DNA of 64,000 bases, taken from assembly GCF_020991475.1 (NCBI RefSeq), contig NZ_JAJMPA010000001.1:1612001-1676000 (forward strand), in the 5' to 3' direction. The notes below the pieces were generated by a model that was not told where the DNA came from, made no database searches, and saw only the letters and a program-made list of their open reading frames with translations. This DNA is from Pedobacter sp. MC2016-14 (GTDB taxonomy: Bacteria; Bacteroidota; Bacteroidia; Sphingobacteriales; Sphingobacteriaceae). Made by a program: the position numbers and the translations under genes. Positions 1 to 64,000 of this stretch are shown here, piece by piece (positions within the stretch are counted from its first letter, which is position 1; each line of letters opens with the position of its first letter).

Positions 1-2120
1 GTGATTGGCTTATTACATCAAGAAGTAGTAAAAGAGAGGAAGATAAAGAGCAAAGGAAAAGCCTAATCTATGAAAGACTCTATTTAGGTTCTAAAGGTAT
101 TGGCAGATTAGCGGCTATGGCTTTGGGAAGATATCTTACTGTTATAACAAAAAAAGCTAACGATAATGAATACAATTGGTTAAGAATCGATAGGGAAATC
201 TTCAGAGTAGATGGATTGCTTGACGACGTGACATTTTCCGGTGGTAAAATAGACAACTATAGTTTACTTTTCTCAGATGAGGACCTTCTAAAAGAAAATC
301 CTGGGCTTTCAAAGAATGGTAATTTGATCAATCTAATTTCGGGTGTGCCATTTGATACTTTTAATGAGGGCACAATGATTGTCTTACAAGATGTTGATAA
401 TTCAATTAAAGCAATTATTGAAAATGAAATAGATGCAAAAGACTTAGAAGAGACCTCTTTTTATAAATCATTAGTGGACCTTATTACACCGTTAAAGCTA
501 AATGAAGAAATTCAAAAGGAACTTGTTACGGAAGGGTTTATCAAAAGTGAATTAAAAACAAGTAATGGAAGTGGAACATTTGATTTACTTTATGGCTCTA
601 ACTTTATTTTAGACCACATCAAAGGTAAAGTTGAATTTCTTGAAATTACTCCTTCTAAAATTATAAATTTTTATGATTATAGAGTTTTTGGGAAAGTATC
701 TGATGATTGTAACGTAACAGGAAAGTATATCTGTAAGCGTTTAGAAAGTGACCTTCGAGAAGAAAATTTAGAAATATCTTCCGAATATTTACTGTCAGAC
801 GAAAGTCAAAGACTTAGAAATACACTACAACAGCAAGATATTCCCAATAAATACAAAGATAGTGGGGTTGGTGAATTTTATTTTGATATCAGAATTTATG
901 ATTTAGATGATGACTCAAAAGTTAATATGACTAAGCTGTTAAAAGCTGATGGCAGAAGAAATGCAATGCAGGTAATGAATAAATACCTGGGGTTGAAGGT
1001 GTCTAAAAATGGCTTTGGTGTAAAGCCATATGGAGAAGAAGATCAAGATTGGTTGGGATTAGGGGCTAGAAGGGTAAATAAGCACATAGTGAGCATTGGG
1101 CCAAATCAAATTCTTGGATATGCATTTTTATATTCACCAGAAAATGACGGTCTAAGTGAAAAAACCAATCGAGAGGGCTTTTTTGAAAATAAAGCTTTCA
1201 TTGTATTCAAAAAAATAATTTCTGGAATTTTAGAAGAGGCTGGCCAAAGACGGGCAAAATATAGGCTTTTCCATGGTATGGGTAGAGGACGAGTTTCAAA
1301 TAGACTAGAAAGGCCAGACTCAGAGAAGTTTATTCAATATCTTGCTTCGCGAACGAATGATGATGAAATATTAAAATTTTCGGAACAGTTCGTTTCAGAA
1401 ACAAATTCCGCCCTTGATAATATGCAGGAAACGCTTACATTGTCTCAAAGGCTTGCGACCTTGGGAACTGGTTTGGAGCTAGTTTATCATGAACTTTCAC
1501 AGCCATTAACATCTTTGGGAGGGTCTGTAAGTTCTTTGGAAAAAAACATAAAGAATGTGGCTGATGAAACGCTTAGATCAATCCTGGAGAATCGGTTAGA
1601 AAATGTTTCTTTGTCTATGTATATGATAGAGGAATTGAAAGATTCTTTGAAGCCCGCCATAGGGAAATCCGTACCGAGAGATTTTAAACCAATTGATACA
1701 TTTAAAAAAGTTTTACACCTATTTAGAGATAAAATAGAAAAAGATGGAATAATAATCCATATTTCAACTGCACTAGATAGTTATTCAATTAAAGATATTG
1801 AATATCCATTTTGGATTTCATTTTTAAATATTCTTAACAATGCAATGTACTGGCTAGATTTCACGGATAAAGAAAAAATAATTAATCTTCAGCTAGTAGA
1901 TGGCGGTGCTTTTGTGTTAAGTAATACGAGCCCAAAAATAATTGAGGAAGATCTAGAGGTTATCTTTGGTTATGGTATTTCAGGGAAAAAATTACGGGGT
2001 GCAACTGGATTAGGATTAAGCTTCACGCGTAGTCAACTTTTAACTATAGGCTGGGAAATATGGGCAGAGAATCTATCTTTTGGGCCAGCATTTTATATTA
2101 AAAAAATTAAGACAACATAA
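1..2120 (+). CDS. MORC/Hsp90-like ATPase fused to histidine kinase (5' truncated by window)
   Basis: The reading frame is open from base 3, so the start lies before the window; the ATG at 117 sits inside the conserved motif GSKGIGRLAAMALG (87-137) and cannot be the true start. That glycine-rich motif is the ATP-lid box of an N-terminal GHKL ATPase, and a TNREGF motif near 1168 matches the S5-like domain that follows the ATPase in MORC-type proteins. From about 1440 a second module begins: a DHp-like helix with YHELSQPL (candidate phospho-histidine codon 1488-1490), an N-box (NILNNAMYW, about 1830) and a G-box (GATGLGLSF, about 2000). One chain therefore carries two GHKL folds. The next gene, 9 bases downstream, encodes a receiver domain, which supports phosphotransfer. 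A sensor/ATPase role in defence is inference. Confidence 0.8.
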   Translation, partial: DWLITSRSSKREEDKEQRKSLIYERLYLGSKGIGRLAAMALGRYLTVITKKANDNEYNWLRIDREIFRVDGLLDDVTFSGGKIDNYSLLFSDEDLLKENPGLSKNGNLINLISGVPFDTFNEGTMIVLQDVDNSIKAIIENEIDAKDLEETSFYKSLVDLITPLKLNEEIQKELVTEGFIKSELKTSNGSGTFDLLYGSNFILDHIKGKVEFLEITPSKIINFYDYRVFGKVSDDCNVTGKYICKRLESDLREENLEISSEYLLSDESQRLRNTLQQQDIPNKYKDSGVGEFYFDIRIYDLDDDSKVNMTKLLKADGRRNAMQVMNKYLGLKVSKNGFGVKPYGEEDQDWLGLGARRVNKHIVSIGPNQILGYAFLYSPENDGLSEKTNREGFFENKAFIVFKKIISGILEEAGQRRAKYRLFHGMGRGRVSNRLERPDSEKFIQYLASRTNDDEILKFSEQFVSETNSALDNMQETLTLSQRLATLGTGLELVYHELSQPLTSLGGSVSSLEKNIKNVADETLRSILENRLENVSLSMYMIEELKDSLKPAIGKSVPRDFKPIDTFKKVLHLFRDKIEKDGIIIHISTALDSYSIKDIEYPFWISFLNILNNAMYWLDFTDKEKIINLQLVDGGAFVLSNTSPKIIEEDLEVIFGYGISGKKLRGATGLGLSFTRSQLLTIGWEIWAENLSFGPAFYIKKIKTT

Positions 2121-2129
2121 AATTAAAAT

Positions 2130-3335
2130 ATGTCTACAATAACCTCCAAAATAGCCACAATAGACGAGAAAGACGTAATTATCTTACTTGAAGATGTAGA
2201 AGCAGTCATTAAAGCATTCGAAGAATGGATTGAAGATGCAAATTTTAATATCGAGTTAGTTGTTTGTAGAAATTATGAACAATATGATGAGGTTATGGCT
2301 AGAATAGAAATTAGAAATCGTATCAGATGTATGGTTATGGATCTTTCGAATAATAAGGAAGAAGAAACTGCAGGTTCTTATCAGTCAGTTGGTTATATAA
2401 ATGAACAATATAGCAAGAATAGAGTGCCAATTTTTATTCATAGTGGTTTTTTAGAAAGTTTTACTGATCTGGCAGACAAGGGAACTGTGTTTAGAGTGCC
2501 GAAAAAAACGACATCGGTGGACACAATTTGTAGTTCAATTAAATCAATGCATGATTCTGGATTTTTGGATATTTTCTCTATTGGAGGATCATTAGAGAAA
2601 AAAATAATGTCAGAGCTTCATGACGCATTTGTTGATCAGTTTAAAGCTAATGAAATTGAAGGAATAATATCTTCGATAAAATCTGCAAGTTCCGAAAATG
2701 TTGAACTTAGAACTAAAGAAGTTTTTGAGAGACTTGCTTTAAGAGCTGTTTATCAGAATGCTATTAGTAATAAACCAAACCAGGAAGGAATTAAAGTGAA
2801 TTCTATAGAACATTATTATCGTAGAAATACTAAAAAATATGCATTTTGGACAGGTGATATATTCAAAGTAATTGCTGAGGGAGCTGAAGAACTACTGTTT
2901 TTAGCGACTCCTAGATGTAATATTTCAAATGGAAATTATGAAAAACTGCTTTTTTTTAAAGTTAATCCTTTAAGGGAAGATCAAAAAGCAAGTTTTTCAA
3001 ATACAAAAATAGATAATAAAGATACTGGCGAAACAAAGGGGCAAAAGCAAATACGAACATCAATTACGGATGATGTAACTAATTCTTTTGTCGGTGAGAG
3101 ATTTAGGTTTTTGCCAAAAACACCTCAATTTGAGGGTGGTTTTGTAGATTGTATGAAATGCATTACAGTTTCAAAAGAAGATGTAGACCCAAGCAAATAT
3201 AATTATGTAATTTCCTTAGTAGATGATTTAACTAATGATGTTGTAAGAAAGGCAGCCGCATATCTTCTAAGAGGAGGTATATCTGATACAGCTTATGAAG
3301 AAGCTATATATTACTTTACAGAAGAATTATTATAA
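2130..3335 (+). CDS. Receiver-domain (response-regulator-like) protein with uncharacterised C-terminal region
   Basis: This 401-residue protein lies 9 bases after the MORC-kinase gene and is probably co-transcribed. The first ~150 residues fit a CheY-like receiver: an acidic pair in LLEDVE (about residue 20), a candidate phospho-acceptor aspartate in CMVMDLSNN (about 72), a Ser/Thr position in PIFIHSG (about 108) and a lysine in FRVPKK (about 130). The remaining ~250 residues have no DNA-binding domain I recognise; they contain an aromatic YAFWTGDIF segment (about 240) and a second conserved-looking block, VGERFRFLP (about 323). It is likely the phosphorylation target of the preceding kinase, but what the output region does cannot be read from the sequence. 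It ends 35 bases from a convergent operon. Confidence 0.7.
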   Translation: MSTITSKIATIDEKDVIILLEDVEAVIKAFEEWIEDANFNIELVVCRNYEQYDEVMARIEIRNRIRCMVMDLSNNKEEETAGSYQSVGYINEQYSKNRVPIFIHSGFLESFTDLADKGTVFRVPKKTTSVDTICSSIKSMHDSGFLDIFSIGGSLEKKIMSELHDAFVDQFKANEIEGIISSIKSASSENVELRTKEVFERLALRAVYQNAISNKPNQEGIKVNSIEHYYRRNTKKYAFWTGDIFKVIAEGAEELLFLATPRCNISNGNYEKLLFFKVNPLREDQKASFSNTKIDNKDTGETKGQKQIRTSITDDVTNSFVGERFRFLPKTPQFEGGFVDCMKCITVSKEDVDPSKYNYVISLVDDLTNDVVRKAAAYLLRGGISDTAYEEAIYYFTEELL

Positions 3336-3370
3336 TAATGGGATACAAAAAAATGAGTTTATTTCTCCAA

Positions 3371-4609
3371 CTAAATAGAAGAAATAAAATTATCATTGTT
3401 AATGTCTCCATCATAAGAAATCTTACTTGCATAGCTAAGTTTCAGTTTTTTCAATTCTGATTCCGTTAATAAATGCCTGTCGAAAAGAAAAATCAAAAGT
3501 AATTGTGTCAGCGTATCTTCATTATTGTGCATTTTATGCTCTACTGGATTCCAGAGCACATATATCCATGGCTTGCTGTTAAGATTGAAATCTAACTCGT
3601 TGAAACGTTCAAAGATTTCTGAGAAATTTTTGCCTGTAAGCTGACTTATTGTTATGGAGCTTTTTACTAAAGGTAAAAGGCCAATAGGTCTAAATACCAT
3701 ATTACCACCTGTGATTTGATTTCTATTTTCCCCAACAGGGTTAATTTCACGTCTAAGATATTCTGAAATAAAAAAAAGCTTTGACTTAAAAGCATCCCAA
3801 AACTCAATTGTGTATGTTTTGAAATCATTTATTACATCTTCTTCAGGTCTATATTTTAGAAATTTATCAATCGAAGATTTAGACGCCTTTTTATCGAACT
3901 TATAATAATAAAAACATCGGAAGAGTTCAACATTACATTGGTAAAATGTAATTATTGATGTTAAAGCAAATTTGTTGTTTGAACTGATGCCTTTTTGCTC
4001 TGCATAAACAATCCTCTTACCCATAAAAAGATCATAGTCTTCCAACAAGTTTCTGGTGATGATTGCAACGATATCATCTTCATCCAAGGCAATGCTGTCA
4101 TCAAGAGATACAGGTTTGGCATATCTATTAAGAGTTGTGAATAATCGACGTGTTTTTTGCATGCCCTCAGAAGTGTTCAAATGGCCAATAAAAATGACCG
4201 AAATTTTTTCACTCTTTAGATCAGGATTTTCTAAAAGAGCGGCTTTTATGCCTTCAACCCGATGTTGGCCATCAACCGGAAATATCTTGTGTTGATTGGG
4301 GAAACTAAGAAGACCAATTTGAAAAGTTGTTTCATCATCAAACTTGAACTCAACTTCGTTCCATTCAGGATAACTATCATACACTGCTAGGATCAAAGAG
4401 TTGAAAAACATTTCCGATTGGTTCAAAATATAATCTTTGATATTTAAATAATTTTTTGAAATGCTTCTTTGAATCATATCGTTCAAGGCCTCAGATTTAT
4501 GTAACTGCTTATCAATGGCAGATACTCGAGAACTTATTTGTTCGAAGGTAAGAGTAGAAATATAAAAAGTTCTACCTCCCATCTCTGCTCTCATCGCCGG
4601 AATTTTCAT
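3371..4609 (-). CDS. DGQHR domain protein (DndB-like)
   Basis: This 412-residue protein carries the signature VDGQHR at about residue 115, followed by TRRLFTTLNRYAKPVS (about 153), both typical of the DGQHR/DndB family. DndB itself regulates DNA phosphorothioation operons, and relatives occur in DNA-modification and defence loci. No dndC, dndD or dndE homologue is visible here, so a phosphorothioation role is not supported by the window. It is the last gene of a minus-strand operon: its ATG overlaps the stop of the GIY-YIG gene by four bases, which implies translational coupling. The C-terminus faces the receiver gene across a 35-base convergent gap. The family call is fairly secure; its activity here is unknown. 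Confidence 0.75.
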   Translation of the reverse strand: MKIPAMRAEMGGRTFYISTLTFEQISSRVSAIDKQLHKSEALNDMIQRSISKNYLNIKDYILNQSEMFFNSLILAVYDSYPEWNEVEFKFDDETTFQIGLLSFPNQHKIFPVDGQHRVEGIKAALLENPDLKSEKISVIFIGHLNTSEGMQKTRRLFTTLNRYAKPVSLDDSIALDEDDIVAIITRNLLEDYDLFMGKRIVYAEQKGISSNNKFALTSIITFYQCNVELFRCFYYYKFDKKASKSSIDKFLKYRPEEDVINDFKTYTIEFWDAFKSKLFFISEYLRREINPVGENRNQITGGNMVFRPIGLLPLVKSSITISQLTGKNFSEIFERFNELDFNLNSKPWIYVLWNPVEHKMHNNEDTLTQLLLIFLFDRHLLTESELKKLKLSYASKISYDGDINNDNFISSI

Positions 4610-5136
4610 AAATTAAATGCTTTAACCGCCTGGCGGATTTCTATATCTGGAATTTCACTATTAAAAGGTAAAAGAAGGGAGTTGATTATACTTTTCTCTA
4701 AGTCAATTATATCATTATTATTCTCAATGATAATATAACTTAAATATAATTGTCCAGACCAATACTTGAACATTCGTGTTATTTTAGGCCGCTCATTGCT
4801 TAAAGAGTATTTTTGATAATATTCTTTACATCGCTTTCTTAGATTTTGGCTATTTGTATACTGAGCTCTACCAATGTAAACTGGAAATTCTGTCATTCCC
4901 GGTATAATTTCACATCTAATAGAAAACATATACAAACCGCCTACATTGTTGGGAATTGAATTTACCATTTTATTTAGACAATTGCCCTCAAAATTCAAAT
5001 ACTTTATCGTCGTCCATCGCTGAAGAGATAAATCCAGTCCTTCCACTCTATAATTTTTCCATAATAGATGATGGAGCTTATAAGAAATATTTCTCAAGGT
5101 CAGTTCTTCTCCGAAATCGAATGCAGATTCTAACAT
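4606..5136 (-). CDS. GIY-YIG superfamily protein (candidate nuclease)
   Basis: The protein has 176 residues. The GIY-YIG pattern is visible as GLYMF (about residue 69) and PVYIGRA (about 87), followed by a basic LRKRCKEYY with the expected arginine (about 98). Near the C-terminus an acidic DLEKSI and an asparagine in PFNSE sit where the family has its metal-binding glutamate and conserved asparagine, so the catalytic set looks complete. The N-terminal ~60 residues are an unassigned extension. It starts 2 bases after the upstream small gene and overlaps the DGQHR gene by four bases, so the genes form a tight operon. A DNA-cutting effector is the natural reading; a nicking or repair role is equally possible. 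Confidence 0.65.
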   Translation of the reverse strand: MLESAFDFGEELTLRNISYKLHHLLWKNYRVEGLDLSLQRWTTIKYLNFEGNCLNKMVNSIPNNVGGLYMFSIRCEIIPGMTEFPVYIGRAQYTNSQNLRKRCKEYYQKYSLSNERPKITRMFKYWSGQLYLSYIIIENNNDIIDLEKSIINSLLLPFNSEIPDIEIRQAVKAFNL

Positions 5137-5138
5137 TT

Positions 5139-5450
5139 TTATTCACTTAAGGATTGTAATAAATCATTTATGCCAAAATTTAGTAGACAGTCAGAATACG
5201 AGTTTTCAAAAATATCTCTTATATACTCATCTATAGCTACATCTTCTTCAAAACCCTTTTTTTTCTGCAACTTATAATTCTGTGATGAGGCGCTATGGTA
5301 GATGATTTTTGAGTAATCGCTCATACTCGCAGAATACATATTTTCCGCTTTTGAGGTTGTGCTTGGCATCGCTCCTAAATATGAATATTTTAAGGCTAAA
5401 TCCCATAATAGAATCAAACCGGGATATTTTCTTTGTGATTTGTTGACCAT
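5139..5450 (-). CDS. Uncharacterised small protein in the DGQHR/GIY-YIG operon
   Basis: This 103-residue protein is second of four genes in the minus-strand operon, 6 bases after the upstream gene and 2 bases before the GIY-YIG gene. It has a hydrophobic N-terminal stretch (LILLWDLALKYSYLG, residues 12-26) that is more like a buried helix than a signal peptide, then a polar serine-rich middle and an acidic C-terminal half. I recognise no family. Its tight placement and clean start and stop support a real gene; a structural or regulatory partner of its neighbours is only a guess. Confidence 0.6.
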   Translation of the reverse strand: MVNKSQRKYPGLILLWDLALKYSYLGAMPSTTSKAENMYSASMSDYSKIIYHSASSQNYKLQKKKGFEEDVAIDEYIRDIFENSYSDCLLNFGINDLLQSLSE

Positions 5451-5456
5451 AATAAA

Positions 5457-5864
5457 TTATAAACTTAAAAACTTGTCTAAAATTTGCTTTAGTTCAATCA
5501 ATCTTGGCTTTAGCTTTCTTTCGTGTAGGTTATAGTAATCAGTGATTTCTGATACTCTACTGTTCTCAATAACTTCTTCTCTCAAAGATGATTGTGCGTA
5601 ATTAGAGTCAGTGTCGGTCATCAATGATGCCAAAAAAAGGATACTCAAATCAAGATTCCTGTGTATGGGAAGCTCTTCACTTTGTCTACTCCATTTTCCA
5701 TCGACAATTCGAAAAACCTTTAATGAAATTTCATCATCATCATACTGCGCTTGGCCTATAGATAAGGCTCTAGCATCCGTTCTATTTGCATATAATGCGT
5801 CTATTTTATCATAGTCATTCACTGCAATAATTGGCTTATGACTGAGATGTTTGGGAACGTTCAT
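5457..5864 (-). CDS. Uncharacterised protein, first gene of the DGQHR/GIY-YIG operon (possibly DUF6530-like)
   Basis: This 135-residue soluble protein leads the four-gene minus-strand operon. The N-terminal half contains a patterned stretch with YDKIDALY, TDARALSIG and WSRQSEELPIHR; from memory this resembles DUF6530 proteins, an assignment that cannot be verified here. The C-terminal half is predicted helical, ending in a charged amphipathic segment. Upstream lies 205 bases without a gene, so the operon promoter should be there, but no clear TAnnTTTG element was found. No catalytic motif is evident. Confidence 0.6.
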   Translation of the reverse strand: MNVPKHLSHKPIIAVNDYDKIDALYANRTDARALSIGQAQYDDDEISLKVFRIVDGKWSRQSEELPIHRNLDLSILFLASLMTDTDSNYAQSSLREEVIENSRVSEITDYYNLHERKLKPRLIELKQILDKFLSL

Positions 5865-5962
5865 GTTTCTTGTTAATTTGCTTTAAATCTAACTTATTTA
5901 ATTGAAATTAATTTACTTTAAGGGAATAAATAAGATAAAAAATGAATAGATCAATTTTTCAA

Positions 5963-5986
5963 TACGCCGATTGTAGTATCGGCGTA
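5963..5986. terminator. Perfect hairpin between accessory block and next gene
   Basis: TACGCCGAT (5963-5971) and ATCGGCGTA (5978-5986) form a perfect 9-bp stem with a 6-base loop. On the minus strand the hairpin lies 84 bases past the stop of the 223-residue hypothetical and is followed by a weak T-containing run, so it may terminate that transcript before the four-gene operon. The lack of a strong T-tract leaves a protein-binding site or boundary element possible. Confidence 0.4.
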
Positions 5987-6069
5987 CCGCAACCAATCAT
6001 GATTAAACCAAAGCACCCTAGCCAGCGTCCCAAAATAAAAACACTCCAAAACTCCCCTAAATCTTCAAA

Positions 6070-6741
6070 TCAATAAGACAATTTCACAAACCCCCTATTC
6101 AAGATATTCAGCATTTTCAGCACAAAATCCTTTATAACTTTGATGGCATAAGGCTCCACATTGTTGTAAGCCTTAGCTATACTGTACACAGAAATTTTCT
6201 GCTCTTTCTTTTTTCCTTTCGTTTTGCACGAGTCGGCCAAAAAACGGTATAATTCAGATCTCGGATCTGCATCAACCATCCCCGCTTCAATAATCACACG
6301 GTTAAAACAGGCCAGAGAATCTACCGATAAGTTGTAATTAATTTTATATGGTTTTTCTGCAGACTCCTGCTCAATGGGATGAAGGGAATCATCATAGCGT
6401 TTAAAATAGTGACTATGGTGTAGATCAATCTCCTCCACAATAGCCTCCAGCACATCAATCACCTTTTTTAATAAAATTTCTGGTAAGTGCCCCATAGCCT
6501 GATACCGTAACATCTTGCTGTTCATCATTACGCATTCCGATTTAACCTGGAAGATGTGCCGCTCCACAATAGGGCAGTCGTGCAAACTAAATACTTCGTC
6601 CCAAATAGCAGATGATATGGCAGCCGCAATAGTCGGGAGCCTTTTCAGCCAGCTGGATAATTGCTGTTCCGTTAAAGCCAATTGAGCGGGACTCAGTTCC
6701 TTGTGTACAAGATGCATCAATACAGATAAGTTTTCTTTCAT
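6070..6741 (-). CDS. Hypothetical protein, helical
   Basis: This 223-residue protein has no signal peptide and a mostly helical, leucine-rich composition. The C-terminal third is basic, with a KGKKKEQK stretch about two-thirds along, and ends in FVKLSY. I recognise no enzymatic motif and cannot name a family. It follows the DUF6266-type gene on the same strand with a 28-base gap, so the two may be co-transcribed. Codon use looks like the core genes further right rather than the AT-rich block to the left, which places the island boundary near 5.9-6.0 kb. Confidence 0.6.
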   Translation of the reverse strand: MKENLSVLMHLVHKELSPAQLALTEQQLSSWLKRLPTIAAAISSAIWDEVFSLHDCPIVERHIFQVKSECVMMNSKMLRYQAMGHLPEILLKKVIDVLEAIVEEIDLHHSHYFKRYDDSLHPIEQESAEKPYKINYNLSVDSLACFNRVIIEAGMVDADPRSELYRFLADSCKTKGKKKEQKISVYSIAKAYNNVEPYAIKVIKDFVLKMLNILNRGFVKLSY

Positions 6742-6769
6742 AAATTTTGGTTAGTTTGGTTGTTGACAT

Positions 6770-7408
6770 TTAAGGTAATAAGGTTCCAACATGCAGGCTG
6801 TCAGAGATCTCTTTTCTGTTCAAGCTGGTCAGGCCAACATAGATCTGCAGGGTAAGTCCTACCATGTTTTCATTAAATTTGAATACACATTCCTTCGCAC
6901 TACGTTTGATCCCACCGGTAAAACCATCGGTGATACCGAGTTTCGGACAGTAGATCGCTAAGATCAGTTGATCATCAAAACGGGCATCCTTATGGTCATT
7001 TTGAGGCCAGCTCAACTTTATGGCATCCTCAGCAATCAGTTCCACAGTGGCATCTACCAATACAGGCAAATCCCCTTTGCTAATCATCACTTTACTGTAA
7101 TCCACAATCAGGTCTGGAAATACCCCTGTAATGGCCTTATAATTTACAGATAGAGCAGCGCTGATTTCTGTTTGGCGGATAGCCAGATTGGCAAAGCCAA
7201 CCGTAATAAAGGGGTGAAAAGGCACCATCCAGTGGTTAGCAAATTTGAATTTTTCTTCATTTGCCAGTTGCGCCGGCGAACGTGGTTTTGGTGTTTCTGG
7301 CTTTTGTGGTGCCATACGGATGTAAGGAATGCCTTTCCATACCCCACCAACAAAGGGACCTATTTTTCCTGATATTGCCCCGAAAATTCCGTTTTTTGCT
7401 TTTGCCAT
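6770..7408 (-). CDS. DUF6266-type protein
   Basis: The 212-residue product begins MAKAKNGIFGAISGKIGPFVG with WKGIPYIR just after it. This glycine-rich N-terminal pattern (GIxGxxSGKxGxxVGxxWKGxxYxR) is what I recall for DUF6266 proteins of Pedobacter and related genera. The remainder is beta-rich and has no catalytic residues I can identify. The composition and the 'phage-like' GxxSGKxG start have led to suggestions of a structural role for relatives, but no function is established. It sits alone between a MocR-like regulator and a helical hypothetical. Confidence 0.65.
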   Translation of the reverse strand: MAKAKNGIFGAISGKIGPFVGGVWKGIPYIRMAPQKPETPKPRSPAQLANEEKFKFANHWMVPFHPFITVGFANLAIRQTEISAALSVNYKAITGVFPDLIVDYSKVMISKGDLPVLVDATVELIAEDAIKLSWPQNDHKDARFDDQLILAIYCPKLGITDGFTGGIKRSAKECVFKFNENMVGLTLQIYVGLTSLNRKEISDSLHVGTLLP

Positions 7409-7640
7409 TTTTTTCTATTTTAGTAATTATCATTTGATTTGATCTGGCTCAATCATTCCTCAACCAGGCTTATATCCACCTTTTTATACGCGCCTTTTGC
7501 GACTCGCACAGGAATACATTTATTTAAGCCTGATCTTGGCCTCCAGACCTAGCCGATACCTAGCTAAGTCCTACAATACCGCTATGATACTGCTGGTATT
7601 CATTACCCGTGGTAGAACCACAATTGGACCACGACCGAAT

Positions 7641-9089
7641 CTAGCCATACAATTCAACCAGTGCCTCCTGCAATCCTTTAATAAATGTCTCTGCCTCCCT
7701 GGCCTCAAAATCTCCAAAGCCATAACGGAGATAACGGCTTGGCCCCAGGTAAGTTTGCACCGGGTGAAATGGAATCTCCAATCCCTTGGTCTCCATTAAA
7801 CGGAGGGCTTTTAAAACGTCAATGTCTACCCTAAACATAATCCAAAGGCTTAATCCTGCCTTCGGCATTACACAGCTTGAATATTTCTTCAGATAATTCT
7901 CTACCAGATAAGTTAAAAGTCTGCCGTTGTCCGCAGCAGTGCTATTGTGGTGTTTGATCATGCTCAACAGCTTGCCACTATCCATCATGTCTATTACCGT
8001 TTCCTCCGCAGCAATATTCCTGGCTTCAATGGAGTGACAGGGGATTGCATTCAGCATATTGATAAAATTCTCTGCTGCGATGACCACCCTAATAGATTGT
8101 AGATATAGCGATGCCTTGGATAGCGCAGCGATATAAATTACCCTGTCTTGTTCGGGATGCCCAACCAGGGGTAGATAGGGTTTTTCGCCGTACCAAAATT
8201 CATGATTATCTTCTTCCTCAATGATGGTAAAATCATTTTTTACGCTCAAAGCCATAACCGCTGCTGCATCTGCTTCGGCAAGCGTATGGCTATTTAAGAA
8301 GTTGCATTGCGTTCTGATGTGTAAAGCCCTTATTTTTTTCCGCTGGAGGGCCTTTTCAAGCTGCCCAAGGAAATCAGCTGAAGAACTATCCAGGTTGATA
8401 ACTTTTACCCCGGCAAGTTGGAAGGCCGATGCTAACACATGATCATTGCAGGATGTATTGATCACCGTATCGCCCGGCTTCAAAATTACTTTAAAGATGC
8501 AATTAAGACAGGTCAGTCTTCCATGAACGACGCTGAGTTGGTTGAGTTCTACCTTAAATTTGTTTTTCGAATTGATGTACTTGCAAATGGAAGCATTAAG
8601 CCTAAAACCTTTGTAAGCTTCCAAATTATTGAGTTGTGTGTGGTAACCATTTTCTTTCAAATGCTTTCGCAAATCTTTCATGTAATGGACGAAAGGAGAA
8701 TTGCCAGATTTGATGAAATTTTTTGCAATGCCTATGAAGCTGGTGTCTGTTGCGGCTGATGATAAATTCGACTTGAGGATGGATCCCCGGAAATTATTTT
8801 TGATCAGCAGCGGAGGTGCTATACTGCCGGGTCTGCACTGCGCCACTTTATAACGTGTATCATCAGCTTGGCTTAGCCAATTCGCGAGTTTGAGCAGTCT
8901 GTAAGCCATGTTTACGGTGTTTCTGCTGACTTTTATTTTCTCGGATAATGTCCGGATAGAAGGCAAGAAACTATTTGGTGGTAAATCGCCAGAAACGATA
9001 TGTTTTGTGATGTAATCTTGAATTGGCTTGGTAGAATTGTTTCTTTTCAAATTTGGGATATTCCAGTCTAAATCACGGGTGTTTTCCAT
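7641..9089 (-). CDS. MocR-like transcriptional regulator (GntR winged helix + aminotransferase-like domain)
   Basis: This 482-residue protein has an N-terminal GntR-type winged helix (residues ~17-75; PSIRTLSEKIKVSRNTVNMAY is the recognition region) and a fold-type I aminotransferase-like domain (about 110-480). The expected PLP lysine is present in ALSKASLYL. The substrate-binding 'NPTG' region is replaced by NFLNSHT, and the loop that normally holds the PLP-nitrogen aspartate reads IIEEEDNHEF, so PLP binding may be weakened. MocR proteins usually regulate vitamin B6, amino-acid or transport genes, often divergently placed. The divergent neighbour here is rdgB, 215 bases away, which is an unusual target, so its regulon cannot be inferred. 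Confidence 0.75.
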   Translation of the reverse strand: MENTRDLDWNIPNLKRNNSTKPIQDYITKHIVSGDLPPNSFLPSIRTLSEKIKVSRNTVNMAYRLLKLANWLSQADDTRYKVAQCRPGSIAPPLLIKNNFRGSILKSNLSSAATDTSFIGIAKNFIKSGNSPFVHYMKDLRKHLKENGYHTQLNNLEAYKGFRLNASICKYINSKNKFKVELNQLSVVHGRLTCLNCIFKVILKPGDTVINTSCNDHVLASAFQLAGVKVINLDSSSADFLGQLEKALQRKKIRALHIRTQCNFLNSHTLAEADAAAVMALSVKNDFTIIEEEDNHEFWYGEKPYLPLVGHPEQDRVIYIAALSKASLYLQSIRVVIAAENFINMLNAIPCHSIEARNIAAEETVIDMMDSGKLLSMIKHHNSTAADNGRLLTYLVENYLKKYSSCVMPKAGLSLWIMFRVDIDVLKALRLMETKGLEIPFHPVQTYLGPSRYLRYGFGDFEAREAETFIKGLQEALVELYG

Positions 9090-9304
9090 CTATAAATAAA
9101 ATTGCTGATTTCGTTTTCTCAAAATTATAAGAATATGAAGTAATCTAAGCGGAAAAATAAGTGTCGCTATAGAAAAATATTAACTGACACTATGAAATAT
9201 GACTTTGCAATACTTTTTTTAGTAGGAAGAATAAATTGCTGATCAAAATTTACTCAATTACAGGAATAAATTAAAAACCCAAATTAAAAACCTAATTTTA
9301 TTGA

Positions 9305-9877
9305 ATGAAATCTCTGGTCTTCGCCACACATAACCTGCACAAAACACAGGAAGTTAAAGAATTACTAGCTGGTAAGTATACGGTACTTAACCTGACGGAC
9401 ATTGGCTGCACAACCGAAATTCCTGAAACGGGAACAACCTTTGTGGAAAATGCAGGCTTGAAGAGCAAATTCGTACTGGAAAACTACCAGTTAGACTGCT
9501 TTGCAGACGATAGCGGCCTTGAAGTAGAAGCTTTAAATCAGGAGCCAGGAATTTATTCGGCCCGCTATTCCGGAGGGAAGGGAGATTTGGCCAATCTGCA
9601 ATTGGTGTTGCAAAAGATGGAAGGCATCAGCAATAGGAAAGCCCGGTTTAAGACCGTCATTTCTTTAATGCAGGATGGTAAAGAACACCTTTTTGAAGGG
9701 GTAATTAACGGCACCTTAAGAACCGAACCCTCGGGAACAAGTGGTTTTGGCTATGATCCTATTTTTGAACCTGAAGGTTACGCAAAGACTTTTGCGGAGA
9801 TGAGCATGGAAGAGAAAAATCAAATCAGCCACCGCGCGCAGGCCATGAAAAAGCTTATTGCTTTTTTACGGGCGTAG
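9305..9877 (+). CDS. rdgB: Non-canonical purine NTP pyrophosphatase (RdgB/HAM1)
   Basis: The 190-residue protein hydrolyses dITP, XTP and ITP to monophosphates, keeping deaminated purines out of nucleic acids. Family motifs are ATHNLHKTQEV at the N-terminus (SHNxgK-type substrate loop), DDSGLEVEAL (about 67), YSARYSG (about 85) and GFGYDPIF (about 145) followed by a C-terminal SHRAQA. Length is normal for the family. The ATG at 9305 gives the standard N-terminus. Its last 23 bases overlap the 3' end of the convergent OstA-like gene, so the two transcripts are antisense at their ends. Confidence 0.95.
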   Translation: MKSLVFATHNLHKTQEVKELLAGKYTVLNLTDIGCTTEIPETGTTFVENAGLKSKFVLENYQLDCFADDSGLEVEALNQEPGIYSARYSGGKGDLANLQLVLQKMEGISNRKARFKTVISLMQDGKEHLFEGVINGTLRTEPSGTSGFGYDPIFEPEGYAKTFAEMSMEEKNQISHRAQAMKKLIAFLRA

Positions 9878-11804
9878 TGGTTGCATCCGCTTCTTTTGGT
9901 TTTAAAGCAGGAGCCGCCTTCTTAACGTTTTTAGGTACAAGTTTTGGATTAATAATTTGTGCCTTCGATGTGGGTCGCAGTTCCGGTTTCCAAATGAATC
10001 CCGTAAGGATGGCTTCTTCTTTTACCAGTTCTATCGGGGTGATGGCACCTTCATCATCCCTGATTAGCAATACGCGGTTAATTTGGCCATCTTTAAAAGT
10101 GATTTTGATCCTGCTGCTCACCGTCTGGTTCATCTCTTTATAAGCTTTGCCATCATCACTTCTGGTAAAATAGATGCTTTCTGCATTGCCGTCTACATAC
10201 ATGTCATTCAGTTTGCCATCTTTAAAAAATCCGGTCATCATTTTACCCTTAATCTGGTTGAATTTCGCGGAATCTTTATACACGTTAACCGCAAAAGCTT
10301 TTTGAAGCACCTGTACACTTCTTAGTTTTTTGTTGGCCATTTGCAGGTAAATGGTATCTCCCGTTTGCTGAGAGCCATCAGACCACATGATCGGATCGTA
10401 ATACCACCTTAAAGTAGAATCTGCACTGGTATAAAAGAGGGAATCTGCCTTAGCCTGCATGTTCGATTTGAACACATTAACCTTATGATAGGCTTTAATG
10501 ATCCGTGCCCTTACCGTATCCAGGGGATTGATTGGGACAGTATCCTTCAGTATCTTTTTATTTTTTGCCACAGCAAGTGCATCTTTTTTAGGCGGCGCCT
10601 TCTGACTGGCTAAAATCGCTGCGGTATCTTTTTTGAGCTCAATTGCGGGCTTTTTTATTGCCAGGCTATCTTTCGACGAGCTATCACGGTTAAGTACGGC
10701 TTTAGTCGTCAGACTATCTTTTGGAAGTATCGGCGCTTTTGGTTTTGGGGCTACTTTCCCTTCTTTTTGAGGCGAAGGATTGCTGCCTTTTTTCTCTGAA
10801 CCTATTTCATTGTCTTTTAAAACCACTGGCGCAGGGATCAATTTTAAAGTTTGACGCAGCACCATTTGAGTTTCCAGCGTATCTGCGCCCAGCCATAAAC
10901 TATCGGGCTGCTTTTTATCCTTTACCATAATAGAATCAGAAGTTCCAAGGCCAATGTGCGCGTTTTTGGTCACCAATGTACGCTGGTCTTTTTTGTAGTA
11001 ATAACCAAGCTGACCGCGCATCAGCGTTTTATCTTCCGAATCCAGGAAAAGGATGTTTTTAACTGCTTTTCCGTATCCCGCTTTCCCATCGTAATACAAA
11101 CTATCGCCTTTTAAAGATTTACTGCCTTGCGTGTAAAGGTTCTTTTTTCCAAAATAGGCATATTCCGTTTTGGTATTGTAAGCCCCGTTTTCTGTATATA
11201 AATTGTCGTCTTTACCCTTAATATTTGTTGGGCCGTAAAAATACGTCCAGTTCGTTAAGGTATTGTATCTTAAGGTGTCTGATTTGATGGTGGTCTGAGG
11301 AGTTACCACCACTACGTTGTACCTAAAATAAGCATCACGCGTATTCGCAAAATAATATCCATTTTGACTGGTTAGCGTAACATCCTTATTGATGATCTTT
11401 CCGCCCTCTACGTAGGTGCCAATCCTCGATGCCATATTATAATCTAAAATATTCGTGGTCAGCGTAGATTCCTGATCAACCATCCGCACATTGTTGGTTA
11501 GGTGGGCTATTTTAGTATTACCGTCATAGGTCAGGTGGTCAGAATAGATATTCATCGTGTCGGCCTGATTGATGTGCACGTTTTGAAAGGCTTCGAAAAT
11601 GTTGAGTTTTTCAAAAAATACCGCACTGTCACAAGTCAGGATGGCATTGTCTTGTCTAAAAACAGGTTTTCTTAAATAAGAAACGTTGTTTTTTACATCA
11701 ATCTTACTCCGTTCAAAACGGTCAACATAGATCTTTGTCCGCTGCTGGGCAAACAGCGCCATTGGAAGGAGGAATAGGATAAAGAAAAGACGTAATTTCT
11801 GCAC
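9855..11804 (-). CDS. OstA-like exported protein
   Basis: The 649-residue protein begins with a signal peptide (LRLFFILFLLPMALFAQ). Residues ~25-290 have repeated beta motifs such as SDHLTYDGNTKIAHL and DTLRYNTLTNWTYFYG, matching the LptA/OstA-like organic-solvent-tolerance domain involved in lipopolysaccharide transport. A low-complexity Lys/Pro/Ala/Ser/Asp linker (about 325-435) divides this from a second OstA-like block (about 440-600). The C-terminus is again Lys/Pro-rich. Two OstA-like blocks around a linker suggest a periplasmic LPS-bridge component, by family analogy. The 3' end overlaps rdgB by 23 bases. A TAnnTTTG element lies just upstream of the start. Confidence 0.8.
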   Translation of the reverse strand: MQKLRLFFILFLLPMALFAQQRTKIYVDRFERSKIDVKNNVSYLRKPVFRQDNAILTCDSAVFFEKLNIFEAFQNVHINQADTMNIYSDHLTYDGNTKIAHLTNNVRMVDQESTLTTNILDYNMASRIGTYVEGGKIINKDVTLTSQNGYYFANTRDAYFRYNVVVVTPQTTIKSDTLRYNTLTNWTYFYGPTNIKGKDDNLYTENGAYNTKTEYAYFGKKNLYTQGSKSLKGDSLYYDGKAGYGKAVKNILFLDSEDKTLMRGQLGYYYKKDQRTLVTKNAHIGLGTSDSIMVKDKKQPDSLWLGADTLETQMVLRQTLKLIPAPVVLKDNEIGSEKKGSNPSPQKEGKVAPKPKAPILPKDSLTTKAVLNRDSSSKDSLAIKKPAIELKKDTAAILASQKAPPKKDALAVAKNKKILKDTVPINPLDTVRARIIKAYHKVNVFKSNMQAKADSLFYTSADSTLRWYYDPIMWSDGSQQTGDTIYLQMANKKLRSVQVLQKAFAVNVYKDSAKFNQIKGKMMTGFFKDGKLNDMYVDGNAESIYFTRSDDGKAYKEMNQTVSSRIKITFKDGQINRVLLIRDDEGAITPIELVKEEAILTGFIWKPELRPTSKAQIINPKLVPKNVKKAAPALKPKEADATTTPVKKQ

Positions 11805-11808
11805 TTTA

Positions 11809-11829
11809 CAAAGTTAGTTGTTATTTTTG
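11809..11829. promoter_or_regulatory. Back-to-back TAnnTTTG elements for the OstA-like gene and tilS
   Basis: On the minus strand TAACTTTG (plus 11809-11816) stands 5 bases before the OstA-like start. On the plus strand TATTTTTG (11822-11829) stands 4 bases before the tilS ATG. Both fit the Bacteroidota -7 consensus, and both imply very short or absent leaders. No matching -33 element is clear for either. Confidence 0.5.
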
Positions 11830-11833
11830 AAAG

Positions 11834-13168
11834 ATGTTACCCCTGCAGCCCTTCATAAATTATATTCATACCCATTCCCTTTTTACTGCTGATGACAGGA
11901 TTCTGCTGGCGGTAAGCGGAGGGAAGGACTCTGTTTTAATGGCCCATCTCTTTAAACTTGCAGAATTTGATTTTGGTATCGCGCATTGCAATTTTAATTT
12001 AAGGGCAGATGAATCTCAGCGTGATGAAGCCTTTGTAAGGCTTCTTGCTGCCAGCCTGGACGTTCCGGTTTATGTTACCCATTTTGATACCAGGGCATTT
12101 GCCGCTGCGGAGGGGATCTCTACACAAATGGCCGCAAGAGATTTGAGGTATGCCTGGTTTGAAGAAATCAGGCAGCAGAACAACTACCATTACATTGCTT
12201 TGGCACAGCATCAAAACGATGCGATAGAAACCATATTGCTCAATTTAACCCGGGGAACAGGTATTGCAGGCCTGCATGGGATCTTTCCAAAAAGAGATTT
12301 CCTGATCCGCCCCTTATTGTTTATGACCAGTAGCGGCATTGAGGAAACCGTTACAGAACATCACATAGATTACGTAGAAGACAGCTCCAATTTACAGGAC
12401 AAGTATGCACGTAATAAAATCAGGCTAAACGTTATTCCGGAATTAAAGCTCATTAATCCCAATCTTGAACAAACCTTTCAACACAATATTCAACGTTTTG
12501 CAGAGGCAGAACAAGTCATTCAGCAGCTGGTAAAGGCACTAAGAAAGCAGGTGATGGTGGTTAAACCAGATGGGACCTATTTCCGGATTTCCGAATTGGA
12601 GCAGCTTGAACCTAAAATGTTGTTGACCTATGAATTGCTGCAGCCCTATCATTTTACAGCAGCAGTGGTGGCAGAGATTCTACAAAATTTGCATAACCAG
12701 AGTGGTACCTCCTTTTATAGCGCTACCCATAGAATTACCCTGAACAGAGAAGATTTGATAGTGAGTCCATTGGATCAAAACGAGCGGCATCTGAATGTGA
12801 TGCTTCATTCTACAGACAGTATTGTTGATTTTTTTCATCAGGAACTACACATTTCCTATCTCCATTCCAATACGTACGACAGGGATCCGGAACTGGCCTA
12901 TGTAGATGCAGACTTGCTGATCTTCCCTTTAATTGTGCGGAGCAGGCAGGAAGGGGATAAATTTATGCCCTTAGGAATGCAGGGCTTTAAAAAGCTCAGC
13001 GACTTTTTAATCGATCAAAAGGTACCGGTTCCTAAAAAGGATCGCATCCCCATACTTGTAAATGGAAATGGTGAATTGGTATGGATAGCCGGAATGCGTC
13101 AGGATAATAGATATAAAGTAACGGCAACCACAAAAAAAGTCGCTATCTTCGAACTGAAATTTAAATGA
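11834..13168 (+). CDS. tilS: tRNA(Ile)-lysidine synthase
   Basis: TilS attaches lysine to C34 of the AUA-reading tRNA-Ile, an essential decoding step. The PP-loop ATP-binding motif SGGKDS is at residues 28-33, followed by HCNFNLR (about 51) and the AQHQNDAIET segment (about 122) typical of TilS. The C-terminal part (about 340-440) matches the TilS substrate-binding domains, with KKLSDFLIDQKVP near 396. The 444-residue length is normal. The small membrane-protein gene starts one base after its stop, so the two are probably cotranscribed. Confidence 0.95.
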   Translation: MLPLQPFINYIHTHSLFTADDRILLAVSGGKDSVLMAHLFKLAEFDFGIAHCNFNLRADESQRDEAFVRLLAASLDVPVYVTHFDTRAFAAAEGISTQMAARDLRYAWFEEIRQQNNYHYIALAQHQNDAIETILLNLTRGTGIAGLHGIFPKRDFLIRPLLFMTSSGIEETVTEHHIDYVEDSSNLQDKYARNKIRLNVIPELKLINPNLEQTFQHNIQRFAEAEQVIQQLVKALRKQVMVVKPDGTYFRISELEQLEPKMLLTYELLQPYHFTAAVVAEILQNLHNQSGTSFYSATHRITLNREDLIVSPLDQNERHLNVMLHSTDSIVDFFHQELHISYLHSNTYDRDPELAYVDADLLIFPLIVRSRQEGDKFMPLGMQGFKKLSDFLIDQKVPVPKKDRIPILVNGNGELVWIAGMRQDNRYKVTATTKKVAIFELKFK

Positions 13169-13169
13169 G

Positions 13170-13658
13170 ATGACCCATCATAAACACGCCTATTTTGAAA
13201 AACAGTACATTGGCCGGGATTACATACGGATCTGTATCCGTTTGGTGATGGCTGCATTTTGTTTTGCCGCTTATGTATATGAGCGCGATAGGGACAACAC
13301 GCAGGATTTGTTTTTAATTGTTGGTTTTGGGATCATTGGAATTTCTATTCTGCTCTTATTCCTTATTCAATACCGGATCATCATTGACAATAGAAGTGTA
13401 ATTATTGATGGCTTGTGGACGGCTAAGCGCGTAAAGATTGATTTAAACAGCATTGTTAAAGTGCGTAAAGATACCTATAGCAATTACCTGTTTAATAACC
13501 CGGTTTATAATCTCCATAGAAAGGGAAGCATTCGCTTTTATTCATCGGGTAAAGATGCGGTGGTGCTGACAGACAGGGATGGTCTGGAATATTATATAGG
13601 TACGCAGCGGCCAAATGAGATGTATCTTGTCATTCAGGCAGAAATGAAACAGCCCTAA
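13170..13658 (+). CDS. Small membrane protein, two transmembrane segments
   Basis: This 162-residue protein has two hydrophobic segments (residues ~24-38 and ~51-68, the latter GFGIIGISILLLFLIQY) followed by a ~90-residue soluble beta-rich tail with a PH-like look (IDNRSVIIDGLW, VVLTDRDGLEYYIG). Its ATG begins one base after the tilS stop, implying translational coupling, but no functional link to tilS is evident. The family is not recognised by name. Confidence 0.7.
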   Translation: MTHHKHAYFEKQYIGRDYIRICIRLVMAAFCFAAYVYERDRDNTQDLFLIVGFGIIGISILLLFLIQYRIIIDNRSVIIDGLWTAKRVKIDLNSIVKVRKDTYSNYLFNNPVYNLHRKGSIRFYSSGKDAVVLTDRDGLEYYIGTQRPNEMYLVIQAEMKQP

Positions 13659-13856
13659 CGCATTTACAATTAATGGTTTGAGCGCTTAAAAATAAGCTGG
13701 CTTAAATAATTGCATTTGTTTAACACAAAGCTCATTTTAAGTTAGGTACTTTGCGTTTGTAAAAAAACTTTTAATGAAACCATCATGATTGATCTACCAC
13801 ACTTGGGATGAATAAATCTGATAGCTTCATGACAGCTAAAAAACAAATTTAAGCAG

Positions 13857-15011
13857 ATGAAAATAGGAATAGTTTGTTACCCAACCTTTGGTGGTAGTGG
13901 TGTTGTGGCCACAGAACTGGGAAAAGCGCTCGCTGATGAAGGTCATCAGATCCATTTTATTACCTACAGTCAGCCTGCACGTCTCGACTTCTTTTCTGCT
14001 AATTTATTTTATCACGAGGTGTCTGTGAGAGATTACCCCTTGTTTGATTATGCCCCTTATGAGTCGGCACTGGCCAGTAAATTAGTTGATGTAGTACGTT
14101 TTGAAAACTTAGACCTGCTGCATGTGCATTATGCTATTCCCCATGCTTCAGCAGCTTTTATGGCAAAGCAGATTTTGGCCAGCTATGGTATCCATATTCC
14201 TGTTGTAACCACTTTGCACGGTACAGATATTACATTGGTTGGTAAAGATCCTACCTATAAACCTGTCGTAACTTTTTCGATTAATAAATCTGATGGTGTA
14301 ACTACCGTTTCTCAGGATTTGAAAGAAGATACGCTGAAACACTTTGACATTACCAGGGAGATTAAGGTGATTCCCAATTTTATAGATTTCACAAGATTTA
14401 GTTTAAAGCCTAAAGATCATTTTAAAAAGGCGATAGCGCCAAATAATGAACGGATCCTGATCCATACTTCCAACTTCAGGAAGGTTAAACGGACGAATGA
14501 TGTGATCAAAATGTTTAAAAAGATCCAGGAAAAAATCCCTTCAAAACTATTGATGGTGGGTGATGGACCGGAACGCGCCTACAATGAGCAGCTGTGCCGT
14601 GATATGGGCGTATGCGATCACGTTCGGTTTTTAGGTAAACAGGATGCTGTGGAAGAAATTTTGTCTGTATCTGATTTGTTTTTGATGCCTTCAGAAACAG
14701 AAAGTTTCGGATTGGCGGCATTGGAAGCGATGGCCTGTAAAGTGCCTATTATCACCTCTAACGCCGGAGGCCTGCCGGAGCTCAACATAGATGGTTATTG
14801 TGGTTACATGAGTAATGTAGGTGATGTTGAGGATATGGCTTTAAAAGCGATCTCTATACTGGAAAGTGATGAAGTGCTCAACCGCTTTAAAGAAAATGCA
14901 TTTAAACGTGCCCAGGATTTTGATTTGAAAAAAATCCTTCCGGATTACATTGATTTTTATACCGCGATCATTGAAAGCCAGAAAGCACTGACAGCGGAAG
15001 AAAAGCTATAA
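13857..15011 (+). CDS. bshA: N-acetyl-alpha-D-glucosaminyl L-malate synthase (bacillithiol synthesis)
   Basis: BshA is a GT4 glycosyltransferase joining L-malate to UDP-GlcNAc in the first step of bacillithiol synthesis. The N-terminal YPTFGGSGVVATELG (about residues 8-22), HVHYAIPHA (about 94) and LHGTDITLVG (about 121) are characteristic of BshA. The C-terminal domain has the GT4 ESFGLAALE motif (about 281) and NAGGLPEL (about 302). At 384 residues it is the usual length. bshB and bshC are not in the window, but the bacillithiol-linked ytxJ at 57.5 kb agrees with the pathway being present. Confidence 0.93.
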   Translation: MKIGIVCYPTFGGSGVVATELGKALADEGHQIHFITYSQPARLDFFSANLFYHEVSVRDYPLFDYAPYESALASKLVDVVRFENLDLLHVHYAIPHASAAFMAKQILASYGIHIPVVTTLHGTDITLVGKDPTYKPVVTFSINKSDGVTTVSQDLKEDTLKHFDITREIKVIPNFIDFTRFSLKPKDHFKKAIAPNNERILIHTSNFRKVKRTNDVIKMFKKIQEKIPSKLLMVGDGPERAYNEQLCRDMGVCDHVRFLGKQDAVEEILSVSDLFLMPSETESFGLAALEAMACKVPIITSNAGGLPELNIDGYCGYMSNVGDVEDMALKAISILESDEVLNRFKENAFKRAQDFDLKKILPDYIDFYTAIIESQKALTAEEKL

Positions 15012-15098
15012 GAAAAGTTTAGCGGATGTTTAGGCCTATGTACAATTTGTTTACATAAGCTTAAACATTCCTTATCATATCTGGCCTGCTTATTTCAA

Positions 15099-15106
15099 TA
15101 CCTTTG
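15099..15106 (+). promoter_or_regulatory. TAnnTTTG promoter element upstream of ECF sigma gene
   Basis: TACCTTTG lies 21 bases before the ATG of the ECF sigma gene, fitting the Bacteroidota -7 consensus. No -33 TTG at the expected spacing was found, so only the proximal element is supported. Confidence 0.45.
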
Positions 15107-15127
15107 TTGCCATACAATACTTTTTAA

Positions 15128-15697
15128 ATGAGCAATAAAGGAACTGATCAATGGGATGATCAAATGTTGGTTGTTAGATTAAAGGATCTTGACAAGCAGG
15201 CATTTGAACAACTTTATCATAGGTATGCGCAGAAACTTTTTTATTATGCTTTGAAATTCGTAAAGTCTCCGGAAATGGCCGAAGACATTGTACACGATGT
15301 ATTTGTTAAAGTTTGGGATAACCTGAACGACCTGAATCCCGATTTCTCTATTCAAGCCTACCTCTATAGAATCACACACAATTCTTTATTGAATCTTTTA
15401 AAACGGGGAACGGTAGAATCCAGAATTGTAAAAGAGATGTTGCAGCATGCAGAGCAAACTACGCCCAATACAGATCAGGCTTTCCAATACAAGGAGGCGC
15501 TTCAGCAAACAAAACAAGCGATAGCAACTCTTCCACCCAAAAGAAAGCAGATTTATGAGCTTTCCCGTTATGATGGATTAAGCCACAGGCAGATTGCAAT
15601 AACGCTGAATATTGCAGATAGTACCGTTAACAATCAGATGGTGAAGGCCATAAAATCAATCAGGGACTTTCTTTCCCTTCGCGGAACTATAGGCTAA
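15128..15697 (+). CDS. ECF RNA polymerase sigma factor (Bacteroidota SusC-linked type)
   Basis: This 189-residue sigma-70 family protein has region 2 at residues ~25-90 (AFEQLYHRYAQKLFYYAL; AEDIVHDVFVKVW) and region 4 at ~125-180 (LPPKRKQIYELSRYDGLSHRQIA followed by a TVNNQMVKA helix). It is the first gene of a sigma/FecR/SusC/SusD series and most likely drives the downstream susCD genes once FecR releases it in response to the TonB-dependent receptor. The FecR gene follows after 75 bases. Confidence 0.92.
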   Translation: MSNKGTDQWDDQMLVVRLKDLDKQAFEQLYHRYAQKLFYYALKFVKSPEMAEDIVHDVFVKVWDNLNDLNPDFSIQAYLYRITHNSLLNLLKRGTVESRIVKEMLQHAEQTTPNTDQAFQYKEALQQTKQAIATLPPKRKQIYELSRYDGLSHRQIAITLNIADSTVNNQMVKAIKSIRDFLSLRGTIG

Positions 15698-15772
15698 GCT
15701 TTTTTTTTAAAATATTTTTATCTGCAGTAGTTATACCCCGCTGGTTAATTGTATTAGTGGTGTTAGAAAGTT

Positions 15773-16765
15773 ATGGATAAAGATATAAAAGGGTTAATTA
15801 AGAAGTATGTCAATAACCTCTGTTCAGATGAGGAGCTGAATGAAATCAAGTTGATATTGGGTTCCGGCTTGTACGAGCAGGAATGGGCAGAAGTGATGGA
15901 GGAAGAAACAGCAAATCATTTATCTGATAACGAAGCATTAAATGCACCGGTTTTTAATGCAGAAAAGGTACTTAAGCGCATTAATTCCAGTACCAGCCCT
16001 GTTCCTGCACTAAAAATGCACAAATGGTATCTTGGGTTGGCTGCTACACTTTTGGTTGCCTTGTCTGCAGGACTGATGTTTTACAAAATGGCCTTGCCGG
16101 TTAAAGAAAAACCCCAGTATGTATTTTTATCAACTACATCCGGGCAGCATAAAATGGTAACGCTTAGCGATGGCACTAAAGTGCTGTTGAACAATAGCAG
16201 CGCGATAAAGTTCTCTACTAAATTTTTGAAAAGTAAAAGAGAGGTGTATTTAAATGGAGAGGCTTTTTTTGAGGTAGTTCATGATCAGCACAGACCTTTT
16301 ATCGTCCATACTGGCCGAATGAACGTCCATGTTCTGGGTACATCCTTTAACGTAAAATCATACCACTCTGATGCGAATGCAAGTGTTGCGGTAGTGACAG
16401 GAAAGGTGGGTGTAAATGGTGTTAACAAGTCTGGCAGCCATTTCCTCTTACCGGGGGAGAAGATAAAATATGGCGCAAATGGCGCATTCCTGAAATCGAA
16501 TACCGCTATACAGGAAATTCTTGGCTGGCAAAAAGGAACGCTTCAGTTTCAGCAGGAAGAGATCCGCGATATTGTTCAGGAACTTCAGCGCTGGTATAAC
16601 ATCAGGCTGAGCTGTTCAGATCCTGGACTTTTAGAGAAGCGTGTTACCGCCAGTTTTGATAGAAAAAAATTGCAGGAAGTCATGGAGATCTTATCCAATA
16701 CAGCAGGCTTTAAATATCGCATAATCAAAAACGAAGTTCATATAGAAAAAAACGGAGGTAGATGA
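15773..16765 (+). CDS. FecR-family anti-sigma factor
   Basis: The 330-residue protein has a cytoplasmic sigma-binding N-terminus (~1-80), one transmembrane helix (about 85-104, WYLGLAATLLVALSAGLMFY) and a periplasmic FecR domain with GTKVLLNNSSAIKF (about 138), YLNGEAFFEV (about 160) and VLGTSFNV (about 187). The C-terminal ~75 residues form an STN-like DUF4974 region (QQEEIRDIVQELQRWYNI). It should pass a surface signal from the SusC N-terminal domain to the sigma factor just upstream. Confidence 0.92.
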   Translation: MDKDIKGLIKKYVNNLCSDEELNEIKLILGSGLYEQEWAEVMEEETANHLSDNEALNAPVFNAEKVLKRINSSTSPVPALKMHKWYLGLAATLLVALSAGLMFYKMALPVKEKPQYVFLSTTSGQHKMVTLSDGTKVLLNNSSAIKFSTKFLKSKREVYLNGEAFFEVVHDQHRPFIVHTGRMNVHVLGTSFNVKSYHSDANASVAVVTGKVGVNGVNKSGSHFLLPGEKIKYGANGAFLKSNTAIQEILGWQKGTLQFQQEEIRDIVQELQRWYNIRLSCSDPGLLEKRVTASFDRKKLQEVMEILSNTAGFKYRIIKNEVHIEKNGGR

Positions 16766-16781
16766 AAGAAAGCTAAAAACA

Positions 16782-16807
16782 AAGCGCCCTGTTCCAGCAG
16801 GGCGCTT
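16782..16807 (+). terminator. Perfect hairpin between fecR-like and susC-like genes
   Basis: AAGCGCCCTG (16782-16791) and CAGGGCGCTT (16798-16807) form a perfect 10-bp GC-rich stem with a 6-base loop, 17 bases after the anti-sigma stop and 75 before the SusC start. There is no T-run after it, so it may be a weak terminator, an attenuator or an mRNA-stabilising element that separates the levels of regulator and transporter mRNA. Confidence 0.6.
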
Positions 16808-16881
16808 ATGTAGTCAACTGAATATTTAAATCAATTAACAAGGCAAGTATTGAAACTTGCTGTAATTCAAAAAACAAAGTA

Positions 16882-19800
16882 ATGAAAAAAATTCTACGGC
16901 GTCAATTATTAACGCTTCTTTTTCTGTTGTGCGCCTGGCAGCTTACAATTGCCCAAACCACAGCAAAATTGATCACATTAAAGGGGAATACGGCTACTTT
17001 ACAGCAGTTTATTAACCAGATTAAAGCTCAACAAACCCTGCAGTTTACTTTTGATGAGGGGGTAAATGCTTTACTGGCTAAAAATATCAACATTCGTAAA
17101 AACAAAACATCGGTCAAAGATGCACTTAGCTGGCTCTCGTCAGACCTTTCCATCAGCTATAAGTTGGTAGACAATTACATCATCTTAAGTTTGAGCAAGG
17201 CAGGTAAAACCGGACAGCACAACCAGACAGGTCAAATTCGCGGAAAAGTGACGGATGAGCTCAATGAGCCGCTTATTGGCGCGGTAGTAAAAGTTATGGA
17301 AACGGGTAAAACAGCGGTTGCCGGGACTGAGGGTGCCTATGCGCTTTCTGTGCCTGAAGGTACATATGCCTTACAGCTAAGCTATATCTCTTATGGCCAG
17401 GAACTGATTAAAAATGTTCATGTGGTTTCGGGAGAGGCGGTTACTGTAAACGCAGTTTTAAAGGCCAAACAAAATGCCCTGGATGAAGTTGTGGTGACCG
17501 CTTTGGGGATCAAAAAACGTGAGCGTTCTTTGGGATATGCAAGTGCGCAATTAAGTGCTGCCGATGTAAGTGACGTACCTCAACCCAACGTATTGAATGC
17601 GCTTTCAGGACGTGTGGCCGGCGTAAACGTACGCGGTTCAGCAGCTGATCCGGGTTCAAGCGTGATGGTGACCATTCGTGGGCAATCTTCATTGACGAAA
17701 GACAATCAGCCCTTATATGTTATTGACGGCATCCCGGTAGCGCCGGCGCTTCAAAATCCAACTGCTGGAATTGACGGTAAACAGAGTATTGACTATGGGA
17801 GCCCTATGGGCGATGTGAGTGCAGATGATATTGCCAGTATTACGGTACTGAAAGGTGCAAGTGCGGCTGCATTGTATGGCAGCAGGGCGGGTTCCGGGGT
17901 CATCCTTATTACCACTAAATCTGGTGCGGGAAAAAAAGGCCTTGGCATCAGTTTTAATTCCACCGCCATTTTTGACAAGGCTTATCTGTTCCCGCATTTT
18001 CAGAATGAATACGGATCGGGTGATTCGCCTGTATCAGACAATACTTTAAGCACGAGTGCCTGGGGTCAGCGTCTGGATGTGGGCACTAAACTTGTACAAT
18101 GGAACAGTCCTTTGGATGCTACTGGAAAAGCCATTGCTACGGATTGGGTTTCGTATCCGGATAGAATTAAAGATTTCTTCAATACCGGCCATACCTTTAC
18201 CAATAACTTAGCGATTTCTAAATCCGGCGATGCAGGTGATTTCAGGTTGTCTTATGCCAATATGCAGAATAAGGGTATTGTTCCGAATACAGATATGGAT
18301 AAGAACAGCCTCAATTTTGCTGGTAATTACAACATCAAAAAGAATATCCGGATTGGAACCAATATCGCCTATGCCAACAATAGGAGCGATAACCGTCCCT
18401 CTGCCAATAGTGAGAGTGTAACCAATCAGTTGTACAAGCTGGCCCCAAACATCAACATTGAAGACCTGCGCAATTACTGGGTGCCGGGTAAAGAGGGAAT
18501 TAAACAATATAATCCTTTGTCAAGTGATGACAATCCCTTTCTTATTGCTTATGAAGAAACCAATGGCTTTAACAGGAACAGGTTAACCGGACATGTGCAG
18601 CTTGCGGTAGACTTGTTGCCAAACCTTACTTTAACAGGGCGTACAGGTCTGGATTATTATGCTACGGATATCAATCAGAAAAGACCATTTAGTGCCAAGC
18701 GTAATCCTACAGGTGCTTATCTTACACAAAACGATTACTTTAAAGAGCAGAACAGCGACTTCTTGTTGACCTATAAATCAAAAATTGCCACAGCATGGAA
18801 CTATTCGGTTTCTGCGGGAGGCAATCAAATGGACCAGAAATCCCGTTCGGTGAGAAATTATACGGGTACACTGACCTTACCGGGTATTTACAACCTGGCT
18901 AATGCCGCTGCAGGTTCCATGATTTACAATGAGGCTGCCTCACATAAACGCATTAACAGTCTTTACAGTTTGGCAGAAATCAGTTATCAACAATCCGTTT
19001 TCTTAAACCTTACCGCACGTAACGATTGGAGTAGTACTTTACCTGCTGAAAACAATTCTTATTTTTATCCTTCGGCATCATTGAGCGTAATAGCTTCCGA
19101 TTTATTGGGCATAAAATGGGATAAATTATCTTATTTGAAGTTGCGCGGAAACATTTCGCAAGTGGGTTCGGATACAGATCCCTATCAGTTATACAGCGTA
19201 ATTCCTTTTGATACCGATTGGGGTTCCGTTAAACGTGCAGGACTCAGTTACGATCAGAAAAACAGTCAGCTGAAACCAGAAATCGCAACTTCTTATGAAA
19301 CGGGTGCTGATGTGAGCTTTTTCCAGGATAGGTTGGGACTGAGCTTTACCTGGTACAAGACCAATAATAAAAACCAGATTATTCAGGTGCCTACAACCAT
19401 TGCTTCTGGTGCAAGTACCAAGCTGATTAATGCGGGTAACATCCAAAACTCGGGGATAGAAATCTCTTTAAACGCAGTTCCTTTTAAGGGTAAGTTTACC
19501 TGGAAAACTGATCTTAACTTTACCCGTAACAGAAATAAAGTGATCTCCCTGACACCTGGGATCAGCAATTACCTGCTTGGCAGTACCGATGGAAATAATG
19601 TGCAGTACCTGATTAAGGAAGGAACCCAGATGGGTGACTTTTACACCAAGAGCTGGCAGAAAGTACAAAGTGGGCCATTTGCAGGACAGGCGCTGTTAAC
19701 CAGCAAAGGCATGTTGCAGCAGTCTACAGAGTTTGAGAAAATTGGCAATTACAATCCCGATTTTATGCTGGGCATCAACAACAGCTTTAGTTATGGCCCG

Positions 19801-20343
19801 GTTTCATTGAGCTTTTTAGTAGACTGGCGTAAAGGAGGCCAGTTTTATTCTTATGCCATTAAAGGCCTGATAGATGACGGCTATATTGAAACCACACTGC
19901 CAGGTAGAGATGCAGCACATGGTGGCTTAAGCTGGACAGATGCCAATGGTATAAAAAGAAATGATGGTATGATTATGCCAGGCGTAATTGCCAATGCAGA
20001 CGGTACCTATAAGCAAAATGATGTGGTCTTGGCTGCAAGTGATTACTACGACAATAAGTACTGGAAATACTACCAGAATGACACTTTTAGTGCAACTTAT
20101 GTTAAACTAAAAGAGGTGTCATTGAGCTACACCCTAAGTAAAAATATAATGAAACACCTGCCTTTTATGAGCAATCTAACCGTTTCGGCCATTGGTTACA
20201 ATTTGTATACATGGACCAAGGCCGATATGGGCTTTGACCCGGAAACAACCATGAGTATCTCCACCATTCGCTATCAGGGCGTAGGACATTTCGCATTGCC
20301 GGGAATCCGTTCGTATGGCTTTAAACTGAGTTGCAACTTTTAA
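16882..20343 (+). CDS. SusC/RagA-type TonB-dependent outer-membrane receptor with STN domain
   Basis: This 1153-residue receptor begins with a signal peptide (RQLLTLLFLLCAWQLTIAQ). An STN domain (~45-105) is the signalling domain expected to contact FecR. A carboxypeptidase-like beta sandwich (~118-195) leads into the LDEVVVTALG TonB-box region (about 200), then the plug with QPLYVIDGIPV and KGASAAALYGSRAG, and an outer-membrane beta barrel ending in phenylalanine. It pairs with the SusD-like gene 9 bases downstream; the two form a lidded importer. The substrate is not evident from the sequence, but the linked exported phosphatases point to a phosphorylated or phosphate-releasing substrate. 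Confidence 0.95.
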   Translation: MKKILRRQLLTLLFLLCAWQLTIAQTTAKLITLKGNTATLQQFINQIKAQQTLQFTFDEGVNALLAKNINIRKNKTSVKDALSWLSSDLSISYKLVDNYIILSLSKAGKTGQHNQTGQIRGKVTDELNEPLIGAVVKVMETGKTAVAGTEGAYALSVPEGTYALQLSYISYGQELIKNVHVVSGEAVTVNAVLKAKQNALDEVVVTALGIKKRERSLGYASAQLSAADVSDVPQPNVLNALSGRVAGVNVRGSAADPGSSVMVTIRGQSSLTKDNQPLYVIDGIPVAPALQNPTAGIDGKQSIDYGSPMGDVSADDIASITVLKGASAAALYGSRAGSGVILITTKSGAGKKGLGISFNSTAIFDKAYLFPHFQNEYGSGDSPVSDNTLSTSAWGQRLDVGTKLVQWNSPLDATGKAIATDWVSYPDRIKDFFNTGHTFTNNLAISKSGDAGDFRLSYANMQNKGIVPNTDMDKNSLNFAGNYNIKKNIRIGTNIAYANNRSDNRPSANSESVTNQLYKLAPNINIEDLRNYWVPGKEGIKQYNPLSSDDNPFLIAYEETNGFNRNRLTGHVQLAVDLLPNLTLTGRTGLDYYATDINQKRPFSAKRNPTGAYLTQNDYFKEQNSDFLLTYKSKIATAWNYSVSAGGNQMDQKSRSVRNYTGTLTLPGIYNLANAAAGSMIYNEAASHKRINSLYSLAEISYQQSVFLNLTARNDWSSTLPAENNSYFYPSASLSVIASDLLGIKWDKLSYLKLRGNISQVGSDTDPYQLYSVIPFDTDWGSVKRAGLSYDQKNSQLKPEIATSYETGADVSFFQDRLGLSFTWYKTNNKNQIIQVPTTIASGASTKLINAGNIQNSGIEISLNAVPFKGKFTWKTDLNFTRNRNKVISLTPGISNYLLGSTDGNNVQYLIKEGTQMGDFYTKSWQKVQSGPFAGQALLTSKGMLQQSTEFEKIGNYNPDFMLGINNSFSYGPVSLSFLVDWRKGGQFYSYAIKGLIDDGYIETTLPGRDAAHGGLSWTDANGIKRNDGMIMPGVIANADGTYKQNDVVLAASDYYDNKYWKYYQNDTFSATYVKLKEVSLSYTLSKNIMKHLPFMSNLTVSAIGYNLYTWTKADMGFDPETTMSISTIRYQGVGHFALPGIRSYGFKLSCNF

Positions 20344-20352
20344 TCATTTGAC

Positions 20353-21822
20353 ATGAGAATTTATTCAATTATATATTTAGTATGCATTGCAGCAGTCATC
20401 AGCTCCTGCACTAAAGATTTCAAAGAAATCAATACGAATAACAACAGCCCTTCTACCACAAGGCCCGAATATCATTTTACAGAGGCCATTACCCAAACTG
20501 CTTACGCTTATCAGGAAAATGCATTTGCCAGAAGGCCTGCTGCATTAGGTAGGTACATTACGCTGGTGAGAAATAACGATTATGAAACATTCCGCTGGAC
20601 AGCTGTTGACTGGAATGACATTTATCAGCGTGCGATGGTCATTAAAACGATGCAGCAGGAAGCAAGCGCTGCGGCACAGCCTGTATATGTAGCTACGGGA
20701 AATATTTTACTGGCTTTTAACATCGCTTACCTCACAGATTTGTATGGTGATGTGCCCTTTTCGCAGGCACTCCAATCGGTAGAAACCGGGAACATTAAGC
20801 CAGCCTACGATAAACAGCAGGATATTTATATGAACCTGCTTCAAATGCTTAAAGATGCCAATTTGCAGTTGAGGGCTAATGGTAGCGGCATTGATGCTGG
20901 TGCAGATGCGCTTTATGCTGGTAAGGCTTTGCAATGGCGTAAACTCGCCAATTCTTTGCGCCTAAGGTTATTGATGAGGTGCTCTAAAGTGTATGGTAAT
21001 GCATTTGCAGAGATGCAGGAAATCGTAAACAATACAGAGTTGTACCCCATATTTAGCAGTAATACCGATAATGCGGAGGTGATTTATCAGGGGGTTAAAA
21101 AAGACGACAGCTGGCCAGGTGGCACAAAAAATATGATCGATGCAGATTTTGCCAAAACAAAAGCAAGTAAAGAACTGGTAGATATTTTATTGCAGCGCAA
21201 TGATCCCCGCCTGGCCATATGGGTGGCTCCGGTGGCCACAACCACTGGCTCAACGGTAGATCACAATCAATATGTAGGGGTGCCACATGCATTAGCAAAT
21301 CCTGCAGATTACAATGGTGGTGAAACACACCAGTCGGTTTTCTCCTCGTTTTTTAAACAAGATAAAGCTGCCGGCTTAAAAGCAAGTTTGATGTTATATT
21401 CAGAAGTATGTTTCATTCTTGCGGAGGCTGCTCAGACGGGTAAACTAACTGTTCCTTCCAAAACTGCGGCCTCACTTTACCATGATGGAATTGAAGCTTC
21501 TATGGATTATTATGGGGTAAAAGCTCAGGCCTTAAGTTCAGGATATTATGACTTGCCATTGGTGAAGTATGATGGCACACAGAAACAACTGATCATTCAA
21601 AAATGGTTGTCGATGCTGTTCCGTGGAGCTGAAGGATGGTTTGATTTTCGTCGTACCGGTTATCCGGAATTTGTTCCTGGCCCGATGTCTTTCCAATCTA
21701 AATTTCCTGTGAGATACGGTTGGCCAACAAGTGAGCCCAACGTAAATAACGACAGTTACCAGGCCGCTATAGCAGTTTTTGGTGCGGATGATATCAATAC
21801 CAAAATGTGGTATTTAAGATAA
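20353..21822 (+). CDS. SusD/RagB-type surface lipoprotein
   Basis: This 489-residue substrate-binding lipoprotein has a lipobox ISSC (Cys19) after a short hydrophobic signal. The body contains TPR-like helices and SusD features such as YLTDLYGDVPFSQAL (about 127), WRKLANSLRLRLLMR (about 194) and a C-terminal FRGAEGWFDFRRTGYPEF (about 423). The overall layout is of the SusD-like-2 kind. It follows the SusC gene by 9 bases and is followed after 57 bases by the first metallophosphatase. Confidence 0.93.
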   Translation: MRIYSIIYLVCIAAVISSCTKDFKEINTNNNSPSTTRPEYHFTEAITQTAYAYQENAFARRPAALGRYITLVRNNDYETFRWTAVDWNDIYQRAMVIKTMQQEASAAAQPVYVATGNILLAFNIAYLTDLYGDVPFSQALQSVETGNIKPAYDKQQDIYMNLLQMLKDANLQLRANGSGIDAGADALYAGKALQWRKLANSLRLRLLMRCSKVYGNAFAEMQEIVNNTELYPIFSSNTDNAEVIYQGVKKDDSWPGGTKNMIDADFAKTKASKELVDILLQRNDPRLAIWVAPVATTTGSTVDHNQYVGVPHALANPADYNGGETHQSVFSSFFKQDKAAGLKASLMLYSEVCFILAEAAQTGKLTVPSKTAASLYHDGIEASMDYYGVKAQALSSGYYDLPLVKYDGTQKQLIIQKWLSMLFRGAEGWFDFRRTGYPEFVPGPMSFQSKFPVRYGWPTSEPNVNNDSYQAAIAVFGADDINTKMWYLR

Positions 21823-21879
21823 TGATGGTGTATGTGCAGGACCCTTTGAACAGGTTCTGCGCATACTTTTGAAACGACA

Positions 21880-23229
21880 ATGATAAAACATGCAACACGC
21901 AGGAAATTCCTGTTAAATACGCTAAAAATTGGAGCGGTATTACCGGTCATCAATTTACCTTTGTTCACTTTGGCTGCTGAGGGGGATGAGAATACTTCAA
22001 ACTTATATAAACCTACAGCAGTTCCTGACCGTATAGTCCTTAATGTTACTGAAGATCCTTCCAGTAGTATGGCAGTTTGCTGGAGAACGGCTGTTTCTGA
22101 TGAACAAAGCGGAATTGAATATGCCATAGCAGATGCACATCCGGATTTTATCGCCAAGGCCATTTCTGAAAAAGCAAATACTAAGGTTTTTAAATTTGAA
22201 ACAATTGCGGCACATAACCACCATGTTGTGCTTAAAGACCTAAAACCAGACACTTTGTATGCTTACCGGGTAGGTAGGTCAGCGTATTGGACGGAATGGA
22301 TGCAATTTAAAACGGCCAGAAAAATGGAAGCAAAGGCCAAATTAGATTTTATTTACCTTGGTGATGCACAGGTGGGAATTAAGCCGCTATGGAGTCGTGT
22401 GATTAGAAAGGCTTATGCGGCAATGCCCGAGGCGAGTATGGTGATCCATGCCGGAGATCTTGTGAATAGGGCCAATAAAGACGATGAATGGGGTGACTGG
22501 TTTGCTGCGGGTTCTTTTGTTCATGCTACAGTACCGACTATAATGACACCTGGAAATCATGAATACACGCATGAGGATGCGAATCCCCATCTTTCCGTGT
22601 ACTGGAAAACCCAGTTCAGACTGCCTTCAAATGGGCCGGAGGATGAGCTGTTGGCGGGAAGTTGCTACTTTACGGACATTCAGGGTGTGCGGATCATTTC
22701 GTTAAATACGCAGATGATTGAAGAGGCCATGACGGAACAATGTATCCTCAATCAGGTAAACTGGCTGCACAAGGTGCTTAAAGATAATGACCAGCAATGG
22801 ACTTGCATCGTGATGCATCATCCTGTTTTTTCCACCAATAACGGTAGGAACAATAAAAATGTAAAAAAATACCTCAAACCAATTTTCGATCAGTATAAAA
22901 TAGACCTGGTGATGCAGGGACATGACCATGCTTATGCAAGAGGGATGCGTAAAGTGCCCCTTTCAAATGGAGGACCGGATACACATTCAGGAACAATGTA
23001 CATCGTTTCTGTAAGTGGTTCTAAAATGTACGAAACGAATGCAATGGAATGGGCAGATACCATTTCCAGTCACGTTCAGGTTTACCAGACCATTAGCATT
23101 GATGATAAGGTGCTGTCATTTAAGTCTTATTTAGCCACAGGAGAATTGCTGGATGCTTTTGAGCTGGTAAAGGAAAAAGGCAGGCCAAACAGATTAATCG
23201 AAAAGAAAACTATACATAAACAGCCATAA
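21880..23229 (+). CDS. Exported purple-acid-phosphatase-like metallophosphoesterase
   Basis: The 449-residue protein has a twin-arginine-like N-terminus (ATRRKFLLNTL) and hydrophobic stretch, then an Fn3-like purple-acid-phosphatase N-terminal domain (~45-145, with SSMAVCWRT and DTLYAYRVG). The calcineurin-like phosphoesterase core carries all expected metal motifs: GDAQVG (about 166), GDLVN (about 193), GNHEY (about 225), HHPVF (about 313) and GHDHAYAR (about 347). It likely acts in the periplasm or on the cell surface, releasing phosphate from organic esters. Its stop shares one base with the next start, so the two phosphatase genes are coupled. Confidence 0.88.
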   Translation: MIKHATRRKFLLNTLKIGAVLPVINLPLFTLAAEGDENTSNLYKPTAVPDRIVLNVTEDPSSSMAVCWRTAVSDEQSGIEYAIADAHPDFIAKAISEKANTKVFKFETIAAHNHHVVLKDLKPDTLYAYRVGRSAYWTEWMQFKTARKMEAKAKLDFIYLGDAQVGIKPLWSRVIRKAYAAMPEASMVIHAGDLVNRANKDDEWGDWFAAGSFVHATVPTIMTPGNHEYTHEDANPHLSVYWKTQFRLPSNGPEDELLAGSCYFTDIQGVRIISLNTQMIEEAMTEQCILNQVNWLHKVLKDNDQQWTCIVMHHPVFSTNNGRNNKNVKKYLKPIFDQYKIDLVMQGHDHAYARGMRKVPLSNGGPDTHSGTMYIVSVSGSKMYETNAMEWADTISSHVQVYQTISIDDKVLSFKSYLATGELLDAFELVKEKGRPNRLIEKKTIHKQP

Positions 23230-24203
23230 TGAAAAGAAGAGACTTTGTTAAACACACCGCATTAACCGCCATTGGTGCTTCACTGATCAGTCCGATGGAA
23301 GCATTGGCAGGAGAGCGGGTTACGCATCTGGAAAGTGACGACTTATCGCCCAGTATACTGGCTGATGACAATTTTCCATTGAACTTTGTTGCCCTGGGTG
23401 ACTGGGGCAGGAGTGGTGAGTACCATCAGTTAGAAGTGGGCAAACAAATGGGGGTATGGGCGGCTACACATCCTAATAAGTTTATCATCTCTGTAGGGGA
23501 TAACTTTTATCCAAGGGGCGTGGTTAGCGAACATGATCCCTTATGGCACTATTCTTTTGAAAATGTATATACTGCGCATTCCCTGCAGGATGACTGGTAT
23601 CCTGTACTCGGTAATCACGATTATGGTTCCGATCCGGATGCTCAGGTAAGGTACAGTAAAGTGAGCAGGCGCTGGAATATGCCTTCGCGGTATTACTCAA
23701 AAGAGATGAAGATTGGTAAGGGGAAAGAGACAGTACTGTTTGTATTTATCGATACCCAACCTATTGTTTATGATATGGAAGATCAGGCGCCAAAGCAGCA
23801 GCTGGCCTGGATAGATGAAACCTTAAAGAATGCTTCATCGGATGTGAAATGGAAAATTGTGGTAGGTCATCATCCTTGCTATACCGTTGGGCCACGCATT
23901 AAAAATTACGATACCCTGGAGATTAGAAAATCGTTAACTGGTTTGTTTGAAAAACATAAAGTAGACATTTACCTTTCTGGCCATGAACACTCTTTGCAGC
24001 ACTTAAAAATAAATGGATTTCCACACCAGTTTATATCGGGTGCGGGCTCAGAACTTACTCCTGTGGAATCAGGTGTCGCCTACAGCCGTTTTGAGTCTTC
24101 AACACATGGATTTATGTATTTTTCTATCAATACCACTAAAGTAGCCGTAAAAGCCATCAACGATGAGGGCACAGTTTTGTATCAAACTACATTGAATAAA
24201 TAG
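23229..24203 (+). CDS. Exported tartrate-resistant-acid-phosphatase-like metallophosphatase
   Basis: This 324-residue protein begins MKRRDFVKHTALTAIGASL, a clear twin-arginine (Tat) signal, consistent with folding around a metal cofactor before export. Core metal motifs are GDWGRSG (about 57), GDNFYPRG (about 91), GNHDYG (about 128), GHHPCY (about 214) and GHEHS (about 251). These match type 5 (TRAP-like) acid phosphatases, a different subfamily from the preceding enzyme. It closes the sigma/FecR/SusCD/phosphatase series. Having two unlike phosphatases suggests action on more than one ester. Confidence 0.88.
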   Translation: MKRRDFVKHTALTAIGASLISPMEALAGERVTHLESDDLSPSILADDNFPLNFVALGDWGRSGEYHQLEVGKQMGVWAATHPNKFIISVGDNFYPRGVVSEHDPLWHYSFENVYTAHSLQDDWYPVLGNHDYGSDPDAQVRYSKVSRRWNMPSRYYSKEMKIGKGKETVLFVFIDTQPIVYDMEDQAPKQQLAWIDETLKNASSDVKWKIVVGHHPCYTVGPRIKNYDTLEIRKSLTGLFEKHKVDIYLSGHEHSLQHLKINGFPHQFISGAGSELTPVESGVAYSRFESSTHGFMYFSINTTKVAVKAINDEGTVLYQTTLNK

Positions 24204-24221
24204 ATCCTGAAAGGAATAAGA

Positions 24222-25334
24222 TTATTTAGCGCTAAAAACCAGGCAAACGGGTGCGCCTGTTTGGATTCTTTTACCGGTATCGGATAATTTGCCGGTAGAA
24301 GGATTACGCTTAAAAATCACAATCTCATTGCTGTATTGGTGGGCTACCAACAGGTAAGTTCCGGTCGGATCGATAGCGAAATTCCTTGGTCCTTTACCTA
24401 GCGTGCTTATTGTTTCAACAAATTTAAGACTGCCGTTTGACTGAATGGCAAATACAGAAATGGAATTGGCGTCTCCTCTGTTGCTTTCATATACAAATTT
24501 GCCATCAGGGGATACATGAATATCCGCGCCATCTATTTTGCCATTAAAGTCCTTTGGGGTTGTTGCTATTTCCTGAATGCTGTTTAGCTTGCCTTTGTTG
24601 TATTTGAACGCTGTAATGCTACCATTAAATTCATGTGCAAGATAAGCGAATTTACCATTCGGGCTAAAAGCCAGGTGCCTTGGGCCAGTTCCTGCATTGG
24701 TTTTTAGCACGTTGGCAACAGCCAGTGGTTTGTTGACCATTCCGGGGGTATACTTATAGACATAGGTTTGGTCTTCCCCTAAATCATTAGCAATAAGATA
24801 ATGCTGATCTGGCGTAAACAAAGTCATGTGCACGTGTGCGCTTTCCTGTCTTTTTAGCGGATCTATACTTTTTCCGGTGTGCTGGATGATTTGTTTGGCT
24901 GCGGCAAGAGAGCCATCGGCATTGCGGCCAAATACGGCAATGGAACCACCAGAATAATTGGCCACAATTACATTATGGTCATCTGCTGTCAGGTAACAAG
25001 GATCTGCACCTTCACTATCCTGTTTATTTAAAAATACAAGTTTGCCGGAATTTGGCTGGAAAGAAAAAGCGCTAACGGTACTGGTTGCCCCAGTCTCGTT
25101 AACGCTGTATACAAATTTCTTATCCCTTGAAACAGTTAAGTAGCTGGGATTAGTTGCGGCAATGGTATTTTTTAAAAGTGTGGAAGCATCTTTAGTGTTA
25201 AAGTTATAGACAGCGATGCCCTTGCTTTTTCCACCTGTGGTATAACTTCCAATCAGTAAGTTATAGTTTGCATTCTGGGCCTGCGCCTCAAAAGCGGTCA
25301 ACATTACGATCAAAAGATAAACCAGCTTCCTCAT
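24222..25334 (-). CDS. Exported lactonase-family beta-propeller protein (6-phosphogluconolactonase-like)
   Basis: This 370-residue protein has a signal peptide (LVYLLIVMLTAFEAQAQ) and a seven-bladed propeller typical of the YbhE/Pgl lactonase family: LLIGSYTTGGKSKGI at the start, GTGPRHLAFSPNGKFAYLAHE (mid) and GKGPRNFAIDPTGTYLLVAHQ (late). The family includes 6-phosphogluconolactonase, but the signal peptide puts this member outside the cytoplasm, so its substrate is probably different. It converges on the phosphatase operon (18-base gap) and follows rluB on the same strand by 7 bases. Confidence 0.85.
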   Translation of the reverse strand: MRKLVYLLIVMLTAFEAQAQNANYNLLIGSYTTGGKSKGIAVYNFNTKDASTLLKNTIAATNPSYLTVSRDKKFVYSVNETGATSTVSAFSFQPNSGKLVFLNKQDSEGADPCYLTADDHNVIVANYSGGSIAVFGRNADGSLAAAKQIIQHTGKSIDPLKRQESAHVHMTLFTPDQHYLIANDLGEDQTYVYKYTPGMVNKPLAVANVLKTNAGTGPRHLAFSPNGKFAYLAHEFNGSITAFKYNKGKLNSIQEIATTPKDFNGKIDGADIHVSPDGKFVYESNRGDANSISVFAIQSNGSLKFVETISTLGKGPRNFAIDPTGTYLLVAHQYSNEIVIFKRNPSTGKLSDTGKRIQTGAPVCLVFSAK

Positions 25335-25341
25335 TTTCTTA

Positions 25342-26817
25342 TTATTTAATCAGGTGTTTAATCTGGATCAGCTCATGCTCTTCCAAATATCTCCATCTTC
25401 CTCTCGGAAGGTCTTTTTTAGTTAAATTTCCGTATACCACACGATCCAGCTTCACCACATCATAACCTAAATGTTCAAAAATACGGCGAACAATTCTGTT
25501 TTTTCCGCTGTGGATCTGTATGCCAATTTCTTTTTTAGAAGCACCAGCTACATAAGATACCGAATCTGGTTTAATGATCCCATCCTCAAGTTCCAATCCA
25601 AACTCAATTTTATTTAAGTCGCCCTGACTTAAACTTCTGCTGAGTTCAACATGGTACATCTTAGTTACACTATTTCTTGGGTGTGATAATTTATCTGCCA
25701 GGTCACCATCATTGGTGAGCAACAACAATCCGGTAGTATTGCGGTCCAGACGACCAACAGGATAGATGCGTTCTCTGCTTGCTTTTTCTACCAGTGCCAT
25801 TACTGTACGGCGCTCCTGCGGATCGTCCGTAGTGGTGATGTAGTCCTTCGGTTTATTTAGCAGCACGTAAACTTTCTTCTCCCGTTTTAGTAATTCTCCG
25901 TTGTAGCGGATGTCATCTTTTGCAGGGTCAACTTTATGGCCCAGTTCAGATACGACTTCACCATTTACAGAAACCACACCTGCGGCAATCAGCTCGTCGG
26001 CTTTACGACGGGAGCAAATCCCTGCATTGGAAATGTAACGGTTTAAACGGATCAGACCATCGTCTACTTTAGCTGGGGCCTCTTTTCTTGCCCGCATAAC
26101 CATAGGCTTTTCGCCTGGCTTACGGAAAGTAGGCCTGCCATTTTCATCCTCTCTCTTGCGGAAAGGTCTGCTGTCTGTAGATCTGGATGTGCTGCTTTTT
26201 TTATTGTCAAATGTTCTGAATGGTCTTTCGCCATCCGCGTCAAAGTTGTCTTTTTTTACATAACTGCGGTTTTCATTTCTAGGATATTCTTTAGAAGAAC
26301 CTTCCTTAAATGCACGCGGTTTGGCATCTCTTGGTGCTCCGCCTTTAGTTCCGAAGCTTTTTCCTGCCGGGCGTTCACCATCTCTGGAAGGTTTAGCTCC
26401 AAAAGGTTTTGATCCGCCTGATTTGAAGTTTGAACGCTCAGTTGGTCGTTCTCCCGAACGCTCGTTTGAACGCTCTCCTGAACGTTCTCCGCTACGCGTT
26501 CTGCGTTCACCTTCTCTGGGTGATCTGGAGTCCTGACGGTCGCCATCTCTGGCAGGCCTGGCGCCAAAAGGCTTAGCGCCACCTGTTGACCTGGAATCTT
26601 TGGCTTTGAAATCTGTACGTGGACGCTCTTCAGATTGTTCTCCTGAGCGGGTGCCGGAACGTTCTCTGGAGCGCTCTCCGGCTCTGGGTGGTTTTGAATC
26701 TGATGCCGTTCTTCCTGGCCTTGACTCTCTTTCCTCACTTCTGTTTTTTCCAGTTGTGCTTCGGTTTCCCGGTTTGGACTTGTCATCCCGACTGTTCCTG
26801 TTGTTGCTTTTATTCAT
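25342..26817 (-). CDS. rluB: Ribosomal-type pseudouridine synthase (RluB/RsuA family) with long charged N-terminal arm
   Basis: The 491-residue enzyme has its catalytic half at the C-terminus: an S4 RNA-binding domain (~255-310, LNRYISNAGICSRRKADELI) and an RsuA/RluB core with the catalytic aspartate in GRLDRNTTGLLLL (about 357). It should isomerise a uridine in 23S or 16S rRNA; RluB is the best guess. The first ~235 residues are low-complexity, rich in Arg/Ser/Glu/Gly with GERSGERS-type repeats, and long alternative frames over this stretch are artefacts of the repeated composition. Such basic arms are common in Bacteroidota RluB proteins and probably bind RNA non-specifically. Confidence 0.88.
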   Translation of the reverse strand: MNKSNNRNSRDDKSKPGNRSTTGKNRSEERESRPGRTASDSKPPRAGERSRERSGTRSGEQSEERPRTDFKAKDSRSTGGAKPFGARPARDGDRQDSRSPREGERRTRSGERSGERSNERSGERPTERSNFKSGGSKPFGAKPSRDGERPAGKSFGTKGGAPRDAKPRAFKEGSSKEYPRNENRSYVKKDNFDADGERPFRTFDNKKSSTSRSTDSRPFRKREDENGRPTFRKPGEKPMVMRARKEAPAKVDDGLIRLNRYISNAGICSRRKADELIAAGVVSVNGEVVSELGHKVDPAKDDIRYNGELLKREKKVYVLLNKPKDYITTTDDPQERRTVMALVEKASRERIYPVGRLDRNTTGLLLLTNDGDLADKLSHPRNSVTKMYHVELSRSLSQGDLNKIEFGLELEDGIIKPDSVSYVAGASKKEIGIQIHSGKNRIVRRIFEHLGYDVVKLDRVVYGNLTKKDLPRGRWRYLEEHELIQIKHLIK

Positions 26818-26850
26818 GATACGCTTTAAGCCGAATATTTATTCGGGGTA

Positions 26851-26881
26851 CAAAAGTAAGTAAAAATGATGGTATTCACAA
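26851..26881 (-). promoter_or_regulatory. Promoter for rluB
   Basis: On the minus strand a TTG (plus 26879-26881) is followed after 20 bases by TACTTTTG (plus 26851-26858), a full match to the Bacteroidota TTG / TAnnTTTG promoter. The leader to the start at 26817 contains a small perfect hairpin, CCGAATA/TATTCGG (26831-26846). Confidence 0.65.
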
Positions 26882-26985
26882 TTTTATGGATTTTTATCGA
26901 TGAATTTACCACTGGAATTGACAGCTAAAAAAGGGCTAAAAACCGGTGATTTGCCTCCCTTTAATTTTCCTGGCCGGGAGAGTTG

Positions 26986-27023
26986 AAAAATCGGCGTTTA
27001 CGGCTGTTTAAACACCGATTTTT
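26986..27023. terminator. Strong bidirectional-type hairpin between divergent promoters
   Basis: AAAAATCGG-C-GTTTA (26986-27000) pairs with TAAAC-A-CCGATTTTT (27009-27023), 14 of 15 positions, with an 8-base loop and an A-run and T-run at its ends. It lies between the rluB promoter and the transglycosylase promoter, where a terminator for neither gene is expected. Confidence 0.5.
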
Positions 27024-27043
27024 GCAGTTTGTTTTGTAATTAC

Positions 27044-27074
27044 TTGATAATTAGCCAAATATATTGTAGGTTTG
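27044..27074 (+). promoter_or_regulatory. Promoter for the lytic transglycosylase gene
   Basis: TTG (27044-27046), 20 bases, then TAGGTTTG (27067-27074). This has the same geometry as the rluB promoter on the other strand. The ATG of the gene follows 38 bases later after a strong ribosome binding site. Confidence 0.65.
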
Positions 27075-27112
27075 CCGACGTTTTATAATTGTTAACCAAA
27101 AAAAGGAGGAAA

Positions 27113-27943
27113 ATGATAAAGAAACACATAATAACATGCTCAATAATTTTAGCATTATTGATCATAGCAAAAGTGTTCGCTTACTACATGCCCCAAGCAA
27201 CAAAAAGTCAAAAAGAAGTAACCAACAGTACCAATAAAAAAGACACCACCACCACACAAATTATACCTCAAAAAAAGGAGCCTGAAGTTAAAAAAGACGG
27301 ACCCGGATTTAAGAAAGCACAGTTAAGCTTTGCAAAAGAAAGACTACCCGAAGGAGACAAAAAGGTAGCAGGCAAAATGAAGCGGATTTTGGCTTCATTT
27401 AATCACCGCCACATCCAAACCAATCGTTTACATCAAAAAGCCGCGGAATGGTTTCCAGTAATTGAGCCAATTCTTGCTTTTTACGGCATTCCTAACGATT
27501 TTAAGTATGTTCCATTGGTAGAATCGGGCTTAAACGCTGGAGTTTCAGCCAAAGGTGCGGCCGGATTCTGGCAGTTTATGCCAGGTACAGCCAGAAGTTA
27601 TGGCCTAAAGGTGAATAGCGATATCGATGAACGTAAAAATTTGCGTAAATCTACTATTGCCGCCTGCAAGTACATTAAAGAACTTCATGATATTTTTGGT
27701 AACTGGGCTTTAGTGGCTGCTGCCTATAATGTAGGTGATAACCACATGAAGAAGCAGATCAACCGTCAAAATCAGAAAAATTACTTTAAAATGAAGCTGA
27801 ACCGTGAAACAGCAGGCTATGTTTATAAGCTGATTTCTATGAAAGCGATTGTAGAAAATCCAGTTCAGTATGGTTTTAGGGCACCAAGAGCTTTATTAGC
27901 TTATAATGCTGAAAACGAAAGATCGGAAAGAGAATTAAATTAA
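27113..27943 (+). CDS. Membrane-anchored lytic transglycosylase (SLT domain)
   Basis: The ATG at 27113 is preferred over an upstream in-frame TTG because AAAAGGAGGA directly precedes it, an unusually strong Shine-Dalgarno for this phylum. The 276-residue product has an N-terminal membrane segment (~6-22), a Lys/Thr-rich linker, and a soluble lytic transglycosylase domain (~110-250) with the catalytic glutamate in VESGLNAG (about 137), then GAAGFWQFMPGTA and VAAAYNVGD. It cleaves peptidoglycan between MurNAc and GlcNAc. It is monocistronic, with a terminator shortly after the stop. Confidence 0.9.
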   Translation: MIKKHIITCSIILALLIIAKVFAYYMPQATKSQKEVTNSTNKKDTTTTQIIPQKKEPEVKKDGPGFKKAQLSFAKERLPEGDKKVAGKMKRILASFNHRHIQTNRLHQKAAEWFPVIEPILAFYGIPNDFKYVPLVESGLNAGVSAKGAAGFWQFMPGTARSYGLKVNSDIDERKNLRKSTIAACKYIKELHDIFGNWALVAAAYNVGDNHMKKQINRQNQKNYFKMKLNRETAGYVYKLISMKAIVENPVQYGFRAPRALLAYNAENERSERELN

Positions 27944-27985
27944 AGCCGGAACACCGCTTTAATAAAAGACAAATTGCAAATGGGG

Positions 27986-28015
27986 AAAGCCGTTCCGGAA
28001 TATGGAGCGGCTTTT
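27986..28015 (+). terminator. Rho-independent terminator of the transglycosylase gene
   Basis: AAAGCCGTTCC (27986-27996) pairs with GGAGCGGCTTT (28004-28014) with one G-U pair and a 7-base loop, followed by TG. It lies 43 bases after the stop. Confidence 0.7.
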
Positions 28016-28187
28016 GTGTAAACAAGAATTTTCAGAAATATTAGCTCTTTTTATTTCTTTTTTCTATTTTAGCTTGATAATTAATCGCTTATGTCTCCGC
28101 TCAATTGTCTTTCAGATCCTATCGGTTCAATAATAGTGAGGTATTTACGGGCATATATCTTATTCTTAAATCTTTTAACCTTTCAAA

Positions 28188-28427
28188 ATGAAAATTGAAA
28201 TCAATAGGATTATCACTATCGATTCTTTAATCCAGCACAAATGTACAGGATGTCCAAATTCTCTCGCCCGAAGACTTGGGATCTCTAAAAGAACACTTCA
28301 CTACTACATTACGTTCATGAAGGAGAATATGGAGGCACCGATCTCGTACAGTAAGCAGAGAAAAACGTATTACTATTGTACTGGTGGATCCTTCTTATTT
28401 GTTTTTCAAAAGGAGGTTCCTTCCTAG
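28188..28427 (+). CDS. Small winged-helix-like DNA-binding protein
   Basis: This 79-residue protein has a helix-turn-helix pattern at residues ~20-45 (NSLARRLGISKRTLHYYITFM) followed by a strand-turn-strand ISYSKQRKTYYY resembling a wing. No other domain is present. It is isolated, with 168 bases before the convergent candidate immunity gene. It may be a local regulator of the neighbouring RHS genes, which is inference from position only. Confidence 0.7.
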   Translation: MKIEINRIITIDSLIQHKCTGCPNSLARRLGISKRTLHYYITFMKENMEAPISYSKQRKTYYYCTGGSFLFVFQKEVPS

Positions 28428-28595
28428 CTCTTAAAATCTACTTCTGAAGTTATTTGCATACTGATTTTATGTCTGGTTTCTAAATTTACTAAATATACGG
28501 GCTCATTCTATTAATACATGATCATATTAACACGTTAAATCCTAAGTGTTGTTCATTGTGTGAAATCTTAGCCTTTAAACTTCAAAAAACATTTT

Positions 28596-29072
28596 TTAGT
28601 CTCCAAATCCATCTAAATTAATTAATCCTTTATTATTTTCAGTGATTATTCCATTATCAAAGGAGTTTTGAAATCCTTCTCCCTCATTTCCCAATAGATT
28701 AGTTCCTTTTAAAAATATATTATTACATACTTCAACTTTTGCTTCAAATTGACAATCAAAGAAATTTACAAATTCTTCAAATGTATTATTTGAAATCTTG
28801 ATTGGCTGTTCATTATGTCCCCCCATTTGATAGTCTACATAGCTTAATACTTTATTGTTATTAAAAATTAGGCCCCCTTTAGGCCAGTAAGAATGAAATA
28901 ATAGTTTTTCTATTATACAATTGTCAATAATGATTTCGGAATCAGACTCAAATAGATCAAAATCTAATATTTTTATTTTTGAATTCGAAATGTGGCATGT
29001 CGATGTCTTGATATCTAATTCAGAACTACGCAGTGTGCCTATATTTTTACCGTCAATTTTCATATTTACCAT
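28596..29072 (-). CDS. Candidate immunity protein for the RHS C-terminal domain
   Basis: The 158-residue protein has no signal peptide and consists of short repeating hydrophobic/polar strands (KIKILDFDLF, IIIDNCIIEKLLF, ISNNTFEEFVNF, EVCNNIFLKG), suggesting a right-handed beta-helix or pentapeptide-like fold. Its ATG overlaps the last 7 bases of the RHS gene, a coupling typical of toxin-immunity pairs; a second in-frame ATG (residue 4) is possible. Placement directly after a variable RHS C-terminus, cytoplasmic nature and coupling are the evidence for immunity; no known immunity family was recognised. Confidence 0.55.
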   Translation of the reverse strand: MVNMKIDGKNIGTLRSSELDIKTSTCHISNSKIKILDFDLFESDSEIIIDNCIIEKLLFHSYWPKGGLIFNNNKVLSYVDYQMGGHNEQPIKISNNTFEEFVNFFDCQFEAKVEVCNNIFLKGTNLLGNEGEGFQNSFDNGIITENNKGLINLDGFGD

Positions 29073-32000
29073 TTTACATTCCCTAAATTAATTACCGTTT
29101 CTTTTGTTACTCGACTTGAAATGCCGGGATACATATTCATAGATCGAACTACTCCATTTTCAACATTTACCATAATGGTTTTCTGAATTCCATTAACGGT
29201 TACATGCAAAGTATTATTTCCTGAGGTTAGCTTCGACATATTTTTAGTTACTAAAGTAGATGCTTTACTAAGCATAGTTTCCATAGATAGACCTAAATCA
29301 GCATGTCTGCCTTTTGCAAATGCATGTTTAGCGAATTTCGCTAGAACTTCACTACTTATCGTCACAGTTTTTGTAGAAAACCATCTTGAAGAATAAGTCA
29401 AAAGATTTGGTAATTCTGCGGCGATTAAGTCCCTTGCCATGGCAATTATAATAAGAATTTTATTGAGTTCACGAAGGGATTCTAATTGTGCAACTCTCAT
29501 CTCATGCCTTTCTTCGGGAGTCGCCCGTCTTTCTTCAAACTTTTTTGGTTTCCCAGGATCCCCTTCTTTTTCAACAAAGTAACCCGGCTTTTGACCAAAA
29601 CCGCCATCCCAAACTTCATCGTCTACATTATGGTAGCTTATGGGGCCATATTTAGCAGTCTCTTTGCTCCCAGCTGAAATTCCGTCAGGAGTACCAGTTG
29701 TACTCTTCCCATCTGGGTCAATATTCTTAATAGGATTGTTTTCTGTGTAGTTATAAGGGTTAAATGCATAAGATTCCTCACTCAGAGGATCTATAACGTT
29801 CCATCTTCCTATAACCGGATCATAAAACCTTGCGCCGTAATCATACTGCCCATCCTCATTATTTGAATTTAATTCATCTTGAATCTCCTTTCCATTGTAA
29901 AGGTATTTGTTGGTTAAAGATACAGGACTTCCAGAGGATTTACGCTTTCCAAAGGGATAATAATCATCACTTTGCAGTCGTTCAAGTTGTTGGGTTATCG
30001 GGTTCTGCTGAAAACTAAAGCGTACATTACCTAGATGGTCCATTAAATTGTAATTATACTTATAGTTTCCACTATTATTTCTGGCCAGTCCCTCATCTGT
30101 ATGAATAACGTCGATTACATTTCCATCATATTCAATTCCGTCGATATAGTGGCGTGTTATCCCATTGCTAACTTTCCTTAGTTTACGACCCGTTGCATCA
30201 TAGGTATAAGCCAAATTAAGTCCCGATTTTGTAGCAAGGGCAGGCAAGTTTAAAATGTTATAAGTAAGATTTACTCCTGTTCGGCCATCTAAGTCAGCGT
30301 TCCCATTATCATCGTAATGATAAATTCCGGTGGCTGATGAGCCGTTAGTTACCTGCTCTAATTTGGTCTCATTATAAGCATAGGTGCCCGCTAATCCTCC
30401 GTCCCGGCTAAGGCTTTTAATATTGCCCATTACATCATAGGTTAAGGCCTCGTTCATTACAATTCCTGTACTCACGCCATTAAGCAATCGATTAAGGGCA
30501 TCATATGTGTAAGTAAAATTATTAGATAAGGTGGGACCTGCAGCCCAGCTTTGATCTGCAATATTTCCATTGTATTGAGGTGTTGTTCCATCCTGATATT
30601 TCAACTCAAAGCTAAATTCGTTTGAAATAGACCGTTTTAACCATCCACGCTCATTGTAGAAATAGTCTGTATGTTGCAAAAAGTTGATTTCATCTGCACT
30701 ATGTAGGTACTTTGTTTTTAATTGCCCTAATTCATTGTATTCTAATTTGCTGATGACAAGTTCCTGAGGTGAATTTATGGACTCCTTAGTTAAAATTTTT
30801 CTTCCTGCGTGATCGTATGTGTAGCTGTTAGTGATTGTTGTCAATACTGATCCTGAGTGATGGATCCGGAAGCTATTTTTAGGGCTACCAGAAAAATAAT
30901 AATAAAGTTCAGTTTCGTCATAATTGTTTGCATTCAGACTGCCAGAAAGGTAATGCTGCTTAAAATTCTTTTTTAGCCTGCCTTCTTCATCATAAAAGTT
31001 TAAACTCGATAGCATGGTATTTGTTCCAAGCACTCTCACTTTAGTACCAGTTAAAAGTCCTCTTGTCATTTTACTTCCTGTGTAATTATAGTCTGTACCA
31101 CCTGGAAAAGAGTAATCATCATAATAGTTAACAGTATTGATCTCAAAACCATCCCGAGGGAAACTCAAATTTCCGTAATCGGAAGTCCCAATTCTTTCCT
31201 CCCAAAGTACAGTTTCAGTATTTACTAATGTCTGTAGTTCCGCTCGTGATAAGCTATTGGAATAAATTCCAGATTGTATTAATCTGCCTACAGCGTCGTA
31301 TTTGCTGTAGATCCAGATGCCTGATTTTCTTTGTTTTGGGTCCTGTGTTAGGATAGGCTGATCAAGTATATTATAAATAAGGCTATTCCAGTTTAGTTGT
31401 CCGGGAATTCGCTTTTCAATTAATCTATTCCGATGATCATAGCGGTATTGATAGCAATAACCATCAAGTGTCGCTTGATTGATTTCACCAGCATCTGGGT
31501 TTGTATTTGCAGGTAGCACAAAACACAGATTGCCAAAATCATCATAAACATAGTAAGTGGAAATTGTCTCGACAATTCCATCTTTCAAGTTGAATACACG
31601 CTTAGCAATCAACTTGCCTTCGTTATTTTTATATTCTTCAGTAGTGCATGGTTTTCCAGATACCCAGTTTTCATTTTTTGAAATGGTTAAATTTAATGTA
31701 TTAGCTTCATAGTATCCTGTTTCTGATAATGTTCTTTCATGTTCGTGTCCAACTACTACCGATGATGCCGCCCTATATAATCGCACAGCAAAACCATCAT
31801 TGCCGTAAGCTAAGGAAATATTGTTAGCACGATATTCCATTTTCTGGGTATGCCCTAAACTATTATTTGCTATTGGTTGCCATACATCTCCTTCTGCGCC
31901 TTGTTCTGTACTACGGTTTAATGGTGACGGTTCAAATACTGTTACCTCGTATGGGCTGGACATATCTTTATAATCCATATTCGGTAAGCTAAAGTAATTT

Positions 32001-34867
32001 TTTTGCGCACTATTACTATAGCCATTACTTCCGGTTAGCGCGTCTGGGCGATAAGTTCCTGGTGCTCCTTCTGATGTGGTATAAGGAAGGTATTTTATAC
32101 TTTCACGCCCGAAAGGGTCATGTGCGTTAGGTTGAATGAGGTCTTTAGTTCCGTTTCCATTGCCTTTAACCCGTACAGTTTGCAATGGCCTGCCTAGACC
32201 GTCAACATATTGGATGCTGGTTTGAACCTGCATCTTATCGCAACTGGCAGCAACTACAGCTGCCTCTGTCGTTAAATCTGCGACCAAAGGTGTATAAGTC
32301 AGCACATAATTTTGATTCTGACTTGGCGTGATACAAGCAACAGGCAGTGTAACTGCAAAGGCTACCGTAGCGCTAGCAAAACTGCCAAAGCCATATGCAG
32401 TAATTGTGTAGTTAGTTAATGGAGATGCCACAATTGGCGTACCACTGATGGTACCTGTTAGGTTATCAAATACCAGACCTGCAGGAAGCGCAGGACTAAT
32501 GGAATATGGACTGGTTATCAGTTTTCGAATCCGGTTACCTGCATTCTCGGCTACATACATATTCCCGCTACCATCCCTTGAAATACCGAAGGGCGAGTTC
32601 AGCCGCGCAGCAGTACCAGGACCATTGGTTGAGCCCGGAGTAAGTGCACCAGTAAAAGTAGTGACCACACCAGCCGGGGTAACCTTGCGGATCATGTGGT
32701 TCCCCTGATCTGCCACATATAAATCTCCTGAATTACCAATCACCAGATTGTTAACATCCACAAATCTTGCTGCTGTGCCAGTCCCATCCGCATATCCCGC
32801 AGTATTGTTTCCCGCGATTGTAGAAACAACCCCTGAAGTACTAATCTTTCTTACCTGTCTGCTTACCCGGTCAGCTACGTACATATTTCCCTCAGCGTCA
32901 ACAGCCAGGCCCATTGGCTGGTTAAACGTGGCAGACAGTGCCGGTCCATTTGCCGATCCGGCAGTGCCCGTTCCGGCAAAATTACTGACCACACCTGCAG
33001 GTGTGATTTTTCGGATCTTATTGTTTCCCCCATCGCCGACATACAGGTTCCCCGAAGCATCAAAAGCCAGACCCATGGGGTTGTTAAAACTAGCCCCGGT
33101 ACCCATACCATTGGCCGAACCCTGTGAACCACTCCCTGCGAACGTACTTACTACACCTGTCGGGGTAATTTTACGAATCCTGTGGTTCTGCTGATCGGTA
33201 ACAAAAAGATTACTATTGGCATCAATGGCTATAGAAGAAGGATGCTGAAAACGAGCGAATGTGCCTGTCCCGTCTAAATAGCCTCCATATCCCACCCCCG
33301 CAAAAGCGCTTACTACACCTGTAGGAGTAATCTTCCGAATTTGGTGGTTTCCGGCATCACATACATAAACATTGCCCAATGCATCAACTACTGAATTTAG
33401 AGGATTGTATAGCGTGGCCGATGTGCCCGTTCCATTTGCAGAACCGGCATTTCCGTTCCCCGCAAAATAAAACGTTTGTCCAGGTGCGCAAACTGCACCA
33501 CCGGTATTGGCAGGTGTTAAGGTCGTAGCAGTACCCACAGCGAAAGTTGGCATAGCCGCGTAGCTGATGAGTGGTGGCAGCGCCGTCATTATTATATTTA
33601 TTGTTGAAACAATGTTTCCCGTATTAGAAGAATAGCCTTCTGAAACCAGGTAATACGTGCCTGCAGATAAAGTTGTTTGTATAAAAGCCTGCGATCCTAC
33701 GCACGGAGATGTAGAACCTACATAAGTATCATCATTTGACGTAATCAGGTTTCCAGAGGCATCGAGCACATGCATATAGGTATCAAAACCACTGCCACAG
33801 TGGGATAAAGTCACGTCAGCAGTTCCATTGAGCACAAACTTATAATAAATATCATTGCTGCTCTGTCCATAATCATTCCCCAGACAAGGATCCGCATTAC
33901 TTCTGGTATCCGTAAAACTCCCCGGCGCGTTAAAACTCCCCGCATTAATAGCCGTAGCCATATTAGCTCCGGGGATAGGAGTAGGACTACTTGCATTAAT
34001 AGTAGTTATAATATTTCCCGTGTTGTTACCTGCCCCTTCAGAAACCACATAATAAGTGCCTGCTGGAAGCAGCATTTGTATAAAAGCTTCAGAACCTAAA
34101 CAAGGCGATAATGCAGAATCATCGTTCGAGGCAATCAAATTCCCCGAAGCATCCAGCAAGTGCATGTAGGTGTCAAATCCACTACCGCAATGAGAAAGCG
34201 TTACTGTGGAAGCGCTGCTTAAAGTAAACTGATAGTAAATGTCATTATTCGGCTGTCCATATTCATCACCCATCCCTGAAGTACCGTTACTCCTTGAATC
34301 TGAAAAAAAACCTCCACAAGATCCCATTGTCCCCGCAACAATTGGATTATTAATGGTAGCGCCATCGGGCTGAACAGCGGAGGGTATTGCATACATGAAC
34401 ATCTGTATCGATCCACTATAGGAGGTATATCCGCTTCCTTCTACCGCAACATAATATGTACCCGGAGCAAAAGTCTGAACTACCTCCGCCTGATAGCCAC
34501 AACTTCCGGAATAATCAGAATAAGCCACCGGATTATTATACTGATCCAACACATGCAGGGCCGTACTGATCTCACTTCCACAAGTACTGATCTGCAGTTC
34601 TGTGTAATCATTTAGAGTAAAGGTATACCACAAATCAACCCCGTACCCCCCGATACTATTGTAATAGGAATAAGTTTCCAAATAATGACTATCCAGAAAA
34701 TAAGGATTGCCTCCACTGCCCAGTACACCTGCAGGAATGGCATCGTACATCCAGGTGCCGGACTGTGCTTTAGTAGAATTAAAACCCGCGCAGAAGAAAA
34801 CAAGAAGGGTTAACAACCAGCCGCGGCCGGTTTTTTTAAGAGCAGAAAATGAGCATTTAGGTGGCAT
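29066..34867 (-). CDS. Giant exported RHS/YD-repeat protein with NHL propeller and C-terminal candidate toxin
   Basis: This 1933-residue protein has a signal peptide (WLLTLLVFFCAGFNSTKAQ). Domains in order: three related beta-sandwich repeats with CGSGFDTYMHLLD-like motifs, resembling pre-peptidase C domains (~36-425); about six NHL repeats (GNHQIRKITPTGVV-type, ~460-790); a DUF6443-like start of the RHS shell (NYVLTYTPL, SIQYVDGLGRPLQTV, ~850-960); YD repeats; and the RHS core ending YDYGARFYDP, NPYNYTENNP and DPDGK (~1715). The last ~212 residues have unrelated composition. The final ~100 (with HAFAKGRHADLGLS, MNMYPGISSR) look like a compact toxin, possibly a BECR-fold RNase, though that fold is a weak guess. 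A small overlapping gene follows. Confidence 0.85.
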   Translation of the reverse strand: MPPKCSFSALKKTGRGWLLTLLVFFCAGFNSTKAQSGTWMYDAIPAGVLGSGGNPYFLDSHYLETYSYYNSIGGYGVDLWYTFTLNDYTELQISTCGSEISTALHVLDQYNNPVAYSDYSGSCGYQAEVVQTFAPGTYYVAVEGSGYTSYSGSIQMFMYAIPSAVQPDGATINNPIVAGTMGSCGGFFSDSRSNGTSGMGDEYGQPNNDIYYQFTLSSASTVTLSHCGSGFDTYMHLLDASGNLIASNDDSALSPCLGSEAFIQMLLPAGTYYVVSEGAGNNTGNIITTINASSPTPIPGANMATAINAGSFNAPGSFTDTRSNADPCLGNDYGQSSNDIYYKFVLNGTADVTLSHCGSGFDTYMHVLDASGNLITSNDDTYVGSTSPCVGSQAFIQTTLSAGTYYLVSEGYSSNTGNIVSTINIIMTALPPLISYAAMPTFAVGTATTLTPANTGGAVCAPGQTFYFAGNGNAGSANGTGTSATLYNPLNSVVDALGNVYVCDAGNHQIRKITPTGVVSAFAGVGYGGYLDGTGTFARFQHPSSIAIDANSNLFVTDQQNHRIRKITPTGVVSTFAGSGSQGSANGMGTGASFNNPMGLAFDASGNLYVGDGGNNKIRKITPAGVVSNFAGTGTAGSANGPALSATFNQPMGLAVDAEGNMYVADRVSRQVRKISTSGVVSTIAGNNTAGYADGTGTAARFVDVNNLVIGNSGDLYVADQGNHMIRKVTPAGVVTTFTGALTPGSTNGPGTAARLNSPFGISRDGSGNMYVAENAGNRIRKLITSPYSISPALPAGLVFDNLTGTISGTPIVASPLTNYTITAYGFGSFASATVAFAVTLPVACITPSQNQNYVLTYTPLVADLTTEAAVVAASCDKMQVQTSIQYVDGLGRPLQTVRVKGNGNGTKDLIQPNAHDPFGRESIKYLPYTTSEGAPGTYRPDALTGSNGYSNSAQKNYFSLPNMDYKDMSSPYEVTVFEPSPLNRSTEQGAEGDVWQPIANNSLGHTQKMEYRANNISLAYGNDGFAVRLYRAASSVVVGHEHERTLSETGYYEANTLNLTISKNENWVSGKPCTTEEYKNNEGKLIAKRVFNLKDGIVETISTYYVYDDFGNLCFVLPANTNPDAGEINQATLDGYCYQYRYDHRNRLIEKRIPGQLNWNSLIYNILDQPILTQDPKQRKSGIWIYSKYDAVGRLIQSGIYSNSLSRAELQTLVNTETVLWEERIGTSDYGNLSFPRDGFEINTVNYYDDYSFPGGTDYNYTGSKMTRGLLTGTKVRVLGTNTMLSSLNFYDEEGRLKKNFKQHYLSGSLNANNYDETELYYYFSGSPKNSFRIHHSGSVLTTITNSYTYDHAGRKILTKESINSPQELVISKLEYNELGQLKTKYLHSADEINFLQHTDYFYNERGWLKRSISNEFSFELKYQDGTTPQYNGNIADQSWAAGPTLSNNFTYTYDALNRLLNGVSTGIVMNEALTYDVMGNIKSLSRDGGLAGTYAYNETKLEQVTNGSSATGIYHYDDNGNADLDGRTGVNLTYNILNLPALATKSGLNLAYTYDATGRKLRKVSNGITRHYIDGIEYDGNVIDVIHTDEGLARNNSGNYKYNYNLMDHLGNVRFSFQQNPITQQLERLQSDDYYPFGKRKSSGSPVSLTNKYLYNGKEIQDELNSNNEDGQYDYGARFYDPVIGRWNVIDPLSEESYAFNPYNYTENNPIKNIDPDGKSTTGTPDGISAGSKETAKYGPISYHNVDDEVWDGGFGQKPGYFVEKEGDPGKPKKFEERRATPEERHEMRVAQLESLRELNKILIIIAMARDLIAAELPNLLTYSSRWFSTKTVTISSEVLAKFAKHAFAKGRHADLGLSMETMLSKASTLVTKNMSKLTSGNNTLHVTVNGIQKTIMVNVENGVVRSMNMYPGISSRVTKETVINLGNVKW

Positions 34868-34898
34868 GGAGAAGATTTAGATGAAAGCTTTGAGTAAA

Positions 34899-35258
34899 TC
34901 AGTTTGTTTTTGCAGGTGATACCTGCTCCCGTTCTGTAGTCGGGATAATCTTTGCCTGCTGGGTGGGACTTAATAGTAACCTTAACTGCTGATTTTTTGC
35001 ATCCATTAGGGACTTAATTCTAACCCGTTTTACTGCATCATTTAAGCTAGTGTCTGCCATCAATTGGTTTATGCCTGCTTTGTAAATGGCTTGAATTTGC
35101 GAAACCTTTTCGGCCTTAACAGAATCTACCTGCAAAGCTTTGCGGTAATAATTGCGATTCTCTTTTTGCTGTTTTATTTTATTGTCCTGACTGTAACTCT
35201 GTATGCTGCATAGGCACCCTATTAAAACCATGCAAAGGAAGTACATTTCTTTTTTCAT
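34899..35258 (-). CDS. Small exported helical protein
   Basis: The ATG at 35258 is chosen because it gives a proper signal peptide (MKKEMYFLCMVLIGCLCSIQSYSQ); an upstream in-frame start would run through the promoter and palindrome. The mature ~95 residues are helical and charged, with QIQAIYKAGINQL and LLLSPTQQAKI, a pattern similar to Spy/CpxP-like or DUF4890-type periplasmic proteins. It lies 31 bases before the RHS gene on the same strand, so it probably heads that transcript, perhaps assisting folding or export of the giant protein (inference). Confidence 0.65.
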   Translation of the reverse strand: MKKEMYFLCMVLIGCLCSIQSYSQDNKIKQQKENRNYYRKALQVDSVKAEKVSQIQAIYKAGINQLMADTSLNDAVKRVRIKSLMDAKNQQLRLLLSPTQQAKIIPTTEREQVSPAKTN

Positions 35259-35286
35259 TTTATAAATAAATATAAAAGCTAAAGTA

Positions 35287-35294
35287 CAAACGTA
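35287..35294 (-). promoter_or_regulatory. TAnnTTTG element for the small exported protein / RHS transcript
   Basis: On the minus strand this reads TACGTTTG, 28 bases before the 35258 start, matching the -7 consensus. Its upstream edge touches the palindrome at 35294-35316, so a bound protein would block it. Confidence 0.5.
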
Positions 35295-35316
35295 TAGTGC
35301 AAGCACACTGCACTAT
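35294..35316. promoter_or_regulatory. Palindromic operator-like site 1 (AGTGCA half-site)
   Basis: ATAGTGCA (35294-35301) and TGCACTAT (35309-35316) are perfect inverted repeats with a 7-base spacer. The site fills the spacer of the minus-strand promoter. Site 2, on the other side of this divergent region, shares the AGTGCA half-site. Confidence 0.55.
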
Positions 35317-35441
35317 GAAAAATTATTTAAAGTATTTTTATTAGTTTCTGTAGAAAGGAATTTTGTTAAAAAACGTAAGCATTTAATGATGATAATTTCC
35401 TAGGTCTGAGTAATTGATAGATTATTCCTAAAATATTTTTC

Positions 35442-35460
35442 AGTGCAATCTAATTGCACT
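35442..35460. promoter_or_regulatory. Palindromic operator-like site 2 (AGTGCA half-site)
   Basis: AGTGCAAT (35442-35449) and ATTGCACT (35453-35460) are perfect inverted repeats with a 3-base spacer. Nine bases further right is TATTATTG (35470-35477), one mismatch from TAnnTTTG, so this site too sits in the promoter spacer, here of the plus-strand YD gene. Confidence 0.55.
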
Positions 35461-35497
35461 CTGATCTGGTATTATTGCCATAAATCTGATAGCATAT

Positions 35498-38400
35498 ATG
35501 AACATGAATCTAATTCTTCGTCTCATTCCATTTTATTTTTTGTGTTTAAGTACTATAGTAGCTAAGGCTCAGGCGGATATTACGCAACCTAAAATTATAC
35601 CTGCGTCACCTACAGCCGATGGATTAGGCCTTTATGGAAGTATCCCTATTAGCTACTATACTGGATTGGCCGATGTATCCATTCCAATACATGAACTAAA
35701 AGGTAGGGAGATAACTTTGCCAATATCATTAAGTTATAGAGGGTCAGGAGTAAAAGTTGAAGATAATGCAAGTTGGGTGGGTCTTGGTTGGTCGTTAAAT
35801 TCCGGCGGGGTAATTACCAGGGCTATCAGAGATAAGTCTGATTTTAGCTCAAACCCAGCGGTGTTACCACTTCCGGTGGGTATTGAAGATAGATTCAATG
35901 CACTACATCATTCTTATTTTAGCGGTTATGATCTGGAACCCGATGTATTCTACTATAATTTTAATGGTAAATCAGGTAGTTTTGTATTTGATAGACTACA
36001 CAATGCTAAATTTAATCACTTTGATGATATCAAAGTTCAGCGTTATTTTACTTCTACTCCTTCTGGAGCTGACGAAGTAAAATTTGAAATTACTACCAGC
36101 GATGGCACTAAATATATTTTTGATGCCAGAGAAACCGGAATGACCGCCGACCCGACTGCTTGGTTTTTAACAAAAATAATTTCTCCATCCGGTAAAGAAG
36201 TGTTTGATTTTATATACGAAAATGAATCTTACCGCTATCAAATTGCTGCGAGATACGATGAATCTATTAGCTTGGCGGGCGGTAGAAGAAGTAGTGGATA
36301 TGATAACACACCCATTAATATTTCAGGAAAACGTTTAAAGCAAATTAACACAAATACTGTTGGTAAAATTGAATTCATCCCAAATTCGCAGCTAAGAAAA
36401 GATCTGCTTAATGGAACAGGTTATGCCTTAAAAGATATTGTGATCTATAATTCAAACAATGAAATACTTAAAAAATTCAGACTTGAGACTGAAGACATTG
36501 AAACCTCAATTAGATTGGATCCGGGAAATGGAATATATTGGTATAGTGAATACCTGAATTGGCGAATGTATTTGAAAAGCTTGACGGAATACGATGCTAC
36601 CGAAACATTGTCGAAACCGCCTTATAAGTTCAGTTACTTCGATAGGGATATAAATGGAAAAGATAAGCTACCCCATAGAGTTTCCTATGCCCAGGACCAT
36701 TGGGGATATTATAATGGACAAGATAATAATGCGTCTCTTATAGAGACATATGTAGGGCCTTTTGGAACATGGGATCCCGTTTTCGACGCTTTTCAGCCCA
36801 TTTGTTTGAATGCTTCTATAAATTATAATTATAAAGCCGACTTCAGCTATACCTATTTTACGGGAAACCGTACGCCATCTTTCCCGGATATGCGAGGGGG
36901 TACACTTAAAACTATTCAATATCCCACGGGGGGATATACTGATTTTGAATACGAACCTCATCAGGGGAATTATGAAAGTCAGGAAGTTCTAATAAGGTAT
37001 ACAGGAATTGTAGGTGGAATGAGAATTAAAAATATAACAACCTTTGACAATTGCAGTGATATTACGGGTAAAAGAGAGTTTACCTATTCTTTAGGAAAGT
37101 TGTTTAGTTATCCAAAGTATCGCACTTACACCTTTAACAACGGTGGAGATCCAGGTATATTTCAAATATGTGGAATCACTTTCCCCAATGATTACGACGA
37201 TTCAAATTTATATCTTACGCTCAGTCCCAACTCGTTCACTCATCCCTCTTCTACAAAAGGCTCTAATATTGGTTATTATGAGGTCAAAGAATTTGTTGCT
37301 GGCAACGGATGCACAATATACAATTATGGAGGTACTAGCCTATTAGATGCAGATGAAAATTTCGAAACTTTGAAGTTTATCTCAAAGCCTGCTACATTTT
37401 TTCCAGAAGAACGTGACTTGGCTCTTGGATCGTACTTTACTTGGCCTTATAACCCATCCAAAAATAATGATTGGAGGCGTGGCTTACTCATAAAGAAAAC
37501 GATTGAAAATGCTTACGGAAACTTAGTCCAATCAGAAATTTATGAATATGGTTTTAAAGAGCTTGGAACTGTTTGGGGAATGCGAATGAAGATGTTAAGG
37601 AATGGTATAGATTTTTATTATGCGCAATATCAAATACCTTATGGTTGGAGTTACCTGAAAGAGAAAACTATTATAGAAAGAAATCCTCTTAGCAACTCAT
37701 ATCATAGTACTACAACAAAAATGATTTATGAGCCCTTGTTTAAATATAAACAACGTGATGCTACTTCTACCAGTGATGGAGACAGCCTGATTAATAGTTA
37801 TAAATATCCGTTCAATTACAATGCAGAACCCTATATTTCAATGACGGGAAGAAATATAGTTTCTCCGGTAATTGAAGTACAAAGTTTTAAGGGTACTAGA
37901 CAACTCAGTACAACTAGTAAATTTTACAAAGATTGGTTTAATGATCAGTCTTTATTTTCTCCGGAACTTGTACAAATCAAACATGATATTAATAGTTTGC
38001 CAGAAACACGACTTAAGTTTCATTCTATAAGTAGCAATGGCAATGTACTTTCCGTTTCAAAAGAGAAAGCAAGTCCTGTAAGTTACATATGGGATTACAA
38101 GTCTAGCTACCCGGTTGCAGAAGTAAAGAATGCAAGCGAAGCGGAGATTGCATACAGTTCCTTTGAAGCCGATGGTCATGGGAATTGGCAGTATGGCAGT
38201 GGGACAACAGTAGATCCAAATGCCAAAACGGGATTAGCATCCTATTCACTAACAAGTAGTAATTCGATAACAAAAACAGGTCTTTTGTCAACAAAAACGT
38301 ATGTCGTCTCCTATTGGAGTAGAAATGGAAGCTATGATGTAAATGGTATCATACCCACAACAGGCCCCACAAACTTTGGCTGGACTTATTACGAACATCA

Positions 38401-39316
38401 ACTGACAAATCTCAGCCAAGTTACTATTATTGGAAATGGTCAAATTGATGAATTGCGTTTATTCCCAAAAGGTGCATTTATGACCACTTATTGTTATAAA
38501 CCAGGGGAAGGAATTATTGCCTCCACAGATGAGGCAAATAAAGTGACTTATTATAATTATGATGGTCTGGGTAGAATGATAATGGTAAGAGACCAGGATA
38601 AAAACATCCTAAAAAAATTAGATTATAATTATAACACCGCTGGTCAAGCCGCATGTAATCAGGTTGTTTACTATAACGTGGAAAAGTCACAGTCATTTTT
38701 TAAAGGTAATTGTGTTGTTGCAATCCCGTATAAAGTATCAGCTAAAACATTCAGTTCCTTCATCTCGCAAGCGGATGCGGATCAAAAAGCTCAGTCTGTT
38801 ATAGATAAATATGGGCAGGCATACATAAATAGTAATGGAATATGTGTTTATTATAATGTTGATAAAAGCGGGAACTATACGGCAATCGGATGCCCAGCCG
38901 GATATTATGGTCGGGAGGTCTATGTAAGTGTTCCAGCAAATCTTTACTCCTCAACTTCTTCTCAAGCCGAAGCCGATGCCTTAGCGGTGGAGTATGCGCA
39001 AAATTATGCTAATGTATATGGCTGTTCCAGAATTATTCCAGAAACAGTGAATGTTAATTATGATGTGAATCAACCTGGGTTTCGGGTTAAGTTGATAAAT
39101 GATGCAACCCACATAGAATATGATTACGAGCTTTCCATTGGCGGAGGTTTATTAGGGCAAGTTCCTTCTGGTTCTTACACCATAACTATTTATAGCTATT
39201 ACGACACTAGCACTCATACTTTTGGTGCAGCAGAATATACTGCAACTGGTAGCGGTAGCATAACCTTCTATAGTGTTTCACTTGACGTCGAAAATATATC
39301 TATTTCGGTTTATTAA
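35498..39316 (+). CDS. Large exported YD/RHS-type protein with DUF5977-like repeats
   Basis: This 1272-residue protein starts with a signal peptide (ILRLIPFYFLCLSTIVAKAQ). The N-terminal third has the Bacteroidota RHS-like opening (GSIPISYYTGLADVSIPIHEL, WVGLGWSLNSGGVITR). A sparse set of YD-like motifs follows, including YYNYDGLGRMIMV (about 1024). Residues ~1068-1172 contain two repeats with VVYYNVEKSQSF, ADADQKAQSVIDKYGQAYI and ADALAVEYAQNYAN, matching my memory of DUF5977. There is no C-terminal RHS core (no DPxGK) and no toxin-like tail, so it is not an obvious effector; it may be a surface shell or partner of the divergent RHS protein. Confidence 0.8.
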   Translation: MNMNLILRLIPFYFLCLSTIVAKAQADITQPKIIPASPTADGLGLYGSIPISYYTGLADVSIPIHELKGREITLPISLSYRGSGVKVEDNASWVGLGWSLNSGGVITRAIRDKSDFSSNPAVLPLPVGIEDRFNALHHSYFSGYDLEPDVFYYNFNGKSGSFVFDRLHNAKFNHFDDIKVQRYFTSTPSGADEVKFEITTSDGTKYIFDARETGMTADPTAWFLTKIISPSGKEVFDFIYENESYRYQIAARYDESISLAGGRRSSGYDNTPINISGKRLKQINTNTVGKIEFIPNSQLRKDLLNGTGYALKDIVIYNSNNEILKKFRLETEDIETSIRLDPGNGIYWYSEYLNWRMYLKSLTEYDATETLSKPPYKFSYFDRDINGKDKLPHRVSYAQDHWGYYNGQDNNASLIETYVGPFGTWDPVFDAFQPICLNASINYNYKADFSYTYFTGNRTPSFPDMRGGTLKTIQYPTGGYTDFEYEPHQGNYESQEVLIRYTGIVGGMRIKNITTFDNCSDITGKREFTYSLGKLFSYPKYRTYTFNNGGDPGIFQICGITFPNDYDDSNLYLTLSPNSFTHPSSTKGSNIGYYEVKEFVAGNGCTIYNYGGTSLLDADENFETLKFISKPATFFPEERDLALGSYFTWPYNPSKNNDWRRGLLIKKTIENAYGNLVQSEIYEYGFKELGTVWGMRMKMLRNGIDFYYAQYQIPYGWSYLKEKTIIERNPLSNSYHSTTTKMIYEPLFKYKQRDATSTSDGDSLINSYKYPFNYNAEPYISMTGRNIVSPVIEVQSFKGTRQLSTTSKFYKDWFNDQSLFSPELVQIKHDINSLPETRLKFHSISSNGNVLSVSKEKASPVSYIWDYKSSYPVAEVKNASEAEIAYSSFEADGHGNWQYGSGTTVDPNAKTGLASYSLTSSNSITKTGLLSTKTYVVSYWSRNGSYDVNGIIPTTGPTNFGWTYYEHQLTNLSQVTIIGNGQIDELRLFPKGAFMTTYCYKPGEGIIASTDEANKVTYYNYDGLGRMIMVRDQDKNILKKLDYNYNTAGQAACNQVVYYNVEKSQSFFKGNCVVAIPYKVSAKTFSSFISQADADQKAQSVIDKYGQAYINSNGICVYYNVDKSGNYTAIGCPAGYYGREVYVSVPANLYSSTSSQAEADALAVEYAQNYANVYGCSRIIPETVNVNYDVNQPGFRVKLINDATHIEYDYELSIGGGLLGQVPSGSYTITIYSYYDTSTHTFGAAEYTATGSGSITFYSVSLDVENISISVY

Positions 39317-39460
39317 GGGGGTAGAATTTGCTTTCGTTCGTGTGGAGATAATTTTCCAAATTTCGGTGCCTGTAGTAAACCTCGGGCATTAGAGTAGGTT
39401 ACAAAGCGGCTTTTGTTTGTATTTTTAATTATGAGTAGTTTAGCTGGATCATAAAACAAC

Positions 39461-40030
39461 ATGTATACCGCGCTTTACAACCATATTAATAAATTTGTAG
39501 ACCTTAATGCTGAAGAGCAGGAGATGCTAGGGGCTTTGCTTAAATCTTCAGTATATAAAAAGAAAGCATTCTTGCTGGAAGAAGGAGAAGTTTGCCGGGC
39601 AAATTATTTCGTGGTCAAAGGTTGTCTGCGGCTTTATTTCATTGACATCAAAGGAGCAGAACAAACCACACAGTTTGCGATTGAGAATTGGTGGATTTCG
39701 GATTTAACCAGTTTCCTTTTTCAAAAATCATCCGAGTTCTACATTCAGGCTGCCGAAGCCACAGAGGTTATTGTATTGGAACACCATCAATATGACAAGA
39801 TGTACCAAAGCCTGCCTAAGTTGGAAAAATACTTCAGGTTAATCTTTCAGAAATTACATCAGGCTTCCCAAATCAGAATAAAATATCTATACAGCCAAAC
39901 CGCCGAAGAGCGGTATACTAACTTCAACAAGTTGTTTCCGGAATTTGTACAACGGGTACCTCAATATATGCTGGCCTCATATTTAGGTTTTACGCCAGAA
40001 TTTTTAAGTAAGATCAGGGCTAAAAAATAA
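39461..40030 (+). CDS. Crp/Fnr-family transcriptional regulator
   Basis: This 189-residue protein has a cyclic-nucleotide-binding-like beta roll (~20-120; KKAFLLEEGEVCRANYFVVKG) and a short C-terminal HTH (VPQYMLASYLGFTPEFLSKIR). No cysteine cluster for an Fe-S sensor is present, so it is not a classical Fnr. Bacteroidota Crp/Fnr proteins of this size often stand beside the genes they control; the AhpD-like gene follows on the same strand. Confidence 0.88.
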   Translation: MYTALYNHINKFVDLNAEEQEMLGALLKSSVYKKKAFLLEEGEVCRANYFVVKGCLRLYFIDIKGAEQTTQFAIENWWISDLTSFLFQKSSEFYIQAAEATEVIVLEHHQYDKMYQSLPKLEKYFRLIFQKLHQASQIRIKYLYSQTAEERYTNFNKLFPEFVQRVPQYMLASYLGFTPEFLSKIRAKK

Positions 40031-40114
40031 CTCCTGATTTCTTTTCTTAATCTACATTAAGTTTTTTGATTGCAGTCTTCCAGACCTTTACATCGTAATC
40101 AAAATAGCAAAAAC

Positions 40115-40549
40115 ATGGAAAATAGAATTAACATTCAGAAAGTAGCACCAGCAGCCTATCAGGCGATGTTTGGGCTGGAAAAGTATTTATCAACCAGTAA
40201 AGTAGATCCGATTCTGTTGGAGCTGATTAAAATGAGGGCTTCTCAAATCAACGGTTGTGCATTTTGTTTAAATATGCACGCCGCAGATGCCCGTAAAATA
40301 GGGGAAACGGAACAGCGGTTGTACCTGCTGAATGCATGGAGAGAGACAACTTTATACACAGAAAAAGAGCAAGCCGTTTTAGCTTTAACAGAAGAAGTAA
40401 CAAAAATCAGTAATCATGTTTCTGATGAAACTTACCAAAAGGCCGCAGCGTTATTTGAAGAGGATGAGCTGGCCCAAATTATCATGGCCATTGTAACCAT
40501 CAATGCCTGGAACAGAATTGCGATAACCACAAAGCTAACTGTGGGCTAA
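40115..40549 (+). CDS. AhpD-like / carboxymuconolactone decarboxylase family protein
   Basis: The ATG at 40115 is preferred to an upstream TTG; it gives a 144-residue product of normal family length. The redox motif CAFCLNMH (about residues 48-55) with its CxxC and following histidine is the AhpD-type active site, which reduces peroxidase partners. The helical remainder (EQAVLALTEEV, INAWNRIAITT) fits the family. It lies between a Crp/Fnr regulator and a flavin/ferredoxin reductase, which suggests an oxidative or nitrosative stress response set (inference). Confidence 0.88.
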   Translation: MENRINIQKVAPAAYQAMFGLEKYLSTSKVDPILLELIKMRASQINGCAFCLNMHAADARKIGETEQRLYLLNAWRETTLYTEKEQAVLALTEEVTKISNHVSDETYQKAAALFEEDELAQIIMAIVTINAWNRIAITTKLTVG

Positions 40550-40600
40550 TTGTACATTTTTGTAATTCAATTTGCTGCAGAATTGCTTATTTTGCAGCCG

Positions 40601-41653
40601 ATGGAATTGATGAAACTGCGCGTAACAGCAATGAGCTATGGTCCGGGAGAAACGCTGATCCTTAGTTTTGATGTAATAGATGGAACGAAACCTCATTATT
40701 TTGCCGGACAGTTTCTAACATTTGTCTTTAACATCAGGGGACGTGAATTGCGGAGATCGTATTCATTATGTAGTTCCCCTGATGTAGATGAACCGCTTAA
40801 AATTGCGGTGAAGCGCGTTGAGAATGGTGAGATTTCCCGATTGTTGCACCACAAACTAGCGGTTGGGGAAGTGTTAACGGCCTTGCCTCCAAACGGAATT
40901 TTTACGTATACCACTCAGGAATTTTTGCCCAGGACTATCTTTCTTTTTGGGGCCGGGGTGGGCATTACGCCGCTGATTGCCATAGTAAAAACGGCATTGA
41001 TCAGAGAAAAGGCCTCTAAAATAGTGTTGATTTATAGCAACCGGTCGGCGCTGGATACCTTGTTTTATGAGGAGCTGAACCAGTTGCAGGCAAGTTACCC
41101 TGAAAGGTTTGTTTTAATCTATGCTTTTAGTCAGTCAAAAAACTTGCTTAAGGCACGTTTAAACGTAGGACTGATTGAAAAAACAGTAGAAGAAAACCTG
41201 GAATTTGATCAAAAAGATGCGTTGTGTTATTTATGCGGCCCTATAGATTACATGGTGACCTGCCGAATTGTCTTGCTTAAATTGGGTTTTGACATTACCC
41301 AAATAAAAAGAGAAACATTTGTACTGCCAGAAGACGAAGCCGATGATGATGACACTACGGAGAAGGTTGTTAAAGATACCAATACCTATTCGGTAGTTTT
41401 AAATTTCAAAGGGGTAGTCCATCGTCTCCAGGTTCCTTATCACAAAAGCATTCTCAATGCGGCTTTAGAGCAGAAAATTGAGCTGCCCTACAGTTGCAAA
41501 GCAGGGATCTGCAGTTCTTGTACGGCAACCTGTACCAGGGGGCATGTACGTATGGATTACAATGAAGTCCTGCTGGATCATGAAATAGCCGCGGGAAGAG
41601 TGCTGGTTTGTACCGGTCATCCGACAGAAGATGACACCACTTTAGTTTGGTAG
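40601..41653 (+). CDS. Ferredoxin-NADP reductase-like oxidoreductase with C-terminal 2Fe-2S domain (PaaE/Hmp-like)
   Basis: The ATG at 40601 (MELMKLRV) is preferred to an upstream TTG. The 350-residue product has an FAD-binding domain (RRSYSLCSSP, about 48), an NAD(P)-binding domain (FLFGAGVGITPLIAI, about 113; LCYLCGPIDYM, about 211) and a plant-type 2Fe-2S ferredoxin domain with cysteines in SCKAGICSSC and a distal VCTGHP. This is the layout of the PaaE/vanillate-reductase-type electron-transfer proteins. No oxygenase partner is adjacent, so the acceptor is unknown. Confidence 0.88.
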   Translation: MELMKLRVTAMSYGPGETLILSFDVIDGTKPHYFAGQFLTFVFNIRGRELRRSYSLCSSPDVDEPLKIAVKRVENGEISRLLHHKLAVGEVLTALPPNGIFTYTTQEFLPRTIFLFGAGVGITPLIAIVKTALIREKASKIVLIYSNRSALDTLFYEELNQLQASYPERFVLIYAFSQSKNLLKARLNVGLIEKTVEENLEFDQKDALCYLCGPIDYMVTCRIVLLKLGFDITQIKRETFVLPEDEADDDDTTEKVVKDTNTYSVVLNFKGVVHRLQVPYHKSILNAALEQKIELPYSCKAGICSSCTATCTRGHVRMDYNEVLLDHEIAAGRVLVCTGHPTEDDTTLVW

Positions 41654-41703
41654 AATTTTTGCTATCTTTCAGCGCAAGATTCTGTAGCGTTTTTTAATAT
41701 AAT

Positions 41704-44547
41704 ATGAGCAAAAATAATGTTGACCTCGGCGAGCAAAAGGATGTAGAAGTATACGGTGCCCGGGTACATAACCTAAAAAATATTGATGTTTCTTTTCCGC
41801 GCAACCAACTGGTTGTGATTACCGGTTTAAGTGGTAGTGGTAAGTCTTCACTGGCTTTTGATACCATTTATGCGGAAGGACAGCGCAGGTACATGGAAAC
41901 ATTTAGTGCCTATTCCCGGCAGTTTATGGGGGGAATGGAACGCCCGGATGTGGATAAGGTTTCCGGATTAAGTCCGGTGATTGCCATTGAACAAAAAACG
42001 ACCAGTAAAAACCCTAGGTCTACCGTGGGTACCATTACGGAGATTTACGATTTTATGCGTTTGTTGTATGCCCGCGCAGCTGATGCTTTCTCTTACAATA
42101 CAGGGGAGAAAATGGAGCGGATGACTGAAGACCAGATCCTGGCCAATATTTTTAAAAAGTATGATCATGTTCCGGTTAATATCCTGGCGCCCGTTGTAAA
42201 AGGACGTAAGGGACATTATCGCGAGTTATTTGAACAGATTCGGAAGCAAGGATATGTTAAAGTTAGGGTAGACGGCGAGATCAAAGACATCACTGCCAAA
42301 ATGCAGGTAGACCGGTATAAGATCCACGATATTGAAATTGTGGTAGATCGGTTGATTGTAGAGCCAGAGGACAGAAAACGTTTACTGGATTCTTTACAAA
42401 CAGCGATGCGCCTGGGAAAAGGCATTATCAAAATTAGTGATAAGGACAATAATGTTTCCCATTTCAGTCGCTTTTTAATGTGCCCAACTACAGGGATTTC
42501 TTATGATGAGCCACAACCCAATAGCTTCTCCTTTAACTCGCCCTATGGTGCATGCGAGCGTTGCGATGGTCTGGGTTACATTACAGTGGTAGATAAGGAG
42601 TCTGTAATGCCTAATCCAAAACTGAGCATTATGAACGGTGGTTTGGCCCCATTGGGTGAGTACCGTGACATTTGGATGTTTCAGGTTTTAAAAGCATTGG
42701 CTAAAAAACATAACTTTTCACTTGCTACACCAATTGAGAAACTGGATGATGAAATCATTACCTTGATTTTAGATGGAAGTCCTGAATTGCTGAGCGTTGC
42801 AGTAGAATACAATAAGTGGAATGTTCAAAACTACCAGATTACCTTTGACGGGATCGTGAAACTGCTTGAAGAGCAGCAGGAACGTAAAGGCGAAGGTGCA
42901 GTTGAAGATATAGAGAATTTCAGGAAGCTGAAAACCTGCCCGGTTTGTAACGGCGCAAGGTTAAAAAAGGAAAGCCTGCATTTTAAAATAGACGGGCGAA
43001 ATATATTTGAGCTGTCTGAAATGGATATTCATCACCTGCAGGCCTGGTTTTTGAATGTTGAGGAGCGTTTAAACGAGCGACAAAATACCATTGCTAAAGA
43101 GATTTTAAAAGAAATCCGTGCCCGACTTGGTTTCCTGACCGACGTAGGCTTAACTTATCTTACTTTAGACCGTACCGCAAGAACACTATCTGGTGGGGAG
43201 GCCCAGCGAATTCGTTTGGCTACTCAGATTGGCTCGCAGCTAATGAATGTGATGTACATTCTGGATGAGCCTAGTATTGGCCTGCATCAGCGTGATAACG
43301 AGCGGCTGATTGGTGCATTAAAAAATCTGAGGGATCTTGGCAATACGGTATTGGTGGTAGAGCATGATAAAGACATGATCCTGGAAGCAGACCACGTGAT
43401 TGACGTAGGACCTGCAGCGGGCGTGCGTGGTGGATACATTGTGGCGCAAGGTTTACCAGCTGATATTTTAAAGTCGGATACGCTGACTGCTGCTTACCTT
43501 AACGGTAAAAAGAAAATTGAAATTCCTAAAAAACGTCGTAAAGGGAATGGGCACAAGCTGTCCATCATCAAGGCGAGTGGGCATAACTTAAAGGACGTAT
43601 CTGTAGATTTTCCATTGGGGAAATTTATTGCCGTTACCGGTGTTTCGGGAAGTGGGAAATCAAGCCTGATTACAGAAACATTGTACCCGATTTTGAACCA
43701 TCACTTTTTTAGGGCAAAAAAACATCCTTTGCCTTATGAAAAAATCAATGGACTAAAAGAGATTGACAAGGTAATTGAGATCGACCAGGCACCTATCGGA
43801 CGTACGCCGCGTTCTAATCCATCCACCTATACAGGGGTGTTTTCTGACATCAGAAACCTGTATGTGCAATTGCCGGAGGCTAAAATAAGAGGGTATAAGC
43901 CTGGACGCTTTTCTTTCAATGTGAAAGGCGGACGTTGTGAGACCTGTCAGGGTGCAGGTTTAAAAGTTATTGAGATGAATTTTCTGCCCGACGTGCAGGT
44001 GCCCTGTGAAGAATGTGGCGGTCGCAGGTACAACAGGGAAACTCTTGAAGTACGCTACAGAGGAAAGTCTATTAGCGATGTACTTGACATGAGCATTGAA
44101 GATGCCTGCAACTTTTTTGAAAACATGCCGGCCATTTACAGGAAGATCAGAACCTTAAAAGATGTAGGACTAGGTTACATCACTTTGGGCCAATCTTCTA
44201 CTACCTTATCAGGTGGAGAAGCACAACGTGTTAAACTGGCGACAGAATTATCTAAAAAAGATACCGGACGTACCTTTTATATTTTAGATGAACCGACCAC
44301 AGGTTTGCATTTTGAAGACATTAATGTATTACTTGGTGTATTGAATGAGCTAGTAGAAAAAGGCAACACGGTACTGGTGATAGAGCATAACCTGGATGTG
44401 GTAAAGGTAGCCGACTGGGTGATTGATCTTGGAGAAGAAGGCGGAGCCGGAGGTGGGAGGATTTTATTTGAAGGCACACCGGAAGGTTTAATCCAGAACC
44501 CGATCAGTCTTACCGGGAAGTTTTTGAAGAAGGAAATGGAATACTAG
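41704..44547 (+). CDS. uvrA: Excinuclease ABC subunit A
   Basis: UvrA finds bulky DNA lesions for nucleotide excision repair. The 947-residue protein has two ABC ATPase units: Walker A GLSGSGKSS (about 41) and GVSGSGKSS (about 646), signature LSGGEAQR (about 496 and 836), and Walker B YILDEPS and YILDEPTTGLH. Zinc-finger cysteines are seen in CERCDGLG and CETCQGAG/CEECGGRRY. UvrA-specific RYMETFSAYSRQFM follows the first Walker A. The nnrD gene starts 6 bases after its stop. Confidence 0.97.
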   Translation: MSKNNVDLGEQKDVEVYGARVHNLKNIDVSFPRNQLVVITGLSGSGKSSLAFDTIYAEGQRRYMETFSAYSRQFMGGMERPDVDKVSGLSPVIAIEQKTTSKNPRSTVGTITEIYDFMRLLYARAADAFSYNTGEKMERMTEDQILANIFKKYDHVPVNILAPVVKGRKGHYRELFEQIRKQGYVKVRVDGEIKDITAKMQVDRYKIHDIEIVVDRLIVEPEDRKRLLDSLQTAMRLGKGIIKISDKDNNVSHFSRFLMCPTTGISYDEPQPNSFSFNSPYGACERCDGLGYITVVDKESVMPNPKLSIMNGGLAPLGEYRDIWMFQVLKALAKKHNFSLATPIEKLDDEIITLILDGSPELLSVAVEYNKWNVQNYQITFDGIVKLLEEQQERKGEGAVEDIENFRKLKTCPVCNGARLKKESLHFKIDGRNIFELSEMDIHHLQAWFLNVEERLNERQNTIAKEILKEIRARLGFLTDVGLTYLTLDRTARTLSGGEAQRIRLATQIGSQLMNVMYILDEPSIGLHQRDNERLIGALKNLRDLGNTVLVVEHDKDMILEADHVIDVGPAAGVRGGYIVAQGLPADILKSDTLTAAYLNGKKKIEIPKKRRKGNGHKLSIIKASGHNLKDVSVDFPLGKFIAVTGVSGSGKSSLITETLYPILNHHFFRAKKHPLPYEKINGLKEIDKVIEIDQAPIGRTPRSNPSTYTGVFSDIRNLYVQLPEAKIRGYKPGRFSFNVKGGRCETCQGAGLKVIEMNFLPDVQVPCEECGGRRYNRETLEVRYRGKSISDVLDMSIEDACNFFENMPAIYRKIRTLKDVGLGYITLGQSSTTLSGGEAQRVKLATELSKKDTGRTFYILDEPTTGLHFEDINVLLGVLNELVEKGNTVLVIEHNLDVVKVADWVIDLGEEGGAGGGRILFEGTPEGLIQNPISLTGKFLKKEMEY

Positions 44548-44552
44548 AAACC

Positions 44553-45455
44553 ATGGATCATCAACTAAATGATTTTTTGCCCGATGCATCGGCACCAGAC
44601 GATGAAAAGGAGTTTAGTCTGGTAACATTAACGGCTATAAGGGCAATTTTGAAACCCAGAAAAATATTTAGTTACAAAGGCACCTATGGTCATGCATTGA
44701 TTGTAGCGGGTGCAAGGGAAACGATGGGTGCGGCCTTACTGGCGGCAAAAGGCTGTTTACAGGCTGGTGCAGGTTTAACAACAGCTTGCATCCCCGAAAG
44801 TGGTTTGATAGCTTTAAATACCGCATTGCCAGAGGTGATGTATTTAGGTAGAGATGCATTAGGCTTTGGAAATGATTTCCTTAAAAAATATAATGTAGTG
44901 GGCATAGGGCCTGGTTTCAATCCAGATCCTGATGATACGAGTGTAAACGGGGAGATGCTGGATAAAATATTAAGGTCTTCCTTGTCGATTGTAGCAGATG
45001 CAGATGCTTTAACTATGCTGTCAGTAAATAACCTCCCTGATTTTTTTGACCGGCAGGTTGTTTTTACGCCACATGTTAAAGAATTTGACAGGTTATTTGG
45101 GAAACATGATACCTGGTGGGGCCGCCTGGAAACAGCAAAGGCTAAAGCGGCAGAAAAGGGAATTATTATTGTCCTTAAAAATCAGTTTACCTTTGTGGTA
45201 GATCAGAAAGGCTGGGTTCATGTCAATACTACTGGTAATCCTGCTATAGCACAAGGCGGGATGGGCGATGTACTAACGGGGATCATTACCGCTTTTATTG
45301 CTCAGGGATACACAGGCATAGAAGCCGCATTACTGGGCTGTTACATTCATGGTATGGCTGGAGATACGCTCTCTGCAATTTATGCAAACATAACAGCATC
45401 AGCGCTGGCAAGTCAGGTTCCAAAAACCATTAAATCTTTACTTTCAGAAAATTAA
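44553..45455 (+). CDS. nnrD: ADP-dependent NAD(P)H-hydrate dehydratase
   Basis: This enzyme repairs hydrated NADH/NADPH. The 300-residue protein carries the carbohydrate-kinase-like motifs YGHALIVAGARETMGAA (about 49) and AGLTTACIPESG, plus the C-terminal NPAIAQGGMGDVLTG (about 229) that binds nucleotide. In many bacteria this domain is fused to an N-terminal epimerase (NnrE); here only the dehydratase domain is present, so the epimerase must be elsewhere or absent. It shares its last four bases with the convergent anti-sigma gene. Confidence 0.9.
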   Translation: MDHQLNDFLPDASAPDDEKEFSLVTLTAIRAILKPRKIFSYKGTYGHALIVAGARETMGAALLAAKGCLQAGAGLTTACIPESGLIALNTALPEVMYLGRDALGFGNDFLKKYNVVGIGPGFNPDPDDTSVNGEMLDKILRSSLSIVADADALTMLSVNNLPDFFDRQVVFTPHVKEFDRLFGKHDTWWGRLETAKAKAAEKGIIIVLKNQFTFVVDQKGWVHVNTTGNPAIAQGGMGDVLTGIITAFIAQGYTGIEAALLGCYIHGMAGDTLSAIYANITASALASQVPKTIKSLLSEN

Positions 45456-46279
45456 ATTGTAATGTTGCCCGCAGCAACCATTTGATCAAGTGTGGGGCTT
45501 ACACTTCCACCTCGTTTTTCGAGTGTTACGGCAAAAGTTTGTGCCATTCCAATCTCTTTCATATTTGACAACAGATGAGTGGCACCATTTTTCATGTCAA
45601 ACACGCCCAGGTCAACAGGTTTTCCATTTACCAGTGCCCAAAGTTGGTATTGGTGTTCCTGGTCATTGACTGGCAATTTCATTTTTGCATGATCAAGAAC
45701 AACATGTTTGCCATCCGGATGCCAGTAAATCATTATTTTAGCTTCAGGAGCAAATTTAGTTCCTGCAAGCCTTACGATTTTCCAGGCAGGATCAGCAGCC
45801 ATATCCGCTACCTTTTGAAGTTCATTGTTGTTTTCTTCCATGAAACTGGCCCTGGAAGCAAATTTTTCTTTTTCTTCACTTAAACTGACAATCTGTTCTT
45901 CTGCAACATTAAGCTTAGTATGCGCGGAGAAAAGCGCAGCAGTACTCACAATTAATAGTGCAATACAAGCAACAAGTGCATATCTTAATGTTCTTAATTT
46001 AGATTCGTATCCTGCAGACGGAGGAATAATCTTAAGTGCTTCGGCCTCAATTTCTTTTCTGGTGTTCGAAAATATTTGTTCAGCAAGATCAGAAACAGGA
46101 GTCATAGCATGCATTAAAGCATATTTTTCCATAGCCATCTCTATGTTGCTAATCTCCTCTCTGATTTCAGGATATTTAGCAGCCATTGCCTCAACTTCCT
46201 GTTCTTCATCAGCGGTAAGCTGCCCTAAAACATAAAGTTCAAGTGTTCCGGTTTCTATATATGCTTCTGGTTCGTTCAA
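45452..46279 (-). CDS. RskA-type anti-sigma factor
   Basis: The 275-residue protein has a cytoplasmic N-terminus with GTLELYVLGQLTADEEQEVEAM (about 7-28), the anti-sigma-K signature, one transmembrane segment (~92-112, ALVACIALLIVSTAALFSAH), a coiled coil (~115-145) and a periplasmic RskA domain (KIMIYWHPDGKHVVL, QYQLWALVNGKPVDLGVF). The start codon is TTG at 46279, overlapping the sigma gene's TGA; no later start would keep the conserved N-terminus. The two genes are thus tightly coupled. It should hold the partner sigma factor at the membrane. Confidence 0.88.
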   Translation of the reverse strand: MNEPEAYIETGTLELYVLGQLTADEEQEVEAMAAKYPEIREEISNIEMAMEKYALMHAMTPVSDLAEQIFSNTRKEIEAEALKIIPPSAGYESKLRTLRYALVACIALLIVSTAALFSAHTKLNVAEEQIVSLSEEKEKFASRASFMEENNNELQKVADMAADPAWKIVRLAGTKFAPEAKIMIYWHPDGKHVVLDHAKMKLPVNDQEHQYQLWALVNGKPVDLGVFDMKNGATHLLSNMKEIGMAQTFAVTLEKRGGSVSPTLDQMVAAGNITI

Positions 46280-46827
46280 TTAAAATGCTTTCTTAATTCC
46301 ATTATAGCCATTCTGATCCTGGTTTTTACCGTACCCAATGGCAAGTTTAATTCTTCCGACGCTTCAACATGTGTGTAGCCTTTAAAATAGACCATGTCAA
46401 GAACACTTTGATATTCTGGTTTTAGTGCCGTTACCATATCCCTCAAACCTAGTGTATCCGAATTAAAAGTTACCTTTTTTTGCTCGTCTATAAAACCTAC
46501 GTTATTTTCAAGCTCTTGGTTTTTTGTGGCGTTCCTAAAATCTTTGGATCTGAGCTTGTCAATGGCCATATGTCTGGCAACATTCATCATCCAGGTAAAT
46601 AACCTGCCTTTTCCCGGATCATAGCTATCCGCAGAATTCCAAATCTTAACGAAAGTTTCCTGGAGTAAGTCTTCTGAAGTTTCGGAGTGCTGAACGATTC
46701 TTGTAATTACCCCTAACAATGCAGCAGAGTACATGTCATAGAGTGCCCTAATAGCGATGGTTTCCTGACATTTTAATGCCCGAACCAATTCTTCCTCTGA
46801 AAGTGATATTTTTTGTGTCGCTGCCAA
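46276..46827 (-). CDS. ECF RNA polymerase sigma factor (SigK-like)
   Basis: The 183-residue sigma factor has region 2 (~22-95; ALYDMYSAALLGVI, SEDLLQETFVKIWN, RLFTWMMNVARHMAIDKLR) and region 4 (~130-180; LKPEYQSVLDMVYFKGYTHVEA and LPLGTVKTRIRMAI). It resembles the SigK/RskA-regulated group rather than the SusC-linked group at 15.1 kb. Its stop overlaps the TTG of the anti-sigma gene. Targets are not evident; SigK-type systems in other bacteria often sense oxidative or redox stress. Confidence 0.92.
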   Translation of the reverse strand: MAATQKISLSEEELVRALKCQETIAIRALYDMYSAALLGVITRIVQHSETSEDLLQETFVKIWNSADSYDPGKGRLFTWMMNVARHMAIDKLRSKDFRNATKNQELENNVGFIDEQKKVTFNSDTLGLRDMVTALKPEYQSVLDMVYFKGYTHVEASEELNLPLGTVKTRIRMAIMELRKHFN

Positions 46828-46875
46828 TGGGGCTAATATAAAAAAATATATAGCAGATAAAACAAATTATTTAAT

Positions 46876-47769
46876 TTATTTAACTGTAGGGTTAAAATCA
46901 AATAAATGTTTTTCTGCGTGGTAGGACGAGCGTACCAATGGCCCGCTTTCAACGTATTTAAGTCCTCTTGCAAGTCCTGCTTCTTTATATTTAGCAAATT
47001 GATCAGGATGAATCCAGTCTACCACCGGATGGTGACTTTTAGTCGGCTGCAAATACTGGCCAAGTGTTAAGATATGTACCCCGTTTGCTACTAAATCATC
47101 CATAGCTTCAAGTACATCATCTTCGGTTTCGCCAAGCCCCAGCATAATCCCTGTTTTTGTTCTGAGCCCAAATTCAGAAATTCGCTTCAATGCTTCTAAA
47201 CTGCGGTCATATTTTGCCTGGATACGTACTTGCCTGGTTAACCTTTTTACTGTTTCAACATTGTGAGACATCACTTCAGGCCTTTCTTCCAGTACACGGT
47301 ATAGGTTATCCCAGATGCCCCTAAAATCAGGTATCAGGGTTTCAAGTGTGGTTTCCGGACTTTCCCTGCGAATAGCCTGGAGCGTTTCTGCCCAAATAAT
47401 TGATCCGCCATCTTTTAAATCATCACGGTCAACAGAAGTAATTACGCAATGTTTTACATTCATGAGTTTCACGGAATTGGCTATTCTGTTTGGCTCATCC
47501 AAATCTACAGCCAATGGTCTTCCTGTTGCCACGGCACAGAACGAGCATGACCTGGTACAAATGTTACCAAGGATCATAAAGGTTGCTGTACCTGCGCCCC
47601 AGCATTCGCCCATATTAGGACAATTGCCACTTTCGCAAATGGTGTGCAGTTTATGCGTATCTACCAGACTACGCACTTGTGCATATTCTTTTCCTACAGG
47701 AAGCTTTACTCTAAGCCAATCTGGTTTTCGTTGTACTGGGTTTGCTGAAACAACCGGAAGTTCGATCAT
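46876..47769 (-). CDS. lipA: Lipoyl synthase
   Basis: LipA is a radical-SAM enzyme that inserts two sulfurs into octanoyl groups on lipoyl domains. The 297-residue protein has the auxiliary cluster motif [12 protein letters not shown] (about 45-56) and the radical-SAM CTRSCSFC (about 71-78), then [11 protein letters not shown] (about 208) and the C-terminal RSSYHAEKH near 283 (arginine-serine-serine hallmark). On the minus strand a TAACTTTG (plus 47774-47781) stands 4 bases before the start, suggesting a very short leader. Confidence 0.97.
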
Positions 47770-47856
47770 AATGCAAAGTTAAGCAATAGGTTTTGAAAAA
47801 TGGAAAAATGAAGTGTTAGACGAGGGTAATGTTTGGAATTTTAGAACCGTATTAAA

Positions 47857-47879
47857 TTAACTATACATGATATAGTTAA
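47857..47879. promoter_or_regulatory. Perfect palindrome upstream of the arabinose regulator gene (candidate AraR operator)
   Basis: TTAACTATA (47857-47865) and TATAGTTAA (47871-47879) form perfect 9-base inverted repeats around a CATGA spacer, 35 bases before the NUDIX-regulator ATG. Site size and position fit an autoregulatory operator. A weakly similar stretch with shared TTAA and ACAT positions lies at 48693-48715, just before araB. Confidence 0.55.
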
Positions 47880-47914
47880 GCTGTTTTGGTTATATATTAG
47901 CGCCGATTTAAAAA

Positions 47915-48631
47915 ATGGAGATGATTGAACATACAATTGGAAGCCGGATGCTGGTGGCTATAGATTGCATCATCTTTGGTTTTGATGGCGTTAATTTAAA
48001 AATATTACTAATTAAACGTGGCTTTGAAGTGGAAAGAGGCCGTTGGAGTTTAATGGGTGGTTTTGTGGGTGCAGATGAAAGTCTGGACGATGCCGCGAAC
48101 AATATTTTAAAGGAATTAACCGGTTTAAAAGGTGTATACCTGGAACAACTCCATGTTTTTGGATCACCCAACAGGGACCCGCAGGAAAGGGTAGTCTCTG
48201 TAGCCTATTTTGCTTTAATTGATATTCATAAATATGAAGAGCAACTGAATGACCGGTACCAGGCAGAATGGTTTATGATTGGTGAAATGCCGGGACTTAT
48301 TTTTGACCATACAGAAATGATTAAGAGGGCCCAGCAGAAAATCAGGTATAAAGCTGCACTGCACCCTTTGCTTTTTGAACTCCTGCCCGAGAAATTTACC
48401 ATTCCACAGTTACAGAGTTTGTATGAAGCCGTATACAATACCACGATTGATAAGCGGAATTTTTTAAGGAAGCTTACTGGTACAGGTTTATTGATTAAAT
48501 TAGAAGAAAAAGACAAATCCGCCTCCAGAAAAGGTGCGTTTTATTTTAAGCTGAACAAGCAAAAATATAGGGATAATTTTCAGGCATTTTTTAATTTTAT
48601 CCCTAATCCTGATCATTTGATAGGGGAATAA
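47915..48631 (+). CDS. araR: NUDIX-family transcriptional regulator (AraR-like, arabinose)
   Basis: The 238-residue protein has a NUDIX-like domain (~10-140) and a C-terminal winged helix (~155-235; TIPQLQSLYEAVYNTTIDKRNFLRK). The NUDIX box GGFVGADESL is followed by NILKELTG, so the catalytic arginine and glutamates of REUxEE are lost, as expected for a sensor rather than a hydrolase. It stands next to araB-araD-araA and a symporter. NUDIX-type regulators of arabinose genes are known in Bacteroidetes (AraR in Bacteroides), where L-arabinose releases the repressor. The name rests on this context. Confidence 0.85.
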   Translation: MEMIEHTIGSRMLVAIDCIIFGFDGVNLKILLIKRGFEVERGRWSLMGGFVGADESLDDAANNILKELTGLKGVYLEQLHVFGSPNRDPQERVVSVAYFALIDIHKYEEQLNDRYQAEWFMIGEMPGLIFDHTEMIKRAQQKIRYKAALHPLLFELLPEKFTIPQLQSLYEAVYNTTIDKRNFLRKLTGTGLLIKLEEKDKSASRKGAFYFKLNKQKYRDNFQAFFNFIPNPDHLIGE

Positions 48632-48715
48632 TGGGATGAAATAACACGTAAACAATTTGGCTTAGAAATTTCATTAAGCAAATAAATAAGCGTTAATTTG
48701 ACATTTATAATTTAT

Positions 48716-50314
48716 ATGAATACAGATCAGTTTGTTATTGGGGTTGACTACGGTTCGGATTCTGTCCGCTCTGTATTGGTCAATGCAAAAAACGGGGTAG
48801 AGATCGCTTCTTCGGTCTTCAATTATCCCAGATGGCAGCAGGGCTTATATTGTAATCCGGCAACCAATCAGTTTAGGCAGCATCCTTTAGATTATATTGA
48901 AGGATTAACGCATACCATTAAAGATTGCCTGCAACAAGCAGGTACTGAAGCGGCGGCTGCGGTAAAGGCTATTTCGATAGATACTACTGGTTCTACACCG
49001 GTAGCGGTAAACGAAGCAGGAGTGCCTTTGGCATTGCTTCCTGAATTTGAGGAAAACCCGCATGCCATGTTTGTTTTATGGAAAGACCATACCGCGGTAA
49101 AAGAAGCTGCGCAAATTAATGCCCACGCTTTAACCACTCCGGTAAATTACCTGGACTACTGCGGTGGTATCTATTCTTCTGAATGGTTTTGGGCTAAGTT
49201 ACTCCGCACCTTACGGACAGACGAAGCGGTAAAAAATGCCTGCTACTCATGGGTTGAACACTGTGACTGGATCCCTTTTCTGCTTACTGGCGGTTCTGCG
49301 GCTAAAGAAATGAAACGCAGTCGCTGTGCCGCAGGACACAAGGCGCTTTGGGCTGAAGAATTTGATGGCTTACCTCCAAATGAGTTTTTCAAAACCCTTG
49401 ATCCAATTCTGGATGGTTTTACCGATCGTTTGTTTTCAGAAACTTATACTTCAGATGAATCAGCAGGTTCATTAAGTGCAGAATGGGCAGAGAAATTAGG
49501 CTTAAGTACCGATGTGAAAGTTGGTGTTGGTGCATTTGATGCACATATGGGCGCCGTTGGCGGACAAATTGAACCTTACCACTTAAGTAAAGTAATGGGT
49601 ACCTCTACCTGTGATATTTTAGTTGCACCAGCAACGGATATGGAAGGTAAATTAATAAAAGGGATTTGCGGACAGGTAAATGGTTCTGTAATTCCTGGCA
49701 TGCTGGGCTTAGAAGCCGGACAGTCTGCTTTTGGTGATGTATATGCCTGGGTATCTAAACTTACGGGCCGTTCTATTCCTGAGCTGGCAGAAGCGGCTGC
49801 AAAATTGCCAAATAAACCAAGTGATCCGATAGGGATTGACTGGCTGAACGGAAGACGTACGCCTGATGCCAATCAAATGCTGGGTGCGGCAGTAATGAAC
49901 CTTACGCTGGCTACAGGTCCTGCTGAATTATTTAAGGCGATGGCTGAAGCAACTTGTTTTGGTGCTAAAAATATTGTGGAGCGTTTTATTGCAGAAGGTG
50001 TGCCTGTAAAAGGCATCATTGGTATTGGCGGCGTGGCTAAGAAATCGCCTTACATCATGCAAATGATGGCTGATGTATTGAATATGCCTATTCGTATCCA
50101 TAAATTTGAGCATACTTGTGCCCTTGGTGCAGCCATGTTTGCCGCTGTGGTAGCAGGGATTTATGGTACAACCGAGGAAGCGATGCAAGGTATGGGTTGC
50201 GGTTTTGAACAGGAATTTTATCCGATTGAAGAAAACGTAGCGTTTTATGCTGAAAGGTTTCCACGATACAAATCTTTAGGTAACTATATTGAAAAAAATA
50301 CCATTCATGAGTAA
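48716..50314 (+). CDS. araB: Ribulokinase
   Basis: AraB phosphorylates L-ribulose to L-ribulose 5-phosphate. The ATG at 48716 (MNTDQFVIGVDYGSDSVRS) is preferred to a TTG 18 bases upstream; a TAATTTG-like element lies at the latter. The 532-residue FGGY-family kinase has the N-terminal phosphate motif GVDYGSDSVRS, GTSTCDI (about 295) and GIGGVAKKSPYIMQM (about 441). The araD gene begins within its last 8 bases, so araB and araD are translationally coupled. Confidence 0.95.
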   Translation: MNTDQFVIGVDYGSDSVRSVLVNAKNGVEIASSVFNYPRWQQGLYCNPATNQFRQHPLDYIEGLTHTIKDCLQQAGTEAAAAVKAISIDTTGSTPVAVNEAGVPLALLPEFEENPHAMFVLWKDHTAVKEAAQINAHALTTPVNYLDYCGGIYSSEWFWAKLLRTLRTDEAVKNACYSWVEHCDWIPFLLTGGSAAKEMKRSRCAAGHKALWAEEFDGLPPNEFFKTLDPILDGFTDRLFSETYTSDESAGSLSAEWAEKLGLSTDVKVGVGAFDAHMGAVGGQIEPYHLSKVMGTSTCDILVAPATDMEGKLIKGICGQVNGSVIPGMLGLEAGQSAFGDVYAWVSKLTGRSIPELAEAAAKLPNKPSDPIGIDWLNGRRTPDANQMLGAAVMNLTLATGPAELFKAMAEATCFGAKNIVERFIAEGVPVKGIIGIGGVAKKSPYIMQMMADVLNMPIRIHKFEHTCALGAAMFAAVVAGIYGTTEEAMQGMGCGFEQEFYPIEENVAFYAERFPRYKSLGNYIEKNTIHE

Positions 50315-51005
50315 GTATCAACACATCAGGGAGCAGGCTTATGCGGCCAATATGAAGCTTCCTAAATTAGGACTTGTGCTTTTTACCTTTGGAAATGCAA
50401 GTGCGGCAGACAGGGAAAATAAGGTTTTTGCCATTAAACCAAGTGGTGTTCCTTATGAAGATTTATCGCCGGAGAATATGGTGATTGTAGATTTTGATGG
50501 CAATACTGTAGAAGGGGATTTGAGACCCTCTTCGGATACTAAAACCCATGCGGTACTTTACAAGCATTGGGCTGAAATTGGTGGGATTGTACACACGCAT
50601 TCTACTTACGGAACGGCCTGGGCCCAATCGTTAAGGGAAATTCCTGTTTACGGAACCACCCATGCCGATCATACTACCGCCGCAATTCCTTGTGCGCCAC
50701 CAATGAGCGATGAAAAGATTAAAGGAAATTATGAGTATGAAACGGGATTTCAGATCATGGAACACCTGGAAGTTCAGGGACTGAGTTATACGGAGGTAGA
50801 AATGATCCTGGTAGGGAACCATGCTCCTTTTACCTGGGGTAAAACTGCGGACAAAGCCGTTTACAACAGCGCTGTTGTAGAGGAGCTTGCGAAAATGGCC
50901 TTCCTTACTGAACAGATCAAAACTGACGTTAGGCCAATGAAAGATGCTTTAATTAAAAAACACTACGACCGTAAACATGGTGTAGATTCCTATTACGGAC
51001 AATAA
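50307..51005 (+). CDS. araD: L-ribulose-5-phosphate 4-epimerase
   Basis: AraD converts L-ribulose 5-phosphate to D-xylulose 5-phosphate. The start ATG at 50307 (MSKYQHIREQAYAAN) overlaps the araB stop by 8 bases. The 232-residue class II aldolase-fold protein has KPSGVPYEDL (about 43), zinc-binding HTHSTYGTAWAQ (about 95) and GTTHADHTTAAIPC (about 117), and a C-terminal YYGQ. The catalytic set looks complete. The araA gene starts 9 bases later. Confidence 0.95.
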   Translation: MSKYQHIREQAYAANMKLPKLGLVLFTFGNASAADRENKVFAIKPSGVPYEDLSPENMVIVDFDGNTVEGDLRPSSDTKTHAVLYKHWAEIGGIVHTHSTYGTAWAQSLREIPVYGTTHADHTTAAIPCAPPMSDEKIKGNYEYETGFQIMEHLEVQGLSYTEVEMILVGNHAPFTWGKTADKAVYNSAVVEELAKMAFLTEQIKTDVRPMKDALIKKHYDRKHGVDSYYGQ

Positions 51006-51014
51006 ACAAAAAAT

Positions 51015-52520
51015 ATGACGACCAACCTAGAACAATTAGAAGCCTGGTTTATTACTGGAAGCCAGCATTTATATGGTGAAGAAACCTTAAGACAAGTTGC
51101 AGAACACTCTCAGCAAATTGCCAGGGCATTAAATGATGCACCTGAAATTCCTGTAAAAATTGTTTTTAAACCTACCGTAAAAACACATGAGGAAATTTAT
51201 GCGGTATGCCAGGAAGCAAACAATGCAAAAAACTGTATTGGAATTATTGCCTGGATGCATACTTTTTCGCCTGCTAAAATGTGGATCGGTGGATTGAAAG
51301 TGTTGCAAAAACCATTACTTCATTTACATACACAATTTAACCGTGACATTCCATGGAGTACTATGGATATGGACTTTATGAACTTAAACCAAAGTGCACA
51401 TGGTGACAGGGAGTTTGGGTTTATCGTTTCCAGAATGCGCATTAACCGTAAAGTTGTTGCCGGACATTGGGAAGATCCTGAAGTTAGGGAAAGTGTAAAC
51501 ACATGGTTAAGGGCTGCTGCGGGCTGGTTTGATCTTCAAGGTGCGAAATTTGCGCGTTTTGGTGACAATATGCGTAATGTGGCGGTTACCGAGGGTGATA
51601 AAGTTGAGGCGGAAATTAAGTTTGGCTGTTCTGTAAATACTTATGGTATAGGTGACCTGGTTGCTGTGATCAATCAAACTTCTGATGCTGCGATTGATCA
51701 GTTGATTAAAGAATATGCGGATACATATGTTATGGGCCAAACTTTAATTAAAGGTGGTGCTCAACATGCTTCATTAAGAGAAGCCGCTAAAATTGAAATC
51801 GGTTTGCGTAATTTCCTTGAGCAAGGTAATTTTAAAGGCTTTTCTGATACATTTGAGGACTTGCATGGCATGGCGCAGCTTCCTGGAATTGCGGTACAGC
51901 GTTTAATGGCTGACGGTTATGGTTTTGCCGGAGAGGGCGATTGGAAGACGGCGATGCTGGTAAGAACGATGAAAGTAATGGGTAGCGGATTGAAAGGTGC
52001 AAATGCTTTTATGGAAGATTATACTTACCATTTTGAGCCTAAAAATTCTTTCGTATTGGGCTCGCACATGCTTGAAGTAGATGCCGCCCTGGCAAAAGGT
52101 CCTATTAAATGCGAAATTCATCCTTTGGGGATCGGTGGCAAAGCTGATCCGGTTCGGTTGATTTTTGACGCTGAAAATGGTCCGGCTTTAAATGCCTCTA
52201 TTGTAGATATGGGTAACAGGTTCCGTATGCTTGTAAACATTGTTGATGGCGTTGAACAACAAGAAGAATTACCGAAATTACCGGTAGCACGCGTATTGTG
52301 GAAACCACAGCCAGATATGAAAACAGGTTGCGCAGCATGGATTTATGCAGGCGGGGCACACCATACTTGTTACAGTCAGAATTTAACGGCTGAACACCTT
52401 ACCGATTTTGCAGACATTTCTGGAATTGAATATGTGGGTATTGACAACAATACGACAATTAACCAGTTGCGTAATGATTTGAGATGGAATGAAGTTTATT
52501 ATCAACTTAACAAACATTAG
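51015..52520 (+). CDS. araA: L-arabinose isomerase
   Basis: AraA isomerises L-arabinose to L-ribulose, the entry step of the pathway. The 501-residue protein shows family motifs: [15 protein letters not shown] (about 11), [15 protein letters not shown] (about 80), [13 protein letters not shown] (about 124), and C-terminal [10 protein letters not shown] (about 443). The active-site glutamates of the family lie within [20 protein letters not shown] and nearby. Third enzyme gene of the ara operon; the symporter gene follows after 26 bases. Confidence 0.97.
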
Positions 52521-52546
52521 GAATTACGTAACCAAATAACCCTTAT

Positions 52547-54232
52547 ATGAACAACAGTTTGTCGACTATAGATTATATAGTTTTTATCATTTATTTTATC
52601 GTGGTTGCTGGCTACGGCTACTCTATTTACTACAAGCGTAAAAGAGATGAGCAGGATGCCAAAGCATTTTTCCTGGCCGAGGGTACTTTAACCTGGTGGG
52701 CAATTGGTGCATCGTTAATTGCTTCCAATATTTCTGCTGAACAATTTATTGGAATGAGCGGTGAAGGCTTTTTTCTGGGGATTGCGGTAGCCGCCTATGA
52801 ATGGATTGCTGCGATTGCCCTGATCATTGTGGCCGTATGGTTTATTCCGGTTTACCTGAAAAATAAGATTTATACCATGCCGCAGTTTTTACAAACGCGG
52901 TATAATGAGTCTACTGCATTAATTATGGCTATATTTTGGCTATTCTTATATGTATTTGTGAACCTTACCTCTATTTTATATCTTGGAGCGGTAGCGATTA
53001 ACGGCTTAACAGGAGGAGAATACCTGCATGTAATTATGATTGGACTTGCGGTTTTTGCCTTGCTGATCTCTCTGGGAGGGATGAAAGTAGTGGCATATAC
53101 CGATGTTATCCAGGTTGCGGTATTAATTTTAGGTGGACTGATGACTACTTATATTGCCTTAACGGTAGTAGGGGAGAAATTTGGGGTAGGCAGCAATGCA
53201 CTCGCTGGTTTCCAGGTTTTAATGGATCAGGCACCAGAACACTTTAAAATGATTATTCCAAGGCCTAATGCTACCTCTACTCAAAATGAGATTAGTAAGT
53301 ATCTTACCTTCCCTGGTTTGGCTTCTTATGCTGCCGGTATCTGGATTATTAACCTGAATTACTGGGGATGTAACCAGTACATTACGCAAAGGGCACTTGG
53401 TGCAGATTTGCACACTGCAAGAACAGGAATCCTGTTTGCAGGCTTGTTAAAGCTAATGATGCCTTTGATTGTAATGCTTCCTGGTATCGCTGCTTTTGTC
53501 TTGTACAAAGGAGGTTATTTGCCGCAGCTTGTAGGTGGTAAAGATGGTGCTTATTCGGCCATGCTAACCTTTCTTCCTACTGGACTTAAAGGTTTGTCTG
53601 TAGCGGCGCTTACGGCTGCCATTGTGGCTTCTCTTGCTGGTAAGGTAAACAGTATCTCTACGATTTTTACATTGGATATTTATGCAAAATACTTTAAAAA
53701 GGGTTCTGACGAGTCAAGCCTTCTTTTTATAGGCAGGGCAACAGTTTTCTCGGCAATGATTCTTGCGGTATTGTTTACCTGGAACGATTTGCTTGGGATT
53801 GGCGGAGAAGGTGGTTTTACCTTTATTCAAAAATATACAGGATTTATTAGTCCGGGTGTATTTGCGATGTTTGTATTGGGGATGTTCTGGAAAAGAACTA
53901 CCGGTACTGCGGCCATTGTAGGTGTGATATCCGGCTTTTTATTGTCTGTATTCTTTAACGAATTTGCACCAACAATATTGGGTAACGATACATTGATTTA
54001 TACCGCCTATCCGAATGGTAAAGGTGCATTTGAAATTCCTTTCCACATATGTATGGGGCTGTCATTTGCATTTACTATGATCATCATGATTGCGATAAGT
54101 ATGGCAGGACCAAAAGTAAACCCTAAGGCATTTGAACTGGACACAGCGATGTTTAAGGTAAAACCTTCAACAATGGCACTGATTGTATTAACGCTGATGT
54201 TGATTACTGTGCTGTACGTTAAATTCTGGTAG
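52547..54232 (+). CDS. Sodium/solute symporter (SSS family), probable arabinose transporter
   Basis: This 561-residue protein has about 14 hydrophobic segments and SSS-family signatures: ASNISAEQFIGMSGEGF (about 57, the first broken helix with sodium-binding residues), INLNYWGCNQYITQRALGA (about 266) and AALTAAIVASLAGKVNSISTIF (about 360). It resembles SGLT-like sugar importers. Its position at the end of the araBDA operon points to L-arabinose import in exchange for sodium movement; the exact sugar is inferred. The stop is directly followed by a long hairpin element and terminator. Confidence 0.92.
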   Translation: MNNSLSTIDYIVFIIYFIVVAGYGYSIYYKRKRDEQDAKAFFLAEGTLTWWAIGASLIASNISAEQFIGMSGEGFFLGIAVAAYEWIAAIALIIVAVWFIPVYLKNKIYTMPQFLQTRYNESTALIMAIFWLFLYVFVNLTSILYLGAVAINGLTGGEYLHVIMIGLAVFALLISLGGMKVVAYTDVIQVAVLILGGLMTTYIALTVVGEKFGVGSNALAGFQVLMDQAPEHFKMIIPRPNATSTQNEISKYLTFPGLASYAAGIWIINLNYWGCNQYITQRALGADLHTARTGILFAGLLKLMMPLIVMLPGIAAFVLYKGGYLPQLVGGKDGAYSAMLTFLPTGLKGLSVAALTAAIVASLAGKVNSISTIFTLDIYAKYFKKGSDESSLLFIGRATVFSAMILAVLFTWNDLLGIGGEGGFTFIQKYTGFISPGVFAMFVLGMFWKRTTGTAAIVGVISGFLLSVFFNEFAPTILGNDTLIYTAYPNGKGAFEIPFHICMGLSFAFTMIIMIAISMAGPKVNPKAFELDTAMFKVKPSTMALIVLTLMLITVLYVKFW

Positions 54233-54322
54233 AAAAATTAACATGACTCTTCGGAGTCTGGCATCTGTTAGGCGCGAAAAGCGCAAACAGCGCCCAGGTC
54301 TCCTCTGAGCATATTAATTTTT
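54233..54322. ncRNA. 90-nt rod-like inverted repeat, candidate structured RNA
   Basis: The ends AAAAATTAA (54233-54241) and TTAATTTTT (54314-54322) are perfect complements. Inward, ATG-a-CTC pairs with GAG-CAT, GGAG-CTGG with CCAG-CTCC (one internal loop), CTGTT with AACAG, and GCGC with GCGC around a GAAAA loop. The whole stretch can fold as one imperfect rod; a local UUCG tetraloop hairpin (GACTC/GAGTC, 54245-54258) is an alternative. It immediately precedes a T-run terminator, so it may be a 3'-UTR-derived RNA or a MITE-like insertion. Confidence 0.5.
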
Positions 54323-54326
54323 AGCC

Positions 54327-54367
54327 AAAAAAACCGGCCGGATGTATATTTCCAGCCGGTTTTTTTT
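54327..54367. terminator. Terminator at the end of the arabinose operon
   Basis: AAAAACCGGC and GCCGGTTTTT arms (within 54327-54338 and 54355-54367) are followed by an eight-T run on the plus strand and by a T-run on the minus strand, so it can serve both the ara operon and the convergent GNAT-nitrilase gene. Confidence 0.85.
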
Positions 54368-54441
54368 ATGGGTAGCGATTTGTTTTGATGGTTTGGTTAT
54401 GCAGGTTTAAAAGCATAGCATCAACCCTAGTCCTGAGCATG

Positions 54442-55950
54442 CTACTTCAGCAGCCTTACTTCATACAGGTCTTTGCGGCGGTCTTTTAAAATCTTTACGG
54501 TGCCAAAATGGTGCAGTTCATCTAACAAATGCAAGTCTACATCTACTACCAGCATCATTTCTGTGTTTGGTGTGGTTTCCGCTTTAACGGCATTGGTAGG
54601 AAAAGCGAAATCTGAAGGCGTAAATACGGCAGATTGAGCAAACTGGATGTCCATGTTGTTTACCTTTGGTAAATTGCCTACACAGCCTGCAATGGCTACA
54701 TAACATTCGTTTTCAATGGCTCTTGCCTGTGCACACCTGCGCACCCTGGTATATCCATTTTGCGTATCTGTAAGAAATGGCACAAACAAGATTTGCATAC
54801 CCTGATCTGCGTAGATTCTACTCAGCTCAGGAAACTCAACATCGTAGCAAATTAAAATTCCAATCTTTCCACAGTCGGTGTCAAATACCCTGATCTTATC
54901 GCCACCAACCATTCCATAATATTTTTGCTCATTGGGTGTAATATGGATCTTGCGGTACTCTTCAGTTTTGCCGCTGCGGTGGCATAGGTAAGTGGCATTG
55001 TATAATTTATTATTTTCAAGAATGGGCATACTCCCTGAAATGATGTTTACGTTGTAAGAAACAGCATAAGCCTGAATTTTCTCTACAATCTCTGCGGTAA
55101 GTTCTGATAACTTTCGCATGGCTTCCATTTCAGGAAGGTGGTTGTATGGCTGTAAAAGTGGTGTGTTGAAAAATTCAGGGAACATGATAAAGTCTGACTT
55201 GTAGCCACTAACGGCATCCACAAAAAATTCTACCTGCTCGTAAAAGCTTTCCATGTCCGGGAATAAGCGCATTTGCCATTGTACCAGGCCTATCCTTATT
55301 GTTTTCGCAGAACGCGCAGAAGCATCTACTCCCTGGTAATAGATGTTGTTCCACTCAATTAAAGTTGCAAATTCTTTAGACTCATGGTCGCCCGGCAGGT
55401 AATTTTTTAATACTTTTCGAACGTGAAAATCATTTGAAATCTGAAAGGTAAGAGTAGGGTCGTAAAGTTCTTTAGCCTTTACCTTATCAATATACTGCCT
55501 TGGGCTTAGCTTATCAGCGTGTTGATGATAACCTGGGATTCTTCCTCCTGCAATGATGCTTTTAAGGTTCAGACTTTCGCAAAGCTCTTTACGTGCTTCA
55601 TACAATCTTCGGCCTAAACGCAAGCCTCTGTAATCGGGAGAGACGAAAATTTCAATGCCATATAAAGTGTCCCCGTTTGGATCATGGGTAGAAAAAGTGT
55701 AGCCGCCGGTAATCATTTGGTACGTATGTTTATCACCATACTCGTCATAATCCACAATAATAGCCAAAGAACAGGCCACCACTTTGTCATCTACTGCTAT
55801 ACACAGCTGACCTTCGGGAAAAAGCGTTAAAAGTTTAGCAATAGTTTGCCTGCTCCAAATTGATCCTCCTAAGGTATCGTAAGCTTGTTCCATTGATTCT
55901 TTAAGATCGCTATAATCTTCCAGCGTCAGTTTTCTTGTTTCAATTTTCAT
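54442..55950 (-). CDS. GNAT acetyltransferase fused to carbon-nitrogen hydrolase
   Basis: The 502-residue protein joins an N-terminal GNAT domain (~1-200; YRGLRLGRRLYEARKELC is the acetyl-CoA loop at about 110) to a nitrilase-superfamily domain (~220-500). The catalytic triad is visible: Glu in MFPEFF (about 258), Lys in YRKIHITPNE (about 330) and Cys in ILICYDVEFPEL (about 365). Such fusions are known in Bacteroidota and elsewhere, but the substrate is not established. The gene is monocistronic, convergent with the ara operon. Confidence 0.9.
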   Translation of the reverse strand: MKIETRKLTLEDYSDLKESMEQAYDTLGGSIWSRQTIAKLLTLFPEGQLCIAVDDKVVACSLAIIVDYDEYGDKHTYQMITGGYTFSTHDPNGDTLYGIEIFVSPDYRGLRLGRRLYEARKELCESLNLKSIIAGGRIPGYHQHADKLSPRQYIDKVKAKELYDPTLTFQISNDFHVRKVLKNYLPGDHESKEFATLIEWNNIYYQGVDASARSAKTIRIGLVQWQMRLFPDMESFYEQVEFFVDAVSGYKSDFIMFPEFFNTPLLQPYNHLPEMEAMRKLSELTAEIVEKIQAYAVSYNVNIISGSMPILENNKLYNATYLCHRSGKTEEYRKIHITPNEQKYYGMVGGDKIRVFDTDCGKIGILICYDVEFPELSRIYADQGMQILFVPFLTDTQNGYTRVRRCAQARAIENECYVAIAGCVGNLPKVNNMDIQFAQSAVFTPSDFAFPTNAVKAETTPNTEMMLVVDVDLHLLDELHHFGTVKILKDRRKDLYEVRLLK

Positions 55951-56034
55951 TTGACTAAATTCGTTTGTGATGTAGGAGGCGCTTTTATAAAGTATTACAT
56001 TTTACACATAAACTGTGCCCCGATACGGTATTGA

Positions 56035-57012
56035 TTAAACCTCTTGCGTAAAAGTATCCAGCAGCTCCATTGTTGGAAGAGCATCTTCAGCACTACAGGG
56101 GTTTTCTCCTTTGCCTAAAAAATAGTCTACTACTTTGGCAATCATAGGCTGTTGAACATGTGGCAAGACTTCAAAGCTATGCTCTTCAATTGTTCCTTCA
56201 ATTTCCAGTAAGATCTTGCTGCCAAATGCAGGAAAGCTTATTTTTCCTTTTGAGCCTAAGATTTCACAAAGGTCAAGTTGCTGTGAATCGGCTACATTGA
56301 AAGCCCAGGTACCATTGAAAACCACCTCATTTTCAAATTGGATGTAGCCGGTTACCGTATCAGCCGCCGCAGCGTGTTTATTCTGCTGCACAGCGATGCC
56401 AGATGATTTGATAATGTTACCGAAATAATAGACCATGAGATCTAGCTGATGGGGTGCGAGATCATGAAATAGCCCTCCGCCGGATACTTTGGGATCTACC
56501 CGCCAGTTTGTTGCTGAACTGGCAATAAGATCTGTGTTTTTAGGCTGCAGCATTTGGAGCCTTACAAGACCAACCTGTCCAATGGCTTTATCTTCCAGAA
56601 GAGACTTAACCTTAAGAAACATTGGTTGTGCCCTGCGGTAATGCGCAATGCTGAGTTTAACATTGTGTAATGCTGCCGCATCTTTCATCCTTTTTGCGGA
56701 TTGGGCATCAAGAGTCATCGGTTTCTCTACATATACGGGTTTACCTGCCTGCATTGCCATTAGCGTGTAGGCTTCATGGCTGGATGGTGGTGTGGCAATA
56801 TAAATGGCATTTACCTCGGGGTCATTGATGAGCTGCGCGGCATCGTTATACCATTTTGGTACCTTATGCCTGCGTGCATAATCTTCTGCTTTCTCAGCAT
56901 CTCTTCTCATTACGGCTACCAGAGAGGAATTGGGTATTTTATTGAAAGCGGGCCCACTTTTGACTTCTGTTACGTCTCCGCAGCCGATGATACCCCATTT
57001 AACTGTTTGCAT
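56035..57012 (-). CDS. Gfo/Idh/MocA-family NAD(P)-dependent oxidoreductase
   Basis: The start at 57012 (MQTVKWGIIGCGDVTEV) is chosen over a longer frame that would overlap the divergent osmC-like gene and add no domain. The 325-residue product has a Rossmann fold (GIIGCGDV, about 6-13), the family EKPM motif in PVYVEKPMTLD (about 91) and a Gfo/Idh C-terminal domain with GGGLFHDLAPHQLDLMVYYFG (about 178; H and D catalytic region). It probably oxidises a sugar or inositol-like substrate; neighbours give no hint. Confidence 0.9.
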   Translation of the reverse strand: MQTVKWGIIGCGDVTEVKSGPAFNKIPNSSLVAVMRRDAEKAEDYARRHKVPKWYNDAAQLINDPEVNAIYIATPPSSHEAYTLMAMQAGKPVYVEKPMTLDAQSAKRMKDAAALHNVKLSIAHYRRAQPMFLKVKSLLEDKAIGQVGLVRLQMLQPKNTDLIASSATNWRVDPKVSGGGLFHDLAPHQLDLMVYYFGNIIKSSGIAVQQNKHAAAADTVTGYIQFENEVVFNGTWAFNVADSQQLDLCEILGSKGKISFPAFGSKILLEIEGTIEEHSFEVLPHVQQPMIAKVVDYFLGKGENPCSAEDALPTMELLDTFTQEV

Positions 57013-57074
57013 ACTGTGTTTAACTATTGTAAGGTTATAAAAATAGTGGTAATCTTGCAGTATAAGATAATAAT

Positions 57075-57482
57075 ATGGCAACTTCAAAAATTACATACAA
57101 CGGTGGCTTACGGACAAGCGCTGTTCACAAGCGATCTGGTATAGAAATCATAACTGATGCACCTATTGACAATAAGGGTAAGGGTGAGGCATTTTCACCT
57201 ACAGATCTTATGGCAACTTCATTGGGTAATTGTATGCTCACCATTATAGGGATTGCAGCAAATGAGCATGGTTTTGACATAGAAGGTACTACAATTGCAA
57301 TCACAAAGGTGATGGCAGCTGAGGGGCCCAGAAGAGTTGCAGAAATTATTGCAGACTTTCAATTTCCTGAAAATGACTACTCCGATAAAGTAAAGACCAT
57401 TATTGAGCGTTCTGCTTTAACCTGTCCGGTATATTACAGCCTGCACCCCGATATTAAGAAAACGGTGACGTTTAATTACTAA
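57075..57482 (+). CDS. OsmC-family peroxide-reducing protein
   Basis: The 135-residue protein has the two reactive cysteines of the OsmC/Ohr fold: LGNCMLTIIG (about 58) and SALTCPVYYSL (about 121), and the family sequence FSPTDLMATSLGNC. These proteins reduce organic peroxides with a thiol partner. It converges with ytxJ and overlaps its 3' end by 11 bases; in a bacillithiol-using organism a functional link is plausible. Confidence 0.9.
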   Translation: MATSKITYNGGLRTSAVHKRSGIEIITDAPIDNKGKGEAFSPTDLMATSLGNCMLTIIGIAANEHGFDIEGTTIAITKVMAAEGPRRVAEIIADFQFPENDYSDKVKTIIERSALTCPVYYSLHPDIKKTVTFNY

Positions 57483-57804
57483 TTACCTCGGCAACTTCAT
57501 CAGCCGAAATTTCGCTGTGAGAAGCATCCAAAATACAATCTCCATTTTTGATGAGCAAAATTTGCGGAGATTCATGGTGCACCTGAAAAGTTTCAGCTAT
57601 TTGCGCAGAAATGTTGCGGTAGCTGATTAAATCTAAAAAATATAAAGTAGTATCTTTTGGAATAACTTCCCAGTCTTTTTCAAAACGCTTTTTAGCCATC
57701 ATACTCACAGAACAACGTGTACTGTGTTTAAAAATCAGGCTAAATCCTTCTGCCTTTTGTATTTCGCTGATCTGATTAATATCAGTTATATTTGTCCATT
57801 GCAT
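57472..57804 (-). CDS. ytxJ: Bacillithiol-system redox-active protein YtxJ (monothiol)
   Basis: This 110-residue thioredoxin-fold protein has the single-cysteine motif STRCSVSMMAKKRFE (about 27-42) in place of CxxC, and the following YFLDLISYRNISAQIAE and HESPQILLIKNG, which match YtxJ (DUF2847). YtxJ is a predicted bacilliredoxin-like protein in bacillithiol-using bacteria, consistent with bshA at 13.9 kb. It overlaps the osmC-like gene by 11 bases at the 3' ends. Confidence 0.88.
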   Translation of the reverse strand: MQWTNITDINQISEIQKAEGFSLIFKHSTRCSVSMMAKKRFEKDWEVIPKDTTLYFLDLISYRNISAQIAETFQVHHESPQILLIKNGDCILDASHSEISADEVAEVISN

Positions 57805-57829
57805 ACTTTAATTTTTTGTTTTAGTGCGA

Positions 57830-57952
57830 TTACCCTCTTCTTTTTCTGCCTTCAGGGTACGAACTGTAAGCTGGGCATATTCGATTAGAGCAAGCTTCTA
57901 AAACGGTAGTGGCAAAAAACACGCCAAGCAATAAAATAGCTACCTTTTTCAT
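57830..57952 (-). CDS. Very small lipoprotein
   Basis: A 40-residue frame starts with ATG at 57952: a lysine pair and hydrophobic stretch (VAILLLGVFFATTVL) end at a lipobox-like EAC (Cys21), then NRICPAYSSYPEGRKRRG. A basic C-terminus and a second cysteine are present. Short lipoproteins with CPAYS-type tails occur in Bacteroidota by my recollection. The signal-peptide structure supports a real gene, though it is too short for strong proof. Confidence 0.6.
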   Translation of the reverse strand: MKKVAILLLGVFFATTVLEACSNRICPAYSSYPEGRKRRG

Positions 57953-58012
57953 AATTTAACTTATTTATTTGACTACTAATTTACAATGTTAAACAACAGG
58001 ATGCAAGTTTTG

Positions 58013-58504
58013 TTATAGTGTAGCTTTTAAGTGTGCCATTTTTATAGCAGTGATGGCAGCTTCATCACCTTTGTTGCCATGCTTGCCACCTGCTCTGTCA
58101 ATAGCTTGTTGTTGATCATTGGTGGTCAATACGCCAAATATAACAGCCTTACCATGCTTAATGCCTACATTAGTGAGCCCTTGGGCAACAGCATCGCATA
58201 TAAAATCAAAATGTTTCGTGTCGCCCTGTATCACGCAGCCCAGGCAAATCACGCCATCAAGGTCTGCATGTTTGTTTAGCAGGATTTCTGCGGCAGCTGT
58301 AAGTTCAAAACTTCCCGGTACAGCAACAGAAATGATGTTTTCTTCAGTCACGCCATGTTTTAAAAGTGTAGCAAGTGCACCGTTGTATAAACTCCCGGTA
58401 ATTTCTGCATTCCATTCTGCTACTGCAATTGCAAATTTATAGTTATTTGCCGCAGGAACTGTGGTATGAGAAAAGTCAGACAGGTTTTTAAGTTGTGAGG
58501 CCAT
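58013..58504 (-). CDS. ribH: 6,7-dimethyl-8-ribityllumazine synthase
   Basis: RibH makes the riboflavin precursor lumazine. The ATG at 58504 is preferred over an upstream TTG. The 163-residue protein has AVAEWNAEITGSLYNGAL (about 28), VPGSFELTAAAEIL (about 60) and the active-site histidine in GDTKHFDFICD (about 90), and late TTNDQQQAIDRAGGKHGNKG. Normal length. It stands alone among housekeeping genes with no other rib gene nearby. Confidence 0.96.
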   Translation of the reverse strand: MASQLKNLSDFSHTTVPAANNYKFAIAVAEWNAEITGSLYNGALATLLKHGVTEENIISVAVPGSFELTAAAEILLNKHADLDGVICLGCVIQGDTKHFDFICDAVAQGLTNVGIKHGKAVIFGVLTTNDQQQAIDRAGGKHGNKGDEAAITAIKMAHLKATL

Positions 58505-58575
58505 AAGCAAAGATAGAGATAGGATATAAAAAAAGGCTAGCCACAGCTAACCTTTATATCGTTTTAAATTTTTTA

Positions 58576-59268
58576 TTATTTATTCAACTGTGCACTAACA
58601 CGTGCAGTATATTCGTCAATCATAGCAGCTTCCTGACTTTCAGGATACTGACTTTTAATTTTTGTATAAGCTTCTTCTGCAGCTTTAAAATCTTTTTGCT
58701 GCTCATATACAAGACCAAGTTTTTTAAGGAACATTGGTGAAGTAAATTTATTGCTGGCCTTGTCTGCCGCTTTTTTATAATAGGTTGCAGCCTGGCTATA
58801 ATCTTTAAGCTCACTATAAGCATCACCCAAAAGACCTAAAGCAAGTGGGTCTGCAACAGGGCTGCCAGTTTCTGAATATTTACCTAATGCTTCAGCCGCT
58901 TTTTTATACTCGCCTTTACGCAGGTAAATACCACCCAGGTATAAATTGGCAAGGTTTGCAGATTTTGTATTTGCATATTCATCAGCAATTTTTTCAAGGC
59001 CGGTAAAACCTTCAGCTCCATTAGCGCCTTTAATTTCTCCGTTTATTGCTTTTGTAGCTAAAGAATCAACACCAACGTATTGCTCTGCTTTGTACATTTT
59101 TGCAGAGGCTTCAAGCGCTCTGTCTTTTAAATATACGTTTTGGTACCATACGTAAACAGCAATTAATACCACGATTGCACCTGCAATAAACAATAGGCTT
59201 TTAGAATTTTCCAATAAAAAGGAACCTTTTTTTGCAGGATGAACTATTTCTTCTTGTGTTGTAGACAT
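58576..59268 (-). CDS. Membrane-anchored tetratricopeptide-repeat protein (YfgM-like)
   Basis: The start ATG at 59268 (MSTTQEEIVH) fits a promoter just upstream. The 230-residue protein has a short cytoplasmic segment, one transmembrane helix (~24-43, LLFIAGAIVVLIAVYVWY) and four to five TPR helices (ANLYLGGIYLRKGEYKKA, DAYSELKDYSQAATYYKKA, GLVYEQQKDFKAAEEAYTK). It resembles the YfgM/BamD-like periplasmic TPR proteins, probably aiding envelope protein assembly (inference). Confidence 0.82.
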   Translation of the reverse strand: MSTTQEEIVHPAKKGSFLLENSKSLLFIAGAIVVLIAVYVWYQNVYLKDRALEASAKMYKAEQYVGVDSLATKAINGEIKGANGAEGFTGLEKIADEYANTKSANLANLYLGGIYLRKGEYKKAAEALGKYSETGSPVADPLALGLLGDAYSELKDYSQAATYYKKAADKASNKFTSPMFLKKLGLVYEQQKDFKAAEEAYTKIKSQYPESQEAAMIDEYTARVSAQLNK

Positions 59269-59292
59269 TTTTTTTAAAAAAATTAAGGATTG

Positions 59293-59322
59293 CAAAAATA
59301 CATTTTTCAGTCAAAGAATCAA
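59293..59322 (-). promoter_or_regulatory. Promoter of the TPR gene
   Basis: On the minus strand TTG (plus 59320-59322), 19 bases, then TATTTTTG (plus 59293-59300), a full Bacteroidota promoter match 24 bases before the start at 59268. Confidence 0.6.
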
Positions 59323-59384
59323 CCCCTATAACGTTATTTAATTCGAGTTTAACAGATTGGGTATGAATTAACGAAGCTAAACGG

Positions 59385-59392
59385 TAACTTTG
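59385..59392 (+). promoter_or_regulatory. TAnnTTTG element upstream of recF
   Basis: TAACTTTG, 10 bases before the recF ATG. The nearest upstream TTG is 25 bases away, more than the usual spacing, so only the proximal element is claimed. Confidence 0.4.
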
Positions 59393-59402
59393 AGGCTTCA
59401 CT

Positions 59403-60506
59403 ATGTGGTTAAAAAACATTACCCTCCTTAACTTTAAGAACTATACGGATGCTGATTTGCGTTTTTCTAAGGCTGTAAATGCATTTGTTGGAAATAATGG
59501 AGCAGGGAAAACGAACCTGCTTGATGCCATACATTATCTTTGTTTGTGTAAAGGATATTTTAATCCGATAGATACGCAGCAAATCAAATCAGGAGAGGAT
59601 ATTTTTTTAATTCAGGGAGATTTTGACAGGAAAGAGAAAAATGAGAAGATTACCTGTGGAGTAAAGCGGAACCAAAAAAAGCAGTTTAAGCGAAATAAAA
59701 AAGAATATGATAAGCTTGCCAGTCATATTGGTTTGTTTCCACTGGTTATGATTTCGCCATATGATGTAAACATCATTATGGATGGGAGTGAAGAGCGTCG
59801 CCGTTTTATGGATAATGTGATTTCCCAAACCAATGCGCAGTATCTTGATGAACTGATTGCCTACAATAAACACCTGTTGAACAGAAATGCATTGTTAAAG
59901 CAAATTGCCTTAACAAGAAGGTACGACCCGGCTTTGTTACAGATTTTTGATGAGCAACTGGAGCTTTCGGGAAATAGGATCTACGAGAAGAGAAAACTTT
60001 TTATGCAGGAATTTATTCCTCTTTTTAATCAATATTATCGCTTTTTGACTGATGACAAAGAAGAGGTGGCTTTATCGTATTTATCCCAGTTAAACGACCA
60101 TAATTTCGGTGACCTGCTTTTACAGTCAGTAGAAAAAGATAAGGTTCTGGAGCGAACAACAATGGGAATTCATAAAGATGACCTTATTTTTAGTATTCAG
60201 GATATGCCATTGAAAAAATTTGGCTCACAAGGACAGCAAAAATCTTTTTTAATTGCCCTAAAGCTTGCCCAATATGCTTACCTGCAAAAATATAAGGGAT
60301 TTAAGCCCTTGTTGCTTCTGGATGACATCTTTGATAAACTAGACGACCACAGGATGCATAAGCTTATGGAGATGGTATCTCATCATGACTTTGGTCAAAT
60401 CTTCATTACAGATACGGGCAAGGAGCGGGTATTGAATATTTTTGATAAAATACAGGTTCCAGTAACTATCTTTGAAGTAGATAACGGAGTAGTAAAGCAT
60501 GCGTAA
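59403..60506 (+). CDS. recF: DNA replication and repair protein RecF
   Basis: RecF is an SMC-like ATPase that helps load RecA at gaps. The 367-residue protein begins MWLKNITLLNFKNY, has Walker A GNNGAGKTN (about 29-37), KSFLIALKLAQ after an SGSQGQQ-like region (about 280), and Walker B LLLLDDIFDKLD (about 303). Length is typical. Its final 8 bases overlap the next gene, so the two are probably translated together. Confidence 0.96.
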   Translation: MWLKNITLLNFKNYTDADLRFSKAVNAFVGNNGAGKTNLLDAIHYLCLCKGYFNPIDTQQIKSGEDIFLIQGDFDRKEKNEKITCGVKRNQKKQFKRNKKEYDKLASHIGLFPLVMISPYDVNIIMDGSEERRRFMDNVISQTNAQYLDELIAYNKHLLNRNALLKQIALTRRYDPALLQIFDEQLELSGNRIYEKRKLFMQEFIPLFNQYYRFLTDDKEEVALSYLSQLNDHNFGDLLLQSVEKDKVLERTTMGIHKDDLIFSIQDMPLKKFGSQGQQKSFLIALKLAQYAYLQKYKGFKPLLLLDDIFDKLDDHRMHKLMEMVSHHDFGQIFITDTGKERVLNIFDKIQVPVTIFEVDNGVVKHA

Positions 60507-60789
60507 GCCAAATGACATTACCCTTAAGGAGGGCATCACTAAAATGCTATCTGTATACAGGTTGCGTGGTAAATTTGATGAGACAGGTATTGTGGCCATG
60601 TGGCCTGATATTATGGGTAAAGCGATAGCCAACCGTACCACACAAATCTATATTGCACATAAGAAGTTGTTTGTGCGAATTGAATCTTCAGTGATCAAAA
60701 ATGAATTGTTAATGGTAAGAACCGGCATCATCCAAAAATTAAATGAACGTGCCGGTTCTGAAGTGATCACAGATCTTATTTTTCTGTAG
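60499..60789 (+). CDS. DUF721 family protein (DciA-like)
   Basis: The 96-residue protein matches the DUF721 pattern: WPDIMGKAIANRT (about 34) and KLFVRIESSVIKNELLM (about 56). Members of this family include DciA, which assists replicative helicase loading, and the gene directly overlaps recF, in keeping with a replication/repair role. This short version is essentially the core domain only. Confidence 0.88.
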   Translation: MRKPNDITLKEGITKMLSVYRLRGKFDETGIVAMWPDIMGKAIANRTTQIYIAHKKLFVRIESSVIKNELLMVRTGIIQKLNERAGSEVITDLIFL

Positions 60790-60800
60790 CCAGGCCATTG

Positions 60801-60962
60801 TTAGAATATTTTACTAATCAGCCAAATAATTAAGGCGATTACTACAACTACGATAATAACACCTGCCCAAACGCCGGCTTTAAAAATGCTTTCAACTACA
60901 GAGCAACTGGCAAGGGTTGTCATTAAAAACGCTACAATACCGAGTGGAATATATCTTTTCAT
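60801..60962 (-). CDS. Very small lipoprotein with membrane helix
   Basis: A 53-residue frame starts at 60962. It has a signal (YIPLGIVAFLMTTLASC, lipobox ASC, Cys20) followed by a hydrophobic helix with VWAGVIIVVVVIALIIWL (about 31-48). Similar short hydrophobic lipoproteins are found in Bacteroidota. It lies between the DUF721 and FKBP genes; function unknown. Confidence 0.6.
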   Translation of the reverse strand: MKRYIPLGIVAFLMTTLASCSVVESIFKAGVWAGVIIVVVVIALIIWLISKIF

Positions 60963-61010
60963 AATTTTTTGTTTCCTATACCAACAATAGACTATGAAAA
61001 TGGTTTTAGA

Positions 61011-61742
61011 TTATTTTCCGTTCACTTTAAGTAGTTCAATTTCAAATACAAGGGTGCTATAGGGTGGAATGTCTTGCCCTGCTCCACGCTCTCCATAGGC
61101 TAAATTGTAAGGAATAAACAGGCGGTATTTGCTGCCGGTAGACATCAATTGCATGCCTTCTGTCCAGCCTGCAATCACGTTATTTAATGGTAATGATAAG
61201 GGCTCGTTTCTATCGTAAGAACTGTCAAACTGTTTGCCATTAAGCAATGTGCCTTTATAATGGGCAAGTACAGTATCTGTAGCTTTAGGTTTAATGCCAT
61301 TGCCTTCTTTAATGACCATATATTGTAAACCACTGGCTGTGGTTTTAACACCCGCTACTTTTTTATTGCTTTCTAAAAATGCTTTGCCTTCTGCTATATT
61401 GCCGGTATATTTTGATTTGTTGGCCTGGGTAAATGCTTTGCTGATGGAAGTTTGAGCTACAGTGGAAGTAAGCATCACCTTATTGCCGGTAAATACATCT
61501 CTTAAGCCCTTAACCAGCAAATCGTAGTTTAGCGTGGTTAGCCCTCTTTCTTTTAAGCCTTCAGCCATCGATATTCCAAAAGCATAACTTGCAGAATCCA
61601 GGGTGTTTTTTGCAAACGCAGTTGCTACAGGTTTTTTAGTAGTCACTACAGTTTTCTTTTTAACTACGGTTTTACCTTTTGTTTGCGCCATTGTGGTAAA
61701 AGCGCTAATTGGGATTAGAAGAGTGATAATAAGTAATTTCAT
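61011..61742 (-). CDS. Exported FKBP-type peptidyl-prolyl isomerase
   Basis: The 243-residue protein has a signal peptide (LLIITLLIPISAFTTMAQ), a Lys-rich linker, an FKBP N-terminal dimerisation domain (~45-135, DSASYAFGISMAEGLKE) and a C-terminal FKBP domain (~150-243) with VLAHYKGTLLNGKQFDSSYD and YRLFIPYNLAYGERGAG. It catalyses prolyl isomerisation in the periplasm, like FkpA. Its layout is that of the Mip/FkpA group. Confidence 0.9.
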   Translation of the reverse strand: MKLLIITLLIPISAFTTMAQTKGKTVVKKKTVVTTKKPVATAFAKNTLDSASYAFGISMAEGLKERGLTTLNYDLLVKGLRDVFTGNKVMLTSTVAQTSISKAFTQANKSKYTGNIAEGKAFLESNKKVAGVKTTASGLQYMVIKEGNGIKPKATDTVLAHYKGTLLNGKQFDSSYDRNEPLSLPLNNVIAGWTEGMQLMSTGSKYRLFIPYNLAYGERGAGQDIPPYSTLVFEIELLKVNGK

Positions 61743-61783
61743 TAAGAATTTGTTTTAAGCTGGAAAGTTATGGATTTTATTAA

Positions 61784-61818
61784 AAAAATAAGCACCCTTT
61801 TTTGGGGTGCTTATTTTT
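61784..61818. terminator. Terminator after ndk (bidirectional type)
   Basis: AAAAATAAGCACCC (61784-61797) and GGGTGCTTATTTTT (61805-61818) pair perfectly with a 7-base loop. It lies 32 bases after the ndk stop on the minus strand, with T-runs on both strands. Confidence 0.85.
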
Positions 61819-61849
61819 GAGTTGTACTCATTTATTTCTGGAGTATGTT

Positions 61850-62269
61850 CTAGAAACGCTCGTTTGCAGCGAAGAAGAAGTTTCCTTCAATTTCTGCATT
61901 CTCATCGCTATCAGATCCGTGCACAGCATTAGCATCGATAGATTTAGCATATTTTTGACGGATAGTACCTTCAGCAGCATCAGCCGGGTTAGTAGCGCCA
62001 ATTAATTTTCTGAAATCTTCTACTGCATTTTCTTTTTCCAGAATGGCAGCAACAATAGGTCCTGAAGACATAAAGCTAACCAGGTCACCATAAAAACCAC
62101 GCTCTTTATGAACTTCATAAAATTTACCAGCAGTTTCTTCTGTTAGTTGTGTATACTTTAAGGCAATGATTTTAAAACCAGCTGTAGTAATGTCGTTGAT
62201 GATTGCTCCGATGTGTCCGTTAGCAACAGCATCAGGTTTAATCATTGTAAAAGTTCTATTTGTGCTCAT
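61850..62269 (-). CDS. ndk: Nucleoside diphosphate kinase
   Basis: Ndk equalises NTP and dNTP pools by phosphotransfer through histidine. The ATG at 62269 gives the normal N-terminus [21 protein letters not shown]; a longer frame upstream is discounted. The 139-residue protein holds the catalytic histidine in ANAVHGSDS (about 118-126), and [14 protein letters not shown] (about 93). On the minus strand TACTTTTG (plus 62290-62297) is a matching promoter element, though a -33 TTG is not evident. Confidence 0.96.
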
Positions 62270-62432
62270 GTTTCTTTTGAATTTTTTTGCAAAAGTACAC
62301 ATTATTAGCTAAATATTAAACTGAAAAAACCAGCTTAAGGACAAATACTCGGCTCTAAAGCCTGTATTTTTGTGGTCAAATACTGTTATTAACCAGTCAA
62401 ATTTAATGCTGTTCATTTCATGATTAAATTAT

Positions 62433-62440
62433 TAGCTTTG
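62433..62440 (+). promoter_or_regulatory. TAnnTTTG element upstream of nrnA
   Basis: TAGCTTTG ends at the first base of an in-frame GTG (62440). The following in-frame ATG at 62452 is only 12 bases further, so transcription would start at or near the coding sequence; the ATG is the more sensible start. Confidence 0.45.
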
Positions 62441-62451
62441 TGGCCGAAATT

Positions 62452-63462
62452 ATGTTGACTCTACCTGAATTAAAATCATTGCTGGCAACGCCGCAGAAAA
62501 TCGTAATCACTACGCACCATAAACCAGATGGAGATGCGATGGGATCTTCTTTAGGTTTGTACGCCTATCTAATTCAAAAGGGACACCATGTTAAGGTAAT
62601 TACCCCAACAGATTATCCTTATTTTTTACATTGGTTGCCTAACAACTCAGACGTCATTATTTATACAGACAATAAGGAGCAGTCAGACGAACTTGTTAAA
62701 GATGCTGCGCTGATTTTCTGCCTCGATTTTAATACGCTAAGCAGAATCAACGAATTGGGCGAAGTAATCAGGGCGGCAGATGGTTATAAGCTGATGATAG
62801 ACCATCATCTTGAGCCGGAAGATTTTGACGACTACCGCCATTGGAGTATCAATGCATGTGCAGCGGCACAGTTGGTGTATGATTTTATAGTAAATGAACT
62901 GGAAGACGCTGCTGCAATGAACAAAGACATTGCAACTTGTCTATATACAGGCATCATGACGGATTCGGGATCTTTCCGCTTTCCTTCAGCTAACTCTGCG
63001 GTTTACAGAATAGGGGCTGATTTGATTGACCTTGGTGCAGAACATTGGAAAATCCATCAATTGGTGTATGATAATGCCACCGAAAACCGCCTGCGTTTTC
63101 TTGGACATTGTTTGACCAATAAACTTGAAATTTTAAGAGAATACAATACAGCCATCATCACCGTTACTGCAGATGAGCTTAAGCATTTCCAGATTGTAAC
63201 CGGCGATACTGAAGGAATTGTAAATTATGCGCTTTCCGTTAACGGAATAAAACTTGCGGCATTTATCATAGAACGAAGTGATAAAGTTAAATTATCTTTG
63301 CGTTCTACAGGTGATTTTCCTGCCAATGAAATCTGTAAAAAGTATTTTGGTGGCGGAGGCCACAGAAATGCGGCTGGCGGCGCGTCCGAAAAATCACTGC
63401 TGGATACCACAAATGAGTTTAAATCTATTCTGGCAGAATACAAAACGCAATTGTTACAATAA
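62452..63462 (+). CDS. nrnA: Bifunctional oligoribonuclease / PAP phosphatase NrnA (DHH family)
   Basis: NrnA degrades short oligonucleotides and dephosphorylates pAp. The 336-residue protein has the DHH-family metal motifs THHKPDGDAMGSS (about 22), FCLDFN (about 92) and MIDHHLEP (about 116), and a C-terminal DHHA1 domain with GGGGHRNAAGG (about 302). The in-frame GTG at 62440 is rejected as it sits in a promoter element. The lipoprotein FKBP gene begins 55 bases downstream on the same strand. Confidence 0.93.
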   Translation: MLTLPELKSLLATPQKIVITTHHKPDGDAMGSSLGLYAYLIQKGHHVKVITPTDYPYFLHWLPNNSDVIIYTDNKEQSDELVKDAALIFCLDFNTLSRINELGEVIRAADGYKLMIDHHLEPEDFDDYRHWSINACAAAQLVYDFIVNELEDAAAMNKDIATCLYTGIMTDSGSFRFPSANSAVYRIGADLIDLGAEHWKIHQLVYDNATENRLRFLGHCLTNKLEILREYNTAIITVTADELKHFQIVTGDTEGIVNYALSVNGIKLAAFIIERSDKVKLSLRSTGDFPANEICKKYFGGGGHRNAAGGASEKSLLDTTNEFKSILAEYKTQLLQ

Positions 63463-63517
63463 AAAAAAGACAACAAAAAGAAATCAATATATAACACGAA
63501 AAACACAAAAAAATACA

Positions 63518-64000
63518 ATGAAGAAGAGTTTAGTAATCCTTTTAGCGGCAACAGTTAGTTTGTCTGCTTGCAATAACTTCAAAAAAGGACCAGGTGGGTT
63601 ATTATATAACATCCACAAATCTGAAGGAAAAGAGAAAATTCAGGAAGGTGACATCATCAAATTGAATTTCATTCAGAAAAGTGAAAAAGATTCCATCATG
63701 GCCAATACTTATGATGCAGATCAGCCACAAGTATTTCCGGTAGCGAAAAAAATGTATGCTGGTGATATGAATGATGTGCTTTCTTTGTTTGGAGAAGGTG
63801 ATAGTGCAACTTTTAAATTGAACCTGGATACGATGGCCAAATATTCTGGTCAGCCTAAACCAATGGGTACAAAAGATACGTACATGATCTTTACCGTTAA
63901 GATTGAAAAAGTATTGAAAAAAGCTAAAGGCGAGGCGGATTCAACTTTCCAGAAAAAAGCACAGGAGTTTTTCCAAAAAGACTACCAGGCAACTGTTGAA
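63518..64000 (+). CDS. Lipoprotein FKBP-type peptidyl-prolyl isomerase (3' truncated by window)
   Basis: The gene starts at 63518 (MKKSLVILLAATVSLSACNN) with a lipobox LSAC (Cys18), and runs off the window after 161 codons. The visible part contains an FKBP-like beta-domain with EGDIIKLNFIQKSEKDS and a VFTVKIEKV-like strand (IFTVKIEKVLKKA, about 128). A second FKBP domain is likely beyond the end. Similar lipoproteins follow nrnA in relatives by my recollection; GldI is the nearest named relative but this is not certain. Confidence 0.7.
   Translation, partial: MKKSLVILLAATVSLSACNNFKKGPGGLLYNIHKSEGKEKIQEGDIIKLNFIQKSEKDSIMANTYDADQPQVFPVAKKMYAGDMNDVLSLFGEGDSATFKLNLDTMAKYSGQPKPMGTKDTYMIFTVKIEKVLKKAKGEADSTFQKKAQEFFQKDYQATVE

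Follow-up and report, generated by a model that had tools for sequence, protein, structure and literature searches.

Ntox35 (PF15534) was described by Zhang et al. (2012; PMC3482391) as a predicted RNase of the BECR fold with two N-terminal histidines, and in its account of the family that paper lists no immunity protein. The BECR CdiA-CT toxins that have been characterised are presented in PMC9086364 as tRNases, with one exception that acts on rRNA, and the CDI toxin of structure 7m5f is also described as BECR (PMC8616854). Here we analysed an RHS gene and the small gene that overlaps its end, located in a 64,000-nucleotide stretch of DNA from Pedobacter sp. MC2016-14 (the window; all coordinates refer to it unless another locus is named). 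This genome belongs to the same family as Sphingobacterium CZ-2, in which a related locus was found. The best reading of the C-terminal domain of the RHS protein is that of a predicted metal-independent RNase delivered between cells, as suggested by its sequence and its modelled fold.

The RHS gene and its variable C-terminal region

The features of the locus are collected in Table 1. From the N- to the C-terminus, the RHS protein shows a signal-peptide-like segment, which by eye resembles a Sec signal peptide, followed by PPC, NHL repeats, DUF6443, the RHS core and a variable toxin tail. The shell carries the RHS-associated core expected of an RHS toxin system, TIGR03696 scoring above its cut-off. 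Adjoining the RHS gene in divergent orientation, at 35498-39316 on the plus strand, lies the gene of a 1272-aa DUF5977 protein, in which an RHS repeat match was seen below cut-off only. The window also encodes, at 25342-26817 on the minus strand, a pseudouridine synthase-like protein with a long N-terminal extension that by eye is of low complexity and rich in Arg, Ser and Gly.

Table 1. Positions in the window of the RHS gene, its C-terminal domain and the downstream gene.
Feature	Position	Strand	Details
RHS polymorphic toxin gene (predicted)	29066..34867	minus	1933 aa; from ORF list and domain matches
DUF6443 domain of the RHS shell	31850..32251	minus	residues 873-1006; PF20041, 113.9 bits against a cut-off of 27.8
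RHS-associated core domain	29708..29962	minus	residues 1636-1720; TIGR03696, 63.3 bits against a cut-off of 32.5
Variable C-terminal region	29069..29707	minus	residues 1721-1933; unrelated to the L052 tail
Toxin domain	29069..29353	minus	residues 1839-1933; predicted BECR-type fold, by sequence a divergent Ntox35 relative
His1848, first conserved histidine, predicted catalytic	29324..29326	minus	His in 7/7 aligned rows covering the position
His1855, second conserved histidine, predicted catalytic	29303..29305	minus	invariant in 9/9 aligned rows
Ser1909	29141..29143	minus	invariant in 9/9 aligned rows; predicted strand 3 of the meander
Predicted cytoplasmic immunity gene	28596..29072	minus	158 aa; ATG at 29072; acidic, pI 4.66; predicted beta-solenoid
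Overlap of the RHS stop codon with the ATG of the downstream gene	29066..29072	minus	7 bases; same in 5/8 loci

Four further RHS-like places were found in the same genome. The closest of them, L052 (C1 of this genome, match at 945429-946286), is a second RHS polymorphic toxin, 53% identical to the window protein over query residues 11-284 of the 321-residue core stretch. The alignment of the two proteins ends at residue 1720, just past the terminal DPDG of the core, and the tails that follow are unrelated. A common RHS shell up to this residue and complete divergence beyond it, with the C-terminal domain swapped, is the hallmark of a polymorphic toxin. Although L052 has the same RHS shell type, its tail is lipase-like (PF01764, Lipase_3-like, 18.9 bits, below the cut-off of 22) and the next gene encodes an ankyrin protein whose start looks lipoprotein-like by eye, whereas the window combines an Ntox35-related tail with a neighbour that looks cytoplasmic. 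A single type of shell with two tails, each followed by a different neighbour, is what would be expected of a polymorphic toxin system.

A sequence-only reading of this DNA had set the last ~100 residues of the RHS protein apart from the shell. The comparison with L052 bears out this separation, and the extent agrees with the conserved domain, which starts at residue 1839 (~29353), but not with the variable region, which begins already at residue 1721 (near 29707). Both motifs to which that reading drew attention lie in the tail, HAFAKGRHADLG at residues 1848-1859 and MYPGISSR at residues 1912-1919.

The toxin domain and its relation to Ntox35

Neither the toxin domain nor the downstream protein gave a match above cut-off in Pfam, NCBIfam, PHROG or PADLOC. 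For the window domain, Ntox35 was absent even among the Pfam matches at E <= 10, and the only member of its clade that touched this model, the domain of Sphingobacterium olei (L025), reached 15.7 bits against a cut-off of 23.6. The connection with the family was provided by a Bacteroidia protein (L037), found with the clade profile in 395 class genomes at E 4.5e-15, which passes the Pfam Ntox35 model with 36.3 bits. The window domain is 33% identical to L037 over 86 aa by BLASTP (E 3e-15 for the single comparison), and profile-profile comparison (hhalign) gave a probability of 98.4; homology to an accepted Ntox35 member was found in this way. Starting from L037, we also found an RHS protein on an Exiguobacterium plasmid (L050), a borderline Ntox35 with 23.5 bits for the domain and 20.2 for the whole protein. 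Judged from its sequence, the toxin domain is therefore not wholly new, being a distant relative of Ntox35; since it falls below the cut-off of the family, we do not count it as a Pfam member but assign it to a divergent clade related to Ntox35.

The two conserved N-terminal histidines of Ntox35 are present in the clade, with a spacing that differs by one residue (7 apart in the clade, 6 in L037 and L050). The second of them is invariant in all nine aligned rows, as are a G-x-N motif, an asparagine further on (usually as NG), a serine and a late glycine. Compared with L037 and L050, the clade lacks five residues inserted behind the second histidine and is ~7 residues longer ahead of the terminal strand. 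In Ntox35 a conserved Ser/Thr is expected in the C-terminal strand; the invariant Ser1909 sits on strand 3 of the four in our model. The identities of ADP-ribosyltransferase and of metal nuclease were set aside, as no supporting motif was seen by eye.

Direct searches with PF15534 gave 0/148 and 0/395 sampled genomes, numbers that are uninformative on absence because no control was detected either. No relative of the L037 domain was found in phages, and none of the 561 viral-contig stretches retrieved for the L037/L050 pair was confirmed.

The AlphaFold2 model of the toxin (mean pLDDT 81.5, most domain blocks 84-93) consists of two helices followed by strands at 64-72, 75-84, 87-95 and 105-112. 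It thus shows the N-terminal helices and the four-stranded meander that define the BECR fold as outlined in PMC3482391. Structural comparison gave a divided answer. The VIA neighbours of the model include several BECR members (7m5f, ParE, HigB2, NendoU and XendoU, Z 3.0-5.0), but type III pantothenate kinases, of unrelated fold, are tied with them, all in a range (Z under 8) where by the tool's own warning a match may reflect a common arrangement; Foldseek returned nothing at E <= 0.001 in PDB or BFVD. In the best group, the match was with chain C of 7m5f (Z 5.0, rmsd 3.5, 79 aligned), which, with 119 residues as against the 98 of the immunity protein, we read as the toxin. Given the tie, the structural match alone is not decisive and the claim is carried by the homology to Ntox35, for which reason the pantothenate kinase-like fold was set aside in spite of its equal Z. 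The earlier hint of a BECR-fold RNase fits both the predicted fold and this homology.

The pair might also be a genuine toxin-immunity pair in which the BECR-like fold serves an activity other than RNA cleavage, an alternative to which we give a minor but real chance. ParE, a gyrase poison, is an example of another activity on a BECR-like fold, and it is among the VIA neighbours of the model. PDB sequence searches (0 to 5 matches each, best E 0.15) gave no significant match to a solved nuclease, and the activity of Ntox35 is itself only predicted in PMC3482391. However, two conserved histidines, as in Ntox35, fit the RNase A-like mechanism proposed in that paper, and the characterised BECR CdiA-CT toxins, as presented in PMC9086364, are RNases. 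Cleavage of RNA is for these reasons the reading that we prefer.

The downstream gene and the two-gene cassette

In all eight distinct loci of the clade, the window included, an immunity-type gene homologous to that of the window lies directly behind the toxin. The other seven are from a Bacteroides MAG (L024), Sphingobacterium olei (L025), Hoylesella buccalis (L026), Sphingobacterium CZ-2 (L027), Parabacteroides distasonis (L028), S. puteale (L029) and a Bacteroidia (L036), and their immunity homologues show 36-49% identity to the window protein. Where the 7-base overlap of toxin and immunity frames does not recur, it is 10 bases in one locus and absent from two. The recurrence of the cassette in 8/8 loci indicates that the pairing is not due to chance.

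Among 301 genomes of the family, the toxin search gave seven matches at E <= 0.01, of which four are real: the window's own genome, G002, G601 and G667, the last three corresponding to L027, L025 and L029, respectively. The three weak ones (L006-L008, E 0.003-0.008) were dropped as unrelated genes or frames. The same four genomes hold the four best immunity matches. A search of 395 genomes from the phylum detected the window domain in two of them, its own genome counted. When genome contigs were searched with the single window domain, none of 73 stretches was confirmed; with a two-row alignment as query, six of 81 were (L024-L029). L036 and the divergent L037 came from the profile search, which covered 395 genomes of the class; 12 of its 16 matches (E 0.0018 to 0.05) were dismissed as chance matches once three of them (L038-L040) had been inspected. 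No relative of the window toxin was confirmed among 13 viral-contig stretches, and none was found in plasmids.

The domain sits on a long RHS frame in two loci only, the window with 1933 codons and L024 with at least 1285. The open frames that contain it in L025, L026 and L036 measure 258, 140 and 147 codons and do not continue a full shell; they could represent displaced cassettes or genes that have decayed. The toxin frame is broken within or at the domain in the remaining 3/8 loci, by a stop in L027 and by frame changes in L028 and L029, a count to be read with the sequencing errors that drafts may contain in mind. The immunity frame is open in all eight loci, including the three with a broken toxin frame, as would be expected if the protector outlasts a decayed weapon. 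By eye, two loci show what looks like an array of displaced cassettes after the pair: RHS-core-plus-tail fragments at 4794-5174 of L027, and toxin-like and immunity-like ORFs at 975-1735 of L029.

The downstream protein had been characterised in the sequence-only reading as repeat-rich and cytoplasmic, and its gene as overlapping the RHS gene by 7 bases. The overlap is exact, counted from the ATG at 29072 to the RHS stop codon; no signal peptide is visible by eye, and the model of the protein is a repeat structure, a beta-solenoid with a mean pLDDT of 85.4. VIA placed PL6 and PL3 lyases next to it, along with pentapeptide-repeat proteins, at Z about 10-11, and leucine-rich-repeat receptors lower; for repeats a Z of about 11 is in the range that the tool calls uninformative. 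Foldseek gave no PDB match at E <= 0.001. The immunity proteins are acidic in all eight loci (pI 4.3-5.5), as opposed to a pI of 9.1-10.7 in the five of eight toxin domains that could be taken whole, and an MGGHN patch is invariant in the eight immunity sequences. An identity as pentapeptide-repeat protein was set aside in the lack of a Pfam match above cut-off: the pentapeptide models matched none of seven cassette immunity proteins at E <= 10, and the L036 protein had none at E <= 1. Pentapeptide_3, whose cut-off is 27, gave lower scores with two distant stand-alone relatives (L014, 15.7 bits; L031, 21.0 bits).

The immunity search matched 14 of the 301 family genomes at E <= 0.01, with distant relatives in genomes without this toxin; five matches with E above 0.002 (L019-L023) were left unused. 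Stand-alone solenoid relatives were seen in other family genomes at L014 and L016-L018, and by eye L016-L018 have similar gene neighbourhoods, a hint that their role on the chromosome is a settled one. Four plasmid records hold relatives, three from Deinococcus (L030, 3938-4468; L031, 3941-4468; L033, 3944-4399), all stand-alone, and one from Bernardetia. None of 272 viral-contig stretches was confirmed as an immunity relative.

The downstream gene might be a conserved accessory factor of the cassette, such as a chaperone or co-toxin, and not an immunity gene. Beta-solenoids are not among the immunity folds named in the consulted passages of PMC3482391, and the invariant MGGHN patch could mean a more general role. 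On the other hand, a protein with no visible signal peptide would stay in the cytoplasm, where protection from an RNase acting there is needed, its charge is opposite to that of the toxin, its frame stays open in 3/3 loci where the toxin frame is broken, and the distant relative L030 lies near SMI1/KNR4 and DUF6210 genes. We consider an accessory role improbable, and the downstream solenoid protein probably protects its owner. That the RHS tail is degenerate and without activity, as the three interrupted and three short frames among the eight loci could suggest, is very improbable, because in the window all 1933 codons form one open frame and the domain retains the residues invariant in the alignment.

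The proposal of a toxin-immunity pair at the RHS C-terminus is therefore supported by comparative evidence, namely the eight cassette loci and the tail swap with L052. Its description as new holds for one half: the immunity protein has no curated family in the searched libraries, but the toxin is, by sequence, a divergent Ntox35 relative. The immunity protein is the more novel part, a solenoid family outside the searched libraries that accompanies a divergent Ntox35-related clade, and in the literature searched we found no beta-solenoid described as the immunity protein of a toxin of the Ntox35 type.

Proposed function and comparison with known systems

The computation showed a modular tail, a two-gene cassette that is conserved, a toxin domain homologous to Ntox35 with its histidines kept, folds as predicted by the models, and opposite charges of the two partners. 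With these at hand, we consider it likely that the locus is a polymorphic toxin-immunity module made up of an exported RHS protein, an RNase tail using His1848 and His1855 and an acidic solenoid blocker. Judging from its N-terminus and shell, the RHS protein would be exported and displayed; as the RHS architecture suggests for delivery, entry and release, its last ~95 residues would be set free in the cytoplasm of a neighbouring cell, where the basic domain would bind RNA of the target cell. If the relationship with Ntox35 and the predicted fold are a guide, RNA would then be cut without metal, with His1848 and His1855 as acid-base pair and an alcohol residue such as Ser1909 possibly assisting catalysis. 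The substrate is probably tRNA or rRNA, and tRNA is our first guess because the characterised BECR CDI toxins, in the description of PMC9086364, cut tRNA with the one rRNA exception. The acidic cytoplasmic solenoid would bind the basic toxin domain and cover its active site or RNA-binding face.

If the module works as proposed, the polymorphic toxins of Bacteroidota, among them those of Bacteroides, Parabacteroides and Hoylesella, would gain an immunity fold not recognised so far, and the Ntox35 lineage would reach past its current model. The pair is compact (about 95 and 158 aa) and would suit the study of partner exchange while a toxin lineage persists.

Pentapeptide-repeat proteins mimic DNA for gyrase. 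A more speculative proposal, which taken as a whole we regard as doubtful, is that the acidic solenoid resembles nucleic acid, mimics RNA and plugs the site of a BECR RNase, that the partner of an Ntox35-type toxin has been exchanged, and that the solenoids form a widespread uncatalogued immunity family. If this were true, Ntox35-type toxins would have swapped their partner wholesale within one toxin lineage, from TPR-like to solenoid, and the solenoid family, which also stands alone in Deinococcus plasmids and in other Bacteroidota, would be such a widespread family.

Among known systems, Ntox35 shares with the window a homologous domain on an RHS carrier, the two N-terminal histidines and, in the window model, helices followed by a four-stranded meander. 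The window domain differs in that it lies below the Pfam cut-off and is without the 5-residue insertion. The partners differ too, the window having a beta-solenoid whereas the neighbours of L037 (accepted) and L050 (borderline) are TPR-like, that of L037 below the TPR cut-offs. Within one toxin lineage there thus seem to be two unrelated partner types, the second of them seen in two loci only.

The CdiA-CT/CdiI system of Serratia marcescens BWH57 (7M5F), as described in PMC8616854, is likewise a BECR-fold polymorphic toxin with an adjacent immunity protein, but it is delivered by CDI and its immunity protein has 98 residues. This toxin is among the best structural neighbours of our model (chain C) but not among the PDB sequence matches of the window domain at E <= 10. 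The pentapeptide-repeat proteins MfpA, AlbG and Qnr and the PL3 and PL6 lyases resemble the immunity protein as beta-solenoids, at the VIA scores given above; their function differs, and the cassette immunity proteins had no match to the Pfam pentapeptide models at the thresholds given above.
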